Part shown: one piece after another, positions 1 to 64,000 of the stretch
Layout: the number at the start of each line of letters is the position of its first letter
How positions within the stretch are numbered: the stretch's first letter is position 1
Program-made: the position numbers and the translations under genes
Assembly (NCBI GenBank): GCA_030248135.1
Contig: JASANC010005147.1
Location: 1 to 64,000 of the forward strand
Reading direction: 5' to 3'
Origin: Theristus sp. LFF4_11
Lineage: Eukaryota; Nematoda; Chromadorea; Monhysterida; Xyalidae
Length of the DNA: 64,000 nucleotides
Notes under the pieces: generated by a model
Told to the model about the DNA's origin: nothing
Seen by the model: only the letters and a program-made list of their open reading frames with translations
The model's database searches: none

Positions 1-1696
1 GTTTTGCTGTTCAATCACTGGCATGCGGCAGACCTTGGCTAGCCTAGTAGCCTGGCTTGGTTTCGCGAAGATTAAACAAAGTGAATACGATTTATGGGGT
101 CGCCTCGAGTGGGTGGAATGTAAGTTTATGACGTTTGACCCAAATAGGGAGCATAGTTGACTTTTGAACACTTTTTTGTTGTTGGTTTTTTTCGTTTTGA
201 CATTGTTTTTTAGGTTTTGTCTGTAAGTTTTTGTTTTATTTCCCTATGCTTATAACCGGAATACCGGATGCTGCATTTTGATTGTCGCATTGGTTGAATG
301 CCCCAGCGTGCTGAGAGCTGAATAGAGTTTGGATTTTGGAATCGAAGATTGGACCATTGGGGTGATTTTGAGTGAACGTTCAATCCCCCCCCCCAACTTC
401 CAAAAAAACACATTCATTGGGCGCTGAGTATGCCATTTTAATTGCCACCAATCAAGTTGCTGCCAAACTTGCACACCGGTTGGTTGCAATCTTGTGCAAT
501 TACTGTGTGATCCTTTTGAGCCGCCCTCGATTCCTATAGTACCAGAAAAGTGTTCAATATTCATTCATAGCGTTACAAGCGGAAAGGCATGGCAATATGT
601 TAAAAATATTACCACGTTAAGCAGAAACCACAACATTGGTTACTTCGTGCCTAGCAAAGGCCTTTTAAGATGCTTTCAAAGAAATCTGCATATTTTCGAT
701 TTTTCGATGCCAATTTTATTGTAAAACTGATTTGGCGGAAAGCTTGAAACTTTGGTACAATTCGTTGAAAAATCGTTATTGTGGTTTCTGGCTACTGGCA
801 GTCAGTTTACAGCATTGATGAATTGTGAATGTTGCTGCGTGTGTGCGTAATTTTGCGTAATCATGTTCATGCACAGCGCAAGTTTAACATGACGTGTGCC
901 ATTTGATTGAACATGCACCGTATGTTGTGTCACATATGATCATGCTGCACAATAAAATGCATTATAATTTGCTGCTATTGCCAGTTGCAACCGAGTAAAT
1001 GCCGATGTAAATGTAACGTTGGGGACCGCATTTATGAAGTCTTCGTTCGCTTTTGAATTCTTGCAGTTTTTTCAAATTCTTTCGGGTTATTCGTGTGATC
1101 GCAAAGGATTTCGATATTTCGGAGACTTGACGTTCTGATGTCAAGCCGGAAAACTTTATTTGGCTTTCGATTGGGAGATTGTTTTCTGAATTTGAAGGGA
1201 AGAAAATGAATAAATATGGCACATGACAATAAACAGTAAATAAGAGCAGCGCTTAAAACTGAAAGTCTTGCTCATTTTTCTTTAGCCAGCTGTGGCTTTG
1301 TCCAGTAATCAGCCTCCTGTGTTTGATTTTGCGTATGTGCAAAGTTGTTTTGAAACTAGCAGTGTGGAAGGGAGAACTAATGAATTGTATCACGTTTATC
1401 ATTTTGAAAGTCGACACTTTGCAACCAGCCGTAACCGGCTTCTTTTATTGCGTTCTTGTGCTACCGCATTTTACAAATCGTGAAAAAGATAACATTTTTT
1501 GGAAGTTTGCCAAATTGATAAATCAGCAGTTGTTTTGGTTTGCTGAATTGAATGATATTATTTAGCGATAAACTATTCTTAAACCGCGTTTTAGCTTGAT
1601 TAAAAGTATTTTAACAAGATAAATAATTCATTTGTGTGCGTGCAACACTGCAATGCCGTGTGTTTCAATCGGCCGTGCGTTTCAGGATTCCTGTGG
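1..1696. other. T-rich non-coding stretch, no gene recognised
   Basis: I see no exon, RNA gene or full repeat here. The + strand is T-rich with scattered short open frames showing no domain, no amino-acid bias typical of proteins and no paired splice sites. A C-run lies near 385-396. It could be intron or 5' intergenic DNA of the + strand gene further right; the sequence does not decide. Confidence 0.5.
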
Positions 1697-1709
1697 AGCG
1701 CAGAAACGG

Positions 1710-2408
1710 TTGTTGTTGTTGTTTGTTGCCCCCTTTTTATCCTTACCCAACGCCCTTGGGGAAAGGCAGTGTCGCAATTTTTTATTGTCCACCACATGAG
1801 CTGCGACGTTGGAAGCAGTTTTTCTGCTATAGAAGTGGGCGTTGGGCAAGCTGCGCTGGTATGCATGGGCGCGATGTCATTAAGTTCCTCGCCACCGGAA
1901 CAGCAATCTTGTGAATCAAGAAAGCCGACGTTTATGCTGCCGAACCATTGAGCCCGCCGGCTGAGTGGCTGAGTGGATAGCACTTGGGACTTCCAATCGG
2001 AAGGCCCGGGTTCGAATCCGCTCGTGACCACTCGGTTGCCCCGAGTTGCGTGGGGCTTAATGGTTCGGCAGCATAAACGTCGGCTTTCTTGATTCACAAG
2101 ATTGCTGTTCCGGTGGCGAGGAACCGAATGACATCGCGCCCATGCATACCAGCGCAGCTTGCCCAACGCCAACTTCTATAGCAGAAAAACTGCTTCCAAC
2201 GTCGCAGCCCATGTGGTGGACAATAAAAAATTGCGACACTGCCTTTCCCCAAGGGCGTTGGGCAAGGATAAAAAGGGGGCAACAAACAACAACAACAACC
2301 ATTGAGCCCCACGCAACCCGGGGCAGCCGAGTGTCACGAGCGGATTCGAACCCGGGCCTTCCGATTGGAAGTCCCAAGTGCTATCCACTCAGCCACTCAG
2401 CCGGCAAT
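1710..2408 (-). mobile_element. SINE family A copy, split by a second SINE
   Basis: This is a tRNA-derived SINE read on the - strand. Its (TTG)n tail starts at about 1710 and its tRNA-like head, with a B box close to GGTTCGAATCC, ends at about 2405. It is bounded by a 13-bp direct repeat, AGCGCAGAAACGG, at 1697-1709 and 2409-2421, which is the target-site duplication. Its body is interrupted at 1956-2299 by a + strand copy of the same family. Open frames across it are shadows of the repeat and are not genes. Confidence 0.9.
1956..2299 (+). mobile_element. SINE family A, nested full-length copy
   Basis: This full-length SINE has a tRNA-like head (A box in the segment GAGTGGCTGAGTGGATAGC, B box GGTTCGAATCC near 2010), a ~270-bp tRNA-unrelated body and a (CAA)n tail ending at about 2299. 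It sits inside the - strand copy of the same family. The duplicated target ATTGAGCCC is found immediately before the head and immediately after the tail. It would be transcribed by Pol III from the internal boxes and mobilised by a LINE that recognises CAA-tailed RNA, which is an inference from other SINEs. Confidence 0.9.
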
Positions 2409-2421
2409 AGCGCAGAAACGG

Positions 2422-3645
2422 TCCCCTTTTCCCCTGAAAACTGATTGTTCAACGGTACTCGACTTCTCAAACTTCTGCGTTCTGTTTTTCACTATCCACC
2501 GGGAGAGTTATAAATATTATATTTTGTTTTTCTCCACTTTGCACGCACGTGTCACTCGTGTAAGTTGTTGTTATTTGTTTGTTTGTTTGTTTCGTGTGTT
2601 TTCATTAACTTTTATGGGTTTCCTTAGCCTTGTTGGCCGTACTGACGTAATTGCAGTAGTTTAGTTTCTGTTTTGCTGATATTTGTTTTTTTTTCGGTGA
2701 GCTGTTTTACGATTTTTAGTGGTTCAATAAGTGTTGAACAAATAATGGAAAACGCGAATTTGGCAAAAGCATGCTGACGACAAAATTGGTAAACGAATGA
2801 ATCAATTAAATTTTGCACATGGAAATGTTATGAGAAAAACTTTTATGTAAATTAGGTGCTAATGTGAGTAGTTTATTCAGTATTCGGTCTAAAACAACAA
2901 ACTCACTGAAAAAATAGCGCACTTTCGTGCGTTTTTTATCAATTATTGATTCGTTTGTTCTGCTTTTTATTGAGTCTACCGTCTTTGCAACCAGCAAGCT
3001 GATTGACTGCATTTGAACTTTTGTTTGTGTTTGGGTATTGTTAATTGAAAAACAACCAGCTGGATTTGCCTTTGTTTCTCTATTTTGGGAACAGAAAGTG
3101 TGCAGAAACCGTTGAGCAGCAAAAAAATCGATTGGACTGTTCGCTTTATCTAAAATTATATTAAAAGTATCCAAAATAATGAAGCGGCTTTTCTGAAGCA
3201 CTGTACTGACAGCGGTTTTTTGTGTTTTTGCAATGTTTTCTTGTGAATCTGTGAATTTGTTCATGGTTTATCCAATCGCCGTGTTCGTGTTCAATTGAAT
3301 GAAAGGTAGCCAATCAGTTTGCCGTAGACTTTTTTCGTTTGCCTGAGTTGCTTTACTCGATTAGCACACCAGGAACCCCATTGTCCTGTTTCGTAAAAGT
3401 GACAATAATTACGGTCAGGCCCTCGAGTAGCATAGCCGACAGCTGTTGTCAACGTTCACAAACGGAAGTGCTGTGTTCTCGTGTCGTTTTGTGGCTTTAT
3501 ATAATCTCATGTGATTGTTATCAATAAAGATAAGGCAAAAGAAATCAGAACCACCTCTCTGTATGTACATGTATGTTTTTTGGTCTGGGACTCAATCGCT
3601 ACTGTCGTGTCGAGTCGAGTGACACCCTATTTCGCACGATGTTAC
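2422..3645. other. non-coding stretch, no gene recognised
   Basis: No recognisable gene. A 152-codon open frame on the - strand (2806-3264) shows no domain or signal and lies in ordinary AT-rich sequence, so I do not call it. A single CCAATCAG octamer occurs near 3310. Confidence 0.45.
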
Positions 3646-4198
3646 TATGATCTGTTATTTTGTTGTTGTTGTTTGTTGCCCCCATTTTATCCTTACCCAA
3701 CGCCCCTGGGGAAAGGCAGTGTCGCAATTTTTTCTTTATTGTCCACCACATGGGCTGCGACGTTGGAAGCAGTTTTTCTGCTATTGAAGTGGGCGTTGGG
3801 TAAGCTGCGCTGGTATGCATGGGCGCGATGTCATTGAGTTCCTCGCCACCGGAACAGCAATCTTGTGAATCAAGAAAGCCGACGTTTATGCTGCCGAACC
3901 ATTAAGCCCCACGCAACCCGGGGCAGCCGAGTGGTCACGAGCGGATTCGAACCCGGGCCTTCCGATTGGAAGTCCCAAGTGCTATCCACTCAGCCACTCA
4001 GCCGGCTGTCTGTTATTTTGTTCCCGAGACTCAATGCGCGCATAGACGGGCACACAATTTCTTGCGTGACGCGGGAATTCAAAACTGGCAAAGTGATCCG
4101 ACTCCGAGTCCGTTAAGGGCCGGGTCATTTTGAATTGCTCTACATAGTCTTTCATGTCTGCAAACGTATTGAGTCGCAGAACGTAAAAACTGATAATA
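3646..4198. mobile_element. MITE family E copy, split by a SINE
   Basis: The outer ends TATGATC (3646) and GATAATA (to 4198) form imperfect terminal inverted repeats. These are followed inward by the family-specific segment GACTCAATGCG and its counterpart. The same element occurs at 33,549, 51,136, 54,791 and 59,371. A SINE family A copy inserted 5 bp inside the left end. A TA-flanked Tc1/mariner-like origin is plausible but unproven. Confidence 0.7.
3665..4008 (-). mobile_element. SINE family A copy inside the MITE end
   Basis: Full-length - strand copy: a (TTG)n tail at the left, a body nearly identical to the copies at 1710-2408, and a tRNA-like head with B box GGTTCGAATCC (reverse strand) near 3945. 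It is bounded by the 14-bp duplication TCTGTTATTTTGTT at 3651-3664 and 4009-4022. The duplicated sequence is itself part of the MITE terminus, so this SINE arrived after the MITE. Confidence 0.9.
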
Positions 4199-4206
4199 CA
4201 CACCTT

Positions 4207-7200
4207 TTTTTCCCTTTTTGTACGTTTTGTCTGTATTTACAATGCAGCCAATGCCAATGCACAAGCTGTGTTCAAAAATTGCCGTTTTTTTTCTTCTGAA
4301 TAGTTTTGTGACAAAAGCTGTGGTGCTCGCACAACAAGCGATTCAAGCCAGATTCCATGCTCACGCACACACAGTTGTCGAATTAGTACAATTGAATTAC
4401 GATTGTGGTTTTGTGGCGTTGCTATATGCAGATGTGTTTGGGCTAGAAGAACTGTTGTTCCAACTGTTGGTGGCGTTTTTTCTGCAATCTGTCAGGGACC
4501 GAGTGGAAAATGATTTTTTTGTGAAAACTGTGTTCCGTGGGATCAGCTCATTAATAGATGTGGTTGCGTAATCGACCAGCCTACTGCGTTTAAAACGTTT
4601 AATCCGAATGGACGCAGTTTTTGCGAGCGTTTGTGTGTGGTACGAAACAACAATTCAACACATATAACAGTGTTATTATCATTCCATAACGAATATTGCT
4701 CTATTTTCTGACAGTTGAGATTCAAGAGCTACATACAATGTTGCCAACGTCTCAAGAGTGCTTTAGTCGGTGGTTTAGCTTAGAATCTCTTTTTTTCTCG
4801 TGTCTGTCTTCTGAATCTGAAGCCTCAATTGCAGTGGCTAGCTGAACAATTTTTTTCTTGTTGTCAGTTACTATGCAAATTTTCACTGGAGATAACTTTA
4901 TATTCGAGTTGCGGTTGTTGTGGACTGTTATTGAACAGCAGTAGCACAGCTCTGTTAGCCACTTTTGAGGCAAGAAAATAGGCCGTGCCGAGATAGATAC
5001 TGTTTGATGTGAAAACTGTATGACAGCGCAAAAGTACGGTATCAACCGTATTGTGTCTTGACGCGATTTTCTGCATTTTAACAACCGTAGCGATTGCTGG
5101 AAAATGACATTATTGTAAAATAAGCAACAGTTGCGATTCTGAACGTGTTCGCTGCCTGGATGAGTAAGATCGTTTCGGGACCCAGGCAGCTGAGACCGTA
5201 CTCTGGTGCTCTCCCGTGGTTGTGCGACGTTGGAATGTCACAATCCGAGCACTGCACTTTTGTTGTTTTGCCCATTTCGTTTTTTTTTGAATAAATGCGA
5301 TCGTTCCGTTTCGGTTCTGTGCGCTGCGTTCAAAAATTCAGCTCCGAATCTAAAATTAGGCCCGTTGTCGGTTGGCTGGACATTTCGCTGGTTTTTTTTG
5401 GAATAAATGCATGATTTTGTAGAATGGGGACTGATTTTTCGCTGAATTGGTTTTTGTGGTTCTTGTTTTTCAGTTCTTCTACCAATCCAATCAGCAGTTG
5501 ATGTGTACCGTGTTGTTGTGTTTTTTTTACGATTCGATTACTGAATCGGATTTTGTGTGAAGAAACAGGAAGTAGTGAACGAACATTGGGGTGATCCTTT
5601 GGTCTGTTTCGCTTTTCACCTGCCAATCAATTACTTTAACCTGTAGTGGAGTGGTCATAAAAGCAATTTTTCCCCAATAAATTAGTCAACAAAGAACAAG
5701 TAAAAAGAAGTCTTTTTCCATTATCAAAATGTTTTCTCAAAAAAAAAACTGAGTGTTTGCGCGTCTGGTGACTCAACACACACACCCAAACTTTTGACGC
5801 ACTTTGGATGTATTTTTATTTATTTTTCTAAAACGTGATGCAAAAATAACACCCATCGAGAGTTTCCATTTTATGTAACTATTTTCGCCCTTTTACGTGT
5901 TTTTTCTTGTTTTTTTTTTCCTTTTTCCATCCTTTGTGTTCGACCTTCGGTTCGGTTTTTGTTTGGGTTGCCTGCCTCAAACCAGCCCCATACGCTTTTT
6001 ATTTTATATTTTCTTTAGATCAATCAATAATAAATGAAGTTCACCTGGGATTTGATGGATGAAATGGGCAACTTCACTTTATCGTTTACTTGATGGCAAG
6101 GGCCTATTTGCTTGGTGATGCGCGCTTCCTTTGAATTTTTTTTTTGAATCGATCAATGACCTTCACTCACACGGTCGTCGTTGATTGTATGATTATTAAA
6201 GTGGTCAGAATTATACAGCCAATCAGCTTGCTGTGCTTGAATTTGCACGCGAACCGAATTACGATTTGGTTTTCTGTTGCAGCCGCGATTGTGATCGGTT
6301 TTTCCCCTTTTTTATAATGTGGGAATGAATTTGGGGTTGTTTATAAATTGAGTTCAAATGCCGCCATTTTTTGTTTTAAATACAGTAAATTAACGCAACT
6401 GGTTGGGGGTTGTTCCACTGTTATTTTTTGCCTGTGTTTTTAGTATCTACCATTGTTGTTCTGGTTGTATTTTCGAGTAATTTTCATCTGCTGGTCCCAA
6501 CAGCTAATATCCTTTTCAATAGCATTTGTGGTTTGCAGTTGCTAAGAGCCTGTTAATAATAGCGTATTTTCGCTTGTTGACCAATCAGCCCGTTGCGCAA
6601 AAACTCTACAGCGTTATTTTTTGCTGTTATTAGCTCACGGCTTGGTAAAGTTTACAATGGGGCTTGTGTTTTTAATGGGTGGGGCAAAAAAAGTTGTGTT
6701 CGAGTTTGTTGTGGTTGTTATCAGGTTTTCAGTGTTCGCGTTATTTTGTCTGGAAAATGTGCTGTGATCTATGAGTGCATTTCATTTTATTTTTGTTTGT
6801 CGCAGGAGTTGTGTGTGGGAAAAAGCGTGAAATTTCGCAGCTGTCAGCTAGTAACTGTTTTGGGACAAACTGAATTGAAGACCGTGAAATGTTTGCATCT
6901 GCAATATGCAACTCTCCCCGGGGAAAAATTCAATCTGAAATTGTTGAGAAAAACTCTGGAATTTTGCGATGGAAAAGAAAACGTTGATTTCAACGAACAG
7001 TGGTATTGTGATTGAGAATTTACTCATGGTGTGTGCGCGTGCAATCTTCAAAACAAAAACACAATTTAGACTGAAGAAGAATTGAATTGTGTTGTGTTCC
7101 TTGTAGGGGGCAAATTGTTACAGAAAGAGAGAGGGGGATTCAATGGAATCTAATTTCATCATTGTTGTTGTTGTTTTGTTGAATTTTGCTTTTCGTGGGT

Positions 7201-10200
7201 GGTAATTTATTTTAGTTTGTTACTTTTATTTCCATGTTTCTTTCTCTTTGTATGTTTTGCAATACAGCTGAAGAAAAACACTTCGATTTTGTGTTTTCTT
7301 GTGTTGAGTTCAGTTGAATTGAAAATTATTGTACTTGAGCGGTCATTTTATAACCAAAGGGTTGATTTTCCAAAGAGAACTTTCAGTTTTGATCTTTAGC
7401 GCACATCGGCAGGTAGTCTTTGCGAGTTTTGATCATTCGAGGTCACATTTTTCTAGCGTTTGTTTGTTTGTTATGCGTGATTTTTTTGAAACAACGTTTT
7501 GTTCGAAATTTCCCGATAAACCGCTATTTGTTTTTACGAGACCTAGAAAAAACCGATTACCAATTTTTCCATGTTTCCAGAAATATTCGAGAAAATCGTT
7601 TTTTTGCCAGAAGAAGAGATTTGCAGTTTAGCAATTCATTGTGGTGTTACGAGGCGTTTTTTTCGTCATGGATTGTTTTTCTGCACATTGGACGTTTGTT
7701 TGTGTTGTGCTGTTTTGCATTCGTGCTTTTTTTCCGCGAACGTAAACTGATATCAGGAATTTTTTTTAGTTTTCATCGGCTTTTTTCAGCGTCAAGACAC
7801 GAGAGAAATTTCTCGATTCATATGTGTCGTCTAGTGTTGAAATCGAGAACTATGGCGAGCGACTTGTTTGCAAATGTTTGTGCGCAGCGCGTCGTGTGTT
7901 CAATCTCAATCTCAAAGCACGTTTTCGCGTGTGTAGCGTCATTTATGCCCAGTCGAGACTGTTTTTATGCTCTCAAAGCTACGTTCTGAAGCTATTATCG
8001 TTTGTGGATCATTTTCGGGTTTCTTTGCTTCTGAGAGCTGTGTTTTGATGGATTTAGAGCGGTTTGGTTTATGCGGTGGTTGGAAAACAGATTTTATCAT
8101 TTGCGTTTTCAGATTCAGTTGGCGTTGTTGGAATTAGAAACGGATTCCGTGTTGAGTGTCGCTGCATTTTGTGGTTGAAGATTTTCTATGCGTGGCTGTC
8201 ATTGAACAAAAGTGTTCTCATGTCTCAGTTCATTTGCTGAGAGTTTTCACATTTCACTGTTCTTGCATTTTTATTGCTAGTCTGAATTTGTTCCATCCTC
8301 TTCTCAAGTATCTATTTATTTCAAAACCTTTCAGCTATTCATTTGGTAATTTTTTGGTTAATTCTCTTGTTGCATTCGAGCGACGCTTTTTTATGCAATT
8401 CGTTAATCGATTGCCTTTGAGACGGGTCACTGATTGATCGGGCAGTTTGATTCAGCCAATCATCGCATGCTAGCCAGATTTGCAAGTTGCCAGTGCCGCA
8501 TAAATTGCGTTCGTTCACCAGTTGAGAGCCGAAATAAATTGAGCATTGGTGTATTTTGATGATCGTTTTGTTCATTTTTTCTTTCTCTTTCCGGGATTTG
8601 GTGCCTGTGCGATTGTTTGTTCAGCGGCTGCCTTCATCTACAAGCCAGCTGAACTGAACGGACCCCGCTCGACAGTCGCTCAATTTTTTCCAAACTTCAA
8701 AACCATTTTTCTTCCCCCTTCTTCCTTGATGCTATCTGATTCTGGGTTTTTTTTGTTGCCCACGTTTTTCTGTCAGTACATCCTTTTTATGGCCCTCTCA
8801 ACTCCAGCACTTTTCTGTTTTTTTTTGTATTTTAATGTATGGGACGTTCTCTTTGCTCCGTATATTTCAGCTTTTTTCCGAGTGGACTGAACCTTGTGGC
8901 AGTTTAATTTGTGTATGCGTTTTTTGAAAATTTAAATTTATTTTCATCATGTCAGAAGTTTTGCTTGTGTGGTGTCCGTCAAACTTTTTGCTTTTTAGTA
9001 AACAGCGTGTAAATTTTATGCGCCAGTTTGTGGTATATGTTCTATGTTCTTGCGTGATTCATCCAGTCCTTGTGTCCAGTTGAAGAAACAATGGTCATGT
9101 TCATGGCAAAAAGTACCCTGGCGTTTTTGAATAGATCGAAGGTAATCAGTTTTTGGCAGAAATTAGCGGCTGTGGCATTTTTTCACGTGTTCTTGGATGA
9201 GTAATGGACTATGGACCTATGAATTGTTTCTTACTCGAACGAATATGTGGCGCACTGGAATGGAACGCAATTCTTTCCGCACCTCAGATGTAACAACAAA
9301 AACTGGCATTAACATTTTTCATGTCATGAACACGACGAAGTAATGAAACGGTAGTAGTTGACAACTTTGTTTTTGAATGTTTTCCAGTTTATTCCCGCGA
9401 TGTCAAAAAAATATTCAGGTAGTTTTCGCATTGTTTTGCGTGACATTTGCATTTAAGTGCGGTTAACCAGCACTGATGAAATATTCATTTGGTTTTTTTG
9501 TTTGGCCACAATAATCTTTTTGTGTTTGTATTTCGACATATGCTCTATTTATTCTATTTTCAGTTTTTTTGTTTGCTTTTTCACACAAGCTCAAAAACAG
9601 TCTAGTTGAAAAAAAGTGGTTCAAAAGAAAATAATGTGTTATTGGACTACCGGTGAACTGTTTGTGCTTTGCCTGATGGGGACCATACATTTTTTCTTTC
9701 TGTTTTTAATTTTATCGGTGAGTTTTATGAAAACTGTCTTTTGCGTTTCCAGCCATGTTTCCCAGTTTATTTTCTTTCATCCCTTATCAGTTCATTATTA
9801 TTGGTGCCATTTGTCTAATTTTCTCTGTTTCAGCGCATACGGAGATAAGAAAAAACGAAATAAAACGTGGTTAGAGAAAAATGAAATGCGGTTTCCCCCA
9901 TATTTGCTCAATTGAACTTGCCAAGCACTTTTTTATTTGTTCTGTTCAGTCTAGCATAATTCACTGTTTTCTCTCTGTTCCTGGTCTGGTGTTGTTGTCT
10001 CTTTTTCGCGTGTGTTGTTGTTGTTGTTGTTGTATTCCTCAAAGGAAACAGAACACATGTCATTTCGGAGGCCAATAACAAGCTAGAAGAATTGACAGCC
10101 GCCATTTTTTCTTCATTTTTTCCGAGTTTTCCCCTGTTTTTGTGTGTGTGCAGTTGCTTGATTGGAAACGGATTGTGAAAAGTTCAGTGTATTGTCAGCT

Positions 10201-11440
10201 CGATGTTTTTTAATGTCAGTATTTTTTGGTGTTGTGAGATTTCCGCATGCAAAATAGCTTCAGGTTGACTAAAAATGGTTCACAGCGTGCGAAATCGTAC
10301 TAGGCAGGCACTGTTTCGCTGGGTGTGGTGTTTTTTTTGTCTGCGTTTACACGTGTGCTAGTAATGCCGATGCTATTGAGCCATCTGCAGCAGGCGTACA
10401 CTTCAATACAGCCAATCCTGACGTCTGATTAATCACATGAAGTTTCTCCGAATATGAGAAACATTGGTTTTTTTGCCATTTTTCCTGTATTATTCCGTTT
10501 ATGCCGTCTAAGCGCACTTGAGAGCGTGACAGAAGAGTAATAAAAAAATGAAAATACAGTTTGCGACGCACTTGGCGCAGCGAACCGTCCGAAAGCGCTG
10601 CTGCGCTGCGAATGAAATTTGCGCCAATATTTACGCACACATTTATTTATTATATGCTCCCCTTTATAGCCAGCGGTTTCGTATATTTTCCATATATTTC
10701 CGGACGATCCCTCTCAGCATCGTTCTTTCTGAATGCACACATCGCCCGCAAAAATTCGCTATCTGCTTAAGTTTCGCGCACGCGCTCGCAACTTAGTTTT
10801 TGTGCTCTAGCGCTCGCAAAACGAGTTCAGCGCTGCTTCAGCCGGCTTAAAAACGTTGCACTGCACCGCTATTGCATTATTCAAGGCGCGAGGGGAGGGG
10901 GCATCGCCACACTCACCGCACAGGGGCGTGCGCAAGGTTTTTTTTGTCGTCGTTCCATCAGTCCCTTTCTCTCTTTTTTTCCGAAATCGAATTTAGATCT
11001 TCAGTTTCGTATATCCGTTTTGCGGCTGAATGGCGATTATTGGATGCTTTGAAAAGTTACTTAATTTTGAAATATATGAAAATATTTCGCGTTGCAAACC
11101 GTGCACGTTTTCTTCGAAGTTTCGCTTTCAGGTGAATTGTTGCAAAGTGGCAAATTCACCGCAAACGTACCGCTTCCAATTTACATGCAAAGTAGAAGAA
11201 AATAATAAAAGTTTACAAGCAGTCACCCAGTACACAAGAACAGCGCAAACGGGAAAAAATTGCTAAAGAAAAGAAAACTGAACGAGCAGCTTGTGTTACG
11301 CTGGTCGACCAGCTGAGCGCTGCGTTTGTGGCTGTTTTACAAGCGAGGGCGAGGGGCCGTTTCTGGATTGAACGTGTGCGTTCAGGCGTTTAGCTTGCAC
11401 TCGCTCCGTTGTTATTGGCAAGTGCAGAAGCAACGTTGTC
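4207..11440. other. long T-rich non-coding stretch
   Basis: About 7 kb without a supportable gene. The + strand carries long T runs and a strong T over A excess, as in introns of a + strand transcript. Open frames of 60-190 codons are Phe/Leu/Cys/Ser-rich, as expected from T-rich DNA, and have no recognisable domain. CCAATCAG occurs near 6222 and 6581, and a short TTG repeat lies near 10,011. A GC-richer patch near 10,560-11,000 could be promoter-like but shows no defining element. Confidence 0.45.
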
Positions 11441-11448
11441 GCTGAGTT

Positions 11449-11632
11449 GTTGTTGTTGGGATATTTAGGCGATGTTTTTAGCCAGGGCTAACCCAGAGAA
11501 GCGTACAGAACGCGAGTTGAGTAGGGCGCCCATCGAGTTTTCTCTGTCATTACGTGCCTATACACCCCTCGGCGGGGCTCGATCCCCCAAGCGCACAGAC
11601 CGTAGCCTAACGCACTACCACCAGGCCACGAG
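11449..11632 (-). mobile_element. SINE family B copy
   Basis: This is a second tRNA-derived SINE family. Read on the - strand, the head starts CTCGTGGCCTGGTGGTAG (A box) and has the B-box-like segment GGATCGAGCCCC. A ~100-bp body with the segment GTTAGCCCTGGCTAAAA follows, then a CAA-type tail, seen as TTG repeats near 11,449. The 8-bp direct repeat GCTGAGTT flanks it at 11,441 and 11,633. Other copies lie at 31,025, 35,951, 41,885, 42,257, 55,389 and 62,972. Confidence 0.88.
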
Positions 11633-11640
11633 GCTGAGTT

Positions 11641-14600
11641 TGGTAACGCCCATATTGAGTGTCTCAACACGATCTATCCTGCTACAATTTGGCGTTTGTT
11701 GCAAAATTGAAGGTTGGAACCGGAGAGTTTGAGATGATCTCACTGGTGATTGGGACAAAACCAAAATCGGTTCAAACACTGGCCAATTGTGTAGAATCAT
11801 GATTGGAAATGCGTCTTGTTGGATGTCGAATCAGCTTGAATGATGTTTTGCTTTCACTATAACCGCTTTGCCTGGTCATATTTCATTCAATTTCAATTGT
11901 ATCTGCACTGCGTGCATTGCTCCAGTAACTTGATTGTTTTTTTTTGCGGTATTTTTCGAGTCTTGTTGTGTTCCCTTTGTTCCACACTACACGCGCACAC
12001 GCAGACGCATGTACGAAAAGGGTGGCATGGCAGCTTGAATGAGCTGCTTTTCATCTAGTCCTTATTGAAAAGACAGCCAGCGGTTCAATGGAATGAAGCT
12101 GAAAAAACGGTGTGCCCCGGATGGGAGTTTATATTTTGCGTCCTCGGTCAATGACCACCGAGTAGGTCGTCTCGTCTCCGTACAAGTTTTTTTGTCAAAC
12201 GAGCTCTTGAACGGCAGGCACGAAATAAAGTAGTAAAAACTTGTGCTTGTCATTGCTGCCATGTCGTTTGCAACTTTGAATGCGTTCAGTGAGTTCCTGT
12301 TTTGCCAACAACTTCGACTTTGGCTTTGCTGTTACTTGTGAAACCAGTTTTTCTGGAATATTCGACGGTTGAGAGGGATTTGTGTTTGCATACATGAAGT
12401 TTTGGGATGTGTATGGTGTACTTTTGGACGTTTATGTTTTTGTAAATTTGATGTTGTTGATGTTGAATTCAACTTCTGTATGTGTGTAAATTTGTTAATT
12501 CAACAGTTGAACTTTTCTTCAATGAATTTGTTATTTTATTTCAAACAGTTGCTTCATGATGATGAACTTTGCAAATCGGTGCTAGTTTTAGAGTTTGGCA
12601 CACAACATTGGCGCTGGCATGACGAAATAATTCAAATGGTTGTTGCTGCAGTGGTATTTGGCAATCATGTGAAATGTCTGATCGGTCGGTCAAAATGAAA
12701 ATGCTCAAAACTTTAAAACCAGAACACTACTATTTTTTTAGCCAATTCGTACATTTATTCCCAGCATGCAAAACTTGGTGCGAATCAATGTTTGCATTAT
12801 TTATATTTTTGAAATTTGCAATAACAATCTGCGTTCGTTGTGTGTTCATGAATCGCGATTGCCTGCCCACCAATTTACGACCGTAAACAGACCGGTCGCC
12901 CGGTTTCGTATGCAATTTTCACCCGTTTCACTTCCTGGCAACATTGTACAAGAGACAGCGTTACAATCACAATAGTGGTATTCAGCAGTTCAGCACCACA
13001 AAAATGACCATACAGTAAAACAGCATCCACAGCAACTTTGAATACACGGCACGTTGCACAGGCAAGTAAATTGGGGTGCAAGAAAATGGCTCAAATTGTT
13101 CTGTTCATTGCAATGGCGTGGACATTCAAGAGTTTGCTATGGTACCATTTTTCCGAAGTTTATCTTGGTGGTCCGAGGTTCATGAGTACACCCAACTGTG
13201 TCGTAATCAAAATTATACACAGCCATGCCCATCCCGTTTGTCCCACTGCATATCTGTCATTTATAGCATTTTTGAAAGTACATAGCATGAGCGCTGATCG
13301 AAGCTTTCACCTGTCGGGATGCTGTCTGCAAATAAATGACGTTGTTATTTTGTCTGTAATTCTGCTTTCATTTCTCTGGAAGCTCGTTGCTAAGATTGAC
13401 AAAAGGTGACTCTCGACGCAATCTCGCACACGTCCCGCACCTCACTGACACTGACACTTTTCGTGGTGGTCCCTGATTAATATTAGTGTAGTTCGTGCAG
13501 AGACCTAAATCACCAGAAATCGTGCTCAATGTGCCCAAAATTTTGAAATTCAATAATCATAATCAAAACTTGCATACACGTTACACATGATGCAGCTGAT
13601 CCGTTAGCGATTTCGATGGTGTGCTCTTTTGCAACAAGAGAACGAAACTCTCATATGATCACGATATTGCAATCTGACACTTTGAGACAACGGTGATAAT
13701 GGGCAGGTCGAAATGAGTGGTCGTGGTTGTGGTTTTTAGCGAACCGTAGTTTTAAAATGCGCCTCCTGAACGGAAAAAGCAAATGAAGAGCGCACTTGTG
13801 TGCCGTGTGCTTTCAGCTGGCGAACACTGTTAAAAAACCCGTCAGCATAACAATCTCTCTCCTCTGTCCGTTTTTCTGCGCTTATCGGGTGCTAGAAACG
13901 TCTTTTGCACGCTGACTGCATTTCGTCACATGCAATATTCTTTTTGCTCTTCTGACGTAATATTCAGTATGCACGAGATCTCAAACGCGACTGCAGTAAA
14001 GCTGCATTCATGAAGCAGTATTTCGTGACGCGCACCTGTGTTACAACATAGCGGTCACTAAATGACGCTTCATGAATGCCTCTTAAAGTTATGAAGTTAC
14101 ACGAGACAACGCCATGCCATGTTCAGGTTTTTGTTGCTTGTTGCACCGACACAGCGCCGTTTGCATACGAGATCCCTCATGGTCGAAACGGTTGATTTCG
14201 CTGGTGTGTCCACATAGAAATTGATTTTTTCGTTCGATTTCAGTGTTTCAGCGGCCTGCAACATTGTGTCGGCGCCACTGAAACTCCGATTGTTGTGTTG
14301 TATCGCAACGCGGACTGCTTACCGTTAAAAGAAACAGCGCAAATCGTGTTTGTTTCACTTTTTTTCAATGGTGCTGGCTGCTGTGCCGTGTTTATTATTA
14401 TTTTTTGAGTACAACAACGAACCAATTGAGAGCATCGGGCAGAAGGGGACCTACCGAACGGTTCGGTTTTCTTGCGGACTCTAGTCAGAATGATACTCTT
14501 TCATTCGAGTGTGAAGAGAGAATGGAAAAACAGGAAAACTTCTCCAGGCTTTCCGGTCTTGAAGGCTGAGCACGCGTGTTTTGTGGACGTTTTTCTTTAA

Positions 14601-15854
14601 TGCTGTTTCTGCTCTCGATTCAGGCTTGTCGTTCGCTTTCGGGTTATCGTTTTACTGTCATGCGCAGCACGCACTGTCATGAACATTTTGCATTTTCTGT
14701 GAGCTTCCTCTCGGAGCCTTTGTTCGGCGCAGTTGATGGTCGCATTCGTGTGTTTTTTTGTTGTTGTTGTTGCATCGACACAGAATATCGCTCGTCAAGC
14801 TGGAACATTTCTCCAGCTCTTGACGACAGCTCCTCTGTGAAAATACTTGTTAGCTTTATATTTTTGTTTTGGACCTGCACAACAGCAGTCCACACTGCGC
14901 CAAAAAAACAACACACACACACATTTCACTGTGAAAGCCAATCCGATTTTACGATCAAGCCTGAAAAGAAATCTGCTTAAAAGCAGCGTCCAAGACCTTC
15001 GAAGCGGACAAATACACTGCAGCTAAACCGGAGCACACACTTTCTGAGGTGCGCATGAAGCAGTTGCATTGAGTTGTGTACTTGGTGCACCTGGCAGCAT
15101 GCCAAATTAATACATAGATCTTGGATCATCAGCGGCGTGTGACGCCACAGCCTCGCCTGGTCCGTAGTGCAAGCTAATAATTTCCGCAATAATAACATGA
15201 ATTGAGTGCGGTTGTAGAGGGATGTTTTGAAAACATTGATAATGGTTATCAGTTGGTGCATGAAGTAAATTGTGTGCGTGTCGTGTGTGCGTGGCCCCCG
15301 TAAATGGAAAATATGCTGACGCGCTGACGTGACTGTGATCGTTTATTCGCATTTTGTTTCCCCAGTTCGGTTCGTTATTTTGTTTACGGCGCGTTGTTTT
15401 TTCAGTGAAAGACAATTATTGAAACACGTTGAGTGGACTACGTTTACGTACGTATGACAATTTTCTTTCACAGACAACTGAAACTGGATGGTGCATTTGA
15501 AGCGATTTCACAAGTGCGATTTGTCGTATGAACCGGCAGTTACCATTTCATGGGTTTTTTTGATTTCTGGTTGGCGCAGCTCAATAATGCCTCTATTGGA
15601 CACATCCCGCATAGCTTTCTCTTTCATTTCGCCCATTGCAATCGTTTTCATCGTTTCTTCACATTTCTTGTTGCTCGTGTTTTCGGTCGGCAGCAGTGAA
15701 GCGCATCACCCGCACTGCCTCAAAATCACCCGCCCATTTGTTGGTTTGCATATTTCGCATGAAATTTGCTGGTTTGTGTGATCGCATGATGGCACATTTT
15801 TGACTCGAAAAGTGTGCATGCTTGGCGCTGTGACTGATTTGCGGCATGTGTTGT
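11641..15854. other. non-coding stretch, no gene recognised
   Basis: No convincing exon. A 13-bp inverted repeat GCATTCATGAAGC / GCTTCATGAATGC lies at about 13,999-14,082 and may be a degraded MITE. TTG repeats occur near 14,758. I see no splice-site-bounded coding segment and no RNA gene. Confidence 0.4.
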
Positions 15855-16160
15855 GGTAGTTTTTTCGTTGTTGTGTTTCTGGTAGTAGTTGTTGTAGTTA
15901 CTAGTAGTATTCGACTGTTGTTGTAGTGGTTGGTTATTGTTGTGGTAGTTGTTGCAGTGTGGTAATAGTAGTAGTTGTAGTTACTAGTAGTATTTGGCTG
16001 TTGTTGTAGTGATTGGTTGTTGTTGAGGTAGTTGTTGCAGTAACTAGTAGTATTTGGCTGTTGTTCTAGTGGTTGGTTGTTGTTGTGGTAGTTTTTGTAG
16101 TGTGGTAATAGTAGTAGTTGTTGTAGTTTGGTAATAGTAGTAGTTGTTGTAGTTGCGCAC
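15855..16160 (+). repeat. degenerate tandem repeat of GTAGTAGTTGTTG type
   Basis: About 300 bp composed almost only of G, T and A. The blocks TACTAGTAGTATT, GGCTGTTGTTGTAGTG and GTGGTAATAGTAGTAG recur in order roughly every 70 bp, about four times. This is a minisatellite built on a TTG/TAG trinucleotide background. It has no coding frame that I would defend. Confidence 0.8.
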
Positions 16161-17376
16161 GTACTTTATTTAGCGCCGCTCGCTTCACTCGCACTCAGTG
16201 CTTATTTTTTTGCTGTCCGTTTCCCATGAACACGCACGCTCGCGGTAGACCAGCATGTGCTGCTGTTTTTGGTGTTTATTTTCACTTTGCGTTTCTCGCA
16301 TTCCATTCCAACGCACTCGCACGTCCCGTCGATCGGCGGGGACGGGCACATTTTCAACGCCATGCATGAATTTGACAGGTTTCCCGAAATAAAAACTGTT
16401 TTTGTTTTGGTATTATCTAAGCGTTCCGGAATCCTGGTACTCTGCAATGATTAGTGAGGATCCGAAAGTTTTCGATTTGACAATTTTGTCTCCGTAACCG
16501 ACGCCAGGGATCGTAATGGGGAAGTATGAGAAAGAGATGATGGCAATCGAAAAAATGCGCGTTTCTTTTCCAGTTTGCTGTTTAGTGTTTCAATGCAGTT
16601 TTGCTGTCGCTTGCTGGGAGCAGAGTGGGTTGTGTTGTGGAGTGTGTTTGGAGCAAACGGACGCACGCTCCGCTGTCGCTCACTGATTTTGATCTTTTCG
16701 CTCGTTTTTCTTGATATATTTTTGTTACTTGTGCGTACGGAATGTACGTTCGACGCAGAGGCCCAGGCAAAGCGGCGTAAAGCGCGTCTGACGCCGCCGC
16801 AATCCCATGGCACGTTTGGCCTTTTGAAGAATATCACGACTAGAAAGTGCTTTTAAGCATCAGAGATCAAATAAAGAAGTCTGCTCTGTTCGTGTTCCCA
16901 TTTTTGGAGCAAGCGGTTTCCATTGTTTGGTTCTGCTTTTCGGTAGTTTTCTTGAGCTTGCGACGGTGTGCTTTTTTTGATGATCTGTTGTGTTTTGCGT
17001 GTGCCCATTGTATTTTTTTGTAAAGAGTTGTGGAGTAAATTGGTTTGGATACTGTTCATGTCAAGAAAGTTGGCAGGTGCACAGTTTTGGTGGACTGATA
17101 GCTGCGGACGTTGTTGCTTTTCACCAACTGCAAAAAAACAGTCAATTGATCAGTTTCATTTTTGGTGCTGAAAGTCAATAAATAGGTTTAGTCTCTGTAA
17201 TGTCCGGTCAATCATGGTAAGTATGAAAAAAGTGCAACCTGCCTTCTCAAAATGCTTGAGCTCGAGCAATACATTTTAATTCAGCGGCCGATTACTTGGA
17301 ATCAGAGACCCACAACAGAGCGTTAGTTTGAATCGACCTTTGTCGGGCGGATTGTCTCCGTTCTGTCTTTCTCGTA
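16161..17376. other. non-coding stretch, no gene recognised
   Basis: No supportable gene. A short open frame at 16,257-16,454 starts with a hydrophobic run and contains ACAG|GTTTCC, which could be a donor. It has no partner exon or recognisable family, so it is not called. Confidence 0.35.
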
Positions 17377-17777
17377 TGCGATGTTCTGCTTTGGTGTGTG
17401 TGAATGGCTCACTGGACTGCCAACCGATCCGAGCTGCTGTGTGTGATGACCGGTGGACGACGTTGGGTTTTTTTACTTTTACTTTTTCTCAATTAAAACG
17501 ACTTCACTTTTATTAAAACGACGACGACAGACGATAGAAATAAAGAGGGACAAAAACGGCACGAACGGCACATGCTGAACTCATAAAACACGGCACTTTT
17601 ATAATGTACGAGAACGAACCAAGGAAAAATAGCTTAACAAAGATTTAAGAATAACTGTTGAGCATCTAGGAAAAAAGTAGATGAGCATTGGAAGTCAAGC
17701 GCTCTGTCAGAAACAGCTCACCGTAAACCCGGCTTTGTGTGAGAGTGCAGACACGAAGGCTAAAGTAGGACATTACA
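17377..17777 (-). repeat. downstream (3') LTR of the - strand element
   Basis: Second 401-bp copy. The TATAAAAG equivalent lies at 17,596-17,603 and AATAAA at 17,509-17,514 on the - strand. It is preceded, in element orientation, by the polypurine segment at about 17,778-17,792. Confidence 0.9.
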
Positions 17778-18283
17778 GTACCCTACTCCCCCATACGGAG
17801 CGCCCTCGCGACGTCACTCTCCCTACGCAGCCGAGTGTCTGGTGCACTGCCTGACCTGGGCACCTGCTTCCACTCATTTCAAAACTCCTAAATGCTCCAA
17901 CTCAAACAGAAAACCGAAATTGAATCACTTTAAACTCTGAGAAAATTCTAAAAACTTCAAAAGCTAGAACCAAAAAAAAAGAAAAAGCAAAGATCAACAA
18001 CTATGAAATTCTAAAACCTGAACTGCCAAAATTGAAAATCACGATTGTTAAAACTGTGATCACGCACGGCAGTCGAAATGCGTCGAAAAAACCCCAAAGA
18101 AAAACCGCCAAAACTAAAATAGAAGAAAAAACATTAAAACAGTTCACCCTCTCCCCACACTGAAAACGGGGGGTAAAACAAAACAAAAAAATCAAACAAA
18201 ACTGTTACAAATCAGCAGAAGACTGGCGCAACCTGCACTTTACGTCGCAGTTTACTGGAGACGTCAAAATCAAAGAACCGTGG

Positions 18284-18775
18284 CTAACAATAAAAACTTC
18301 CACTGCGCTTCACTGCGCCACAACCAAACTTCTCCTCACAGCCTTCTTCAGCAACACCACCACAGCCAATCACGTTTTTGATCACGGAGGTCGTCCTCCG
18401 TTCGGTTTGAGTCTCGGAGACCGAAATAACTCCGAATCGGTTTGAGTCACGGAGACCGAAAAAAACTCCGACCAACCAATCTCCGCTGCGGCGTTCTGGC
18501 TTTCTCGAAAGCTGCCCTCGGCGAAACCCGGCCGTGCCATAGATCGACGCCGTCTCAGCTCGCATGCCGCCACAACTCCAGCCACCGTGCCTCCGTTCCT
18601 TGCGACGTTTTGCCAGCCACTGGTGCGCCCGCCACTCCGCTGATCTGCCTCGGCGACACTCGACGACACGCGAAGACGCGCAGCACGCCACCGCCTCTCG
18701 TCGACGCTGACCCTCCATGGCCTTTCTGCACTGACCCTCCATGGTCTCGGTGCACGCGACGTCGCCACCCAGCAT
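18284..18775 (-). CDS. 163-codon Arg-rich open frame inside the LTR element
   Basis: This frame begins at the first ATG after the primer binding site, the position of gag in a complete element, and is unusually GC-rich for this window. The predicted product is Arg/Gly/Ala/Glu-rich with a short internal duplication around MEGQ near the N-terminus. I see no CCHC knuckle or other gag motif. The DNA under its C-terminal half contains a ~30-bp tandem duplication around GTTTGAGTC. It may be a degenerate gag leader, a captured host fragment or chance; I assign no function. Confidence 0.3.
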   Translation of the reverse strand: MLGGDVACTETMEGQCRKAMEGQRRREAVACCASSRVVECRRGRSAEWRAHQWLAKRRKERRHGGWSCGGMRAETASIYGTAGFRRGQLSRKPERRSGDWLVGVFFGLRDSNRFGVISVSETQTERRTTSVIKNVIGCGGVAEEGCEEKFGCGAVKRSGSFYC

Positions 18776-18776
18776 T

Positions 18777-18794
18777 ATCTCGGTGGGACCTCCA
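18777..18794 (-). promoter_or_regulatory. primer binding site, tRNA-Gln type
   Basis: On the - strand, TGGAGGTCCCACCGAGAT follows the LTR end after one base. Its complement matches the T-arm/acceptor end plus CCA of eukaryotic tRNA-Gln as I remember that tRNA. It fixes the orientation of the element. Confidence 0.85.
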
Positions 18795-18795
18795 C

Positions 18796-19196
18796 TGCGA
18801 TGTTCTGCTTTGGTGTGTGTGAATGGCTCACTGGACTGCCAACCGATCCGAGCTGCTGTGTGTGATGACCGGTGGACGACGTTGGGTTTTTTTACTTTTA
18901 CTTTTTCTCAATTAAAACGACTTCACTTTTATTAAAACGACGACGACAGACGATAGAAATAAAGAGGGACAAAAACGGCACGAACGGCACATGCTGAACT
19001 CATAAAACACGGCACTTTTATAATGTACGAGAACGAACCAAGGAAAAATAGCTTAACAAAGATTTAAGAATAACTGTTGAGCATCTAGGAAAAAAGTAGA
19101 TGAGCATTGGAAGTCAAGCGCTCTGTCAGAAACAGCTCACCGTAAACCCGGCTTTGTGTGAGAGTGCAGACACGAAGGCTAAAGTAGGACATTACA
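18796..19196 (-). repeat. upstream (5') LTR of the - strand element
   Basis: This LTR carries TATAAAAG on the - strand (about 19,015-19,022). Downstream in the same orientation it carries AATAAA (18,928-18,933), in the order expected for U3 promoter and R/U5 polyadenylation. Its - strand start is TGTAATG and its end is CGCA. The sequence appears identical to 17,377-17,777. Confidence 0.9.
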
Positions 19197-19570
19197 CGTA
19201 TTTCTCTCTCCGTTTGCCATTTGCAGCTTAATTTCAAGCTTCGTTGGGTAGCTGCACCGTGTCTCAACTACACACGTGCGCTGTGCTACATGGCGCAATG
19301 TGACGCTGCTCAATATCGTACTTTGCGGGTCATGTTTCAGAATGCCTGTCACACGACAACAGGTGCCCTTTTGTTACTAGTTGTTGTTGTCGTTTTAGTG
19401 GTGTTTTATCGCAAATTTAGCTGTTTGGATGGCCTTTTCCAAACATTCAAGCCAACTGTCACTGTCTGTTATGTTCTAAATTTATTCATTTTTTTGCGGA
19501 AAATGTGCAAAATTATAAGTGTTTGTGGGCATGCGTTCTTTTATTTCTGTCCCTGCTTATTCTTATTCTC

Positions 19571-19594
19571 TGTGTGTGTGTGTGTGTGTGTGTG
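19571..19594 (+). repeat. (GT)12 microsatellite
   Basis: Uninterrupted TG dinucleotide run of 24 bp in otherwise T-rich non-coding sequence. Confidence 0.95.
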
Positions 19595-22500
19595 TCATTT
19601 ATTATTCTCCCACATCTTCTGCTCAAATTGTAACGCATCTCAGCCAACTGACGACGACGATTTACAGCGCAGCGTTGAAAAGATTTTCGCTTCCGGAATA
19701 ATGACAGTGTGTAACTTCTTTTTTATTAATGCCCTCTCAAGGCTGTCACGAGGTTGATAGCGAACATTTGTATATGCCCCCAACGAAATATATAAAGAAA
19801 AAGAGTAGACCAAATGAAGCCTTTCAACACGATATGCGGCTGCTGCACATGTAGTTTGGGCAATTTGTAGTGGCCGCTGTGAACGTTTTCCACGGTTATA
19901 TCTATATTCGTGAGCTTGCGTTTACTTCTTCAGCTTCTCTTCAATTGGGTTCACATTGCTGTTTTTTTGTGCGGAACAAGCTCTCATATGACATAGATGA
20001 CCTAGCATTAATGTAGGTGATTGGTTCCATTTTGTCGTGCTGCACACTGCGCTCAGCCAATCGACGGATGACCGCGTGAACGACACAAATAACGCGGAAA
20101 CGCTTTTCGCGCAAAATCTCGCACAGCATTAACGACGAGCGGATGAGAGCACAGCGACGGTGTGGTTGATGCATTTGCATGTGTGTGTGTGTGTCGTGTC
20201 GTGTCTGCGCGCGTTGAGATTAATTAAAGCTCACTAAGCGCGCTCGGGCAGCTAACGGCAACCAACAGCTTGCGTCACAGGCGCATGCACACTCGCCACA
20301 CACAACTCTCCTGCGATAAAAGCTGAGCCAGCGTTTTTACATTATTTTCACATTTGCATCTGTTCCCATTCTCTGTATTTTTCATTCAACGGTTTCATTT
20401 GAGTGGTGAATGTTGTGAAATTGTGTGTGGAGTCTTCCATGTAAACCGTCGAAGACGAGCGGCAGAATCCAGGTTTGGTCCGTGTTATTTACGAATAACC
20501 AAACGGATCAGCAGGTTGCAAAGTGGACAGAACTTGATTGTAGGTTGCACTAAATTTTGCAGATATCCGTCGATCACACGGTTCGACCTGTTCTTTCCGG
20601 TTCGATCCATTCTGGATTAGCACCTTTCACCAAGGCTCAGTGCTTCTATGAGCAAATGTTTTTTTTCGAAACCCCAAACTGTTTCCAGTAGTTGCGTTAA
20701 TTTTTGTGCGTTTTTACGAATGCAAAAAGTTATCATAATTTGTTCGCACATTGTAACATGCAAATGACATTTCTGGCGCCCTCCTATTTGCGCAAAACGC
20801 ATCCACCGACAAATGAATTATTGCATCGGCGAATATAGCGTGCTGCTGGATTTTCAATTTTCGCCAATGTTCACATATTCATGTATTCGAGGTCACCGCA
20901 CAGTTCAGCGAGATTCGCGGATTACGCACGGGCGATTTTCATAAATATAAATGTGAATAATAATTACTCGGTTCGGACGGTGCAGCAAGTAGGATTATGA
21001 TTGAATCTGTGCACGATTTTTCGAACACAGTGGCAATCCCCACTGCGCTGGATTAAAAACGGTGCTGCAATTTCCAGTAGCTTTGAGCAATTAAGGTGCA
21101 CGCCAGCGAAGGTATTACCGCGATTGGAAAGGTCTCATCTTAAGCAAGCCAAGCATCGAGGAAACCTTGTAACGACAGTAACCGCGAGGTGTTTCTGTGT
21201 TTGTTTTTGTCCCGAAACATCACTGATGACCCCTCGGCATTATGTGTTGACCAGAATGAACTTTACTGACTTTATGATTGCTTCACTTCATCAATTGACA
21301 ACGCACGGAACATCTGAGACGTCAGTCAACTCGTAAAAACTGATAGTACTTTTTTCTCGATTCGTAGCAATATTGCGTCTGTGCACTGTGCCGTGTGCAA
21401 ATTGTGGTTGCTGCGTTGTTGTTGATGATCGATGAAACGTAATTTCCTCTTACGTACGCTGGAAAATAAACTAAATAGCATGCGTGGCATGGCAGCAGTA
21501 GGAGCGCACGAAAAAAAAACACTGACAGAAACGGACGCGCAGGCGCAGTATGCTGCTGCTGCTGAAAGTAATGAAAAAATCCTTCCCGGGAACGCTGGAA
21601 TGTCCAGAACTCTGGTGTACGGTTTCCGTGGCACCATCTGGTCTCGACACGATCTGACTGCATGCTCGCGCGGTGACTGTCAGGTAACGCGAGAATGCGG
21701 TGACTCGAAACAGAGTGACGTTCTCTTCGTGTGCCGAGACAGGGTGTGCGGCAAGATCGAACGCGGCGTGTGGAGCACGATCGTTGGTGTGCCGTTTGTG
21801 GCATTCGATTTGTACTGTACATGTGTGTTGCGTGTGCTTGCACTTTCGCTTCAGTTTTTATTCACGGCGTTTCTGCGCCCTGAAGTAATCCACAGCAGCA
21901 CTGCTTCGCCCGGCGTTTCGTGCGTTTTCGCTCGGCAATTGTGTCCTTTCCGTTTTTTTTCTTTCTGCAGCAAGTGATCAACTTTGCTGTTGTTGTTGTT
22001 GTTTCGCGTTTCTGAGACGTTTCGTTGTATTTAGTTCTGAAAATGTGCTCAGCTTCATTTTGATGGAAGCGAAATTCATTTCTGATTAGTATTGGCGCTT
22101 AGTATCTCTCAGAATAATCCAGCTTTTGCTTGCTTTCAGATTCCTTTCTTCCGCTGTCGTGTCGTGTTCAGCATGCAATGAATAAAATTTTTTAATCATT
22201 CACAACACACATTGATGTGAGTGCCCTTTCGTCTATGTCCCCTTTCAATCAGCTCCCATTTGTGCTCCCTTTTTGCAACAGCCGGCCTCATTCTGCCTGG
22301 CAGCGCCTTTTTCTGTATTCCCTCTGTTTTCATGATTTCCTCAAATTTCTTCCTTCCCCTCTAGTTGTGAACTCAACCCCCACGGCGCCAGATGATTCCC
22401 GTCTGAATGGGTTCATTATTTTTTAATTGCGCCAATTTGCACTCGTCTCTTGTCTGGCTGCTTCTGCTTTCATGTTGAAATTCTGCTTGACGTTTTGTAT

Positions 22501-25500
22501 GACCACCACAAGTCGCTTGGTGGCTTACGCTTTGTTGTCGGTTTTGTTTTTAGCTCTTTTCCGTCTTCCTTTTCAGCGTTTTCAATAATTCTTTGCCTAC
22601 CTTGCTGATTGGCCATTTCGGGCGGATTGGATTCGAAATGAGCGTTCTGATTTGATCAAGCTCAGCGCAACTGCAAGCCTGTCAGTTGAGCGTTTGTGCA
22701 GCTGCAAATTGGTTTGTATGTTTTTGCTGCGCTTTTCTGTCATTTTGTCTCGCCACGTTCAAGCTGCTGCTTTTTAAACTAGGTGGAACTCAGAAATAAA
22801 CGGAATTTTGTGCCACTCGAAATGTTTTTTTCCAGGGAAGAGAAATTATTCATCACAGTGCTTTTCTTGTAACGAATTGCTTGAGATATCTTGACACCTA
22901 ATCCACCATCGTGCCTCGTTTTTTTTCTGCCGCGTTCTGTTCTTCTTTGGTATTATCAGTTTTCCCTTGTGTTCAGTGGATGTCTCTACGGACCCACGAG
23001 TACAATGACCAATGACGTTTCAGCGTCTTTTCCCCCAACTTTGTTTTGTCATTTTGCATCTTGATGTTTTCTGTAAGTTTTTTTGTTTTTTGTTCAAACG
23101 GTCCACGGATTCTTCACTTCGGGAACTACGTGATTGCTGCTTCTCGAATGTGTTGTTGTTGTTGTTCTGGTCTCTTTCTGTTTTGTTTTGGCGTTTGCTC
23201 GAGCTCCACATTTTCCACGTTTGTTTCACGCACGTTTTGTGCCTGGAATAAGTGCGCTCATGTGAACGAGAATATGACATGTGCAGTGACACCTCAAAAG
23301 ATTTGCCACTTTCTGTTTTGAAAGTTCGCAAATTTTTTTAGTTTATTCGAAAAACTATTTTCAGTTTTCTGTCGCTTGTTTTGCATTTTTTCCCGTAATT
23401 TTAGCTGTCAAATTTCTGCTCTGCTTTAACGCAGACAATGAAGAATTATTAGCGCTTCGATTTTGACATCGAAAAATTCCTAAAAGCACAATTTTGGTAA
23501 AAAGCACTCTGAAAACCCGATAAACGTTTCAAGATTTTTAAGCAAAAGACGGACCTATTCTTGTGATTGTGTGTTATGCTGGTTTTTTTGACACGTTACA
23601 TGGCGACAACAGCTGTTTAGAAAAGAGATAAACCCAAGAAGAAGCGAGTAGGTCGTTTTTTCTTTTTTTTGCCGTCGGGTACATGAGGTTGTGATTTTAC
23701 AATGGATTTTTTTTGCGTGGAACAAGTCGTTTTTTTCTGACGTTTATTGTTTTTCTTTTCTCGAGTGTTTTAGTTCATGATTTTTTCTTGTTTGTTTGGT
23801 GGGGTGGTTTTGTCTGCTTTTTCGTGTTGCTGTGCTTACATTTCAGTTCAGTATTCGTTTCAACTGCAATGTGTGCTCTAGCATCTAGCTCTTATTGCTT
23901 TTTTGTATGATGCGAATTTTGCGAACACTTTCTTGTGGCTATTGTTACCGTTGACGGGCACCAACTGCAGGTTTTAGGGCTCAGTGATTAGTGATTACTG
24001 ATTAATAGCGATGTCTGGAATTTTCTCGTGCTTCTTTTCTTAAAATTTGCAGTTTTCTAACGAATAACCGGAACTAGGAAAAACAAATAATTCTGCTGCT
24101 CTGCTTGTGCTGTCATTTTGCCTCCAAACAACTGCTCCCCACAACTTTTTGTTTTTTTTTCTCTTCCGTCTTTTCGTTGTTTTTCTTATTATTGATTAGT
24201 ATAATAGATTCTGGTGAATGCAGTGTGGTTAATTCGTTTAAAAAATAGGACGTGAAACAAACACATTTATCATTTTTGAAAATTGGTTTGTCACGTTAAA
24301 GTTGGTTTGTTGGTTGCATCAAATGAGAAACTTGATGGTTTATGTATTTTGGTTTTGAACTGCGACAATGATGCAAATAAAAAAACATACATGGAAAATC
24401 GCGCAAAACTTTTGGCATCAGATTTCTCAATTTTATTTTGTTTGTTTGTGTCGCTGAAAGAAAGGCATCGTTAGAATAGAATTGGATACTCCTAATCTTT
24501 TTTCTCACAAGAAGGAAGCATTCGTCTGAAATGCACACTTTCTTCCAGGCAACTGTTTGCAATATTGAGTTTCGGAATTTCTTTGCCTCAAACTGCTGTG
24601 CGAAATTTGCTGCATTCTCTGTTATATTCGTATTTTCCCCCAGATGTTTTGCCGCACCGTCACCGCATTTTGCGTTTCCGATTGCGTTTTCTAAAATTCT
24701 TCGTTCCGTCGAGATTTTCTTTTGATCTTGGTTTTCCAGTGACTTTTTGTTTTATAGTGTGCGCCATTGGTGGAGTTTTGAAGGAGTTTTTGTTGTATTG
24801 CTTTTCGATTTATTGTGTGGTGCATTTTGCGTGTTGTCTTTGTGTGATTCTGACTGGACGTGAGTTTTGAGCTGTCTTTATGTCTTTATTTGACAATGAA
24901 ACTATTAATTGTTGCATTTCGCCCACGTGTTCAACCGCAATCAGCGTGCTCTCTTCAAAGGCAACCAGTCAGATTCTTGCAGATGGACTACACATGTGTA
25001 ATTTTGACAAATGTTTTCATTGCGGCTATCCAAGAAAAAGAACCAATAATTTGAAAAGCTGGGGTGAAAAGTCGTGCCCGTGCCAACACAGCACAGTCAG
25101 CAACTTCAGCAACAAATTTGCGGCACAGAAATCGTTAGAAAACCAGTTCTTTTACATTCGAGTGGTGTCGGAAAAAATCTGGACGATCTAGAAAACTCGT
25201 AAATTGACTCACATAAATTACGGCACTTTTACTGCGGTTTTTTTGTCAGTTCTTTTCGAACACGTATAAATGCCATGCTGATGTTCGTTTTGGGGTTCTT
25301 TGTTGTTTGTGTTGTGCGCCTTGGAAGGGGAAAGAGAAACTTGAATCTGATATGCAAGTGACATGTGCTGTTTTCTGGAGTTTTGTTCCGCTGTCAGTTT
25401 CTTGGCTACTTTCTGAGGTTCAGCATTTTTTCCTTCTACTCTTGTTGTTGATTCCACAGCCGTTGCTTCTCTTTGCGCTTGCTTAGACGCCAAATCAATC

Positions 25501-26855
25501 AATCTTGTGATTGTTTTGCTGCTGCTTTGCAGTTGCCTTTGGCTGTACGTACTTTGAAGTTTCTTGTTTTTCTTATTCCAGTTTTAGTTTTTTTTTGTTT
25601 TTCAAGATTTCGGTTCTTTTTTCAGCGGGATGAAAACTTTGTTTTTATTCCATTTAACGGCCTTCAGATTTAAAAGATTGACAGGTTTTTGTATTTGACT
25701 CAAAAGAATTCGGATTTTTCTTCATTTAATCAATTTGACGTTGGTTTCTATTTAAACTATCACTCTGCTGTAGTTAAAGAATGTAACTTCCAACATTATG
25801 TAAAACTGTCACATTAAATTTGCGTCAGGTTCGGATATTTTTAATTTTCCCCTGGAATTTCCCATTATGATGGTAGACTTTGAAACAGGTAGACTGTTTT
25901 GGGGTTTTGTGACTGCATTTTTTTTTTTTTTGATTCACAGCCAATAAAGTTTTTTTCTGTGTGACGGATTATCTTTCATCATATTTTCGTTCTGTTTGTA
26001 ACGTACTTGCTATTTTTTGGCGTTTACACTAAAACTGTGCACTGTTTATGTTGCCAGAGTTTTATTTTGTATCATTTCATTCAAGTGCGCGAAAACGAGT
26101 ATTTTACTTTTTTTCACAATATTATATTGTCGCATCACTACTTTTGCATTGCTATAGTGCAGCACATATTCTCGTCTCATCAGGCGTCAGTTTGCTGGGA
26201 TGTGCCAACTCAAACCTGTTTGAAATGCAACATGATTGTCGCCATGCGTCTCTTGTGTGCTTTTACCATTAAGCTAATCAATGTGCTTAACCATTAAGCT
26301 CACGTGAACAGAGGTAGCCAAATAACAAAAGAATCTTCACAAATTACGCTGATAAAACGCAGTTTCGACACCGAAAACCGAAGTTTCAGTTTTAAAACAG
26401 CAGTAGGACGAAAGAACTTGGGGATCGGACTTTTCACAGAGCTTTTTTGCCCTAAAATACACCTAATGCTGATTGGTTGTCTGAATTTGCTAAATTTTAC
26501 CGCGCTTATTGGCGATCCTGAGTTTGAGTTTGTGCATTTGTCTTCGGTGGTGTTTTGTTCTTTATGAATGTTCACGTCGCTTGTCCCTTTGCAACCGATC
26601 TGCCCAGTTTCAGTCCAATGTACACACACATTAAAGGTTGGAAAAGAGTTTTGCAGTTGTCCGCCAAGGCCAAAGTCAAATAAAAAAGTGCACATCAACG
26701 CACGCACGGTGGTTTTGGCTTTTTTTTTGCTTGCTCGCTATTTGGCGCACACCGCACGTTTTTTTTCTGACTATTTATTTATTTGTTTATTTATTAGTTT
26801 TCCCCGTGTGTTCGATAGGTCCCGAAAGTTTCAGCCGACAGACTACGGTTTATAT

Positions 26856-27016
26856 GGTATCGGGTCTCGGCACGATCTCACAGCACGACCGTGTCTTCGT
26901 GATCGTGGCAGCTTGGTTTCGATTTTTGGTTTTCCTTTCATTTTCACTTTCCATTCCGAACTTCTTTGCTGCCTGTCACGAACATTGCGGTAAGATCGTG
27001 TCGACACCCGATACGG
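26856..27016. mobile_element. palindromic MITE, family I
   Basis: The left arm GGTATCGGGTCTCGGCACG (26,856-26,878) is repeated inverted as the right arm ending ACACCCGATACGG (26,993-27,016), a ~23-bp inverted repeat with a few mismatches. A related motif, GTCTCGACACGA, appears near 21,641 and 28,110 with an inverted partner ~100 bp away. This indicates a dispersed family. No coding capacity. Confidence 0.55.
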
Positions 27017-28106
27017 TAGTATCTGAAATACTCTTTGTGCCCAGAATTGTTTCAGCCAACCGCAGTTTCACTTTCACTACTACAACTACACCGTTTTTAT
27101 GTGTGTAGGTCATATCTCCAGGTTTTTTGCTGCGGTTTTTTATGTCAAACTATGTGGAGATAAATTGTGTAAATTAACACTGTCCAGCGTGTTGTGGTGT
27201 GATCGTTTCGAAAGCGCTTTTTTAGTTTTGAAACGTTTCTCTTTCTTTGCTGATTGCGTTAATTACGCCAATATGTTTTCGTTTTTTTTCGTGAAGTTTT
27301 TCGTTGGTTTGCTTCATCAAGTTCTCGTATTAGTTATAATTTTGGTCTGAATTATCTTTCGCTGCGTATGATGCCATGATTTATTCATGTTTACCTTCAA
27401 ATCGCTCTTCTGAAATACGAAGATTGTGTGAATTAGCGCGCTAATCAATTTGCTCTGAGGTTTGACTGGAGAGAAAATTCTCACCTGCAAAAGAGACTGT
27501 GCAAAATCGCTCTCACGGTCAAATGGGAAAAAGATTTTTATTTCGCTGACCTTGGTTCTGATTTTAGGTAATTTCAACGTCGTTTATAAATGAATAAACG
27601 AAAATGAAAGCTGAAAGTTTAATGGGATATACACACACATGTGGTTGGTTAGACACAGAAACTGACTGCTATAAAGCTGATTCAGAAAAATATGTTTTGT
27701 ATTTTATTAGCTAAATCTTCTATCAGTGATAAATGATCTCATTTGCGAGCTCGAACCGTTTTTCACCCAACTTTTTCGAAACTTTGTTAAACTTTTACCT
27801 TTCCGCGCTTCGTGGTCGACATTTCAATTGTTCACTAATAGAAAAAGTATTTTACAAATTTGCTGTAACAAGTCACAACTAAATTTTTCTGCTAGTTGAC
27901 TAATAACGTACATTGCATTCACGTTTAGTTTTTACTGTTGCTCATCGTCTGTTGTTTTTGATGATTCAACACTACTTTTCAGTCGTACCACCTAAAACCC
28001 CCATTGGCAGTTGTTGAAAGGTTTTTTACACTTGGCATTGGCGCTGTTTTGACACAATGGAAAGTAAAAAAAGCGCACAGCACGGTTTTGTTGCTGCCGC
28101 TGCCAT

Positions 28107-28226
28107 TCTGTCTCGACGTGAGTGCAACTGCAATTTTTGTTGTTGCACAAGCAAGAGTTGTTCCATTACAAAGAAACTTCCTTACAAACAGGGACGTTTT
28201 TCAGCGAGTTCGTGTCGAGACCCAGT
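28107..28226. mobile_element. possible degenerate family I MITE
   Basis: CTGTCTCGACGTGAGTG near 28,108 faces CGAGTTCGTGTCGAGACCCAG near 28,205, an imperfect inverted repeat sharing the GTCTCGACACGA core with the element at 26,856. Weakly supported. Confidence 0.35.
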
Positions 28227-28641
28227 CTTGTCGCGACTGCGCTAAACCGAATCTCTCTTTTTTGTCTTACTCCATTGACAGTTCAAAGTTCAAAAACTTT
28301 CTATTGTTTGTTTCTTGTTTTTCTTCTTCTTTGTACAGTCGCTTATTAAATTTGCCTGCTCTTGTTGTTGTAAATGTATTTCTACTAAGGCTTGTTTCAT
28401 TGCGCATTTAGTATTCCATTCTCACGCGACTGCCTTGTTTACAAACGTTTTATTTTTAGTGCATTTTCACCCTGCGCACTGTTGTTGCGTAATGTGTGTT
28501 TCGAAATAGTGTGCGCTTTTATGATGCGGGAAGTGGATGGAAGTGTAGGGGTCTATTTTGATGTTGATTTTTGTTGTCGTTGTTTTTTGATTGTGCAAAA
28601 CCGAAAAAAACATTCATTATCGGTTTTTTTCTCGTTTCCAG

Positions 28642-29212
28642 AGCGAATGCACACTGACGCCAAACGCCGCTCAACAACAACAACAACAACAGCAACAACA
28701 CGTCAGCTCGGCGGTTGCAGCGAATCAGCAGCAGCAGCTAATCGACGCAGCGAGCGTAGCGCCCGCTGGCGGCAGCGGCACGACCACGAATGTGCTGATT
28801 GTCCAGGCGCAACAACACAACGCCCGCCACAACGCCAATCATAATAACGCCGCCAATAATAATACTCCGGACGCCGGTTTCGCGCGTCACCCGGCCCACT
28901 CGCAACCGCACTCGTCCGCATTCCATCGTGCGCACGCCGTCAATGCGCCGGCGTCGGCCGCGCAGGCAGGCTCATCGACGCTCATCAACGTCGTCGGCGC
29001 TACAGGCAGCGGTGGCCTTGTGACGCTCTGCGAGGGCGACGACGACAACGCCGTTTCGCTATCGTGCGCGTTCGCTTCGGCGTCAACTGCTGCGAGCGAA
29101 GCGTCATCGAACGATTGCGCGTCGCGTACCGCCGAGTTCAGTGCGCCGCAGACGACGCTGAATGCACGCAACAGTAATCGCGCTCATCCGAGTACGACAA
29201 CGACGGCGACAG
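28642..29212 (+). CDS. INO80D-like exon 1 (first traced)
   Basis: Acceptor TTTCCAG and donor ACAG|GTGAGC; phase 0 in, phase 1 out, 190 codons. It opens with a polyGln run from CAA repeats, then Ala/Asn/His/Ser-rich low-complexity sequence with a small acidic patch (EGDDD). No Met precedes the Gln run in frame, so an upstream exon supplies the start. Confidence 0.75.
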
Positions 29213-32200
29213 GTGAGCTGGAAACCGTGCGAGTGGTGGGCACGGATGAAGTGGTGGAGCAAGTTTTGGAGTTTTTGTGTGTTGCTCTGATGCAAAGTGA
29301 TACAACGAGTCCGCAACCTGGGATTCAGGCAGAGCTGTTGAATTCAAACAAACAAACAAGCAATGCGCAATCAGAGCAGCCATGAAATTCGCCCCATGCC
29401 CCATGCCGGCGGTTCAATTCGTGCCCGCCCACTAGTTGCCGATCGTTGTCCTTGTTTTATTCATTGTATTCAGTTTCATGAATGTATTTTCTGTGAATAA
29501 CCCATTGCACAGGGTTTTTTTCATCTGAAGTGGTTCAAGAGGGACACATCACTGATGAGGCCACCCCTCTTCTGCATATGATGTTGGCCAGGCCGAAATG
29601 CAGAGAGCCATCCAACAACTTGGTTGATTTGTTTGTTCAGGCTCAACAGTGTCCAGCAATCCGGCCGCAAACAGCAACAGCACAATGACGCGCGGTTCAC
29701 CGGCGATGTTGCTAGTGAACGGGCATCATCATCATCAGCAGCAGTTGTACACCCCGCCGCCGGGCACGACGTCAACGGGGCGTGCGCCGCCCAATCGGGG
29801 ATCGCCGAGCATTGCGTCCAGCTCCGTGTCACCCGCCGCTCCGGCCGGCGCGACGTCGACGCCGAAAACCGCCGCAGGTTCGCGTTTTTACGGGCGCTGT
29901 TCGGTTCGCTGGGGAAATGGTTTTTTTGGAAATTTTCAGCAAATCGATTTTGGAAAGAATAAAGAATGTCGTTTCTACATTTTTTTATTTGTTGTTCGCA
30001 CGCCGGTTCCGGAGACCATAAGGTACCAAACTCCGGCGGAAACGGGCAATACTGCCCCCGAGCCCAATTTACCCTCGGCTCTGGAGGGAGTAGATCATTA
30101 GATGTTGTTGGTCACTTTCGTTTCTCCATTGTGTGTGTCTTGTCCGCAGCGGTTGGAACTTTTTGGAAGTTTTTGGATTTTTGGAACTTGTGTAGCAGGT
30201 GGATAGTCTCTGAGCAGGCAGTGGTTCAGTTCAGTCGTGACAGCTCAAAGCTGAAACCCTTTAGCCGCAATATGCTTTACAGCGCGCCTCATCTCAGTGG
30301 ACGGCAGCGGCAGTGGCGCGGGCGGGCCCGGGCCGGCACACGAGTTGATGGAGTTCACATCGCCTCCCGACCACCATCATCCGCATCAGCATCATGTCGC
30401 ACATCAACCAACGTCCTCGATGCATCAGCAGTTGCATCTGTCGGCGGCAGCACCGTCCACATCCACCACGCCGAGTCACCACTCTGCCAGTTCGTCAATG
30501 TCGATGCAGTTTGACGAGTCGCTGGCGTCGTCGAGTCTGGACGGAGTCGCCACGTCAACCGTCACACCGGCGACAAAGAAGACCAGGGCGAAAGGTGAAC
30601 GGCGATTTTCGCTCATTTTTGCTCGGTTTTATTTGTTCGTTGTTGAGATTTGTTTTTAATTTGCGCGGTTTTTGGAAGGTGGATTGAGGTTCAGTGTACG
30701 TGAACGGTTTGCGTGTTTTTATATGGTTGGTAGTCATTTTGAACTTGAATTTCAATTTCAATTTGAATATTTTTCCGCTTTTTGTGCCCATTGTTTTCAT
30801 TCTCAGCCATTTTTCCACGTGCACTCTTTCCAGGCGAATCGTGCGGCCAACAATGCGAGTTCGTCGACCCGGAGAAGCCGTGCCGACAACGTGCCATCTC
30901 CAACTATCGCTACTGCATTCGGCACATTCTGAACGATCCGGACTCGCCCTACCGTCCGTGCGTGCACAAGAAGAAACAGAAAAGTCAGTACACACACACG
31001 CGCTCTTGGTTGGCTCGTTCGTTTTTGTTGTTGTTGAGATTTTTAGGCGATGTTTTTTAGCCAGGGCTAACCCAGAGAAGCGTACAGAACGCCATTGAGT
31101 AGGGCGCCCATCGAGTTTTCTCTGTCATTAAGTGCCTATACACCCCTCGGCGGGGCTCGATCCCCCGAGCGCACAGACTGTAGTCTAGTGCACTACCACC
31201 ACGCCACGAGGCGATCAGTACGCACACGCGCTCTTGGTTGGCTCGTTCGTTGACATTTTATGATCAGCCAATGTGCTGGTGTGGTGCGTGTTGAAATAAA
31301 TCCTAAATCTAAAAATGTGATCATGCTCGCAATTTTTTTTTTCTTGCAGAGAAAGGCGACAAGGAGGTGAACTGCTCGAACCCGGTGCGCAAAGACCAAG
31401 AGCTCCCATACTGCAGTACGCATCTGATTCTGCTCGGCATCAAGGAGCCGAAACGCAAAACTTCTAGCGGCGGCGCGTCGAGCGGCATCGCACCGCATCC
31501 GTCGCAGCAGCCGCAGACGCCCTGCTCGGACGACATGGACCCGTCGGTGGCGGCGATACTGGCGGACCAGCAGTTTGCGGACCACACCGGTGGGGCCAGC
31601 GGCGGCATGCTGCTGATGAACGGGCCCGCGCACGCGCACATGCTCATGGGACCGCCAGCGCCGTCCTCTGTTGATCTGCCGTGTGATCTGACGAATCTGG
31701 ACAGCGCAACGTGCGCGCCGCATGACGCTAACAACAGTAACAATAATAATAATAATTTATTGGGCAACGCTTTCGACGCGCTGCCGTCGCCGACCGGCTC
31801 GGCGATCCTGAGGTCGAACGCGCACCAGTCCGTGCAGCAGGTTCGTTTATCGGTTTTGGTGTGGCGGGTTTTGTTTGTTCGGTTTTTTGTGCTTTTTTGG
31901 GTGCGCGAAAGCGGTGCGTTTCTGTACGTTTGCGACGAGTCATCAGAAGTGCGCGGTCTTTGCACGCGGCTTTTAATTGTGTATTTTTTTATTTCATTTC
32001 ATTTTATTTTGCCAACCGCAGGAAGTCCGATAAAACTGCAAGAACAGCGTATCAAACGGACCCAGTGTATGATACAGGGCCTGTATGTAATGTCACGACT
32101 TCTAATGTAATTATTGGAAAGCACCTGACTTCTTTGAAGGTAATGAGCGGTGATTGGCTGTTGCCTGATGGCCAATCAGCGATGAGCTCCAACGTACCAT

Positions 32201-35200
32201 CGCCGCACGTCTTCGAGGCGCAACCACAGCAAATGGCATTCCAGCAAACTGGTGCGTTTTCAAACGTTTTTTTATTCAATTGTTTACGTTTCTGAAACGA
32301 AAGGAAAACAAGCACCCTAACACCAGTAAACACAAAGCTGCCATGCGCCACACTGGTTGTATTCGTGCCTGTGTGTTTGTTTTATTGCCTTACAATGTCA
32401 AAGCACTGCCGAAACACAAAAAAAGAACGCTGTTCAGACCGGAATTTTCCTCGGAATTCCCAGCTTCACTCAAAGAGTGTCTGTCTCGCTCAGGCTCCGG
32501 CACTGACGGCCACCAACAATGGGCGAGCAGCTCATGCTCAGGAACGGGCATGCAGCCGACGACGCAATACACGCAGCTGAACACGATGGTCGTCAACGGA
32601 AGCATCGCGCACGCACCACAACAACAACACAACGCGCACACACAACAACTGATCATCACCTCGCAGGCGGCGATGCAGGTGGCACACTCTTGAACTGGAA
32701 CTTTTTATCAAAACATGTTTGTAACGTTGCAATAGCAGCTGATAGGTTTTAAAAGACGATATCAATCACTCGTTGGCGAAACAGACCGCTTGTTTCATAA
32801 CTGTCTAGTTTTCATGAATGAATGCGCTACTACTTTCTGTTGTACCCGAGTTATGATTCGGTCGGTGAACGCATGATTCAGCTGTCTCTGATTGGCTGCA
32901 TTTCAGAGAGCGGTGCGTTGATTGGTCAGTGACTGGATATGCAGCGCAAGCAGTCACGGTTTTTCAGTGTTTCGAATTCAATAACATTGCGCGTTGTTTT
33001 CTGAATGACGTAATTCTGGAACGATTCAAACATAAAAATGAAACAACCGACTTTTCAGACGGAATCCTCCTCTCTGAACCCACTGGCGATCCTGAACTCT
33101 CTCCAATCGCCATTGCCGAGTCCGTCCTACCCCAGCACATCGATGATGCCGACAAGCGCCGCCAATCAGCTGCCGCTACAAGCGCACCAATCAACGTTCA
33201 ACGTCGTGTCGTCGCTGGCCAATCAGCAGTGCTCCTATGAACAAGCGCACCAGCAGCAGATGCTGCACGACGGCGCGAGCGTCTGGCAGAGTGGAGCGCC
33301 CGTCAATGTGCACCACCACCAAAGTGCCGCCGCGTTCGACCACCATTATTACAGCAACAATGGCCCACCGCCGCCGCCGGCCTCCGGTGGCCAGCAGACG
33401 CCCGTCGCAGCGCAGTGCGTGTCGTTTTTTGCTGTTGTTTGCTTATTCTTGGAATATGCATTTCTGCGCTGTTTGCACTGACGAGCCGGGCAGGGGGCAC
33501 CGCGGTATGCGTCCGCCTGATGAAAGTGCGAACGGCCGAACTGCATTCTATGATCTTTTATTTTAGTCCCGTGACTTAATGCGCGCATAGACAGGCAAAC
33601 AATTTCATGCATGTCGCGGGAATTCAAAATTGGCAAATTGGAACCGAGTCCCCTGAATGGGGGCCGACTCGCTTTGGGCAATTCTGAATTGCCACATGAA
33701 GATTTTGCTTTCTACGTTTGCACACGTATTCAGTCGCAGATTCTAAAAAAAATTGATAATATTTGAAAGTAAATTTTTGGCGGGCTCTTGAAGCAAGCAT
33801 TGTGTTCTGATTGGTCGAGTCAGAGAGAGACTGGCATTTGTCGAAACACTCTCAACCCTGAGAAACACGACATCAATTGCTGCATTTTGCGTCAAAATCA
33901 ATCAAAAGCTGTGCTTTTCGCATTGCAGACCGGCGTCACTGATGCAACGGAGCAGTTCGGTCGCGTCCGCGTGCGCAACCGCTCGACCCGACAGTCGCCT
34001 GTCGAGTGCACCACCCACCGCCTCGGGCACTTTTCAATTCAACGCCACCAATCAGCAGCCATACAATCCAACGCTGCGCCACAGCCAGCCAATCAGCGGT
34101 CAGCAGCAAGCGCCCGTCATCAAATCGGAACTCGTTCAGTCGTACCCGGAGTTGGCGGCGAAATTGTCCGGGCCGGTGCCGACGGCGGCGGTGTCGTCCG
34201 CGCCGCACACCACCCGGCTGCTCCCAGCGTCGCAGTGTAGCACCGACTACGCCGCTAGCACAAATGCTACAGCGAGCGTGATGATGCATCCGCCGTACCA
34301 AGTGCATTCCAGCGGTCAGCCGCCAACCAATGCGGATGTGACCACACTGACGCAATTGCAGCCCGTTTATAGGTGCGACGCAGTTTTTGATTCTGTTTTA
34401 GATTTTTTTTCGTTTGGCTTCGGTCACAACCCACGGACAAGTTATTAATGAGAAGTTTTGAATTTGGCGCAGCGCACTGGTTTGGCTGCATCAATCTTCT
34501 ATAAACGGAGGAACCGTTTCGCAAGCGTGACTTGTGATGGCTTCCTTATTTTTATTCAACTTCGTTTGTTGTTGCAATCAGCACGTAGTTATATGTAGTG
34601 AGCTGCGTGGAAATGCGGAAATTCGGTTGGATTGATCGTGTAAACAGCGTGTCTGAACCAAACGATCGTTGATTCTCGCTCATTTTTTTGCGCATTTTTC
34701 TCAAATGGAATGTTGCACAGTCGCAATAAGACACGCGCCGGGTGGCGCGCCATCGAATATTGCCTGTGTATTTTTGGTTTGTGAATGTGCAACATTCGTT
34801 TGAGACCAATGTCACTGAGCGGATTGTAGCAGCGACACTCCCGGACAGAGTCTCTGTGTGAAATGTCGGGTGTTCCGATTCGGGATGGATGCGGCAAATA
34901 ATTTGCCGGAATCCAGACCCGATCCGGCCCAAGCGTGTTCCGGCCGGGCCGGGTCCGAAACCAATTTTAGGCGCCGGAATCCGGACCGGATTCGGCTCCA
35001 TCCCTAGTTCCGATTGCACGGTTTACCTCGCATTGTAGGCCGCCGCAGAGTCAACCGGGGCCCACGAACGCGCTCTCCGCAGCGTTGGCCGACGACGATT
35101 TCTGCGGCTCCTCGCACGACGGACCGTTTCTCAGGCCAGGTAAACACCGGAAAATGTAAAAGTTCAATTTTGTGACGGTTTTTTTTTGTTGCGTCAGATG

Positions 35201-38200
35201 AGGTTGTTGATTTCTGAACCCTGGCTCATGGTATCTCGCGGTCGTTTTGTGATTGACTCGGGACGAGATGCTCAGGCGAGATTTCAGTTTTGTCACGTTC
35301 ATTTATTGATCTGTGAAAATTCATTTTGTAATTGTTCTCTTGCAACAATTCTGAACGTCACGTGCCAGAACTTTGCCGCCTTTCCTTCCTATCAGTTCTC
35401 GAGAGTCACTGGAAAACTCAGGGTGTCTTCCAGCATATTAGTCTCCTCAACAATATCCTGAGGCGCTTTATTGTCGCATGCAGCAAATTACGGGAACATT
35501 ATAGAGACACAGCACTATTTTTTTGTGGTAGCCAGCAAGTTTTCACTGAATATCAGGGCATTGGGCAGTGAGATCATGGCGAGACCCAACGATTGAAACC
35601 ACCCTACTTAGTGCGTCCGGGCTTTGTGGTTCACTCGGTCTAGACGTTGTGTGCAAGCAAGCAGATGATATTATGCGCGTTCGAAGCGCGTGATGATTGC
35701 TCTTAGCAGCTGCCTAGACTTGCACTGAAATTATCGTAACTTTTGAAATTGTTTCATGTTTCGTCTGATGATGTTTACTGACTGTAGTTTCCTTTTTATA
35801 ATTTTGTTTTATTATTGCACCTGTCATACACGTATTATCACGTGAGAGTTTTTCAAAAAAAACTGAGCAAACGTCACGACGACATGCAACGGCTGCCCAG
35901 TTCCATCGACCGACCCCAACAACCGTTCGAACATGTGGTTGTCAGTCACCGCTCGTGGCCTGGTGGTAGTGCGTTAGACTGCAGTCTGTGCGCTCGGGGG
36001 ATCGAGCCCCGCCGAGGGGTGTACAGGCACTTAATGACATAGGAAAACTCGATGGGCGCCCGACTCAATGGCGTTCCGTACGCTTCTCTCGGTTAGCCCT
36101 GGCTAAAAGACATCGCCTAAAATCCCATCATCAACAACATTTCAGAGAGCAGCACGTGCGTGTTGTCGTCGTCCACGATGACCACGAGCACACCGGCAAA
36201 GGCGAACGCTGCGGCTGTCTCGTTTCAACCGCCCGGCGCCCCGATGCCGCTGTCCGCTGCAGCCCCGTCGCTCTCGCACGGCCATGCCGTCGTTGCCGGG
36301 GATCCCGCGAATTTGCCGTCGTTTTCACCGATTTGGCCGCAGCAACAACAACAGCAGCAAACACAGCAACCGCCGCCACAACAGCCGGTCGTTGCAGTAA
36401 TGGTATGTGGCATTGGCATTTCATGATTTTGATCACATCACTGATGAGGCCACCCCTCTTCTGCATATGTCATGTTGGCCAGGCCGAAATGCAGAGAACC
36501 ATCCTACAACTTGGTTGATTTGTTTGCCTTTGAGATTGTTTTTGTGCTGCGTTTATTGGCGGTTGTTTTTTTGTTTTTTTTGCGGTTTACCATGTCGTCA
36601 TTATTATCGGCTTTTGTTGTGAGCGAATGTTGACAACCGATTGATTCCGGTGCATTTGAATTGTCTGAGCTGATCTCGCTCTGACTGGTAGCACTCGGAG
36701 GGTTGGTTCTCTGTTTGCATTTCGCTCAACTGTGATTTCGGAGACAAGAACATCAAAGTTCGGAAAGGAAAACCAATATTGTTTTTTTTTAAATTCTGGC
36801 ACGGATCTACTAAACTGATGTGGTGCACACAGTTTGTATTATTCATTGTCAGTGCTCTGATTGATTGCATATTTTTTTATTATTGCGTATTTAATTGCAC
36901 CGTTTTTGCTCACTCAGTCGCAACAAGCGCCGGCTCCGGTGCAGTTCGTACAGCAGCCGCCCGGTCCCGTGGTGCCGAAGTTGAGCTCATCATGCTACGC
37001 CGCTGCGATCATACAGCAGCGACGACGACAACAGATGGGCGGTGAGTCTCCGTGCTTTTTAGGTTTTTGTATTCAAGTGGTTCAGGAGGCGCACATCACT
37101 GATGAGGCCACCCCTGTTCTGCATATGATGTTGGCCAGGCCGAAATGCAGAGAACCATTCCACAATTGGTTGATTTTTTTGTTGTCGCGGTGGTCTGATG
37201 GTCATCAACATTTGTAAGCTGTATCGGCCGATTGCGTCGTGGTCGTGATTTGCTGTACTGCTGATTGGTCGGTCTTTACACTTGAATGCCCGTCAATCGA
37301 TCGCACGAGCATTGCATGCAGAAACGCACGGCTCTTTTGAAATACGGGCTACTAGAGTTTAGTAATCTCGTTACGGTGAATACCGTATTACCTCTATTAA
37401 ACCCCCCCCCAAAATTAAACCCCCCCCCCCAAAAATAAACCCCCACCCCCTCGACAAGTTTCCAAATAATCCCCCCCCCAAAAATAAACCCCCATGGGGG
37501 TTTATTAGAAACCTGTTTGAAACACATACCTAGCGAATTCAGTGGCTGAATGCAGTGACATTGGTGAAATTGTGCTACCAAAGGCCCCAAAGGGATGAGT
37601 TGGCGGTAATTTCATTACAAAAGGCTGTTACCAAAGGAAATCTCTGTGAAAAGTAGAAGTTTCTGCGACTTCCTTCCTGCCATGGAAGGTATTTTTGCCA
37701 TTTTGCCCACCCCTAAAAATGGTTTCCAAATAAACCCCCCCCCCAAAAATAACCCCCCCCCCCAAAAATAAACCCCCACCCCCAGAAGTCGCTGAAGAAA
37801 TAAACCCCCATGGGGGTTTAATAGAGGTAATACGGTAGTGATTACGAGAGTGGGTGTGAGCACTCGCACCAGCAAACAAATCGGATCGCAGTGACCGTGT
37901 GGTGTTGAAGGGGGATTTAGCATTCAGGTTTTTGTGCGTACGCCCGGACACGCGACACTTAAAAAATCGGCCACACGATTTAGAAATCCTGTCGTGTGTG
38001 CTGTCTTAATGCATTACGAACACAATTGGTTGGCGCACACGATTTAGAACGACGTCTGTGCGTACGGACGAAAAACTAAATGGCGTTTTCACCTTGAGTG
38101 ATCCGATCATCATGTCTTTGACATTTGCAGAAACCAAATTTCATTTGCAGAATTTTTTCGCCAATATTCTGCAAATTGCAGAACCGACTTTTTTGAAAAA

Positions 38201-41200
38201 AAAACGTAGAGTGATCGCGTCCACACGATCGCACTATGACGCACTCAACGATCTCCACTTCTCCACGGTGTGTGCTCACTCTATTCGCATATCGCAGGTG
38301 TGGTCGAGTCGGTGACGATGACGGGAGGCAAGAAAGTGATTCGACTGCGCATGAAGACGCAGCGCAGTCGACTGATCGGTCGCTACAGGCAGATACCGGA
38401 GGTGAACGACATGTGCGAGGTCGTGCACGGACTCGACTTCGACCGCAGCGATCTGTTCCCGCTAGGTCGGTCATGCTTCGATGTGTGTGGGTGTGGGGTG
38501 CCGCTAGGTCGGTCATCCTTGGGTGTGGATGTAATTGTGGATGCCGCTAGGTCGGTCATGCTTGGGTGTGGGTGTAATTGTGGATGCCGCTAGGTCGGTC
38601 ATGCTTGTGGGTGTGGCTGGGTGTGTAGCATGCAGCGGACGTTTCTGGGCGTGCTGCGGTTGCACGAGACAAAGATAATTTTTGTTGTTGTGTGGTATCA
38701 CATATGAGCATGACGTCATGTGACACAGTTCAGCTGATTTGGCACGCAATACACGAAGTTCGCTGTTTGCGGTTTCGGCCAGGTAGACGCGTACCGCGGT
38801 GCCCCCCTCGCTCGTCAGTGCGACGGACACCAGGCAGAGCTGTTGATAGTGTTTTACCACGTTTACTAGAAAGCAGAATTCTAAGTCGCCTGTGTGCTCA
38901 TGCGTCCGGTTTTTTTTCATTGTAGGTGTGATTGATTGATTGACACATTGTACGTGTCTGGAAACGCAGTTTCCAGCGCAGCAACGCTGCGCACACACGA
39001 CACAGCTAAATGTAAGTAGTGTGTGTGCCTGTGCAGGTTTGGAGCCGTCCGACAGCGACACGGACAGCGAGGAGGACGACAACAGTTGCGGCACGAAGGA
39101 GGTGGAGCGATGCTTCGCTAGTCAACTGCTGGACACGCACGCTGCGCACGCCTACCAGCCGCATGAGTCGTGCGTTGTTGCTCTTTTTTCACTTTTTTTA
39201 TTTCTGTTTTTTTGTAAGATCCTGATAAACAGCCGATTTTGTTTCCTTAATCTTTTGACTAGCGGTGTGTCTTTCAATTTTGGCGTGCCGCGCTCTGTAA
39301 AGTCGCTTTCAAGCAACAATTCCGCTGTCGCTGATTGTTGTTGTTGTTTCGCGGCTGGCGAGTGTTTGCAGCTCTTATATCAACACGTCAGTCCATATGG
39401 CTGCGTTTCCTGCGAGCTCCGCGACTAATGGCCCGGTCCAGGTCGCGGAGGCCCTGTATCGGCCGCTGAGGCACTGACCCGCAACGCTTTGGCAAAATAC
39501 ACAGCAACAACAACAAATGGCACACGCATTTGGCGCCGCTGTGAGCCGGATGCCAGGGAGTGTGCATCTGCCGGGGAGTTGCAAGAAGCTCAGCTAGCGA
39601 CGCAGGGGCGGTCCATCACTCAGCAGCAAAAAATTCCGTTACTTCAAGATGTTGCACTTCACATTTCTTTCCAGAACACTTCGAACCAAGTTGTACCTGC
39701 TGAAGAAGCAGCTACGCCTCGAGCGTCATCGTTTGCTCCGCGAGGCACGCGCCAATGCTGTGATCATGCCCACTGCTAGGTACGACACACGAGGCTGTAT
39801 GCTGATTGGATGGATTTTGAAAATCAAAGGCGCTCATTGGTTGATGTATTGTGCTCTGTGATGTAGTTCGGAATGAGAACCAAGTTTACATTGTTATTAT
39901 CGACTTCAACAATGGCTCTGTATTGATTGCTTCTGCGCAGAGTGAATTCACGTGAATTCAACGTGTTTCATCACCGTGTGACACGCCTGCTTGTAATTTT
40001 TATTGATTTCTCAACGCAACTTTTCTCGTTGCAGACGCTACCCGAATTCGGTCGGTCACGCGCTACTCGACCGTCAGAGTGCGGCCTCCTCGCGCGCACA
40101 GTCGCGCGTCAAATGGCGCCAACTGAGGCGGCACGCGACGGCACACGGCGACGCGCAGCCAACGCCGTCAACGTCAGTCGCGCGCTTGTTTGAATCTGTT
40201 TGCCACTTTCAGCATATTCATCGCATAGCAGTCGCATTTTCGCGCACCATTCGGCATTCCAGGGAGTGAATGAGGAGGCTTTGTTTAAAGGCCCGTTCAT
40301 ACTGACGTATGCGTTTACGGCACGGCACGTCACGTCACTTTAGGTCTTGTGTTATTGCATAATACCGTTCATGGAGACGTGCCGTTGATGTACGTCAGCA
40401 TACGTCAGTATGAACGGGCCTTAAGGCAGCTACCCTTTTGAGAGCACTGGATCATGTCCGTCATGTGGTGCGGGTTGTCAATTGAACTGAACTGATTGTC
40501 AAGCAGCTGGCAGCAAAATACCGCAAAACTCAGCCGGCCTTCAAATGCGGTTGTCATTGAAAACTGAACTTTTCAAGCAGCAAGCCAGCAATACCGCAAA
40601 ACTCAGCCGGCCTCCAAAACTTCAGCTCGCAAGCGTCATGCGCCTCGGCCGACTGCACACCGTGCCCTTCAAGGCCAACCGTCCGTCGGTGTCGCCAGCG
40701 TCGTCGGCTGGTCGAGCAACGCCGCTGCGTTCACGCCGGCTGTCACGCACTCCGTCTACCATACAGCAACCACTGTCGCGCGCATCTGCTGCACAGCGCC
40801 GACCAGCTGATGGTGCAGCGCTGTGCGTTCGCGCATTGCGCGCAGCCGGTACTGGATCTGACCGGCACACGGAGCGCGCTGTGCAGACAGCACCAGCTGA
40901 GCGCACGCACCAATTACACCGCCGCCAACAATAACGCCGCCGCCGCTTTTGCGCTCAGCGGCAACACGATGCTCGCTCAGAGCGCGTCTACCAGCGGCGC
41001 CACCGTCTGTAACGCCGATGAGAACGCGACGGACAAGAGCGCCACGAAGAAGTCGTACCCATCGCAGAAGCCGAAGAAGCGCCGGCGACCGCAGAAGCAA
41101 CGGAGCGGCAGGCGACACGGCACGACGGAGAGCGGTGCTGACGAACAGAATGATGAGGATCTGATGATTAATGGTGAGCGGGCGTGCATGGGGCTGGCGC

Positions 41201-43982
41201 GGGGGCTGCGGTTATGGTTTGGCTGACGATTGGGGGTGGGGTAAAGGGTTTGAAGGTAAGATGTGGTGGGGAAAACTGTTTTTTTTCGGGGGGGGGGGGG
41301 TGAAGGGTTTGAAGGTAAAATATGTTGGGGAAAATGGCCTGTTTCGCTCAACCGTTTCGGGCTGCGACGTCCGCCAAAACATCACTGATGTGCACACGTG
41401 CGTTGTTTGCAAAACGAGCAAATGTCGGTTCGATTTTGGTGTCTAGAGGCTGTTGTTAACTGTTGCAATTACACATGAAAAGCAATCACAAACTGTGTAC
41501 AATTGCTGAACTCAGCGTTGCGAATGTGCAGAACAATTGCGTGCTTGTAACGTTAGCGGTCGCAAGCGACGGTGTTGCTCGTATTTTGCATAAAATGACC
41601 GCAAAACAGTCGATTCTCCATTTGCGCAGGCATGATGTCGACGAGCAAGACGAGCACGGACTCGATGAACACGTCGGCGGACATCGCCATCTCGAATGTG
41701 CTCAATCGATCCGCGGCGGCCGGCGGCGTCGGCCACGACGTGGACGTGTCGCTGGCGTCGGTCGCGAAGGAGTTCGGCTTCGAGGACGACCAAGAGCTGA
41801 CTGACATTCTCAATCACATGCAGCCGGACGACGACGCCTTCGGCAGCATCATGCACGGCGACTTTGGTGCGTCCGCTGTTGTTGTTGGGCATTTTCAGGC
41901 GATGTTTTCAGCCAGGGCTAAGCCCAGAGAAGCGTACAGAACACCATTGAGTAGGGCGCCCATCGAGTTTTCGTCGGTCATTCAGTGCCTATATACACCC
42001 CTCGGCGGGGCTCGATCCCCCGAGCGCACAGACTGCAGTCTAACGCACTACCACCTGGCCACGAGGGTGACCGCTGTTGTTGAATCCAATTTTATTTGTA
42101 AGCCTCACGGCCAATTCACATCGACAAAGTCGATGCAAACGAATGGGCAGATAACTGCGCTGGTTTTCCCTTTTGAGACAAAATCACAAAATGCAGCCAA
42201 CCGTCGGCAGTCAAAAACAATGAATAAGAAAAAAATGCAGCACACACACACACAATTGTTGTTTGGGATTTGAAGCGATGTTTTTTGCGTACAGAACGCC
42301 GTCGAGTAGCACCGCCTATCGAGTTTTTATTTGCTTTTCTCTGTGCCTTTCATTCAGTGCCTATATACACCCCTCGGCGGGGCTCGATCCCCTGACCGCA
42401 CAGACGATAGTCTAGCGCGCTACCACCAGGCCATGAGCGGTGACAACACGGCGGTCGCGTTTGCACCGCGCGCACACTGCAACACCTTGCCTAGCTCTGA
42501 TCTTATTTCCAACATGTCCCGGCGTTTTTTCCCTTTGCGATTTTTTGGTGTCTTCTGATTCAGAACTTTAGAATTATTTGATGTCACTCAATTATTTAGG
42601 TGCCCAGGACAGCAATTTCGGTCTAAAAACCCTTATTTTAGAGTTTCAGTCAGTGCTGATTAGCTGTAGTAATTCAAGCCAGCTTATTCAGTATTTTTTA
42701 CTATTTTTTGTTATTCCAGGCACCAGCAGTACAAGTGGGGCGCGCGTGGTTGCGGCCGGCATCGCGGGCGCCGGCATGCTGCCGAACACGTCGCGGTTGC
42801 TTGGGGCGGAGCCGACGAGCTATGCGAGCATGCCCAACATGCTGCCACCGTCTATGGCCAGCGAACACGCAGTCAGTTGCAAGTTTTTTTTTGTTTTTTT
42901 TATTATTCGCGCACTGGTTCCGAAAACCATAAGGCGCTAAACTCCGGGCGGAAACGGGCAATACTGCCGCGAGCCCAATTTATTCTCGGCTCTGGAGGGA
43001 GCAGATCATTAGATGTTGTTGGTCAGTTTAGTGTCTCCATATATGTGACTTGTCCACAGCGGCGTTCGAACTTTCCACCTACTGAACGGTAGACAGAAGT
43101 CGTACCCCTGCGCTACAGTTGCTTGTGTTTTTTCGAGGTTTCAGAATTCGGTGGATTACATTCGGATCTTTTCGTTGTCTGAAAATTCCGAATAACCATT
43201 AACCCTAGAGTTTTGAGTGAGAGCGGCGCAGCCAAGTGTCCCCTCGCCATCAAATACGTTGTACCTTGTTTTTACAGTTGCAACCGTCCGCCGCGATTCA
43301 ACCGGCGCCCAATGCAATGCTGGTGACCACGGCGAACTCCGGCGGCACGCCATTGGCGCTGCTGCCAGCGGCACAACAACAAGCGCACTCGCAAACACAA
43401 CAACAACAGCAACAACATGCCGCCCCCTTCCCACCGGGCACCTTTCCGACGGACAACGCCCCAGCGGGCGGTCACAGTTGGGCGGACATTGAGCAGTTCC
43501 TGTTGTCCGAGGGCTACCCGTACCGACACAACAGCGACGCCGCCTCGTCGACGTCGTGCTACGAGCCGCAGGGTGGCGTCATGATGACGTCATCGTGCCA
43601 GCCGCCCGCCTCGGCGCCGCCCACCGGCGGAGGCTCCGCCCACCACCAGGCGGCGTCCGTGACGCTCGAGCCACCGCCGCAGTATCACGGTGAGCCGAGC
43701 ACCGGCACCACCGCCAATCAGCGCCAAGCAGTGCAGTCGGCAGCGTCCGCTCCGCCCACCGGTCGGCCGCAGCACGCCGCCGGTATGACGTCATCGTTGT
43801 CGTCGTCGTCGCTTTTGTTGACTCCGCACAACAACAACAACAGTAGTCAACCGACGGGCGGGCCCGGCTCAGTGCCGGTGCACTGGGTGCACCCGACTCG
43901 CTCAGGGACTAGCGGCGGCAATTCGAATGCGGTCACCGGTGATGCCCGCTCGGCTCCGCCCTCCGCGGCGCCGCCCACGTGA
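28642..43982 (+). CDS. INO80D: INO80D-like chromatin-remodelling subunit, 20 traced exons, 5' incomplete
   Basis: INO80D is an accessory subunit of the metazoan INO80 nucleosome-remodelling complex in the nucleus. The paralogous family KANSL2 shares its zinc-finger type. Exons: 28642-29212, 29641-29877, 30298-30594, 30834-30983, 31350-31840, 32140-32251, 32494-32678, 33059-33414, 33929-34372, 35039-35139, 36146-36402, 36918-37041, 38298-38465, 39037-39169, 39675-39779, 40035-40172, 40626-41173, 41630-41866, 42720-42871, 43278-43982. All junctions are GT-AG and keep phase, giving at least 1,836 residues, well above the roughly 1,000 of the human protein. C3HC3H zinc-finger regions lie at about residues 369-450 and 1322-1382. 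The spacing (zinc finger, acidic DLFPLGLE-type segment, basic helix, zinc finger, Lys/Arg tract) follows INO80D as I remember it. KANSL2 is the main alternative. The start codon is not in the traced part. Confidence 0.75.
29528..29634 (+). repeat. family D repeat copy 1, hammerhead-like
   Basis: This ~105-bp repeat has relatives at 36,431, 37,075 and 44,063, all + strand. ACATCA (29546-29551) is followed by CTGATGA (29552-29558) and GGCC. After a 9-nt linker come CTGCA-TA (29572-29578) and TGATGT (29579-29584), then GGCC, GAAA (29595-29598) and TGCAG. ACATCA pairs with TGATGT, GGCC with GGCC and CTGCA with TGCAG, each abutting the core as in a hammerhead ribozyme. The strand order is permuted, so the fold needs loop-loop pairing. 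It ends against the acceptor of the next exon. Confidence 0.6.
29641..29877 (+). CDS. INO80D-like exon 2
   Basis: Acceptor TTGTTCAG directly after the family D repeat; donor CCGCAG|GTTCGC; phase 1 in, phase 1 out. It encodes Asn/Ser- then His/Gln- then Pro/Ser/Ala-rich sequence with no folded domain. The poly-His/Gln run comes from CAT/CAG codons. Confidence 0.75.
29981..30160 (-). mobile_element. SINE family C copy, head decayed
   Basis: Minus-strand copy of a third tRNA-related SINE. An A/T-rich 3' tail lies at about 29,981, then a body with ACCATAAGGTACCAAACTC and GGCTCTGGAGGGAGTAGA, decaying near CGCAGCGGTT where the tRNA-like B box should follow. Better copies lie at 42,880 and 54,348. 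Confidence 0.8.
30298..30594 (+). CDS. INO80D-like exon 3
   Basis: Acceptor ATCTCAG, donor GAAAG|GTGAAC, phase 1 to phase 1, 99 codons. It encodes a Gly-rich start, a His-rich block, then Ser/Thr-rich sequence ending in a basic stretch (KKTRAK) just before the zinc-finger exon, possibly part of a nuclear localisation signal. Confidence 0.78.
30834..30983 (+). CDS. INO80D-like exon 4, first half of zinc-finger region 1
   Basis: Acceptor CTTTCCAG, donor AGAAAA|GTCAGT. It encodes ESCGQQCEF..PCRQRAISNYRYCIRHIL..YRPCVHKKKQK. Metal-ligand candidates follow the C3HC3H pattern shared by INO80D and KANSL2: CQ/C-type cysteines, then Cys, Cys and His in YCIRHIL. The signature R-x-x-x-NYRYCIRHIL is the strongest family match in the gene. 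Confidence 0.88.
31025..31213 (-). mobile_element. SINE family B copy with ~38-bp flanking duplication
   Basis: Minus-strand copy with head CTCGTGGC..GGTGGTAG at the right (about 31,212) and TTG tail at the left. It is flanked by a ~38-bp imperfect direct repeat containing CGCGCTCTTGGTTGGCTCG (30,984-31,022 and 31,214-31,252), much longer than the 8-14 bp of other SINEs here. Confidence 0.85.
31350..31840 (+). CDS. INO80D-like exon 5, second half of zinc-finger region 1
   Basis: Acceptor TTCTTGCAG, donor CAGCAG|GTTCGT, phase 1 in, phase 0 out. It begins KGDKEVNCSNPV..LPYCSTHLILLG, supplying the second Cys/Cys/His set of the zinc-finger region. A basic EPKRK follows, then Ser/Gly/Gln/Pro-rich sequence with an Asn run from AAT repeats. 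Confidence 0.88.
31990..32072 (+). repeat. family F repeat, (ATTTC)n-flanked, short copy
   Basis: A few ATTTC/ATTTT units are followed by CCGATAAAACTGCAAGAACA. The same segment after a long (ATTTC)n run lies at 63,318-63,452. It looks like the 3' end of a retroelement with a pentanucleotide tail on the - strand. Confidence 0.65.
32140..32251 (+). CDS. INO80D-like exon 6 (tentative)
   Basis: Acceptor TCTTTGAAG is weak; donor AACTG|GTGCGT is good; phase 0 in, phase 1 out joins both neighbours. It encodes a Ser/Pro/Gln-rich segment (VPSPHVFEAQPQQM). Its first half overlaps a CCAATCAGC motif. The start of this exon is uncertain. Confidence 0.5.
32494..32678 (+). CDS. INO80D-like exon 7
   Basis: Acceptor GTCTCGCTCAG, donor ATGCAG|GTGGCA, phase 1 in, phase 0 out, Gln/Ser/Thr/His-rich. 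A stop follows just beyond the donor, so splicing is needed to continue. Confidence 0.7.
33059..33414 (+). CDS. INO80D-like exon 8
   Basis: Acceptor CTTTTCAG, donor GCGCA|GTGCGT, phase 0 in, phase 2 out. It encodes a Ser/Pro/Gln/His-rich segment ending in a PPPPP run. CCAATCAGC occurs twice in the coding strand, encoding AANQ and LANQ. Confidence 0.75.
33549..33761. mobile_element. MITE family E copy, intronic
   Basis: Ends TATGATC and GATAATA with inner GACTTAATGCGCGCATAGA. Body as in the other copies. No coding capacity. Confidence 0.75.
33929..34372 (+). CDS. INO80D-like exon 9
   Basis: Acceptor GCATTGCAG, donor TATAG|GTGCGA, phase 2 in and out. It encodes a Ser/Ala/Gln/Pro/Thr-rich segment with IKSELVQSYPELAAKLSG, a possible short helix. 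CCAATCAGC occurs in coding sequence near 34,049 and 34,090. Confidence 0.75.
34870..35015. mobile_element. possible GC-rich inverted-repeat element
   Basis: GGGATGGATGCGGC near 34,881 faces GGCTCCATCCCTAG near 34,990. Between them lie several CCGGA and GGGCCGGGTCC blocks, sharply GC-richer than the flanks. The ends resemble hAT-type MITE termini, but no target duplication is clear. Confidence 0.35.
35039..35139 (+). CDS. INO80D-like exon 10
   Basis: Acceptor GCATTGTAG, donor GGCCAG|GTAAAC, phase 2 in, phase 1 out, 33 codons. Pro/Gln-rich, then an acidic DDDFCGSSHDGPF segment. Confidence 0.7.
35951..36140 (+). mobile_element. SINE family B copy ending at a splice acceptor
   Basis: Plus-strand copy from CTCGTGGCCTGGTGGTAG (35,952) to a short ATCATCAACAACA tail. 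The exon 11 acceptor ATTTCAG follows the tail within a few bases, so the SINE occupies the normal place of the polypyrimidine tract and branch region. Confidence 0.88.
36146..36402 (+). CDS. INO80D-like exon 11
   Basis: Acceptor CATTTCAG, donor GTAATG|GTATGT, phase 1 in, phase 0 out. Ser/Thr/Ala/Pro-rich, with a polyGln run from CAA/CAG and WPQQ near the end. Confidence 0.75.
36431..36527 (+). repeat. family D repeat copy 2, hammerhead-like
   Basis: Begins ~30 bases after the exon 11 donor. CTGATGA (36,441), GGCC, CTGCATA and GAAA (36,486) are intact. The stem I partner reads TGTCATGT instead of TGATGT, an insertion that breaks stem I. Confidence 0.55.
36918..37041 (+). CDS. INO80D-like exon 12
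   Basis: Acceptor CACTCAG, donor GGGCG|GTGAGT, phase 0 in, phase 1 out. It encodes a Gln/Pro/Val-rich stretch, then AAAIIQQRRRQQMG, a short basic helix. Confidence 0.75.
37075..37183 (+). repeat. family D repeat copy 3, hammerhead-like, core intact
   Basis: Starts ~35 bases after the exon 12 donor. ACATCA (37093-37098), CTGATGA (37099-37105), GGCC, CTGCATA (37119-37125), TGATGT (37126-37131), GGCC (37138-37141), GAAA (37142-37145) and TGCAG are all intact. All three core-adjacent stems can pair as in copy 1. Confidence 0.6.
37381..37837. mobile_element. MITE family J with poly-C blocks
   Basis: Terminal inverted repeats TACCGTATTACCTCTATTAA (37,381) and its complement ending at 37,837. The interior has repeated AATAAACCCCC blocks with C runs of 5-10 and two ~25-bp segments containing CCCCCATGGGGG. 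A related copy begins at 63,906 and runs off the window. The G-rich strand could form quadruplexes. Confidence 0.85.
38298..38465 (+). CDS. INO80D-like exon 13
   Basis: Acceptor TATCGCAG, donor CGCTAG|GTCGGT, phase 1 to phase 1. It encodes a basic segment, then HGLDFDRSDLFPL, which with the next exon's GLEPSDSDTDSEED matches the conserved acidic block between the zinc fingers of INO80D. Its last bases and donor are the first unit of a minisatellite. Confidence 0.82.
38459..38622 (+). repeat. minisatellite of the exon 13 donor junction, ~43-bp unit x ~4
   Basis: Units start at 38,459, 38,501, 38,544 and 38,587, each with CCGCTAG|GTCGGTCATGC, where the bar is the exon 13 donor. The unit body is TGGGTGTGGGTGTAATTGTG-like. 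Every unit thus contains a complete copy of the exon end plus 5' splice site. Confidence 0.92.
39037..39169 (+). CDS. INO80D-like exon 14, acidic segment
   Basis: Acceptor CTGTGCAG, donor GAGTC|GTGCGT, phase 1 in, phase 2 out. It encodes an acidic Asp/Ser/Glu run, then KEVERCFASQLLDTHAAHAY. The end is chosen because phase 2 matches the next exon; TGC|GTTGTT is an alternative. Confidence 0.7.
39675..39779 (+). CDS. INO80D-like exon 15, basic helix
   Basis: Acceptor TCTTTCCAG, donor GCTAG|GTACGA, phase 2 to 2. It encodes TLRTKLYLLKKQLRLERHRL-type sequence, a basic amphipathic helix comparable in position to the KHLCRLERAE helix of INO80D. Confidence 0.78.
   Translation, partial: NTSNQVVPAEEAATPRASSFAPRGTRQCCDHAHC
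40035..40172 (+). CDS. INO80D-like exon 16
   Basis: Acceptor TCGTTGCAG, donor TCAAC|GTCAGT, phase 2 to 2. Arg/Ala/Ser-rich (RVKWRQLRRHA), in the linker just before zinc-finger region 2. Confidence 0.72.
40285..40424. mobile_element. MITE family H, PIF/Harbinger-like
   Basis: TAAAGGCCCGTTCATACTGA at 40,286 faces TCAGTATGAACGGGCCTTAA, which ends at 40,424: near-perfect ~25-bp inverted repeats with a TAA target duplication. A partly degraded relative lies at 59,937. Confidence 0.85.
40626..41173 (+). CDS. INO80D-like exon 17, zinc-finger region 2
   Basis: Acceptor AACTTCAG, donor TTAATG|GTGAGC, phase 2 in, phase 1 out, 182 codons. The Cys/His pattern runs CVHAGCHALRLPYSNHCRAH, then CAFAHCAQPVLDLTG and ALCRQHQ, matching the second C3HC3H region of INO80D/KANSL2 (Cys, Cys, Cys, His twice). 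A Lys/Arg tract (KPKKRRRPQKQ) follows and is probably a nuclear localisation signal. The adjacent frames are long but lack this pattern. Confidence 0.88.
41630..41866 (+). CDS. INO80D-like exon 18
   Basis: Acceptor TTTGCGCAG, donor GACTTTG|GTGCGT, phase 1 to 1. It encodes a Ser/Thr-rich start, then VAKEFGFEDDQELTDILNHM and an acidic DDDAF. The acidic helix resembles the post-zinc-finger acidic motif of INO80D. Confidence 0.78.
41885..42070 (-). mobile_element. SINE family B copy
   Basis: Minus strand, tail at left and head CTCGTGGC at right. Flanked by the 12-bp duplication CCGCTGTTGTTG (41,873-41,884 and 42,071-42,082). It inserted ~20 bases downstream of the exon 18 donor. Confidence 0.9.
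42257..42438 (-). mobile_element. SINE family B copy, internally deleted
   Basis: Diverged - strand copy lacking part of the AGCCAGGGCTAACCC block. The head reads CATGGCCTGGTGGTAGC and the B-box region GGATCGAGCCCC is kept. Confidence 0.8.
42720..42871 (+). CDS. INO80D-like exon 19
   Basis: Acceptor GTTATTCCAG, donor CACGCA|GTCAGT, phase 1 in, phase 0 out. Gly/Ala/Met/Pro-rich, with no recognised motif. Confidence 0.7.
42880..43118 (-). mobile_element. SINE family C copy
   Basis: Minus-strand, near full length: T-rich tail at left, body with CCATAAGG and GGCTCTGGAGGGAGCAGA. The tRNA-like head at the right has the B box GTTCGAA (+ strand near 43,070) and the A-box side GTAGCGCAGGGG (reverse strand near 43,117). 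Confidence 0.88.
43278..43982 (+). CDS. INO80D-like terminal exon 20
   Basis: Acceptor TTTTTACAG, phase 0 in, stop TGA at 43,980-43,982, 234 codons. Gln/Pro/Ser/Thr/Ala-rich low complexity apart from HSWADIEQFLLSEGYPY, a short aromatic/acidic segment that may be a conserved C-terminal motif. Confidence 0.75.
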   Translation: MQPSAAIQPAPNAMLVTTANSGGTPLALLPAAQQQAHSQTQQQQQQHAAPFPPGTFPTDNAPAGGHSWADIEQFLLSEGYPYRHNSDAASSTSCYEPQGGVMMTSSCQPPASAPPTGGGSAHHQAASVTLEPPPQYHGEPSTGTTANQRQAVQSAASAPPTGRPQHAAGMTSSLSSSSLLLTPHNNNNSSQPTGGPGSVPVHWVHPTRSGTSGGNSNAVTGDARSAPPSAAPPT

Positions 43983-44062
43983 TCTGACTGAACGTGTTGG
44001 CATGTTGCACGAGTGCAATGAGCTGATTGGCTGCGCGGCGCGCTGCTTGCAGGCTACGACAC

Positions 44063-44167
44063 AAGTGATTCAAGAGGGGCACATCACTGATGAGGCCACC
44101 CCACTTGTGCATATGATGTTGGCCAGGCCGAAAGGCAGAGAACCATCGTACAAATTGGTTGATTTGC
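44063..44167 (+). repeat. family D repeat copy 4, in the predicted 3' UTR
   Basis: Lies 80-185 bases after the INO80D-like stop codon. ACATCA (44081), CTGATGA (44087), GGCC, GTGCATA, TGATGT (44114), GGCC and GAAA (44130) are kept. Stem III is weakened because GGCAG replaces TGCAG. Confidence 0.55.
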
Positions 44168-44444
44168 AGTGCCGTTCATGTCAAACGGTGTCAAGAATGC
44201 AAGAGACAGCGGCAAAGCAGGCAGCTCGTTGCGCAGTTTTTCTGTGTTGACAGTGGCGATTATTGGTTGACGAAACAGTAGCATGACCATTGGTTTCCAC
44301 AGTCAAACGCACGCCCCATCGCTTGATTGGTCGTAGCGTCTTGGTGGCGGCCAATCAACGCGCCAGATTTGAATTTGAATGGGCGACTGTGTTTGTTTTG
44401 ACTGTGGCCCGTCACTAGGAACTTTGGTGATTTATACCATTGCC

Positions 44445-44450
44445 AATAAA
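44445..44450 (+). terminator. candidate polyadenylation signal AATAAA of the INO80D-like gene
   Basis: First canonical AATAAA after the stop at 43,982, giving a ~470-base 3' UTR that would include family D copy 4. Confidence 0.6.
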
Positions 44451-44469
44451 CAGAAACAACAACTGTTAC

Positions 44470-47400
44470 ATTTTGAAGTTTATTGATAATGTGGAAGTGT
44501 GTGGTCCCCTTGTTTTTCCGCTGCTAGTTTGAGCAAACTGTTTGATGATTGGACGATCGTCCTTGATACTATTTTGTGATTGGTTCGTTGGTTTTACCGC
44601 GATTATCGATTGGTTCGCCTGAGTTTTTGCGAGAAGAAATTGTGTTGATTGACGTTTTTTTATGAATGAAAGTTTTCATAATGATACAGCGTTATTGTAG
44701 TCCCCTATCTCCAATCTACTGACTGTGTTTTTTTGCGTTTTTTGTTTTGTTTTGTGTGTCGAAACTTGTTGGTTTGCTGTTATTGCTTGGTGTGAAAATA
44801 TACTGTTTTACAAAAAAAATGTTCTTTATTCCTTATTATATTGAAAATATTCGATCTATGATAGTTCGAACATTTGAACACCTGACTGGGATTTTATTGT
44901 ATTTTTTTGTTGCTTCATTCATTCAGCGTTTGTACCGTACTTTACTAGCTTGACCTGTGTGTTTTATTGTGTTCTTTTAGTTTTTTTAGCTTTGGCATTT
45001 TTCATCTCTCGTTTTAAAATCCGTTGATGGTTTGGTTTCTCATTTTTATTATTTGTTGTTGTCGGTTTTCTTTATTCGTGCATGATTTGTATATTGACTG
45101 GTTTTTTTGTACCTTGGAAATGCTTGATAGTTTGTAAAGAAACGTTGACTGCATAAATTTCTAATGTGTCGCGTGTTTATTAACACAACTCTGATTAATG
45201 AACTTCAGTGTTTCCTTAAACTGCGGTTGACTTAGCCTTTGCATTGTTTTTTTTAATGTGGGTTCGACTAAAAAAATTTTTGCTTGTTTCAGGTTCTCAT
45301 AAAAACGTTTTATAGGCAGTTGCAGACATTTTTTATTGCTGAAAAAATGAAATATAGATTTTTTAATGATATCGTGTGGGTGAAAAATGTATAGTCAAGG
45401 AAGGTAAGGTTTTCTTACTCTCTATTTTTAAGATTATCAACATAATTTTTGAGGTCTAGCATTTTTTGTTTCGTCTATATCAGTCACATGGATTTATTGG
45501 TAATCCTTTTGTGGTTTTTTTCTGATTTTAAGTAAATGTCGTAATTTTCATGTGGTATCTTTCAGTTTTTCCTGTACAAGTGTATCTCTGTGTGTGCATT
45601 TTTGGTATTTGTGTGTTTTCTTCAATTTGGTGGTGGTGTTCTTTCTAAGAGAAAGCTGTAAAGATACGTTTTTAACTTTGAAAAAAAAACGTTTTAAGAT
45701 AAAAAGCGCCTCGCCTCACACACTGTGTACATCAACATAAATTATACCAAATTCTTTAGATTTGTACTTTTATTTGTGTTTTCTACATATTTTAATTGTG
45801 TTCACACAGCATTGCATTACCATGTTTTGTTCTCTCAGTCACATTTTACAAACACACACACGCATCCAAGAACGAATAGGCAGTGTTTTTTTGCAGAATT
45901 TTCTTTTCTGTTGAAAATCTGCTATTCAAAAGTTGGGCCTGTTGAAACTGAAACTGAAACTGCTGAGAAATATTAGTTGTTTCATGATTATAGTGTGTTT
46001 TTCTGAACTTTACAGTCTTTTTTTCTGGCAAACAGGCGTAAACTACAGCAGGTCGCAGCTTTTACAACTTATTTTTATGCGTTACCGGTGTCTCATTTTT
46101 TTATTTTACCCAATGTTACATTTTATATTTTACATGCTGCGTTTTTTGTTGTTTTCCACACGCGTTTTTTTGTTTCTCGTTTTGTTCTTCTTCTGTTTTG
46201 TATTTCGGTTTGTTTAGATGGCGATATATTATTGAAATAAAAAATATTCTTGGATTGACACAAAAAAAACAATTCGGATTGGTTCGGTTGGCAAAGCAAA
46301 TAAGTAGACAATTGCAGTTGTTGAGAGAAAATGCGTTGATAAACGTTAAAAAAAGTCACGTCGTCAGAAAAGAACCCACATGACGCTAAACACTGCTAAA
46401 TGGCTATAACAGTGCCCTATGAAACGTATGAAGTGAAATGTAAGTCAACAACCAAAAGCAACAGAATTTCATTCATAAATTACTGCAGCGGTCACAACCA
46501 AACGAGAAATTCGTGAAATGCGTTTCACATTTTTGTTGCGTACGTGAGATTGTTCAGTTTCGAAAGGTTACGACCCTCGCCACTGGAGTGTGTCTCCACA
46601 ACGCAAAATAGTGAAATGTGACAGCGACTTTGACGTGCGCAGCGTCTTCGTTTTTTGGTTTATTTGTTCAACAATTGTAAACAAATACCAAACGGTTGTG
46701 AAACTTGTTTTTTAGAAAAACGCGTAAGGCGTTTACACGTCGTTTCGCCTGTGTGATAAATTTTGTAAAAATAGCTTTTTTTCTCTTTGTCGTTGGCGGT
46801 GATAATAGCACTAAATCGAACTGTAACATTTTTGGTGTTATTTCACAGCAGTCTCTTTATACTCATGCAAACTAAGAAAAGCAGAAATTTGCATTGGTTT
46901 TTGTTTGCAGAAAGTTCATTTGCAGAAAAACATGTACGGGATGTTGCTAGAAAATCAGTAAAGTGGTCGCTCTACAAATTTGTTGAGTGACTTGTTCGGT
47001 AACATTCTTCTCATTCGCAGTGTTTCAAGCCTGAATCAAACTTGTGGACGAGCATGAGAGTTGAGAACTGAACCAACTTGAGAATTTCATCCATTGCCCA
47101 TTCTAGTTTCTTTGCCCCGTACTTTTTTAAAGTTATAGAAACTTGAATGAACATCAGGGAGGCTGCACGCACAAATGCACGTCTGCCGTTTTTCCACCCC
47201 GAAACAGTCTACAATTTAACAAAAAAACGGAAATTATCATTTTTCACTCTTCACACAAAGTGAACCGATTGGTTGCTTTCAGATATGCTCTATTGTTCTC
47301 CTATTTTCATGCGATTGAAAAGCAATTTACAAACATACGTCTTTTTATGAGAAAACCGTGCGGGATTTTTTTTAATTCGAAACGGACACAGTCCTACAGA

Positions 47401-48449
47401 CCAGGTTTTTTTCTCATGGCCAAATATTAGTCTGCCAATCATGCAGGTTCGGTCCATTTTTTTCGCTCAGTTCAACAGCATCATCACTTCAAAAATGCAG
47501 CACACATTCGCAACCACCACCGCCACCACGCATTGTGTTTGTGTTTATGTATGGTATGGCAATCTGGAATGGTTTTCCGGCGTATAGCTGCGATGCCGGT
47601 TTATCGATCGCATGCTGCTGCTTTTAAAAGCGTGGAATAAGCTGAAAGTTGCGCTGAGAGCTACAAGCAGAGCGGGCACTGTGTTTGCGCTGTTTCTGTG
47701 TTGACTCACGCTCTGGTGTATTGTATGGCAGTTTTCACCATTTCAACCCCTGTTTCAGTCACGTACACAAGTCCTGTTGCGTGTTTTACAGTTGATATCT
47801 GCCGATATTCAATTTCCATTTGCTGCTTGCTGATTGGCTGTGTCAGTATCATCAGGGTAATACAACCAATGGGCGCGTTGACAGTTCAAAGTTGACTTTC
47901 AAGGTTGCATCCAGGATGTCTGTATGTCTGCACGTTTCTATTCCCGTCATTTTCAGAACGCAACCAATCCAGCGTTTTATTGGCCTTACTGTGGTGTACG
48001 TGCGATTTTCAAAAATTAAACCAAAAAAATAATAATTCTTTTCCGCGTGCGTCAGTTGTTTCAAATCAGAAGTGTTGGCTTAAAATACATTGTATGTTTT
48101 CGTGTTTTTGTCCCGTCTGTTTACTACAAGTTTCTTTTGGCGGCGGTTTGTAAAAGAAAACACGTCATCTTGAATTTACAGATACGTCTGTTCGTTCATT
48201 TTAGGTTTTTATGAAGGTTACGTAGGTGCAAGTTGTGTTGTGTATGTGCACATTTGTCTATCTGACGTTTTTTTTCAAACGTAATCATCACATCACTGGT
48301 TTCATTACGAAAAATCGCGCAAAAAGCTGTTATCTGCAAATTACCAACCAGACATTTCATAGATATTGATTGTTAGGGTAATACCGTTTTTTCAAGAATG
48401 TCTGAAAAATGTTTCATTGATTTCAAAATGAAAATCTAGCGTTTCAGCG
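44470..48449. other. T-rich non-coding stretch
   Basis: No recognisable exon. Several CCAAT/ATTGG motifs cluster at 44,260-44,600 and near 47,830. Long T runs occur and open frames are Phe-rich. It is intergenic, or 5' flank/intron of the 48,505 unit. Confidence 0.45.
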
Positions 48450-48504
48450 ACCGAACCATTGTATTATTGACGACAACTTCAAACGCCATCAACTCGAAAG
48501 CACC

Positions 48505-48808
48505 ATGCACCGTGTGCCATCCCTTACCAGCAAACACTTTTCCGAGCACCGTCGTTTGCTCACGCAGCTGGTGACCTGCCACCATGCCCGTCTTTCGTTG
48601 AGCTCCCATCCAAACGCACCACCACTGACGCACAGTCAACAAGCGGCGTTGGAGCTGTTCAAGAACGTCAAAACCTACCCGGAACACCTGAAGGTGAAAA
48701 ACATCGAGCAACTGCTCGCACCGGAGTCGCGCAACGTCAAGGGCCATCTGGAGGCGTACCTGACGGACCCGACACGCGACACGAGAGAGCCGGATGGGGT
48801 GCTGCCAG
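48505..48808 (+). CDS. unrecognised exon running into the splice-donor minisatellite
   Basis: ATG at 48,505, 56 bases after a TTTCAG acceptor (48,449) that could mark a cis- or trans-splice site. About 101 codons, with features HSQQAALELFKNVKTYPEHL and IEQLLAPESRNVKGHLEAYL, suggest two amphipathic helices; I do not recognise the family. The first minisatellite unit supplies CTGCCAG|GTGGGT, ending the exon in phase 1. This joins in frame to the acceptor at 51,570, so it may be the 5' exon of the B12D-like gene. It may equally be a separate gene reading into the array. Confidence 0.5.
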
Positions 48809-50868
48809 GTGGGTGCACAGCCGGATGGGGTGCTGCCAGGTGGGTGACAGCCGGATGGGGTGCTGCCAGGTGGGTGCACAGCCGGATGGGGTGCTGCCAG
48901 GTGGGTGACAGCAGAATGGGGTGCTGCCAGGTGGGTGACAGCAGGATGGGGTGCTGCCAGGTGGGTGACAGCAGGATGGGGTGCTGCCATGTGGGTGCGC
49001 AACCGGATTGGGTGCTGCCAGGTGGGTGCACAACCGGATGGGGTGCTGCCAGGTCGGTGACAGCAGGATGGGGTGCTGCCAGGTGGGTGACAGCAGGATG
49101 GGGTGCTGCCATGTGGGTGCACAACCGGATTGGGTGCTGCCAGGTGGGTGCACAACCGGATGGGGTGCTGCCAGGTCGGTGACAGCAGGATGGGGTGCTG
49201 CCAGGTGGGTGACAGCAGGATGGGGTGCTGCCAGGTGGGTGACAGCAGGATGGGGTGCTGCCAGGTGGGTGCACAACCGGATTGGGTGCTGCCAGGTGGG
49301 TGCACAACCGGATTGGGTGCTGCCAGGTGGGTGACAGCAGGATGGGGTGCTGCCAGGTGGGTAACAGCAGGATGGGGTGCTGCCAGGTGGGTGCACAACC
49401 GGATTGGGTGCTGCCAGGTGGGTGCACAACCGGATGGGGTGCTGCCAGGTCGGTGACAGCAGGATGGGGTGCTGCCAGGTGGGTGACAGCAGGATGGGGT
49501 GCTGCCAGGTGGGTGCACAACCGGATGGGGTGCTGCCAGATGGGTGACAGCAGGATAAGGTGCTGCCAGGTGGGTGACAGCAGGATGGGGTGCTGCCAGG
49601 TGGGTGCACAACCGGATTGGGTGCTGCCAGGTGGGTGCACAACCGGATTGGGTGCTGCCAGGTGGGTGACAGCAGGATGGGGTGCTGCCAGGTGGGTGAC
49701 AGCAGGATGGGGTGCTGCCAGGTGGGTGCACAACCGGATTGGGTGCTGCCAGGTGGGTGCACAACCGGATGGGGTGCTGCCAGGTGGGTGACAGCAGGAT
49801 GGGGTGCTGCCAGGTGGGTGACAGCAGGATGGGGTGCTGCCATGTGGGTGCACAACCGGATTGGGTGCTGCCAGGTGGGTGCACAACCGGATGGGGTGCT
49901 GCCAGGTCGGTGACAGCAGGATGGGGTGCTGCCAGGTGGGTGACAGCAGGATGGGGTGCTGCCATGTGGGTGCACAACCGGATTGGGTGCTGCCAGGTGG
50001 GTGCACAACCGGATGGGGTGCTGCCAGGTCGGTGACAGCAGGATGGGGTGCTGCCAGGTGGGTGACAGCAGGATGGGGTGCTGCCAGGTGGGTGACAGCA
50101 GGATGGGGTGCTGCCAGGTGGGTGCACAACCGGATTGGGTGCTGCCAGGTGGGTGCACAACCGGATTGGGTGCTGCCAGGTGGGTGACAGCAGGATGGGG
50201 TGCTGCCAGGTGGGTGACAGCAGGATGGGGTGCTGCCAGGTGGGTGCACAACCGGATTGGGTGCTGCCAGGTGGGTGCACAACCGGATGGGGTGCTGCCA
50301 GGTCGGTGACAGCAGGATGGGGTGCTGCCAGGTGGGTGACAGCAGGATGGGGTGCTGCCAGGTGGGTGCACAACCGGATTGGGTGCTGCCAGGTGGGTGC
50401 ACAACCGGATGGGGTGCTGCCAGGTCGGTGACAGCAGGATGGGGTGCTGCCAGGTGGGTGACAGCAGGATGGGGTGCTGCCAGGTGGGTGACAGCAAGAT
50501 AAGGTGCTGCCAGGTGGGTGACAGCAGGATGGGGTGCTGCCAGGTGGGTGCACAACCGGATTGGGTGCTGCCAGGTGGGTGCACAACCGGATGGGGTGCT
50601 GCCAGGTGGGTGACAGCAGGATGGGATGCTGCCATGTGGGTGCACAACCGGATTGGGTGCTGCCAGGTGGGTGCACAATGCACAACAGGATTGGGTGCTG
50701 CCAGGTGGGTGCACAACCGGATTGGGTGCTGCCAGGTGGGTGACAGCAGGATGGGGTGCTGCCAGGTGGGTGACAGCAGGATGGGGTGCTGCCAGGTGGG
50801 TGCACAACCGGATTGGGTGCTGCCAGGTGGGTGCACAACCGGATGGGGTGCTGCCAGGTGGGTCCGGT
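48791..50868 (+). repeat. minisatellite of exon end plus 5' splice donor, ~2.07 kb
   Basis: Two related units alternate: 30 bp (GATGGGGTGCTGCCAGGTGG then GTGACAGCAG) and 31 bp (GATTGGGTGCTGCCAGGTGG then GTGCACAACCG). They are mostly arranged two plus two, as a 122-bp higher-order repeat with occasional extra 30-bp units, giving roughly 68 units. Nearly every unit contains CTGCCAG|GTGGGT, a strong 5' splice site, and the first unit is the coding exon end at 48,808. Because units lack stops, long open frames appear on both strands; these are artefacts. Confidence 0.95.
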
Positions 50869-51135
50869 GCACATGCGACCGCTGAATGCTTTTTGAAGAC
50901 AAATTAGTCTTCGGATGACACTGAGAAAGAGCGTGGTATTATCTATGATCTTTCATTTTGGTTCGGGGACTCAATGTGTTTGCACACGGGGATAGAAAAA
51001 TGTTTCACGGTTCAAAATTAGGTTACGGTAGACAGTTCGACGTGTGCTGACGTTTTACGGGTTTGGTTCGGTTGGGGGTCTTTCTTTAGGGCGTGAAACT
51101 TTTGTGCCTCCGGTCTTCCTGAAACGACAATGTTA

Positions 51136-51330
51136 TATTATCAATTTTTTGGGGTTCTGCGACTGAATGCGTTTGCAGACGTGGAAAGGTGGCAATTTAA
51201 AATAGCCAAGGGACCCGGGCCCTACTCCGGGAACTCGGATCACTTGACCAACTTTGAATTCCCGCGTCATGCATGAAACTGGTTTTACTTATCTATGCAT
51301 GCGCGCATTGAGTCTCGGAACCGGAAATGA
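51136..51330. mobile_element. MITE family E copy
   Basis: From TATTATCAATTTTTTGG to GCGCGCATTGAGTCTCGG. Body shared with 54,791 and 59,371, including CTCGGATCAC and GCGTCATGCATGAAAC. Confidence 0.75.
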
Positions 51331-51572
51331 CAGAAACTACGAAACATCACAAAGAAATGCACCAAGAATGGCATTTTTTTCATCGCGTTGTTTTGAATTT
51401 GAGAAAACAATCAGCAATATAAATCACAAAGCGAGCGAAGTTCAGTGGTCAGTTTTCTCAATGCGGAACCAACAAGCCCCCCCCCCGTTGTGTCCAAAAA
51501 CATTACCATTTTGATTGCAGTCCAGTGCAATTGCGTTTCGTTTCCGACATTCCAGTTTTGTTTTTTTTAGGC

Positions 51573-52138
51573 ATGCACTCGCAGACATTCCACCGAATGA
51601 ACATGAACACCCTAAAACGCAACGTTGAGCTGTACCCGTTGTTCGCGGCGCTGGGTGTCGTTTGCGGCATGGTCGTGTTCTTCTCCTGGTGGTCCTTTTC
51701 AAAGCGAGAGGCTCGTCATTTTTTTCGGATTGAGTCTTTTACAGAGTAGAACGTTTATGGCGATTCTCAAGATTATTTGCGAGGGTTTAAATTTGTTGTG
51801 ATTTGTAGAAATTTCGTCATTTTCTAACATCGACTCATTTTGCACTGTTTTTCTTTTCTCAGATCATAGTGAATCGATTTGGCATGATGTGCACTGACTG
51901 GGAGAAAGAGCGTGACCACTACAACAAGTGGCCCATGCATCTCGACTTTCACCAGTATGGGCTGCGTGTGCCCGAAATGGAGATCCTCAACGTGCGCATT
52001 GTTCTTGTTTTCTTTCTTACTTGTAATTTTGAAATTTTTCTTTCGGCGGTTGTTTTTTTCAATAGGAGCTAAAAGGTTTTCCATTATTCATTTCAGGACG
52101 AACTGATTGAAGCAGCCAAGGAGCGAGGCACGCGCTGA
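51573..52138 (+). CDS. B12D/NDUFA4-like small mitochondrial membrane protein
   Basis: Three exons, 51573-51710, 51863-51991 and 52097-52138, give 102 residues. The segment ELYPLFAALGVVCGMVVFF is one transmembrane helix and closely resembles the PEVYPLFAA-V-GVA-G helix of plant B12D and the LIPLF helix of NDUFA4 (MLRQ subunit, associated with respiratory complexes). After it come IIVNRFGMM and a YGLR motif comparable to the HGLR of B12D. The ATG lies two bases after TTTTTTTAG, so it could be trans-spliced there or joined to 48,505-48,808. The exon 1 donor appears to be GAG|GCTCGT, a GC-AG intron chosen because no GT donor keeps the frame cleanly. Stop at 52,136-52,138. Confidence 0.7.
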
Positions 52139-52313
52139 GGCGAAAACTCAGGCGAAAACATGCAACAAATGCAACAACCACCAACCAGCCCGAACGCTTT
52201 CTCATTGCCAATGTTGCCGATCTGCATTTTCCACAACAGTTTTGTTTATTTGTGATATGTACTTCTGATTTTGAATACTAACTGCATATACAGTCCATCT
52301 GGTTAATATTTAC

Positions 52314-52481
52314 AACCAGCTGATTGGTTGGTTGCACACACGTGCAGTTGATGCATGCAGTCTGTGCAGGCTGATGCGTGCATTTTGTACAGGCATAATG
52401 ATTGCTGTGGAGGCGGAGTTATACCTGCACAGAATGCATGCATCACACTGCACGTGTCTACAGCCAACCAATCAGCTAGCT
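52314..52481. mobile_element. palindromic MITE family G
   Basis: Left arm CAGCTGATTGGTTGGTTG..CACGTGCAG..ATGCATGCAG..CTGTGCAGG (52,314-52,370) is repeated inverted at 52,424-52,481. Total 168 bp, no coding capacity. It shares arm sequence with 61,386-61,544. Confidence 0.85.
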
Positions 52482-53935
52482 GTATATATTTAGCAAGTCG
52501 AACTGCACATGCATTCAAGTTCAATGAAAACTCAATTGATTTTGCACTTTCACTTGCTCACAAAAGTAGGCACTAATAAATATGGTTTAATGACACCGTT
52601 ACCGTTGCGATGCAGTTAATCAGAGCCGGCTTTGTTTGAACTGTTTCTTTTATTGCGCAACATCATGTTTTTTACGTGTCTATCAATGATCAAGAAACGT
52701 TTTTGTGTAGACCAGCTAAAAATAAATAAAAGATTTTTATGGTAAAGCAAAAAAATTTAAAAAATTTAAAAAAATTAAAAATTAAAAAAAAATAAAATGA
52801 ACCGTGCAAAACACGTGTAGCCAAATCAAGCAAACCAAACAGCTACAAATGAAATCTGTTCTTGAATAGCTTGCTTGATTTATCTTTTTGGTTCTGCGAC
52901 TCCAACGCGGTTGCAGACACTCAAAGGATCCAAAGGAAATTAGTTGTCGTGCTTGATGCGCGACTCAAAAATTGCGCAGTGATCCAGTTGAATCTTCGGG
53001 ACTTGGGTCACTTCGTCATCCATGAAACTGCTATATCCCATCCAGCGTCAAATAAGGAATGCAGTTTAGTTTGTTCATGACGCTGTCTAAAATGTAGCGG
53101 AATAAAAGCGACGCGGCTTGCTTCAGGGTTTTTATAGCATAGCGACCCAGTTTTTTTAATGGTTTCTGTCCGATGTTTCGAAAGTTTCTGTTCAACATGC
53201 CCTCTGAAGGCTTTGATCTTGTCGCTTTGTCCTTCGTTGAGTTCAACTTGTGGCCCAAAGTCCAGTGCATTCGTTAAGTGCTTTTGAAGAGCAGATGAAA
53301 TTGGATCAAGCGACATTTGCATTGTCCCTGCAAAAATCATGGAACCTCCAACTTCGGTCCCGGTTCTTTCTGTCATATGGTTTTCATCGTGTTCCCATGG
53401 TTTGCAATGTTTCGCTGATGTTTGTAGGGATAACAAACAACCGATTTTTCGCGCACATGAGTTTCACAGCATTATGTTTGTGCTATGATTTTACAGCGAC
53501 ACCAGTGAGCGGCTTATTTGTTGCTGACTGACTGGTTTTCATTGCTGCCAGCTACTGCAGCATCCAGCCAGCCGGCTTTTGCAACGTACATTCAGTGGTC
53601 GGATCTGTGTGGCTTCAAATCAATAAATTACAATATACGCAGACTAGTTCGGTTTTCGCCTGTTGAGCTCTCTCATTAAAATATCATCATATTTTATTAT
53701 ATTATTCGTTTGGTGTTCGTGTGTAGCTTGAGTATATAAACTGCGCTGTCCATGGTGGTTTGGCGCAAGACATTTCAGAAAACAAACGCGCTTTATTTTT
53801 TAGTGTGCGAATCGGTTATGGACAAGAAAACTGTTCTACGAAAAAATTGGTAAAGGTATAACATGTGCAATTGTGCATACAAGAATTAGCTTCTTGTTTC
53901 TCGGGTGACTGAGCGTCCCCGAGCGAGTGTTTGCC
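52482..53935. other. non-coding stretch with a degraded MITE E
   Basis: AATAAA signals near 52,574 and 52,725 may serve the B12D-like gene. A low-complexity AAAATT run lies at 52,748-52,797. A degenerate MITE E fragment with GGTTCTGCGACTCCAACGCG lies at about 52,883-53,045. A 142-codon - strand frame (53,008-53,436) has no recognised domain and is not called. Confidence 0.45.
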
Positions 53936-55506
53936 ATGTTCTCACGAACGCACTACTGTAAACTTCTGATGCTCGGAATTGCAGTGCTTCTGTTGTATCT
54001 TGGTACGTTCGTTGCTCGGCGCTTTTTGCTTCCAAAAAACATTAAGCTTGCAATCATGCAGTCATCAACCATGGTGTGAGGTCGCCAACAACAAGCACAC
54101 AAAACTTACATACAGTTCAAGACATTTCTGGCGTTACCAGGGGTTGCGTGTGCACTTTTTTGGTTTGCGTTCAACTTTTTGCAGCGTATCATCAGATGTC
54201 TTTCCTGTGCAACGTCGCGAGTCAGCAGCTCGATCGGATCATGAATGAAACTGTGAGAATGGAGTTTGCTAACGATCGGCCAAACAGCGCACGAACAACG
54301 CAAAACCAGGTGCGAATGGCACTACATTATCGTGACATCATCTCGCTTTTCACTTTTTTATTTTTTTATTTGGTCGCCGGTTCCGGAAACCATAAGGTAC
54401 CAAACTCTCGCGGAAACGGGCAATACTGCCCCGAGCCCAATTTACCTTCGGCTCTGGAGGGAGTAGACCATTAGTTGTTATTGGTCACATTAGTTTCTCC
54501 ATCATATGTCTTGTCCGCAGCGGGGTTCGAACTTTCCACCTACAGAACGGTAGACGAAAGCACTACACCTGCGCTACAGACGCGACACTTCATCATCAAA
54601 GTTTCCAGGCTCAAATCGCTGGCAACGCCGCCTGGGCGAAAGGGGACGATCAGGATTTGCAGTGGTTGAAAAAAATCTACGCCGATCAGCGTGCGGCGCG
54701 AATGGACTGGTTTAGGGTGGAGAAGAAACTCACGAACGCATATGCGATGGCTTATATGATTTACGTGATGGTCAGCTGCAGATAGATATGTATTATCAAT
54801 TTTTAGGTTCTTCTACTCAATGCGTTTGTTTGTAGTCGTATAGAAACGAAACCAGTTTCAATCATTAGGTTGCAATTCAAACAGCCAAAGTTTCCCGGGC
54901 CTATTTAAAGGACTCGGATCACGTTACCAATTTCGAATTGCCGCGTCATGCATGCGCTATCTGTCACCTATATATGCGCACTGCGCGCATTGATTCGTCT
55001 CGGGACCAAATTTGAAAATAATATACGGTAGCTTGTTGCACTCAACAACACAGACTCAACACTGACCCACTCCTGCCTGGTGGAGCTTGCAAATGGAATT
55101 GGCAATGTCCACTTAGATTTCAGGTTCCAACACTGACGTGTCCGTGGTTGGTCCGTGTTGGCCAAGTGGGCGACGGTGGAAAATGGATGTGTCGACCGTG
55201 GCGCGTGAGAAAAAACTGTGTGGCGTACTCGTTTGGCGTGGGAGACGATCCGTCGTGGGAAATGGAGCTGTTGGCGATACAGCCGAGCTGCACCACTTAC
55301 TCGTTTGACCCGAATCCGAGCTTTGGCCGCCATTTTGGCAAGGGACTGTCGAGGTGCGCAGAATAAAACCTTTTGTGTTGAGGGAGGGCCGTGCAGAGGC
55401 GTGTATAGGCACTTAATGACAGAGGAAACTCGATATGCGTCCCACTCGATGGCGTACTGTACGCTTCTCTGGGTTAGCCCTGGCGAAAAACATCGCCTAA
55501 AATACC

Positions 55507-55585
<79 letters not shown>

Positions 55586-56194
55586 TTCAATCGAATGTCA
55601 CGTCACCGTCACGAGCAAAAACACACTGGCAAAAGTGTGCCTGTGTGTTTGTTTGTGAGTATGTTCAACAATCGATTAAACCCTGGAGTGAAGCGTGAAC
55701 CCAAAACTTCTGCTGAACTTCTGGGCTTGAACGCTAAAGCAGCCAGTAATTTTTAAGTTCTGCCTTTATAAAAAAAAACATTGCGCGTGTGTCTCTTCAG
55801 AACCGTGTTTCGTCCGTACCGCATTGACGTGCAAAAGAAACACTCGAACAGCGGCACCTTCGACAGTATACGCGCGGAGTTCAATCACGACCGAGTGGAC
55901 TTCCTGAAACTCGATATCGAGGGCGCCGAATACGGCGTTCTGGGGCAGATTCTGAACGACGGTAACGGTACCGCGATTCCGATCTGCCAGATTTTCGCCG
56001 AGCTGCACTCGACCAATGGGCGAACGTTCGCGCGCCTAATGAAACAGTTCACTTCCGCTGGCTACTGGCTGTACATGAAGGAGATGATCTATTGCGGTAC
56101 GCCATGTGCTGAGTACAGCTTCATCCATGAAAGCTGTCTCAAGGACTACGGTCTTGACGAGCAGATCAGACTTTATAAAGGAGTCGATGTGTGA
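53936..56194 (+). CDS. METTL24-like / FkbM-family methyltransferase, complete
   Basis: Five exons, 53936-54002, 54185-54309, 54609-54770, 55124-55353 and 55801-56194, all GT-AG and phase-consistent, give 325 residues. The N-terminus MFSRTHYCKLLMLGIAVLLL is a signal anchor, so a Golgi/ER luminal or secreted location is likely. The methyltransferase fold shows VGDGGKWMC, the SAM-site-like VAYSFGVGDDPSWE and TYSFDPNPS, then VDFLKLDIEGAEYGVLGQIL (DIEGAE acidic loop typical of FkbM proteins) and IFAELHS. Length is close to METTL24 proteins. The substrate is unknown. Introns carry a SINE C, a MITE E and a SINE B. AATAAA lies at 56,627. Confidence 0.85.
54348..54579 (-). mobile_element. SINE family C copy
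   Basis: Best-preserved family C copy. T-rich tail at left, body with GGTTCCGGAAACCATAAGG and GGCTCTGGAGGGAGTAGA. Read on the - strand, the tRNA-like head is TGTAGCGCAGGTGTAGTG with B box AGTTCGAACCCC. Its head lies ~30 bases before the exon 3 acceptor of the methyltransferase. Confidence 0.9.
54791..55024. mobile_element. MITE family E copy
   Basis: TATTATCAATTTTTAGG at left and GAAAATAATATA at right, with shared inner blocks ACTCAATGCG and GCGCGCATTG. Lies in intron 3 of the methyltransferase. Confidence 0.75.
55389..55585 (+). mobile_element. 5'-truncated SINE family B with long (CAA)n tail
   Basis: Lacks most of the tRNA head, starts in the AGGGGTGT-equivalent region and keeps the body to CATCGCCTAAAATACC. 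It then has ~27 CAA units (55,504-55,585), the longest such tail here and a good polymorphic microsatellite. Confidence 0.9.
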
Positions 56195-56626
56195 GCGCGT
56201 CGGAATGTTGGTTGTGGCTGTTTGTTGTTCATGTTGTTTTTGTCGACTGAAAGAATCTATCGGCATTTATGGAGCTTTTTTCTCATTGAAACTCGTTTGA
56301 CTTCTCCTTTTGCGGTTTTGATCATCGTTTTTGACCTGTTTCAGTTCTTTTTTTGGTTTTTGTTTTCTTTGTGCCTCTCCAAATGCATTCCACCGATGAT
56401 CAGCAATTTCATCTGTGATTCTTCTCCATTAACCCAAATTCGTGCGGTGCATTTTCGGAATCAAAACGAAAGAAAAAACGGCAAAATATACGTAATCCCC
56501 ACTAAATGGAGTCGGTATTATCGGTGATGATCCCAAGAAAGCGCAGAAAGTAATTCGAAATTCTGCAGTGCCAAAAACGCAATATAATGCAGCCTCTGTC
56601 ACGTGCTGAAGAACAGAAAAAGAATC

Positions 56627-56632
56627 AATAAA
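56627..56632 (+). terminator. candidate polyadenylation signal AATAAA of the methyltransferase gene
   Basis: AATAAA 433 bases after the stop codon; the next candidate in this orientation is distant. Confidence 0.5.
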
Positions 56633-56694
56633 AGTCGGCATGCACGCAATGAAATCAAACACTTTATTAGAAACTCAATTCCGATGATGATGAC

Positions 56695-56880
56695 CTAGTT
56701 CGGGGTGGCCAAGATGCGCGAAGCATCAACCGCCTCCATCGGTCGCTTGCACGCACGCACTTTTTTCCTCATCTTCTGTCTATTTTGCACTTGTCTCTGT
56801 TGCAGTCTTTTATGGGCGTTCACGTGTCTGCGCGGGATCGCCAGAAGTTTTGCCGAAATGTTATGATTACCTTCACACAT
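56695..56880 (-). CDS. possible terminal exon of a - strand gene
   Basis: An open frame of 61 codons, very basic (RRHVNAHKRLQQRQVQNRQK, then MRKKVRACKRPMEAV), ends in TAG at 56,695-56,697. It is followed on the - strand by AATAAA ~25 bases later (about 56,663-56,668). The composition looks like protein rather than the Phe-rich noise elsewhere, but I cannot find a clear acceptor or family. It would be convergent with the methyltransferase gene. Confidence 0.25.
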   Translation of the reverse strand: MCEGNHNISAKLLAIPRRHVNAHKRLQQRQVQNRQKMRKKVRACKRPMEAVDASRILATPN

Positions 56881-56899
56881 TATAAGATAATTATTAGAG

Positions 56900-58863
56900 C
56901 GGTTTCAAGGTGCAATTTTGAAGATTTTTCACTTGACCACTTTCGTAACGCGATTTAAAATTTTGAATTTATTTAAAATTTAAAATTTGAGGTTGTGCGT
57001 TGTATTATTAGGTATTATAAATTTAGGTGTGGTGAATCGGTGATCAGGTAAGCCAAATATTATCTCGCTTTAAAAGTGGATGTTTATCGCAATGATGATC
57101 ACTTCAGCTCAGCGGACTGATGTGATAAGTTGACCGATTCAGTCCAGCCGAAAAGTTTGACTGAAATTGCTGATTTTGTCATAAGTTTAAAAAACTCCAA
57201 ATTGCTAATTACAGCAACGTTCCGTGTTTTGCACGATCAGAATTGTAACACGTGAAACAAAACAAAACGCGAAAATTGCCAGTTTTTTATGCGGAAACGA
57301 TCACCACACACGTGTGCAACATATGCTAACGTGCAACATTTTTGCGAGTGAAACAGAATTAACGCTCCACAAAATCGGCATAGTCTGGTGATGATCATGA
57401 ATGCTGCTCAGACACATGCAATGAAACTTTGTGGTATATCGCTGTGATATCATTTGAAACAGGATATATTCTATATTGCATCATGTAATGGTGGAATAAA
57501 CACAATCCACACGCATCTATATGCCTGCGCATCACGACACTTTTTTCTTGTTCCATGCTGGTGTATAACGATTGAAAAATTCAAACTCAGATTCCGATTA
57601 GATGACCTTGCCTCTGTGATGTTCACTGGATTTGCACACACACACCACAGCACGCAGATGCGTTTGCACTTAATTAGGCGACCACTGGAACGTGTTGTGG
57701 TGGGCTGTAATCACAATCAGCAGACTTCCATAGAAGACGCAGGTTACTTCTGAGGATCGCTATGCTGCGCAAATGATTGAAGTTGGAAAATTACGTTTCC
57801 GACAGCTGTGCGCATCATTATTATTGGCATACTACAGAGATGGTGCAGTTTAAAAGAGACAAAAGAACGCTGCGTGCAACGACTAGATAGAACTTTTACA
57901 CATAGTTTAGTCAAAATAGCAGCTGTATTTGATACGCGCATGTTTTAGCTCATTCCTTAAGTTAAAAAAATGCATTAATGTATGCACATCTCCAGCCTTA
58001 TACATCTTATGTGATCTTTACTTTTTTTGTTTCTTATGTACCATATGCGTGTGTATGTATGATATACATTTCTGAAATGGAACAAATATCTTCAACAAAA
58101 TAATATATGGTATTAGTTAAATAGTCATAAGATTGATACATTTGATGGAATCCATAGTCCGTCCATCCTCATAACTTTATCTTTGACAAGACGAGACGGG
58201 TGCGTGAACATATGTGCAAGTATGTAAAACTGATTTTCAGACTTTCGGTCATATTGTGTCTTTTAACATGCATGTGAACTCAATTATTACATTGCGTGTT
58301 ATAATCATTATAAATGTTATTGCGTCAATTTCCGGTTTAAAATATGACATTTTGCATATTTTAACTACCTTGGGGGTAAGTTATGGTACATTCATATGCA
58401 TGTATCTCATAACTATGCAATTATGATAATTGTGTTCATACATCTACATTCATATGTTGCACTATATATATTATTATTCTCTTCATTCACCTAAGAATTA
58501 AAAAACCAAGCTGTAACAGACTAAAGTTACTTTCCAAAACTTTCTTAATGTCATGTTTGTCTTTTCTATTTTTTTTTTAAATTCGTTTTTACACGAGGAT
58601 TAAATTCAGACTCGAGATGAACCACTTCCTTCAAAGATGTATGTAACGGATTTTTTTGATACACAGATGTAATATAAAAAATAACCGACTGAGGAAAAGA
58701 TGCCACCACCCGAGAGGCTAGAACCCCTGCAACCAACTTAACCATTCCAATAATGGTTGGGCTCGACAGATGTGATGCCTGATTAATGTCGTCACTTCCG
58801 TAATTTTACTACTTTCGCCACTACAAATCAATAAACTAGAGCAGTGCACTATCGCTGTTGATC
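56900..58863. other. AT-rich intergenic stretch
   Basis: Strongly AT-rich, without the + strand T bias of the left part. No exon recognised. Confidence 0.5.
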
Positions 58864-59326
58864 ATGACCACCGCCGGCAACAGTTACATGGTGGCGAGGC
58901 TGTTGAACACAAGACATAAGCGCATCAGGCTTCGCTTAGGGTTTATAAAGCAATCCGCGCTGCGTCTACTACTGACGGTGAACTGGATGCTGTTGGTTGT
59001 GCTGCTCGTTCGCTTTCCCCAACCGACCGCCGCTCAATTCGACCACCCGATCGTCGGAAGTGCAAACGAGATCGGCTCGAAAAAATCGTCGTTCATTGTG
59101 CCGTGCGAAGACAAGCCGTATTTCTACTATAATTGCACACAGTTGATCGGCTATTGTAAGATTCCGCACGCAAATCGAATCAGAGAGAGCTGCCCGGTGA
59201 CTTGCGGGCTGTGCACACCAGGCCAAAACAGGCAACCGCAGAAAGCGGCTGTTCAGAAACTTAGCAAGAAACGCGACTCTTCAAGCGCTGGCGCAATCAG
59301 CGTCATTGCATCCGCACAGACACAAG
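58864..59326 (+). CDS. ShKT gene exon 1 (signal and ShKT domain)
   Basis: 154 codons, donor ACACAAG|GTACGG, phase 1. It holds the entire ShKT domain at about residues 79-115 with six Cys, followed by a Lys/Gln-rich linker. Confidence 0.8.
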
Positions 59327-62300
59327 GTACGGTGCACTTGTATGGACCTGTGAGACCGGCGGATCTATGGTGTTATCGATTTTTTAGATTCTGCGACTAC
59401 TCAATGTGTGCGCAGACGTACGTAGAACGGAAACTGGTTTCAACCTTTGTGTGGCAATTCAAACTCGGCCCTATTTAGGGGCCTCGGATCACTTTGCCAA
59501 GTTTTGAATTGCCGCATCACGCATGGAACTAACTATCTATGCGCGCATTGGGACGCCAAAAAAAGATCATAAGGGACGCAATTGTTTTCTGCGTTCTGAT
59601 GCCAAAAATGAAACTGTACAATCTAAGAAAGCCAACTTCAACGGGCATTAATCAATGCATTATTGAATCCACTTACCAGGGACCACACTAAGCGAGCAGC
59701 AGATCGAGACATTGCGCGAGCTGCACGCGCAACAGGTGCACGCATCACTGGCTGGTCACGAGCAGCCGCCAGCGCCACCGTCACCGTTCGACCAGGAGCC
59801 GTGGCCGTCTAGGGTTGACTTCAGTGATGAATTGGTCGGCATCAACAGGGTGGTCGACAGCGAGATGCTCACCGGTGGAAAGAGTCTGCTGATGAAGAAT
59901 GGTGATCCGCCACAGCCGAGCATACAGGTGCTTTTAAGGCCCGTTTATACCTGACGTATATGCAGACGGTACGTCAGGTATGAACGGTAGTATGCAATAA
60001 AAAACACAAGACCTGAAGTGTCGTGACGTGGTGCGCATACGCCACGTATAAACTACAACCAATCTACAATCATATCTGACAGTTTGTGACAGTGTGTGTG
60101 CGAAATTAACGTGTGGATGGCTGCGTGTTTGTTTCAACTGTGTTTATTGTACAGCAACATTTATTGCGGCTGCCTGTGTGTTTGTTTTAACTTTGTGTGT
60201 GTGTGTGTGTGTAACACTTGGTGTGTCTGCCTGTGTGTTTGTTTTAACTGTGTGTGTAAAACATGGCGTGTCTGCCTGCCTGTGTGTTTGTTTGTTTCAA
60301 CTGTATGTGTACTGTAACACATATGTAGTGTGTCTGTCTGCCTGTGTGTTTGTTTCAACTGTATGTGTACTGTAACACATATGTAGTGTGTCTGCCTGTG
60401 TGTTTCTCAACAATGACCGTGTTCCTGCCCCCTCGCTGTCAATGGTGCCCAGCAGTGCGTCCCACCTCTTTTGCAGGCGTTCGACAACCGCCGAATCGCC
60501 CGAGAACACCAGGGCGCCCTAACGGGCAGTCTCGACTTCCACAGTCCGATTGTGCCCGTGGTCTCGCATGGACCGTCGCCAATCTACGGCCTACCAATGG
60601 CACCGGTGAAGCACGTACAAGCACCGCAGATCAAGCCGGTCTCCGTCAGCTTCGGCCACTCCGGACACACGCCGTCGAAACCGGTGACGAACGGAAACAA
60701 CAGCAATTTGAGTAGACGCAGTCATGAATCAGCGATAGAAGCGGACCACAGAGTTCCCACTGAGCCGCCGCTCGCTGTGACGTCCACTGGGCCGGACTTT
60801 GCGCCGGGGTGCGAAATTTTTTTTTACTTTATGGCTTTTAAAAGCTCTGGATTTAAATTGACGCTTTCCAATTTTACAGCATCGTTTTCACCGCAAAAAA
60901 AACTGGTCTAGAGAGTTTTGCACTGTATTCGGTGGGAAACTGATTTTACTGAGGATTCGTTGGTGGTTTTGATTTGAAATCTGGGATCTGATTGGTCACC
61001 AGAACAAGATGGCAACCAGTATTTTGTTCTCGGTAATTTTTTTCGCCACAAAAGTTGACATTCCATTCTGTTGAGGACATGTGCGCATGTGCTTTTGTGT
61101 CAGGCTATTTTTCCTCAGTTCCATATACAGCCGATTGTAATGCAGAAATATTGTTTCTCAAAATGTTCAAATTTCGCAATTTTCGCAATTTTCAGCGCTT
61201 TGGCTGAGAAATCCGGATCGGAATCATTTTCGGCTGGCTCAACAGCACCAGACTACCGTGGCAGGGCACAGCAACTGGTGAGGCGACAGACGATACAAGA
61301 AGAAAGCAACGACGGAAGATACGACACAGTGTACAGTGAAAACTCGGTGAGGAAAATGCGGTAAAATGGAAGTCACGGCACATACAGTCGAACTCTAAAT
61401 TGTGGGAAATCAGCTGATTGGTTGGTATACACGTGATGCATAATGCTTTCTGTGCAAACCAAACTACGCCCATTTCTGCACAGAAAGCATTCATCACGTG
61501 ATCATCAACCAATCAGCCGCTTCACTGTAATTTAGAGTTCGACTCTACGGACACTGTACATGTGGTGTTAACGAATTCATTATGAATATAGAGCTGGTTG
61601 TAAACAAATGTTCAACGATATTGTTTTTTCATTTGATTGTTCAAGAGTTTCACTTCAAGCTCGAAATGCAGGATGACGCAAATATTGATCAAGCAAAAAT
61701 TGCATCAACAATTGATCGTGAAAGCAAATCCAACAAGCTGCACAACAAATTGTATCAAAAGTGCACAAAACAAATGGTTTAGCTTTGAATGCTGAAATGC
61801 GTGGCATCCTGAAACCGGACAAAAGTCAAATCTGATTCAACAAACTCAGATCTATCATCAGCCTGCACCTTCGCCGCGAGCAGAACCCACTGGCCTTTGG
61901 CGTGTACAGCCGCTCTTCGAAGAATATGAGACAAACAATGGTGAATGCGTTGACTGTAACACCGCAATGTTGAAGATCACATACAAACGCACAGGCACAC
62001 TACAGTCTATCACGCTAATATATGCAACTAGCTGATTGGTTGGTCACAGCAATTCTCAGCGCTGATTGGTTGGTCATGCTGAGCAATTCTCAGCGCTGAT
62101 TGGTTAGTCGTTACGTCATGTAACATATATTTTCCAGATGGACTTGTAACTTGATGCGGTTGTACCACAACAGCGCGCGCTGGGTGGGCCGGTGCAATAT
62201 TATGTCTCATAATGAAGTCTATTTATAAATTTAAATAAATTATGATCTTCAGAGCTACAAATTTTTCTATTTACTCGCCAATATCGTCCAGTTTCCAATT

Positions 62301-63734
62301 TGATTTTTGTCGTTTTTTTCAGTTGCACCCGTGTCTCACATCGATTCGTATGGCACCGGTGGTTCCGGTGCCTCGCCTAATTCCGTAAACGCAAACTACG
62401 GTAGTGGCGGTTACGGTAGCGGTGGGTACGGTGGGGTACCAGCACAGAATTACGGCGCCACCGGGCAGGCGTTTTCGAACCCCGGCTATGGCAGTCCAGG
62501 ATTCCAAGGCGCGTATTTTTCAGATTCATTCTGTAAATGTTGCATCCTGAGGTACAAAACACCTTCGGCCAGTTCTGCCTGGTGTCCGTCGCACTGACGA
62601 ACCAAGGGGGCACTGATTGGTATGCGTCAACCTGCCTGACGAAACCGAAAACAGCGCCTATTCGTGTATTGTAACAATCAGTAACAAGCCAACATTCAGG
62701 TACCGTGTGTTTTGGGTTTGGTTGACTGTTTGTTTGTTGCTGTGCAGCAAGCCTCCGACAAAATATACTGGGTTTGTACAAATCCTAAAAATTTTGCCAA
62801 CTAATCGGCTGCAATTGCGTGTTCAGGCTACGGTGAGCGTGAGACGTCCGCATACGGGGGCAGTGGCATCAGCTACGGGGGTGGCCCGCCTCCTTACGGC
62901 ACTTCCTCCGTGTATCAGCCAAACACGCTGCCCACTCGGCCGCCACCAGGTGCGCTGAAGCATATTGCCAGTTGTTGTTGTTGGGATTTTTAGGCGATGT
63001 TTTCAGCCAGGGCTAACCCAAAGAAGCGTACGGAACGTCATTGAGTAGGGCGCCCATCGAGTTTTCTCTGTCATAAAGTGCCTAGACACCCCTCTTCGTG
63101 GCTCGATCCCCGAGCGCACAGACTGTAGTCTAACGCACTACCAGCAGGCCACGAGGGGGGGGGGGGGGCCTGAGAAGATTTTTTTCGCGTTTTTTAGTTG
63201 CGTTGTAGCGTTTGTTTTCGACCAGCTTGTTTATTTTACTTCGATCCGATTACAACGTTAATTCAAGAGGTACACAATCTTTCGAAGAGACGTCGCCCAA
63301 GAACTGACCACCTCAATTACATTTCATTTCATTTCATTTCATTTCATTTCATTTCATTTCATTTCATTTCATTTCATTTCATTTCATTTCATTTCATTTC
63401 ATTTCGCGAACCGCAGGAACGCCGATAAAACTGCAAGAACAGCGTATCATGATAAGATAAAGATCTCAGCATAATAAAATTACAGATATCATGCTTCCAG
63501 AGCCGTACCACCCGGGCACCGCGCCAACGTCCCTCGGGCACAATCCGTACATTCTGCCGGCCACAACGTACGGCGGTGTCACAGAGGACACGGACGACCA
63601 GCCAGTGACCACGACGAGCGGGGCACCTGAGGGCGACCACTATTTCCCCGGCTACGTTGCCCCGCTGACGCCGGTCGATTGGAATCCGACCACCAAATCC
63701 TACGGAGGCATTCCCGGATATGGTGGCGCGCCAG
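58864..63734 (+). CDS. secreted ShKT-domain protein with Gly/Tyr/Pro-rich tail, 3' incomplete
   Basis: Confident exons: 58864-59326, 59680-59927, 60477-60808 and 61196 onward. Probable later exons: 62323-62511, 62827-62949 and 63486-63734. The ATG at 58,864 precedes a hydrophobic stretch LRLLLTVNWMLLVVLLV ending TAAQ, a signal peptide or anchor. Then comes one six-cysteine ShKT domain (C-EDKPYFYYNC, YCK, SCPVTCGLC), a fold common in nematode secreted and cuticle proteins. The middle is Pro/Gln/His-rich. The last exons encode YGSGGYGSGGYGG-type repeats like structural extracellular proteins. Exon 61196 either ends at TAA 61,362-61,364 or is spliced at AACTCG|GTGAGG, but its phase does not fit 62,323, so an exon is missing or the tail is a separate gene. 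Confidence 0.6.
59371..59571. mobile_element. MITE family E copy
   Basis: TTATCGATTTTTTAG at left, GATCATA at right. Body with CCTATTTAGGGGCCTCGGAT. Intron 1 of the ShKT gene. Confidence 0.75.
59680..59927 (+). CDS. ShKT gene exon 2
   Basis: Acceptor CTTACCAG, donor ATACAG|GTGCTT, phase 1 in, phase 0 out. Gln/Pro/Glu-rich linker with no known domain. Confidence 0.75.
59937..60056. mobile_element. degraded MITE family H copy
   Basis: TTAAGGCCCGTTTATACCTG at left matches the 40,285 element. The right end CACGTATAAACTAC is only partly preserved. Inserted ~8 bases after the exon 2 donor. Confidence 0.6.
60119..60408 (+). repeat. ~55-bp minisatellite of CTGCCTGTGTGTTTGTTT type
   Basis: Four to five imperfect units containing GCCTGTGTGTTTGTTT, CAACTGTATGTGTACTG and ACACATATGTAGTGTGTCTG, with an internal GT run near 60,196. 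Confidence 0.85.
60477..60808 (+). CDS. ShKT gene exon 3
   Basis: Acceptor CTTTTGCAG, donor CCGGG|GTGCGA, phase 0 in, phase 2 out. Pro/His/Ser-rich (VVSHGPSPIYGLPM), low complexity. Confidence 0.75.
61196..61364 (+). CDS. ShKT gene exon 4, possibly terminal
   Basis: Acceptor ATTTTCAG, phase 2 in. Ser/Gly- then Arg/Gln/Glu-rich, ending with TAA at 61,362-61,364 unless spliced at AACTCG|GTGAGG. Confidence 0.65.
61386..61544. mobile_element. palindromic MITE family G
   Basis: AGTCGAACTCTAAATT at 61,386 faces AATTTAGAGTTCGACT ending at 61,544. The inner arms share GCTGATTGGTTG, CACGTGATG and GCTTTCTGTGCA. Nearly perfect 159-bp palindrome with a short centre. Confidence 0.9.
62002..62130 (+). 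repeat. family K repeat with tandem GCTGATTGGTTGGTCA units
   Basis: Starts CTACAGTCTATCACGCTAAT and contains three units of CAGCGCTGATTGGTTGGTCA type. Same arrangement at 63,780-63,905. Confidence 0.8.
62323..62511 (+). CDS. Gly/Tyr-rich exon
   Basis: Acceptor TTTTTTTCAG, phase 1 in. It encodes VAPVSHIDSYGTGGSG, then NYGSGGYGSGGYGGVP repeats. The end is probably CCAAG|GCGCGT, a GC donor that keeps phase 1 with the next exon; GC|GTATTT would break the frame. Confidence 0.55.
62827..62949 (+). CDS. Gly/Tyr/Pro-rich exon
   Basis: Acceptor GTGTTCAG, donor CACCAG|GTGCGC, phase 1 to 1. It encodes YGERETSAYGGSG..PPPYGTSS..LPTRPPP. Confidence 0.65.
62972..63155 (-). mobile_element. SINE family B copy
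   Basis: Minus strand; TTG tail at 62,972, body GCCAGGGCTAACCC, head CTCGTGGCCTGCTGGTAG at right, followed by a G run. Confidence 0.88.
63318..63452 (+). repeat. (ATTTC)n microsatellite plus family F segment
   Basis: About 17 ATTTC units, then GCGAACCGCAGGAACGCCGA and TAAAACTGCAAGAACAGCG, the segment shared with 31,990-32,072. Confidence 0.9.
63486..63734 (+). CDS. Pro/Gly/Thr/Tyr-rich exon
   Basis: Acceptor ATTACAG (or CTTCCAG at 63,500, same phase), donor GCGCCAG|GTCGGA, phase 1 to 1. It encodes PYILPATTYGGVTEDTDD and YGGIPGYGGAPG. The gene continues beyond the window. Confidence 0.65.
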
Positions 63735-63779
63735 GTCGGAGTTTTTTGCGGCTTGCTTTGAGGGGTTCTGTTGCATCCG

Positions 63780-63905
63780 CTACAGTCTGTCTCGCTAATA
63801 TGTGCAACTAGCTGATTGGTTGGTCATGAGCGATTCTCAGCGCTGATTGGTTGGTCATGAGCAACTCTCAGCGTTGATTGTTTGGTTATCACGTTATGTT
63901 GCATA
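63780..63905 (+). repeat. family K repeat, second copy
   Basis: CTACAGTCTGTCTCGCTAAT, then GCTGATTGGTTGGTCATGAG units, matching 62,002-62,130. Confidence 0.8.
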
Positions 63906-64000
63906 TACCGTATTACCTCTAATAAACCCCCATGGGGGTTTATTTCTTCAGCGACTTCTGGGGGTGGGGGTTTATTTTGGGGGGGGCTTTATTTTTGGGG
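63906..64000. mobile_element. MITE family J, truncated by window end
   Basis: TACCGTATTACCTCTAATAA at the left end, then CCCCCATGGGGG and G runs, as in 37,381-37,837. Confidence 0.8.

Follow-up and report, generated by a model that had tools for sequence, protein, structure and literature searches.

A dispersed, retroelement-like repeat of a nematode genome carries a predicted hammerhead ribozyme with the strand order of type CSG

The window analyzed here is a 64,000-nucleotide stretch of the genome of the nematode Theristus sp. LFF4_11, and four copies of a short dispersed repeat are spread across it. In the first copy, the repeat core occupies positions 29528-29631, and direct reading of the letters locates all conserved parts of a hammerhead ribozyme at 29546-29603, each adjoining its stems. 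An earlier sequence-only reading of this DNA had reported the same parts, and its letters and coordinates agree with ours. In the nomenclature of Eckert, Friedrich, Weinberg and Weinberg (2023; PMC10085705), who define blocks C, S and G, the CUGANGA strand (C) is followed in the repeat by the cleavage-site strand (S) and then by the GAAA strand (G). The sequence-only reading had described this order as S1-S3-S2 and taken it to be unknown; that part no longer holds, as the same order is named type CSG in PMC10085705.

We scanned the window with a descriptor covering both strands and all six block orders, which required 5/4/4 bp or more in the stems and allowed one GU pair per stem and a span of 110 nt at most. 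It matched exactly twice, at 29547-29602 and 37094-37149, both times in the order C-S-G and within the repeat; no hammerhead of classic order was matched in the window. The parts of copy 1 are as follows.

29531..29536, + strand: closing stem, 5' strand TGGTTC (sequence; fold)
29537..29543, + strand: helix bridging stems I and II, 5' strand AAGAGGG (sequence; the chance of at least 7 bp with linkers of at most 2 nt is 0.0024)
29546..29562, + strand: block C, with stem I 3' strand ACATCA at 29546-29551, core CTGATGA at 29552-29558 and stem II 5' strand GGCC at 29559-29562 (sequence; descriptor match)
29565..29571, + strand: helix bridging stems I and II, 3' strand CCCTCTT (sequence; same chance figure, 0.0024)
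29572..29584, + strand: block S, with stem III 5' strand CTGCA at 29572-29576, U16.1 (T29577), A17 (A29578) and stem I 5' strand TGATGT at 29579-29584 (sequence; descriptor match)
29585..29590, + strand: linker from stem I to stem II, 6 nt, TGGCCA (TGCCAA in one copy group; copy-group comparison)
29591..29603, + strand: block G, with stem II 3' strand GGCC at 29591-29594, GAAA (G12 A13 A14 A15.1) at 29595-29598 and stem III 3' strand TGCAG at 29599-29603 (sequence; descriptor match)
29605..29610, + strand: closing stem, 3' strand GAGCCA (consensus GAACCA; sequence; fold)

The four copies in the window are these.

29454..29631, + strand: copy 1, a 5'-truncated copy of the dispersed element with the 3' end ...TTGGTTGATTTG (alignment to other genome copies)
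36434..36526, + strand: copy 2, which starts just before block C, lacks the 5' strand of the bridge and has a 2-nt insertion in stem I (not a descriptor match)
37075..37176, + strand: copy 3, with core and stems I-III intact and two bridge mismatches (descriptor match)
44063..44166, + strand: copy 4, with the catalytic letters intact and two stem III pairs broken (not a descriptor match)

In copy 1, stem I has 6 bp, stem II 4 bp and stem III 5 bp plus the U16.1-A15.1 pair, and in copies 1 and 3 the three stems directly adjoin the core with 6/4/6 bp. From these letters, cleavage in copy 1 is predicted 3' of A17 (A29578). The bridging helix, which is 8 bp long in the consensus and 7 bp in copy 1, is set off from the core by linkers of 1-2 nt. 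The sequence-only reading had proposed two kissing hairpins; this fits the description of type CSG (PMC10085705), except that AAGAGGG and CCCTCTT form not a plain hairpin but a helix that connects stems I and II at their outer ends. The closing stem TGGTTC/GAGCCA is an additional element absent from that reading. The two loops have TGATG(A/T)(T)GGCCA in common, and GGCC can pair with itself, which leaves stems I and II partly interdependent; the earlier caution about TGATG recurring within CTGATGA was a fair one.

In both the consensus and copy 1, nested folding recovers stem III together with the closing stem and the bridging helix. The stability of single-sequence folds is unexceptional, with z = -1.75 for the consensus and values of -0.95, -0.36 and 0.42 among three of the window copies. 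When stems I and II are added to the nested stems, the main consensus reaches -33.6 kcal/mol, compared with -31.6 in its best nested fold; the corresponding values are -30.6 and -28.1 for copy 1 and -33.3 and -29.4 for copy group C. These sums leave out any pseudoknot loop penalty and hence serve as a plausibility check only. Chance expectation was estimated from 1.366e9 simulated bases generated by a first-order Markov model with the dinucleotide make-up of the window, both strands being counted and local duplication lying outside the model. The descriptor found no C-S-G match in these bases and four matches in any order (three GSC and one GCS), which corresponds to ~4e-4 chance matches in any order for a stretch of window length; relaxing the stems to 4/3/4 gave 40 matches over all orders, 6 of them C-S-G. 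The chance of a bridge between stems I and II of at least 8 bp, with linkers of at most 2 nt, is 0.0007. As expected from the changed strand order, the Rfam hammerhead models gave no match at gathering scores over the window, nor at E-values up to 10 over 29400-29720.

According to PMC10085705, type CSG comprises two similar metagenome sequences, both of which cleave in vitro at the predicted site with kobs of 0.004 and 0.026 per min. Their bridging helix lies in cis, they cleave during transcription, for which the published in vitro conditions are 25 mM Mg2+ and 37 °C, and their products measure 48/49 and 29 nt including flanks. Covariation is modest, and the authors rate the evidence of biological relevance as weaker than for type SGC, for which 583 sequences were predicted and five tested ones were active; one weak GCS candidate is also described (PMC10085705). 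In the open-access literature, with preprints and subscription journals outside the scope of the search, we found no other report of the C-S-G order. Judged by these published descriptions, the repeat resembles type CSG in its block order, all conserved core letters, stems I-III, the helix between stems I and II and similar product lengths, the predicted products here being 42 nt from the bridge to the cleavage site and 25 nt from there to the end of stem III. It differs in that the published sequences are two, known from metagenome DNA only and with no named host, whereas the repeat described here is retroelement-like and has hundreds of copies in an animal genome. Type SGC (HRIMA-1 and variants) likewise has a non-circular permutation and a helix bridging stems I and II, but, in the same paper, its block order is another and it is known from metatranscriptome contigs with hairpin ribozymes, presumed to be RNA circles.

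The dispersal of the repeat was assessed across the genome (159 Mb in 3744 contigs). The 17-base C block has 299 exact matches genome-wide; 19-base probes allowing at most two mismatches gave 616 matches for the C block and 854 for the G block, and control probes of reversed pattern gave none. As a prediction, the earlier suggestion of a hammerhead-like triple pseudoknot in a dispersed repeat holds up. In viral and prokaryote contigs, no relative turned up in scans for exact 18-mers.

The 3' end of the element is fixed near the sequence given for copy 1, and the 5' starts of 75 copies are scattered over positions 1-184 of a 229-nt query in a survey that kept only copies reaching the 3' end of that query. 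Such a fixed 3' end with graded 5' truncation is typical of target-primed insertions that have lost part of their 5' side. The copy in L038 is flanked by a 17-nt direct repeat, the one clear long target-site duplication. Flanking direct repeats of at least 8 nt occur in 3/74 copies (17, 10 and 8 nt) versus 14/727 mismatched controls, with means of 5.36 and 5.11, so that target-site duplications in general are not established. The longest stretch common to places other than near-identical duplicates is 428 nt (L004 and L071), and no obvious partner gene appeared among the open reading frames listed for six loci, which were read without a domain search. In its fixed 3' end, graded 5' truncation and single long target-site duplication, the repeat resembles SINEs and other non-LTR retroelements; it differs from them in that neither a poly-A tail nor a partner LINE was found and in that longer copies contain a run of 7-8 T, so that transcription by Pol III seems improbable. 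Classic hammerheads of types I-III are also carried by retroelements, such as retrozymes and Penelope-like elements. With these the repeat has in common a hammerhead core on eukaryotic mobile repeats, but the classic types are circularly permuted without core pseudoknots, and the repeat matches no Rfam hammerhead model.

Some copies lie close together on the same strand (36434 and 37075 in the window, and pairs in L040 and L081); another close pair (L050, again in L090) is on opposite strands, and no regular tandem unit was seen. Seven places (C3123, C2693, C1930, C1276, C1035, C988 and C874) match the diverged L050 query with identical coordinates, identity and score (45-117, 78%), and C3608 is near-identical in this respect (79%), a pattern as if these places lay inside a larger duplicated unit; the fetched member of the group (L098, from C3608) is 5'-truncated inside block C. 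Upstream of copy 2, at ~35945-36139 of the window, lies a second, unrelated repeat of ~200 nt, which is 91-93% identical in L029 and L047 and 81% in L068.

We then compared copies at loci that had been retrieved through DNA similarity, an exact 17-mer, an open frame or a diverged copy. This yielded 79 distinct aligned copies, 75 of which span the core, the remaining four being left out as too partial; selection by similarity to one core, by the exact 17-mer and by one reading frame favors conserved cores in this sample. Scored for the letters that a hammerhead requires (CUGANGA, GAAA, U16.1-A15.1 and H17) and with insertions left uncounted, the catalytic letters are intact in 54/75 copies, in the consensus and in 4/4 window copies; the core together with all pairs of stems I-III, free of insertions there, is intact in 33/75. 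Differences per site, counted without the 17-mer-selected loci L031-L060, were lowest in the catalytic letters (9/557, 1.6%), followed by stem I (14/606, 2.3%), the closing stem (17/567, 3.0%), stem II (13/408, 3.2%), stem III (17/510, 3.3%), the bridge (34/785, 4.3%), other unpaired positions (45/728, 6.2%) and the tail (83/976, 8.5%). Single changes at paired positions kept pairing in 56 cases and broke it in 94; two of three double changes kept pairing, both in one decayed copy, and all come from one genome. Decay within individual copies thus looks neutral.

Letters at positions 60/62 and 83-88 sort the copies into six groups (26, 20, 10, 5, 4 and 7 copies, with 3 left over), whose differences at those positions therefore exist by construction. 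Apart from that, every group consensus has the same catalytic letters and stems I-III, and the consensuses diverge solely at position 11, where an A-U pair of the bridge becomes G.U, and at positions 88 and 92. One core common to all copy groups is what a ribozyme lineage would show, here in a sample biased toward conserved cores and at few positions. The sequence-only reading had named uncompensated stem variation genome-wide as an observation that would speak against it; in this genome, the copies decay neutrally and the copy groups have one core.

At the cleavage site itself, a G at position 17 should block hammerhead cleavage. G17 occurs in 7/75 copies and in 15 of the 100 listed among 250 otherwise exact places, a count that may include small insertions, which some G17 strings represent. 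Among 277 otherwise exact places genome-wide, 27 are without T at U16.1, of which 24 keep A at position 17 and 3 do not. We considered and rejected the idea that insertions start at the cleavage site, since A17 is retained in 24 of these 27 places; the 3' cleavage product is accordingly not a common template for new insertions. Among the 75 copies, none starts at the predicted cleavage site, in a sample mostly fetched by or with block C and therefore hardly able to show such starts. A selected mutation hot spot at the cleavage site, suggested by the 27 cases versus 7 and 6 at two control positions, was likewise discarded, because small slips in ATATG / GATGATG give the same strings. Of 37 strings compared, 14 differ from CTTCTGCATA; insertions account for three of these (L006, L038 and L059) and a genuine change at U16.1 for one (L031). 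The neighborhood of the site, CATATGATG (window 29572-29590 and its counterpart in other copies), is slip-prone, with insertions in window copy 2 and in L006, L038 and L059.

Some copies lie in or beside host genes. The copy in L012 is in sense within an Abl-like tyrosine kinase gene (L012 818-2640; best PDB matches ABL1, E ~5e-50), and that in L080 is antisense beside RPS3 exons (L080 1141-1458). These two genes point to an animal genome; the Abl exon looks nematode-like, the best RPS3 matches do not seem to be nematode chains, and the nematode SL1 leader gave no exact match. In the window, a + strand open reading frame with a zf-C3Hc3H domain lies at 30782-31060 (PF13891, E 2e-9), so that copy 1 is probably in or near an intron of that gene. 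With AT skew as a proxy for host transcription, no orientation bias was found (41 flanks negative and 31 positive; mean -0.010, s.e. 0.009).

Taken as a whole, the repeat is probably, in our moderately confident judgment, a type-CSG hammerhead family, non-circularly permuted, in a short element spread by non-LTR-type retrotransposition, with cleavage predicted from the sequence. We infer the pseudoknot fold and cleavage for the intact copies as follows. Hairpin A of the + strand RNA (consensus AAGAGGGG/CCCCTCTT) would present ACAUCA-CUGAUGA-GGCC in its loop, and the adjacent hairpin III (CUGCAU/AUGCAG) would present A17-UGAUGU-linker-GGCC-GAA in its own. The two loops would pair through stems I and II to form the hammerhead core, with the stem of hairpin A keeping these two stems joined at their outer ends, and cleavage 3' of A17 would leave a 2',3'-cyclic phosphate and a 5'-OH. 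As the cleavage site is not where insertions start, our best guess is that cleavage would serve to process longer host transcripts carrying a copy, and not to make the retrotransposition template.

A more far-reaching reading, which is possible but which we advance only tentatively, is that of an active retrotransposed CSG family in an animal genome, which would be the first natural host and the first large family of the type. The metagenome CSG sequences would then come from relatives, and cleavage-dead lineages (G17, small slips at the cleavage site) would spread beside active ones, arising and spreading because cleavage cuts the element RNA in two.

Three other explanations were weighed. 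The repeat may represent a short retroelement RNA that is structured without being catalytic, its two hairpin loops resembling a hammerhead core by chance. Neutral decay of the copies, the persistence of G17 copies and insertions that do not start at the cleavage site would all suit such an RNA; the repeated TGATG..GGCCA eases chance formation of stems I and II, and about one chance match in any of the six orders is expected per 159 Mb genome when the simulation is scaled up. We nevertheless regard this as unlikely, given that the simulated bases held no C-S-G match and the window expectation is so low even for any order, that the bridging helix adds a further factor of ~0.002, and that the catalytic letters vary least. 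It is far less probable that the hammerhead works in trans, blocks C and G of one copy combining with block S of another RNA or of a neighboring copy so that the normal strand order is restored. Copies are numerous and some lie close on one strand, as the pairs at 36434/37075 and in L040 and L081 do, but the published CSG ribozymes (PMC10085705) act with a cis bridging helix during transcription, and the repeat has neither a regular tandem unit nor a consistent orientation of close pairs (L050/L090).

We give the least credence, next to none, to a dispersed protein-coding exon fragment with coincidental RNA features, one frame of which reads VVQEGHITDEATPLLHMMLARPKCREPSYNLVDL. That frame is without a stop in 146/150 scored places, themselves selected by the same protein; variants common to at least three copies fall on codon positions 1/2/3 in the proportion 6/2/12 without the pattern loci and 17/7/16 in all loci, and 41/100 codon changes in protein-selected copies are synonymous. 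In pattern-selected copies, however, only 35/159 codon changes are synonymous, below the 29% random expectation, and 32/36 indels break the frame; in DNA-selected copies 7/30 changes are synonymous, and Pfam, PDB and protein-database searches returned no relative. A protein-coding reading of the open 34-codon frame (start at window 29530) was accordingly rejected on its neutral codon changes in pattern-selected copies and its want of relatives, and a diverged copy that had seemed synonymous (L050) was dropped as coding support, being frame-shifted in its full letters. The second codon positions of this frame carry few of the variants common to at least three copies (2/20, or 7/40 in all loci), which a ribozyme does not explain. 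This codon-position result, together with a group comparison that is partly by construction, weakens both the type-CSG family that we favor and its more tentative form as an active family.

The strand order itself is already known, and the novelty lies in where it is found: a repeat of retroelement character in an animal genome, with far more copies than before. If the repeat is indeed a CSG family, its hundreds of copies in an animal would give type CSG a host and provide material for covariation and structure work. The family would also offer a natural test of the folding of a hammerhead with crossing stems and add a new ribozyme form to those found on retroelements.
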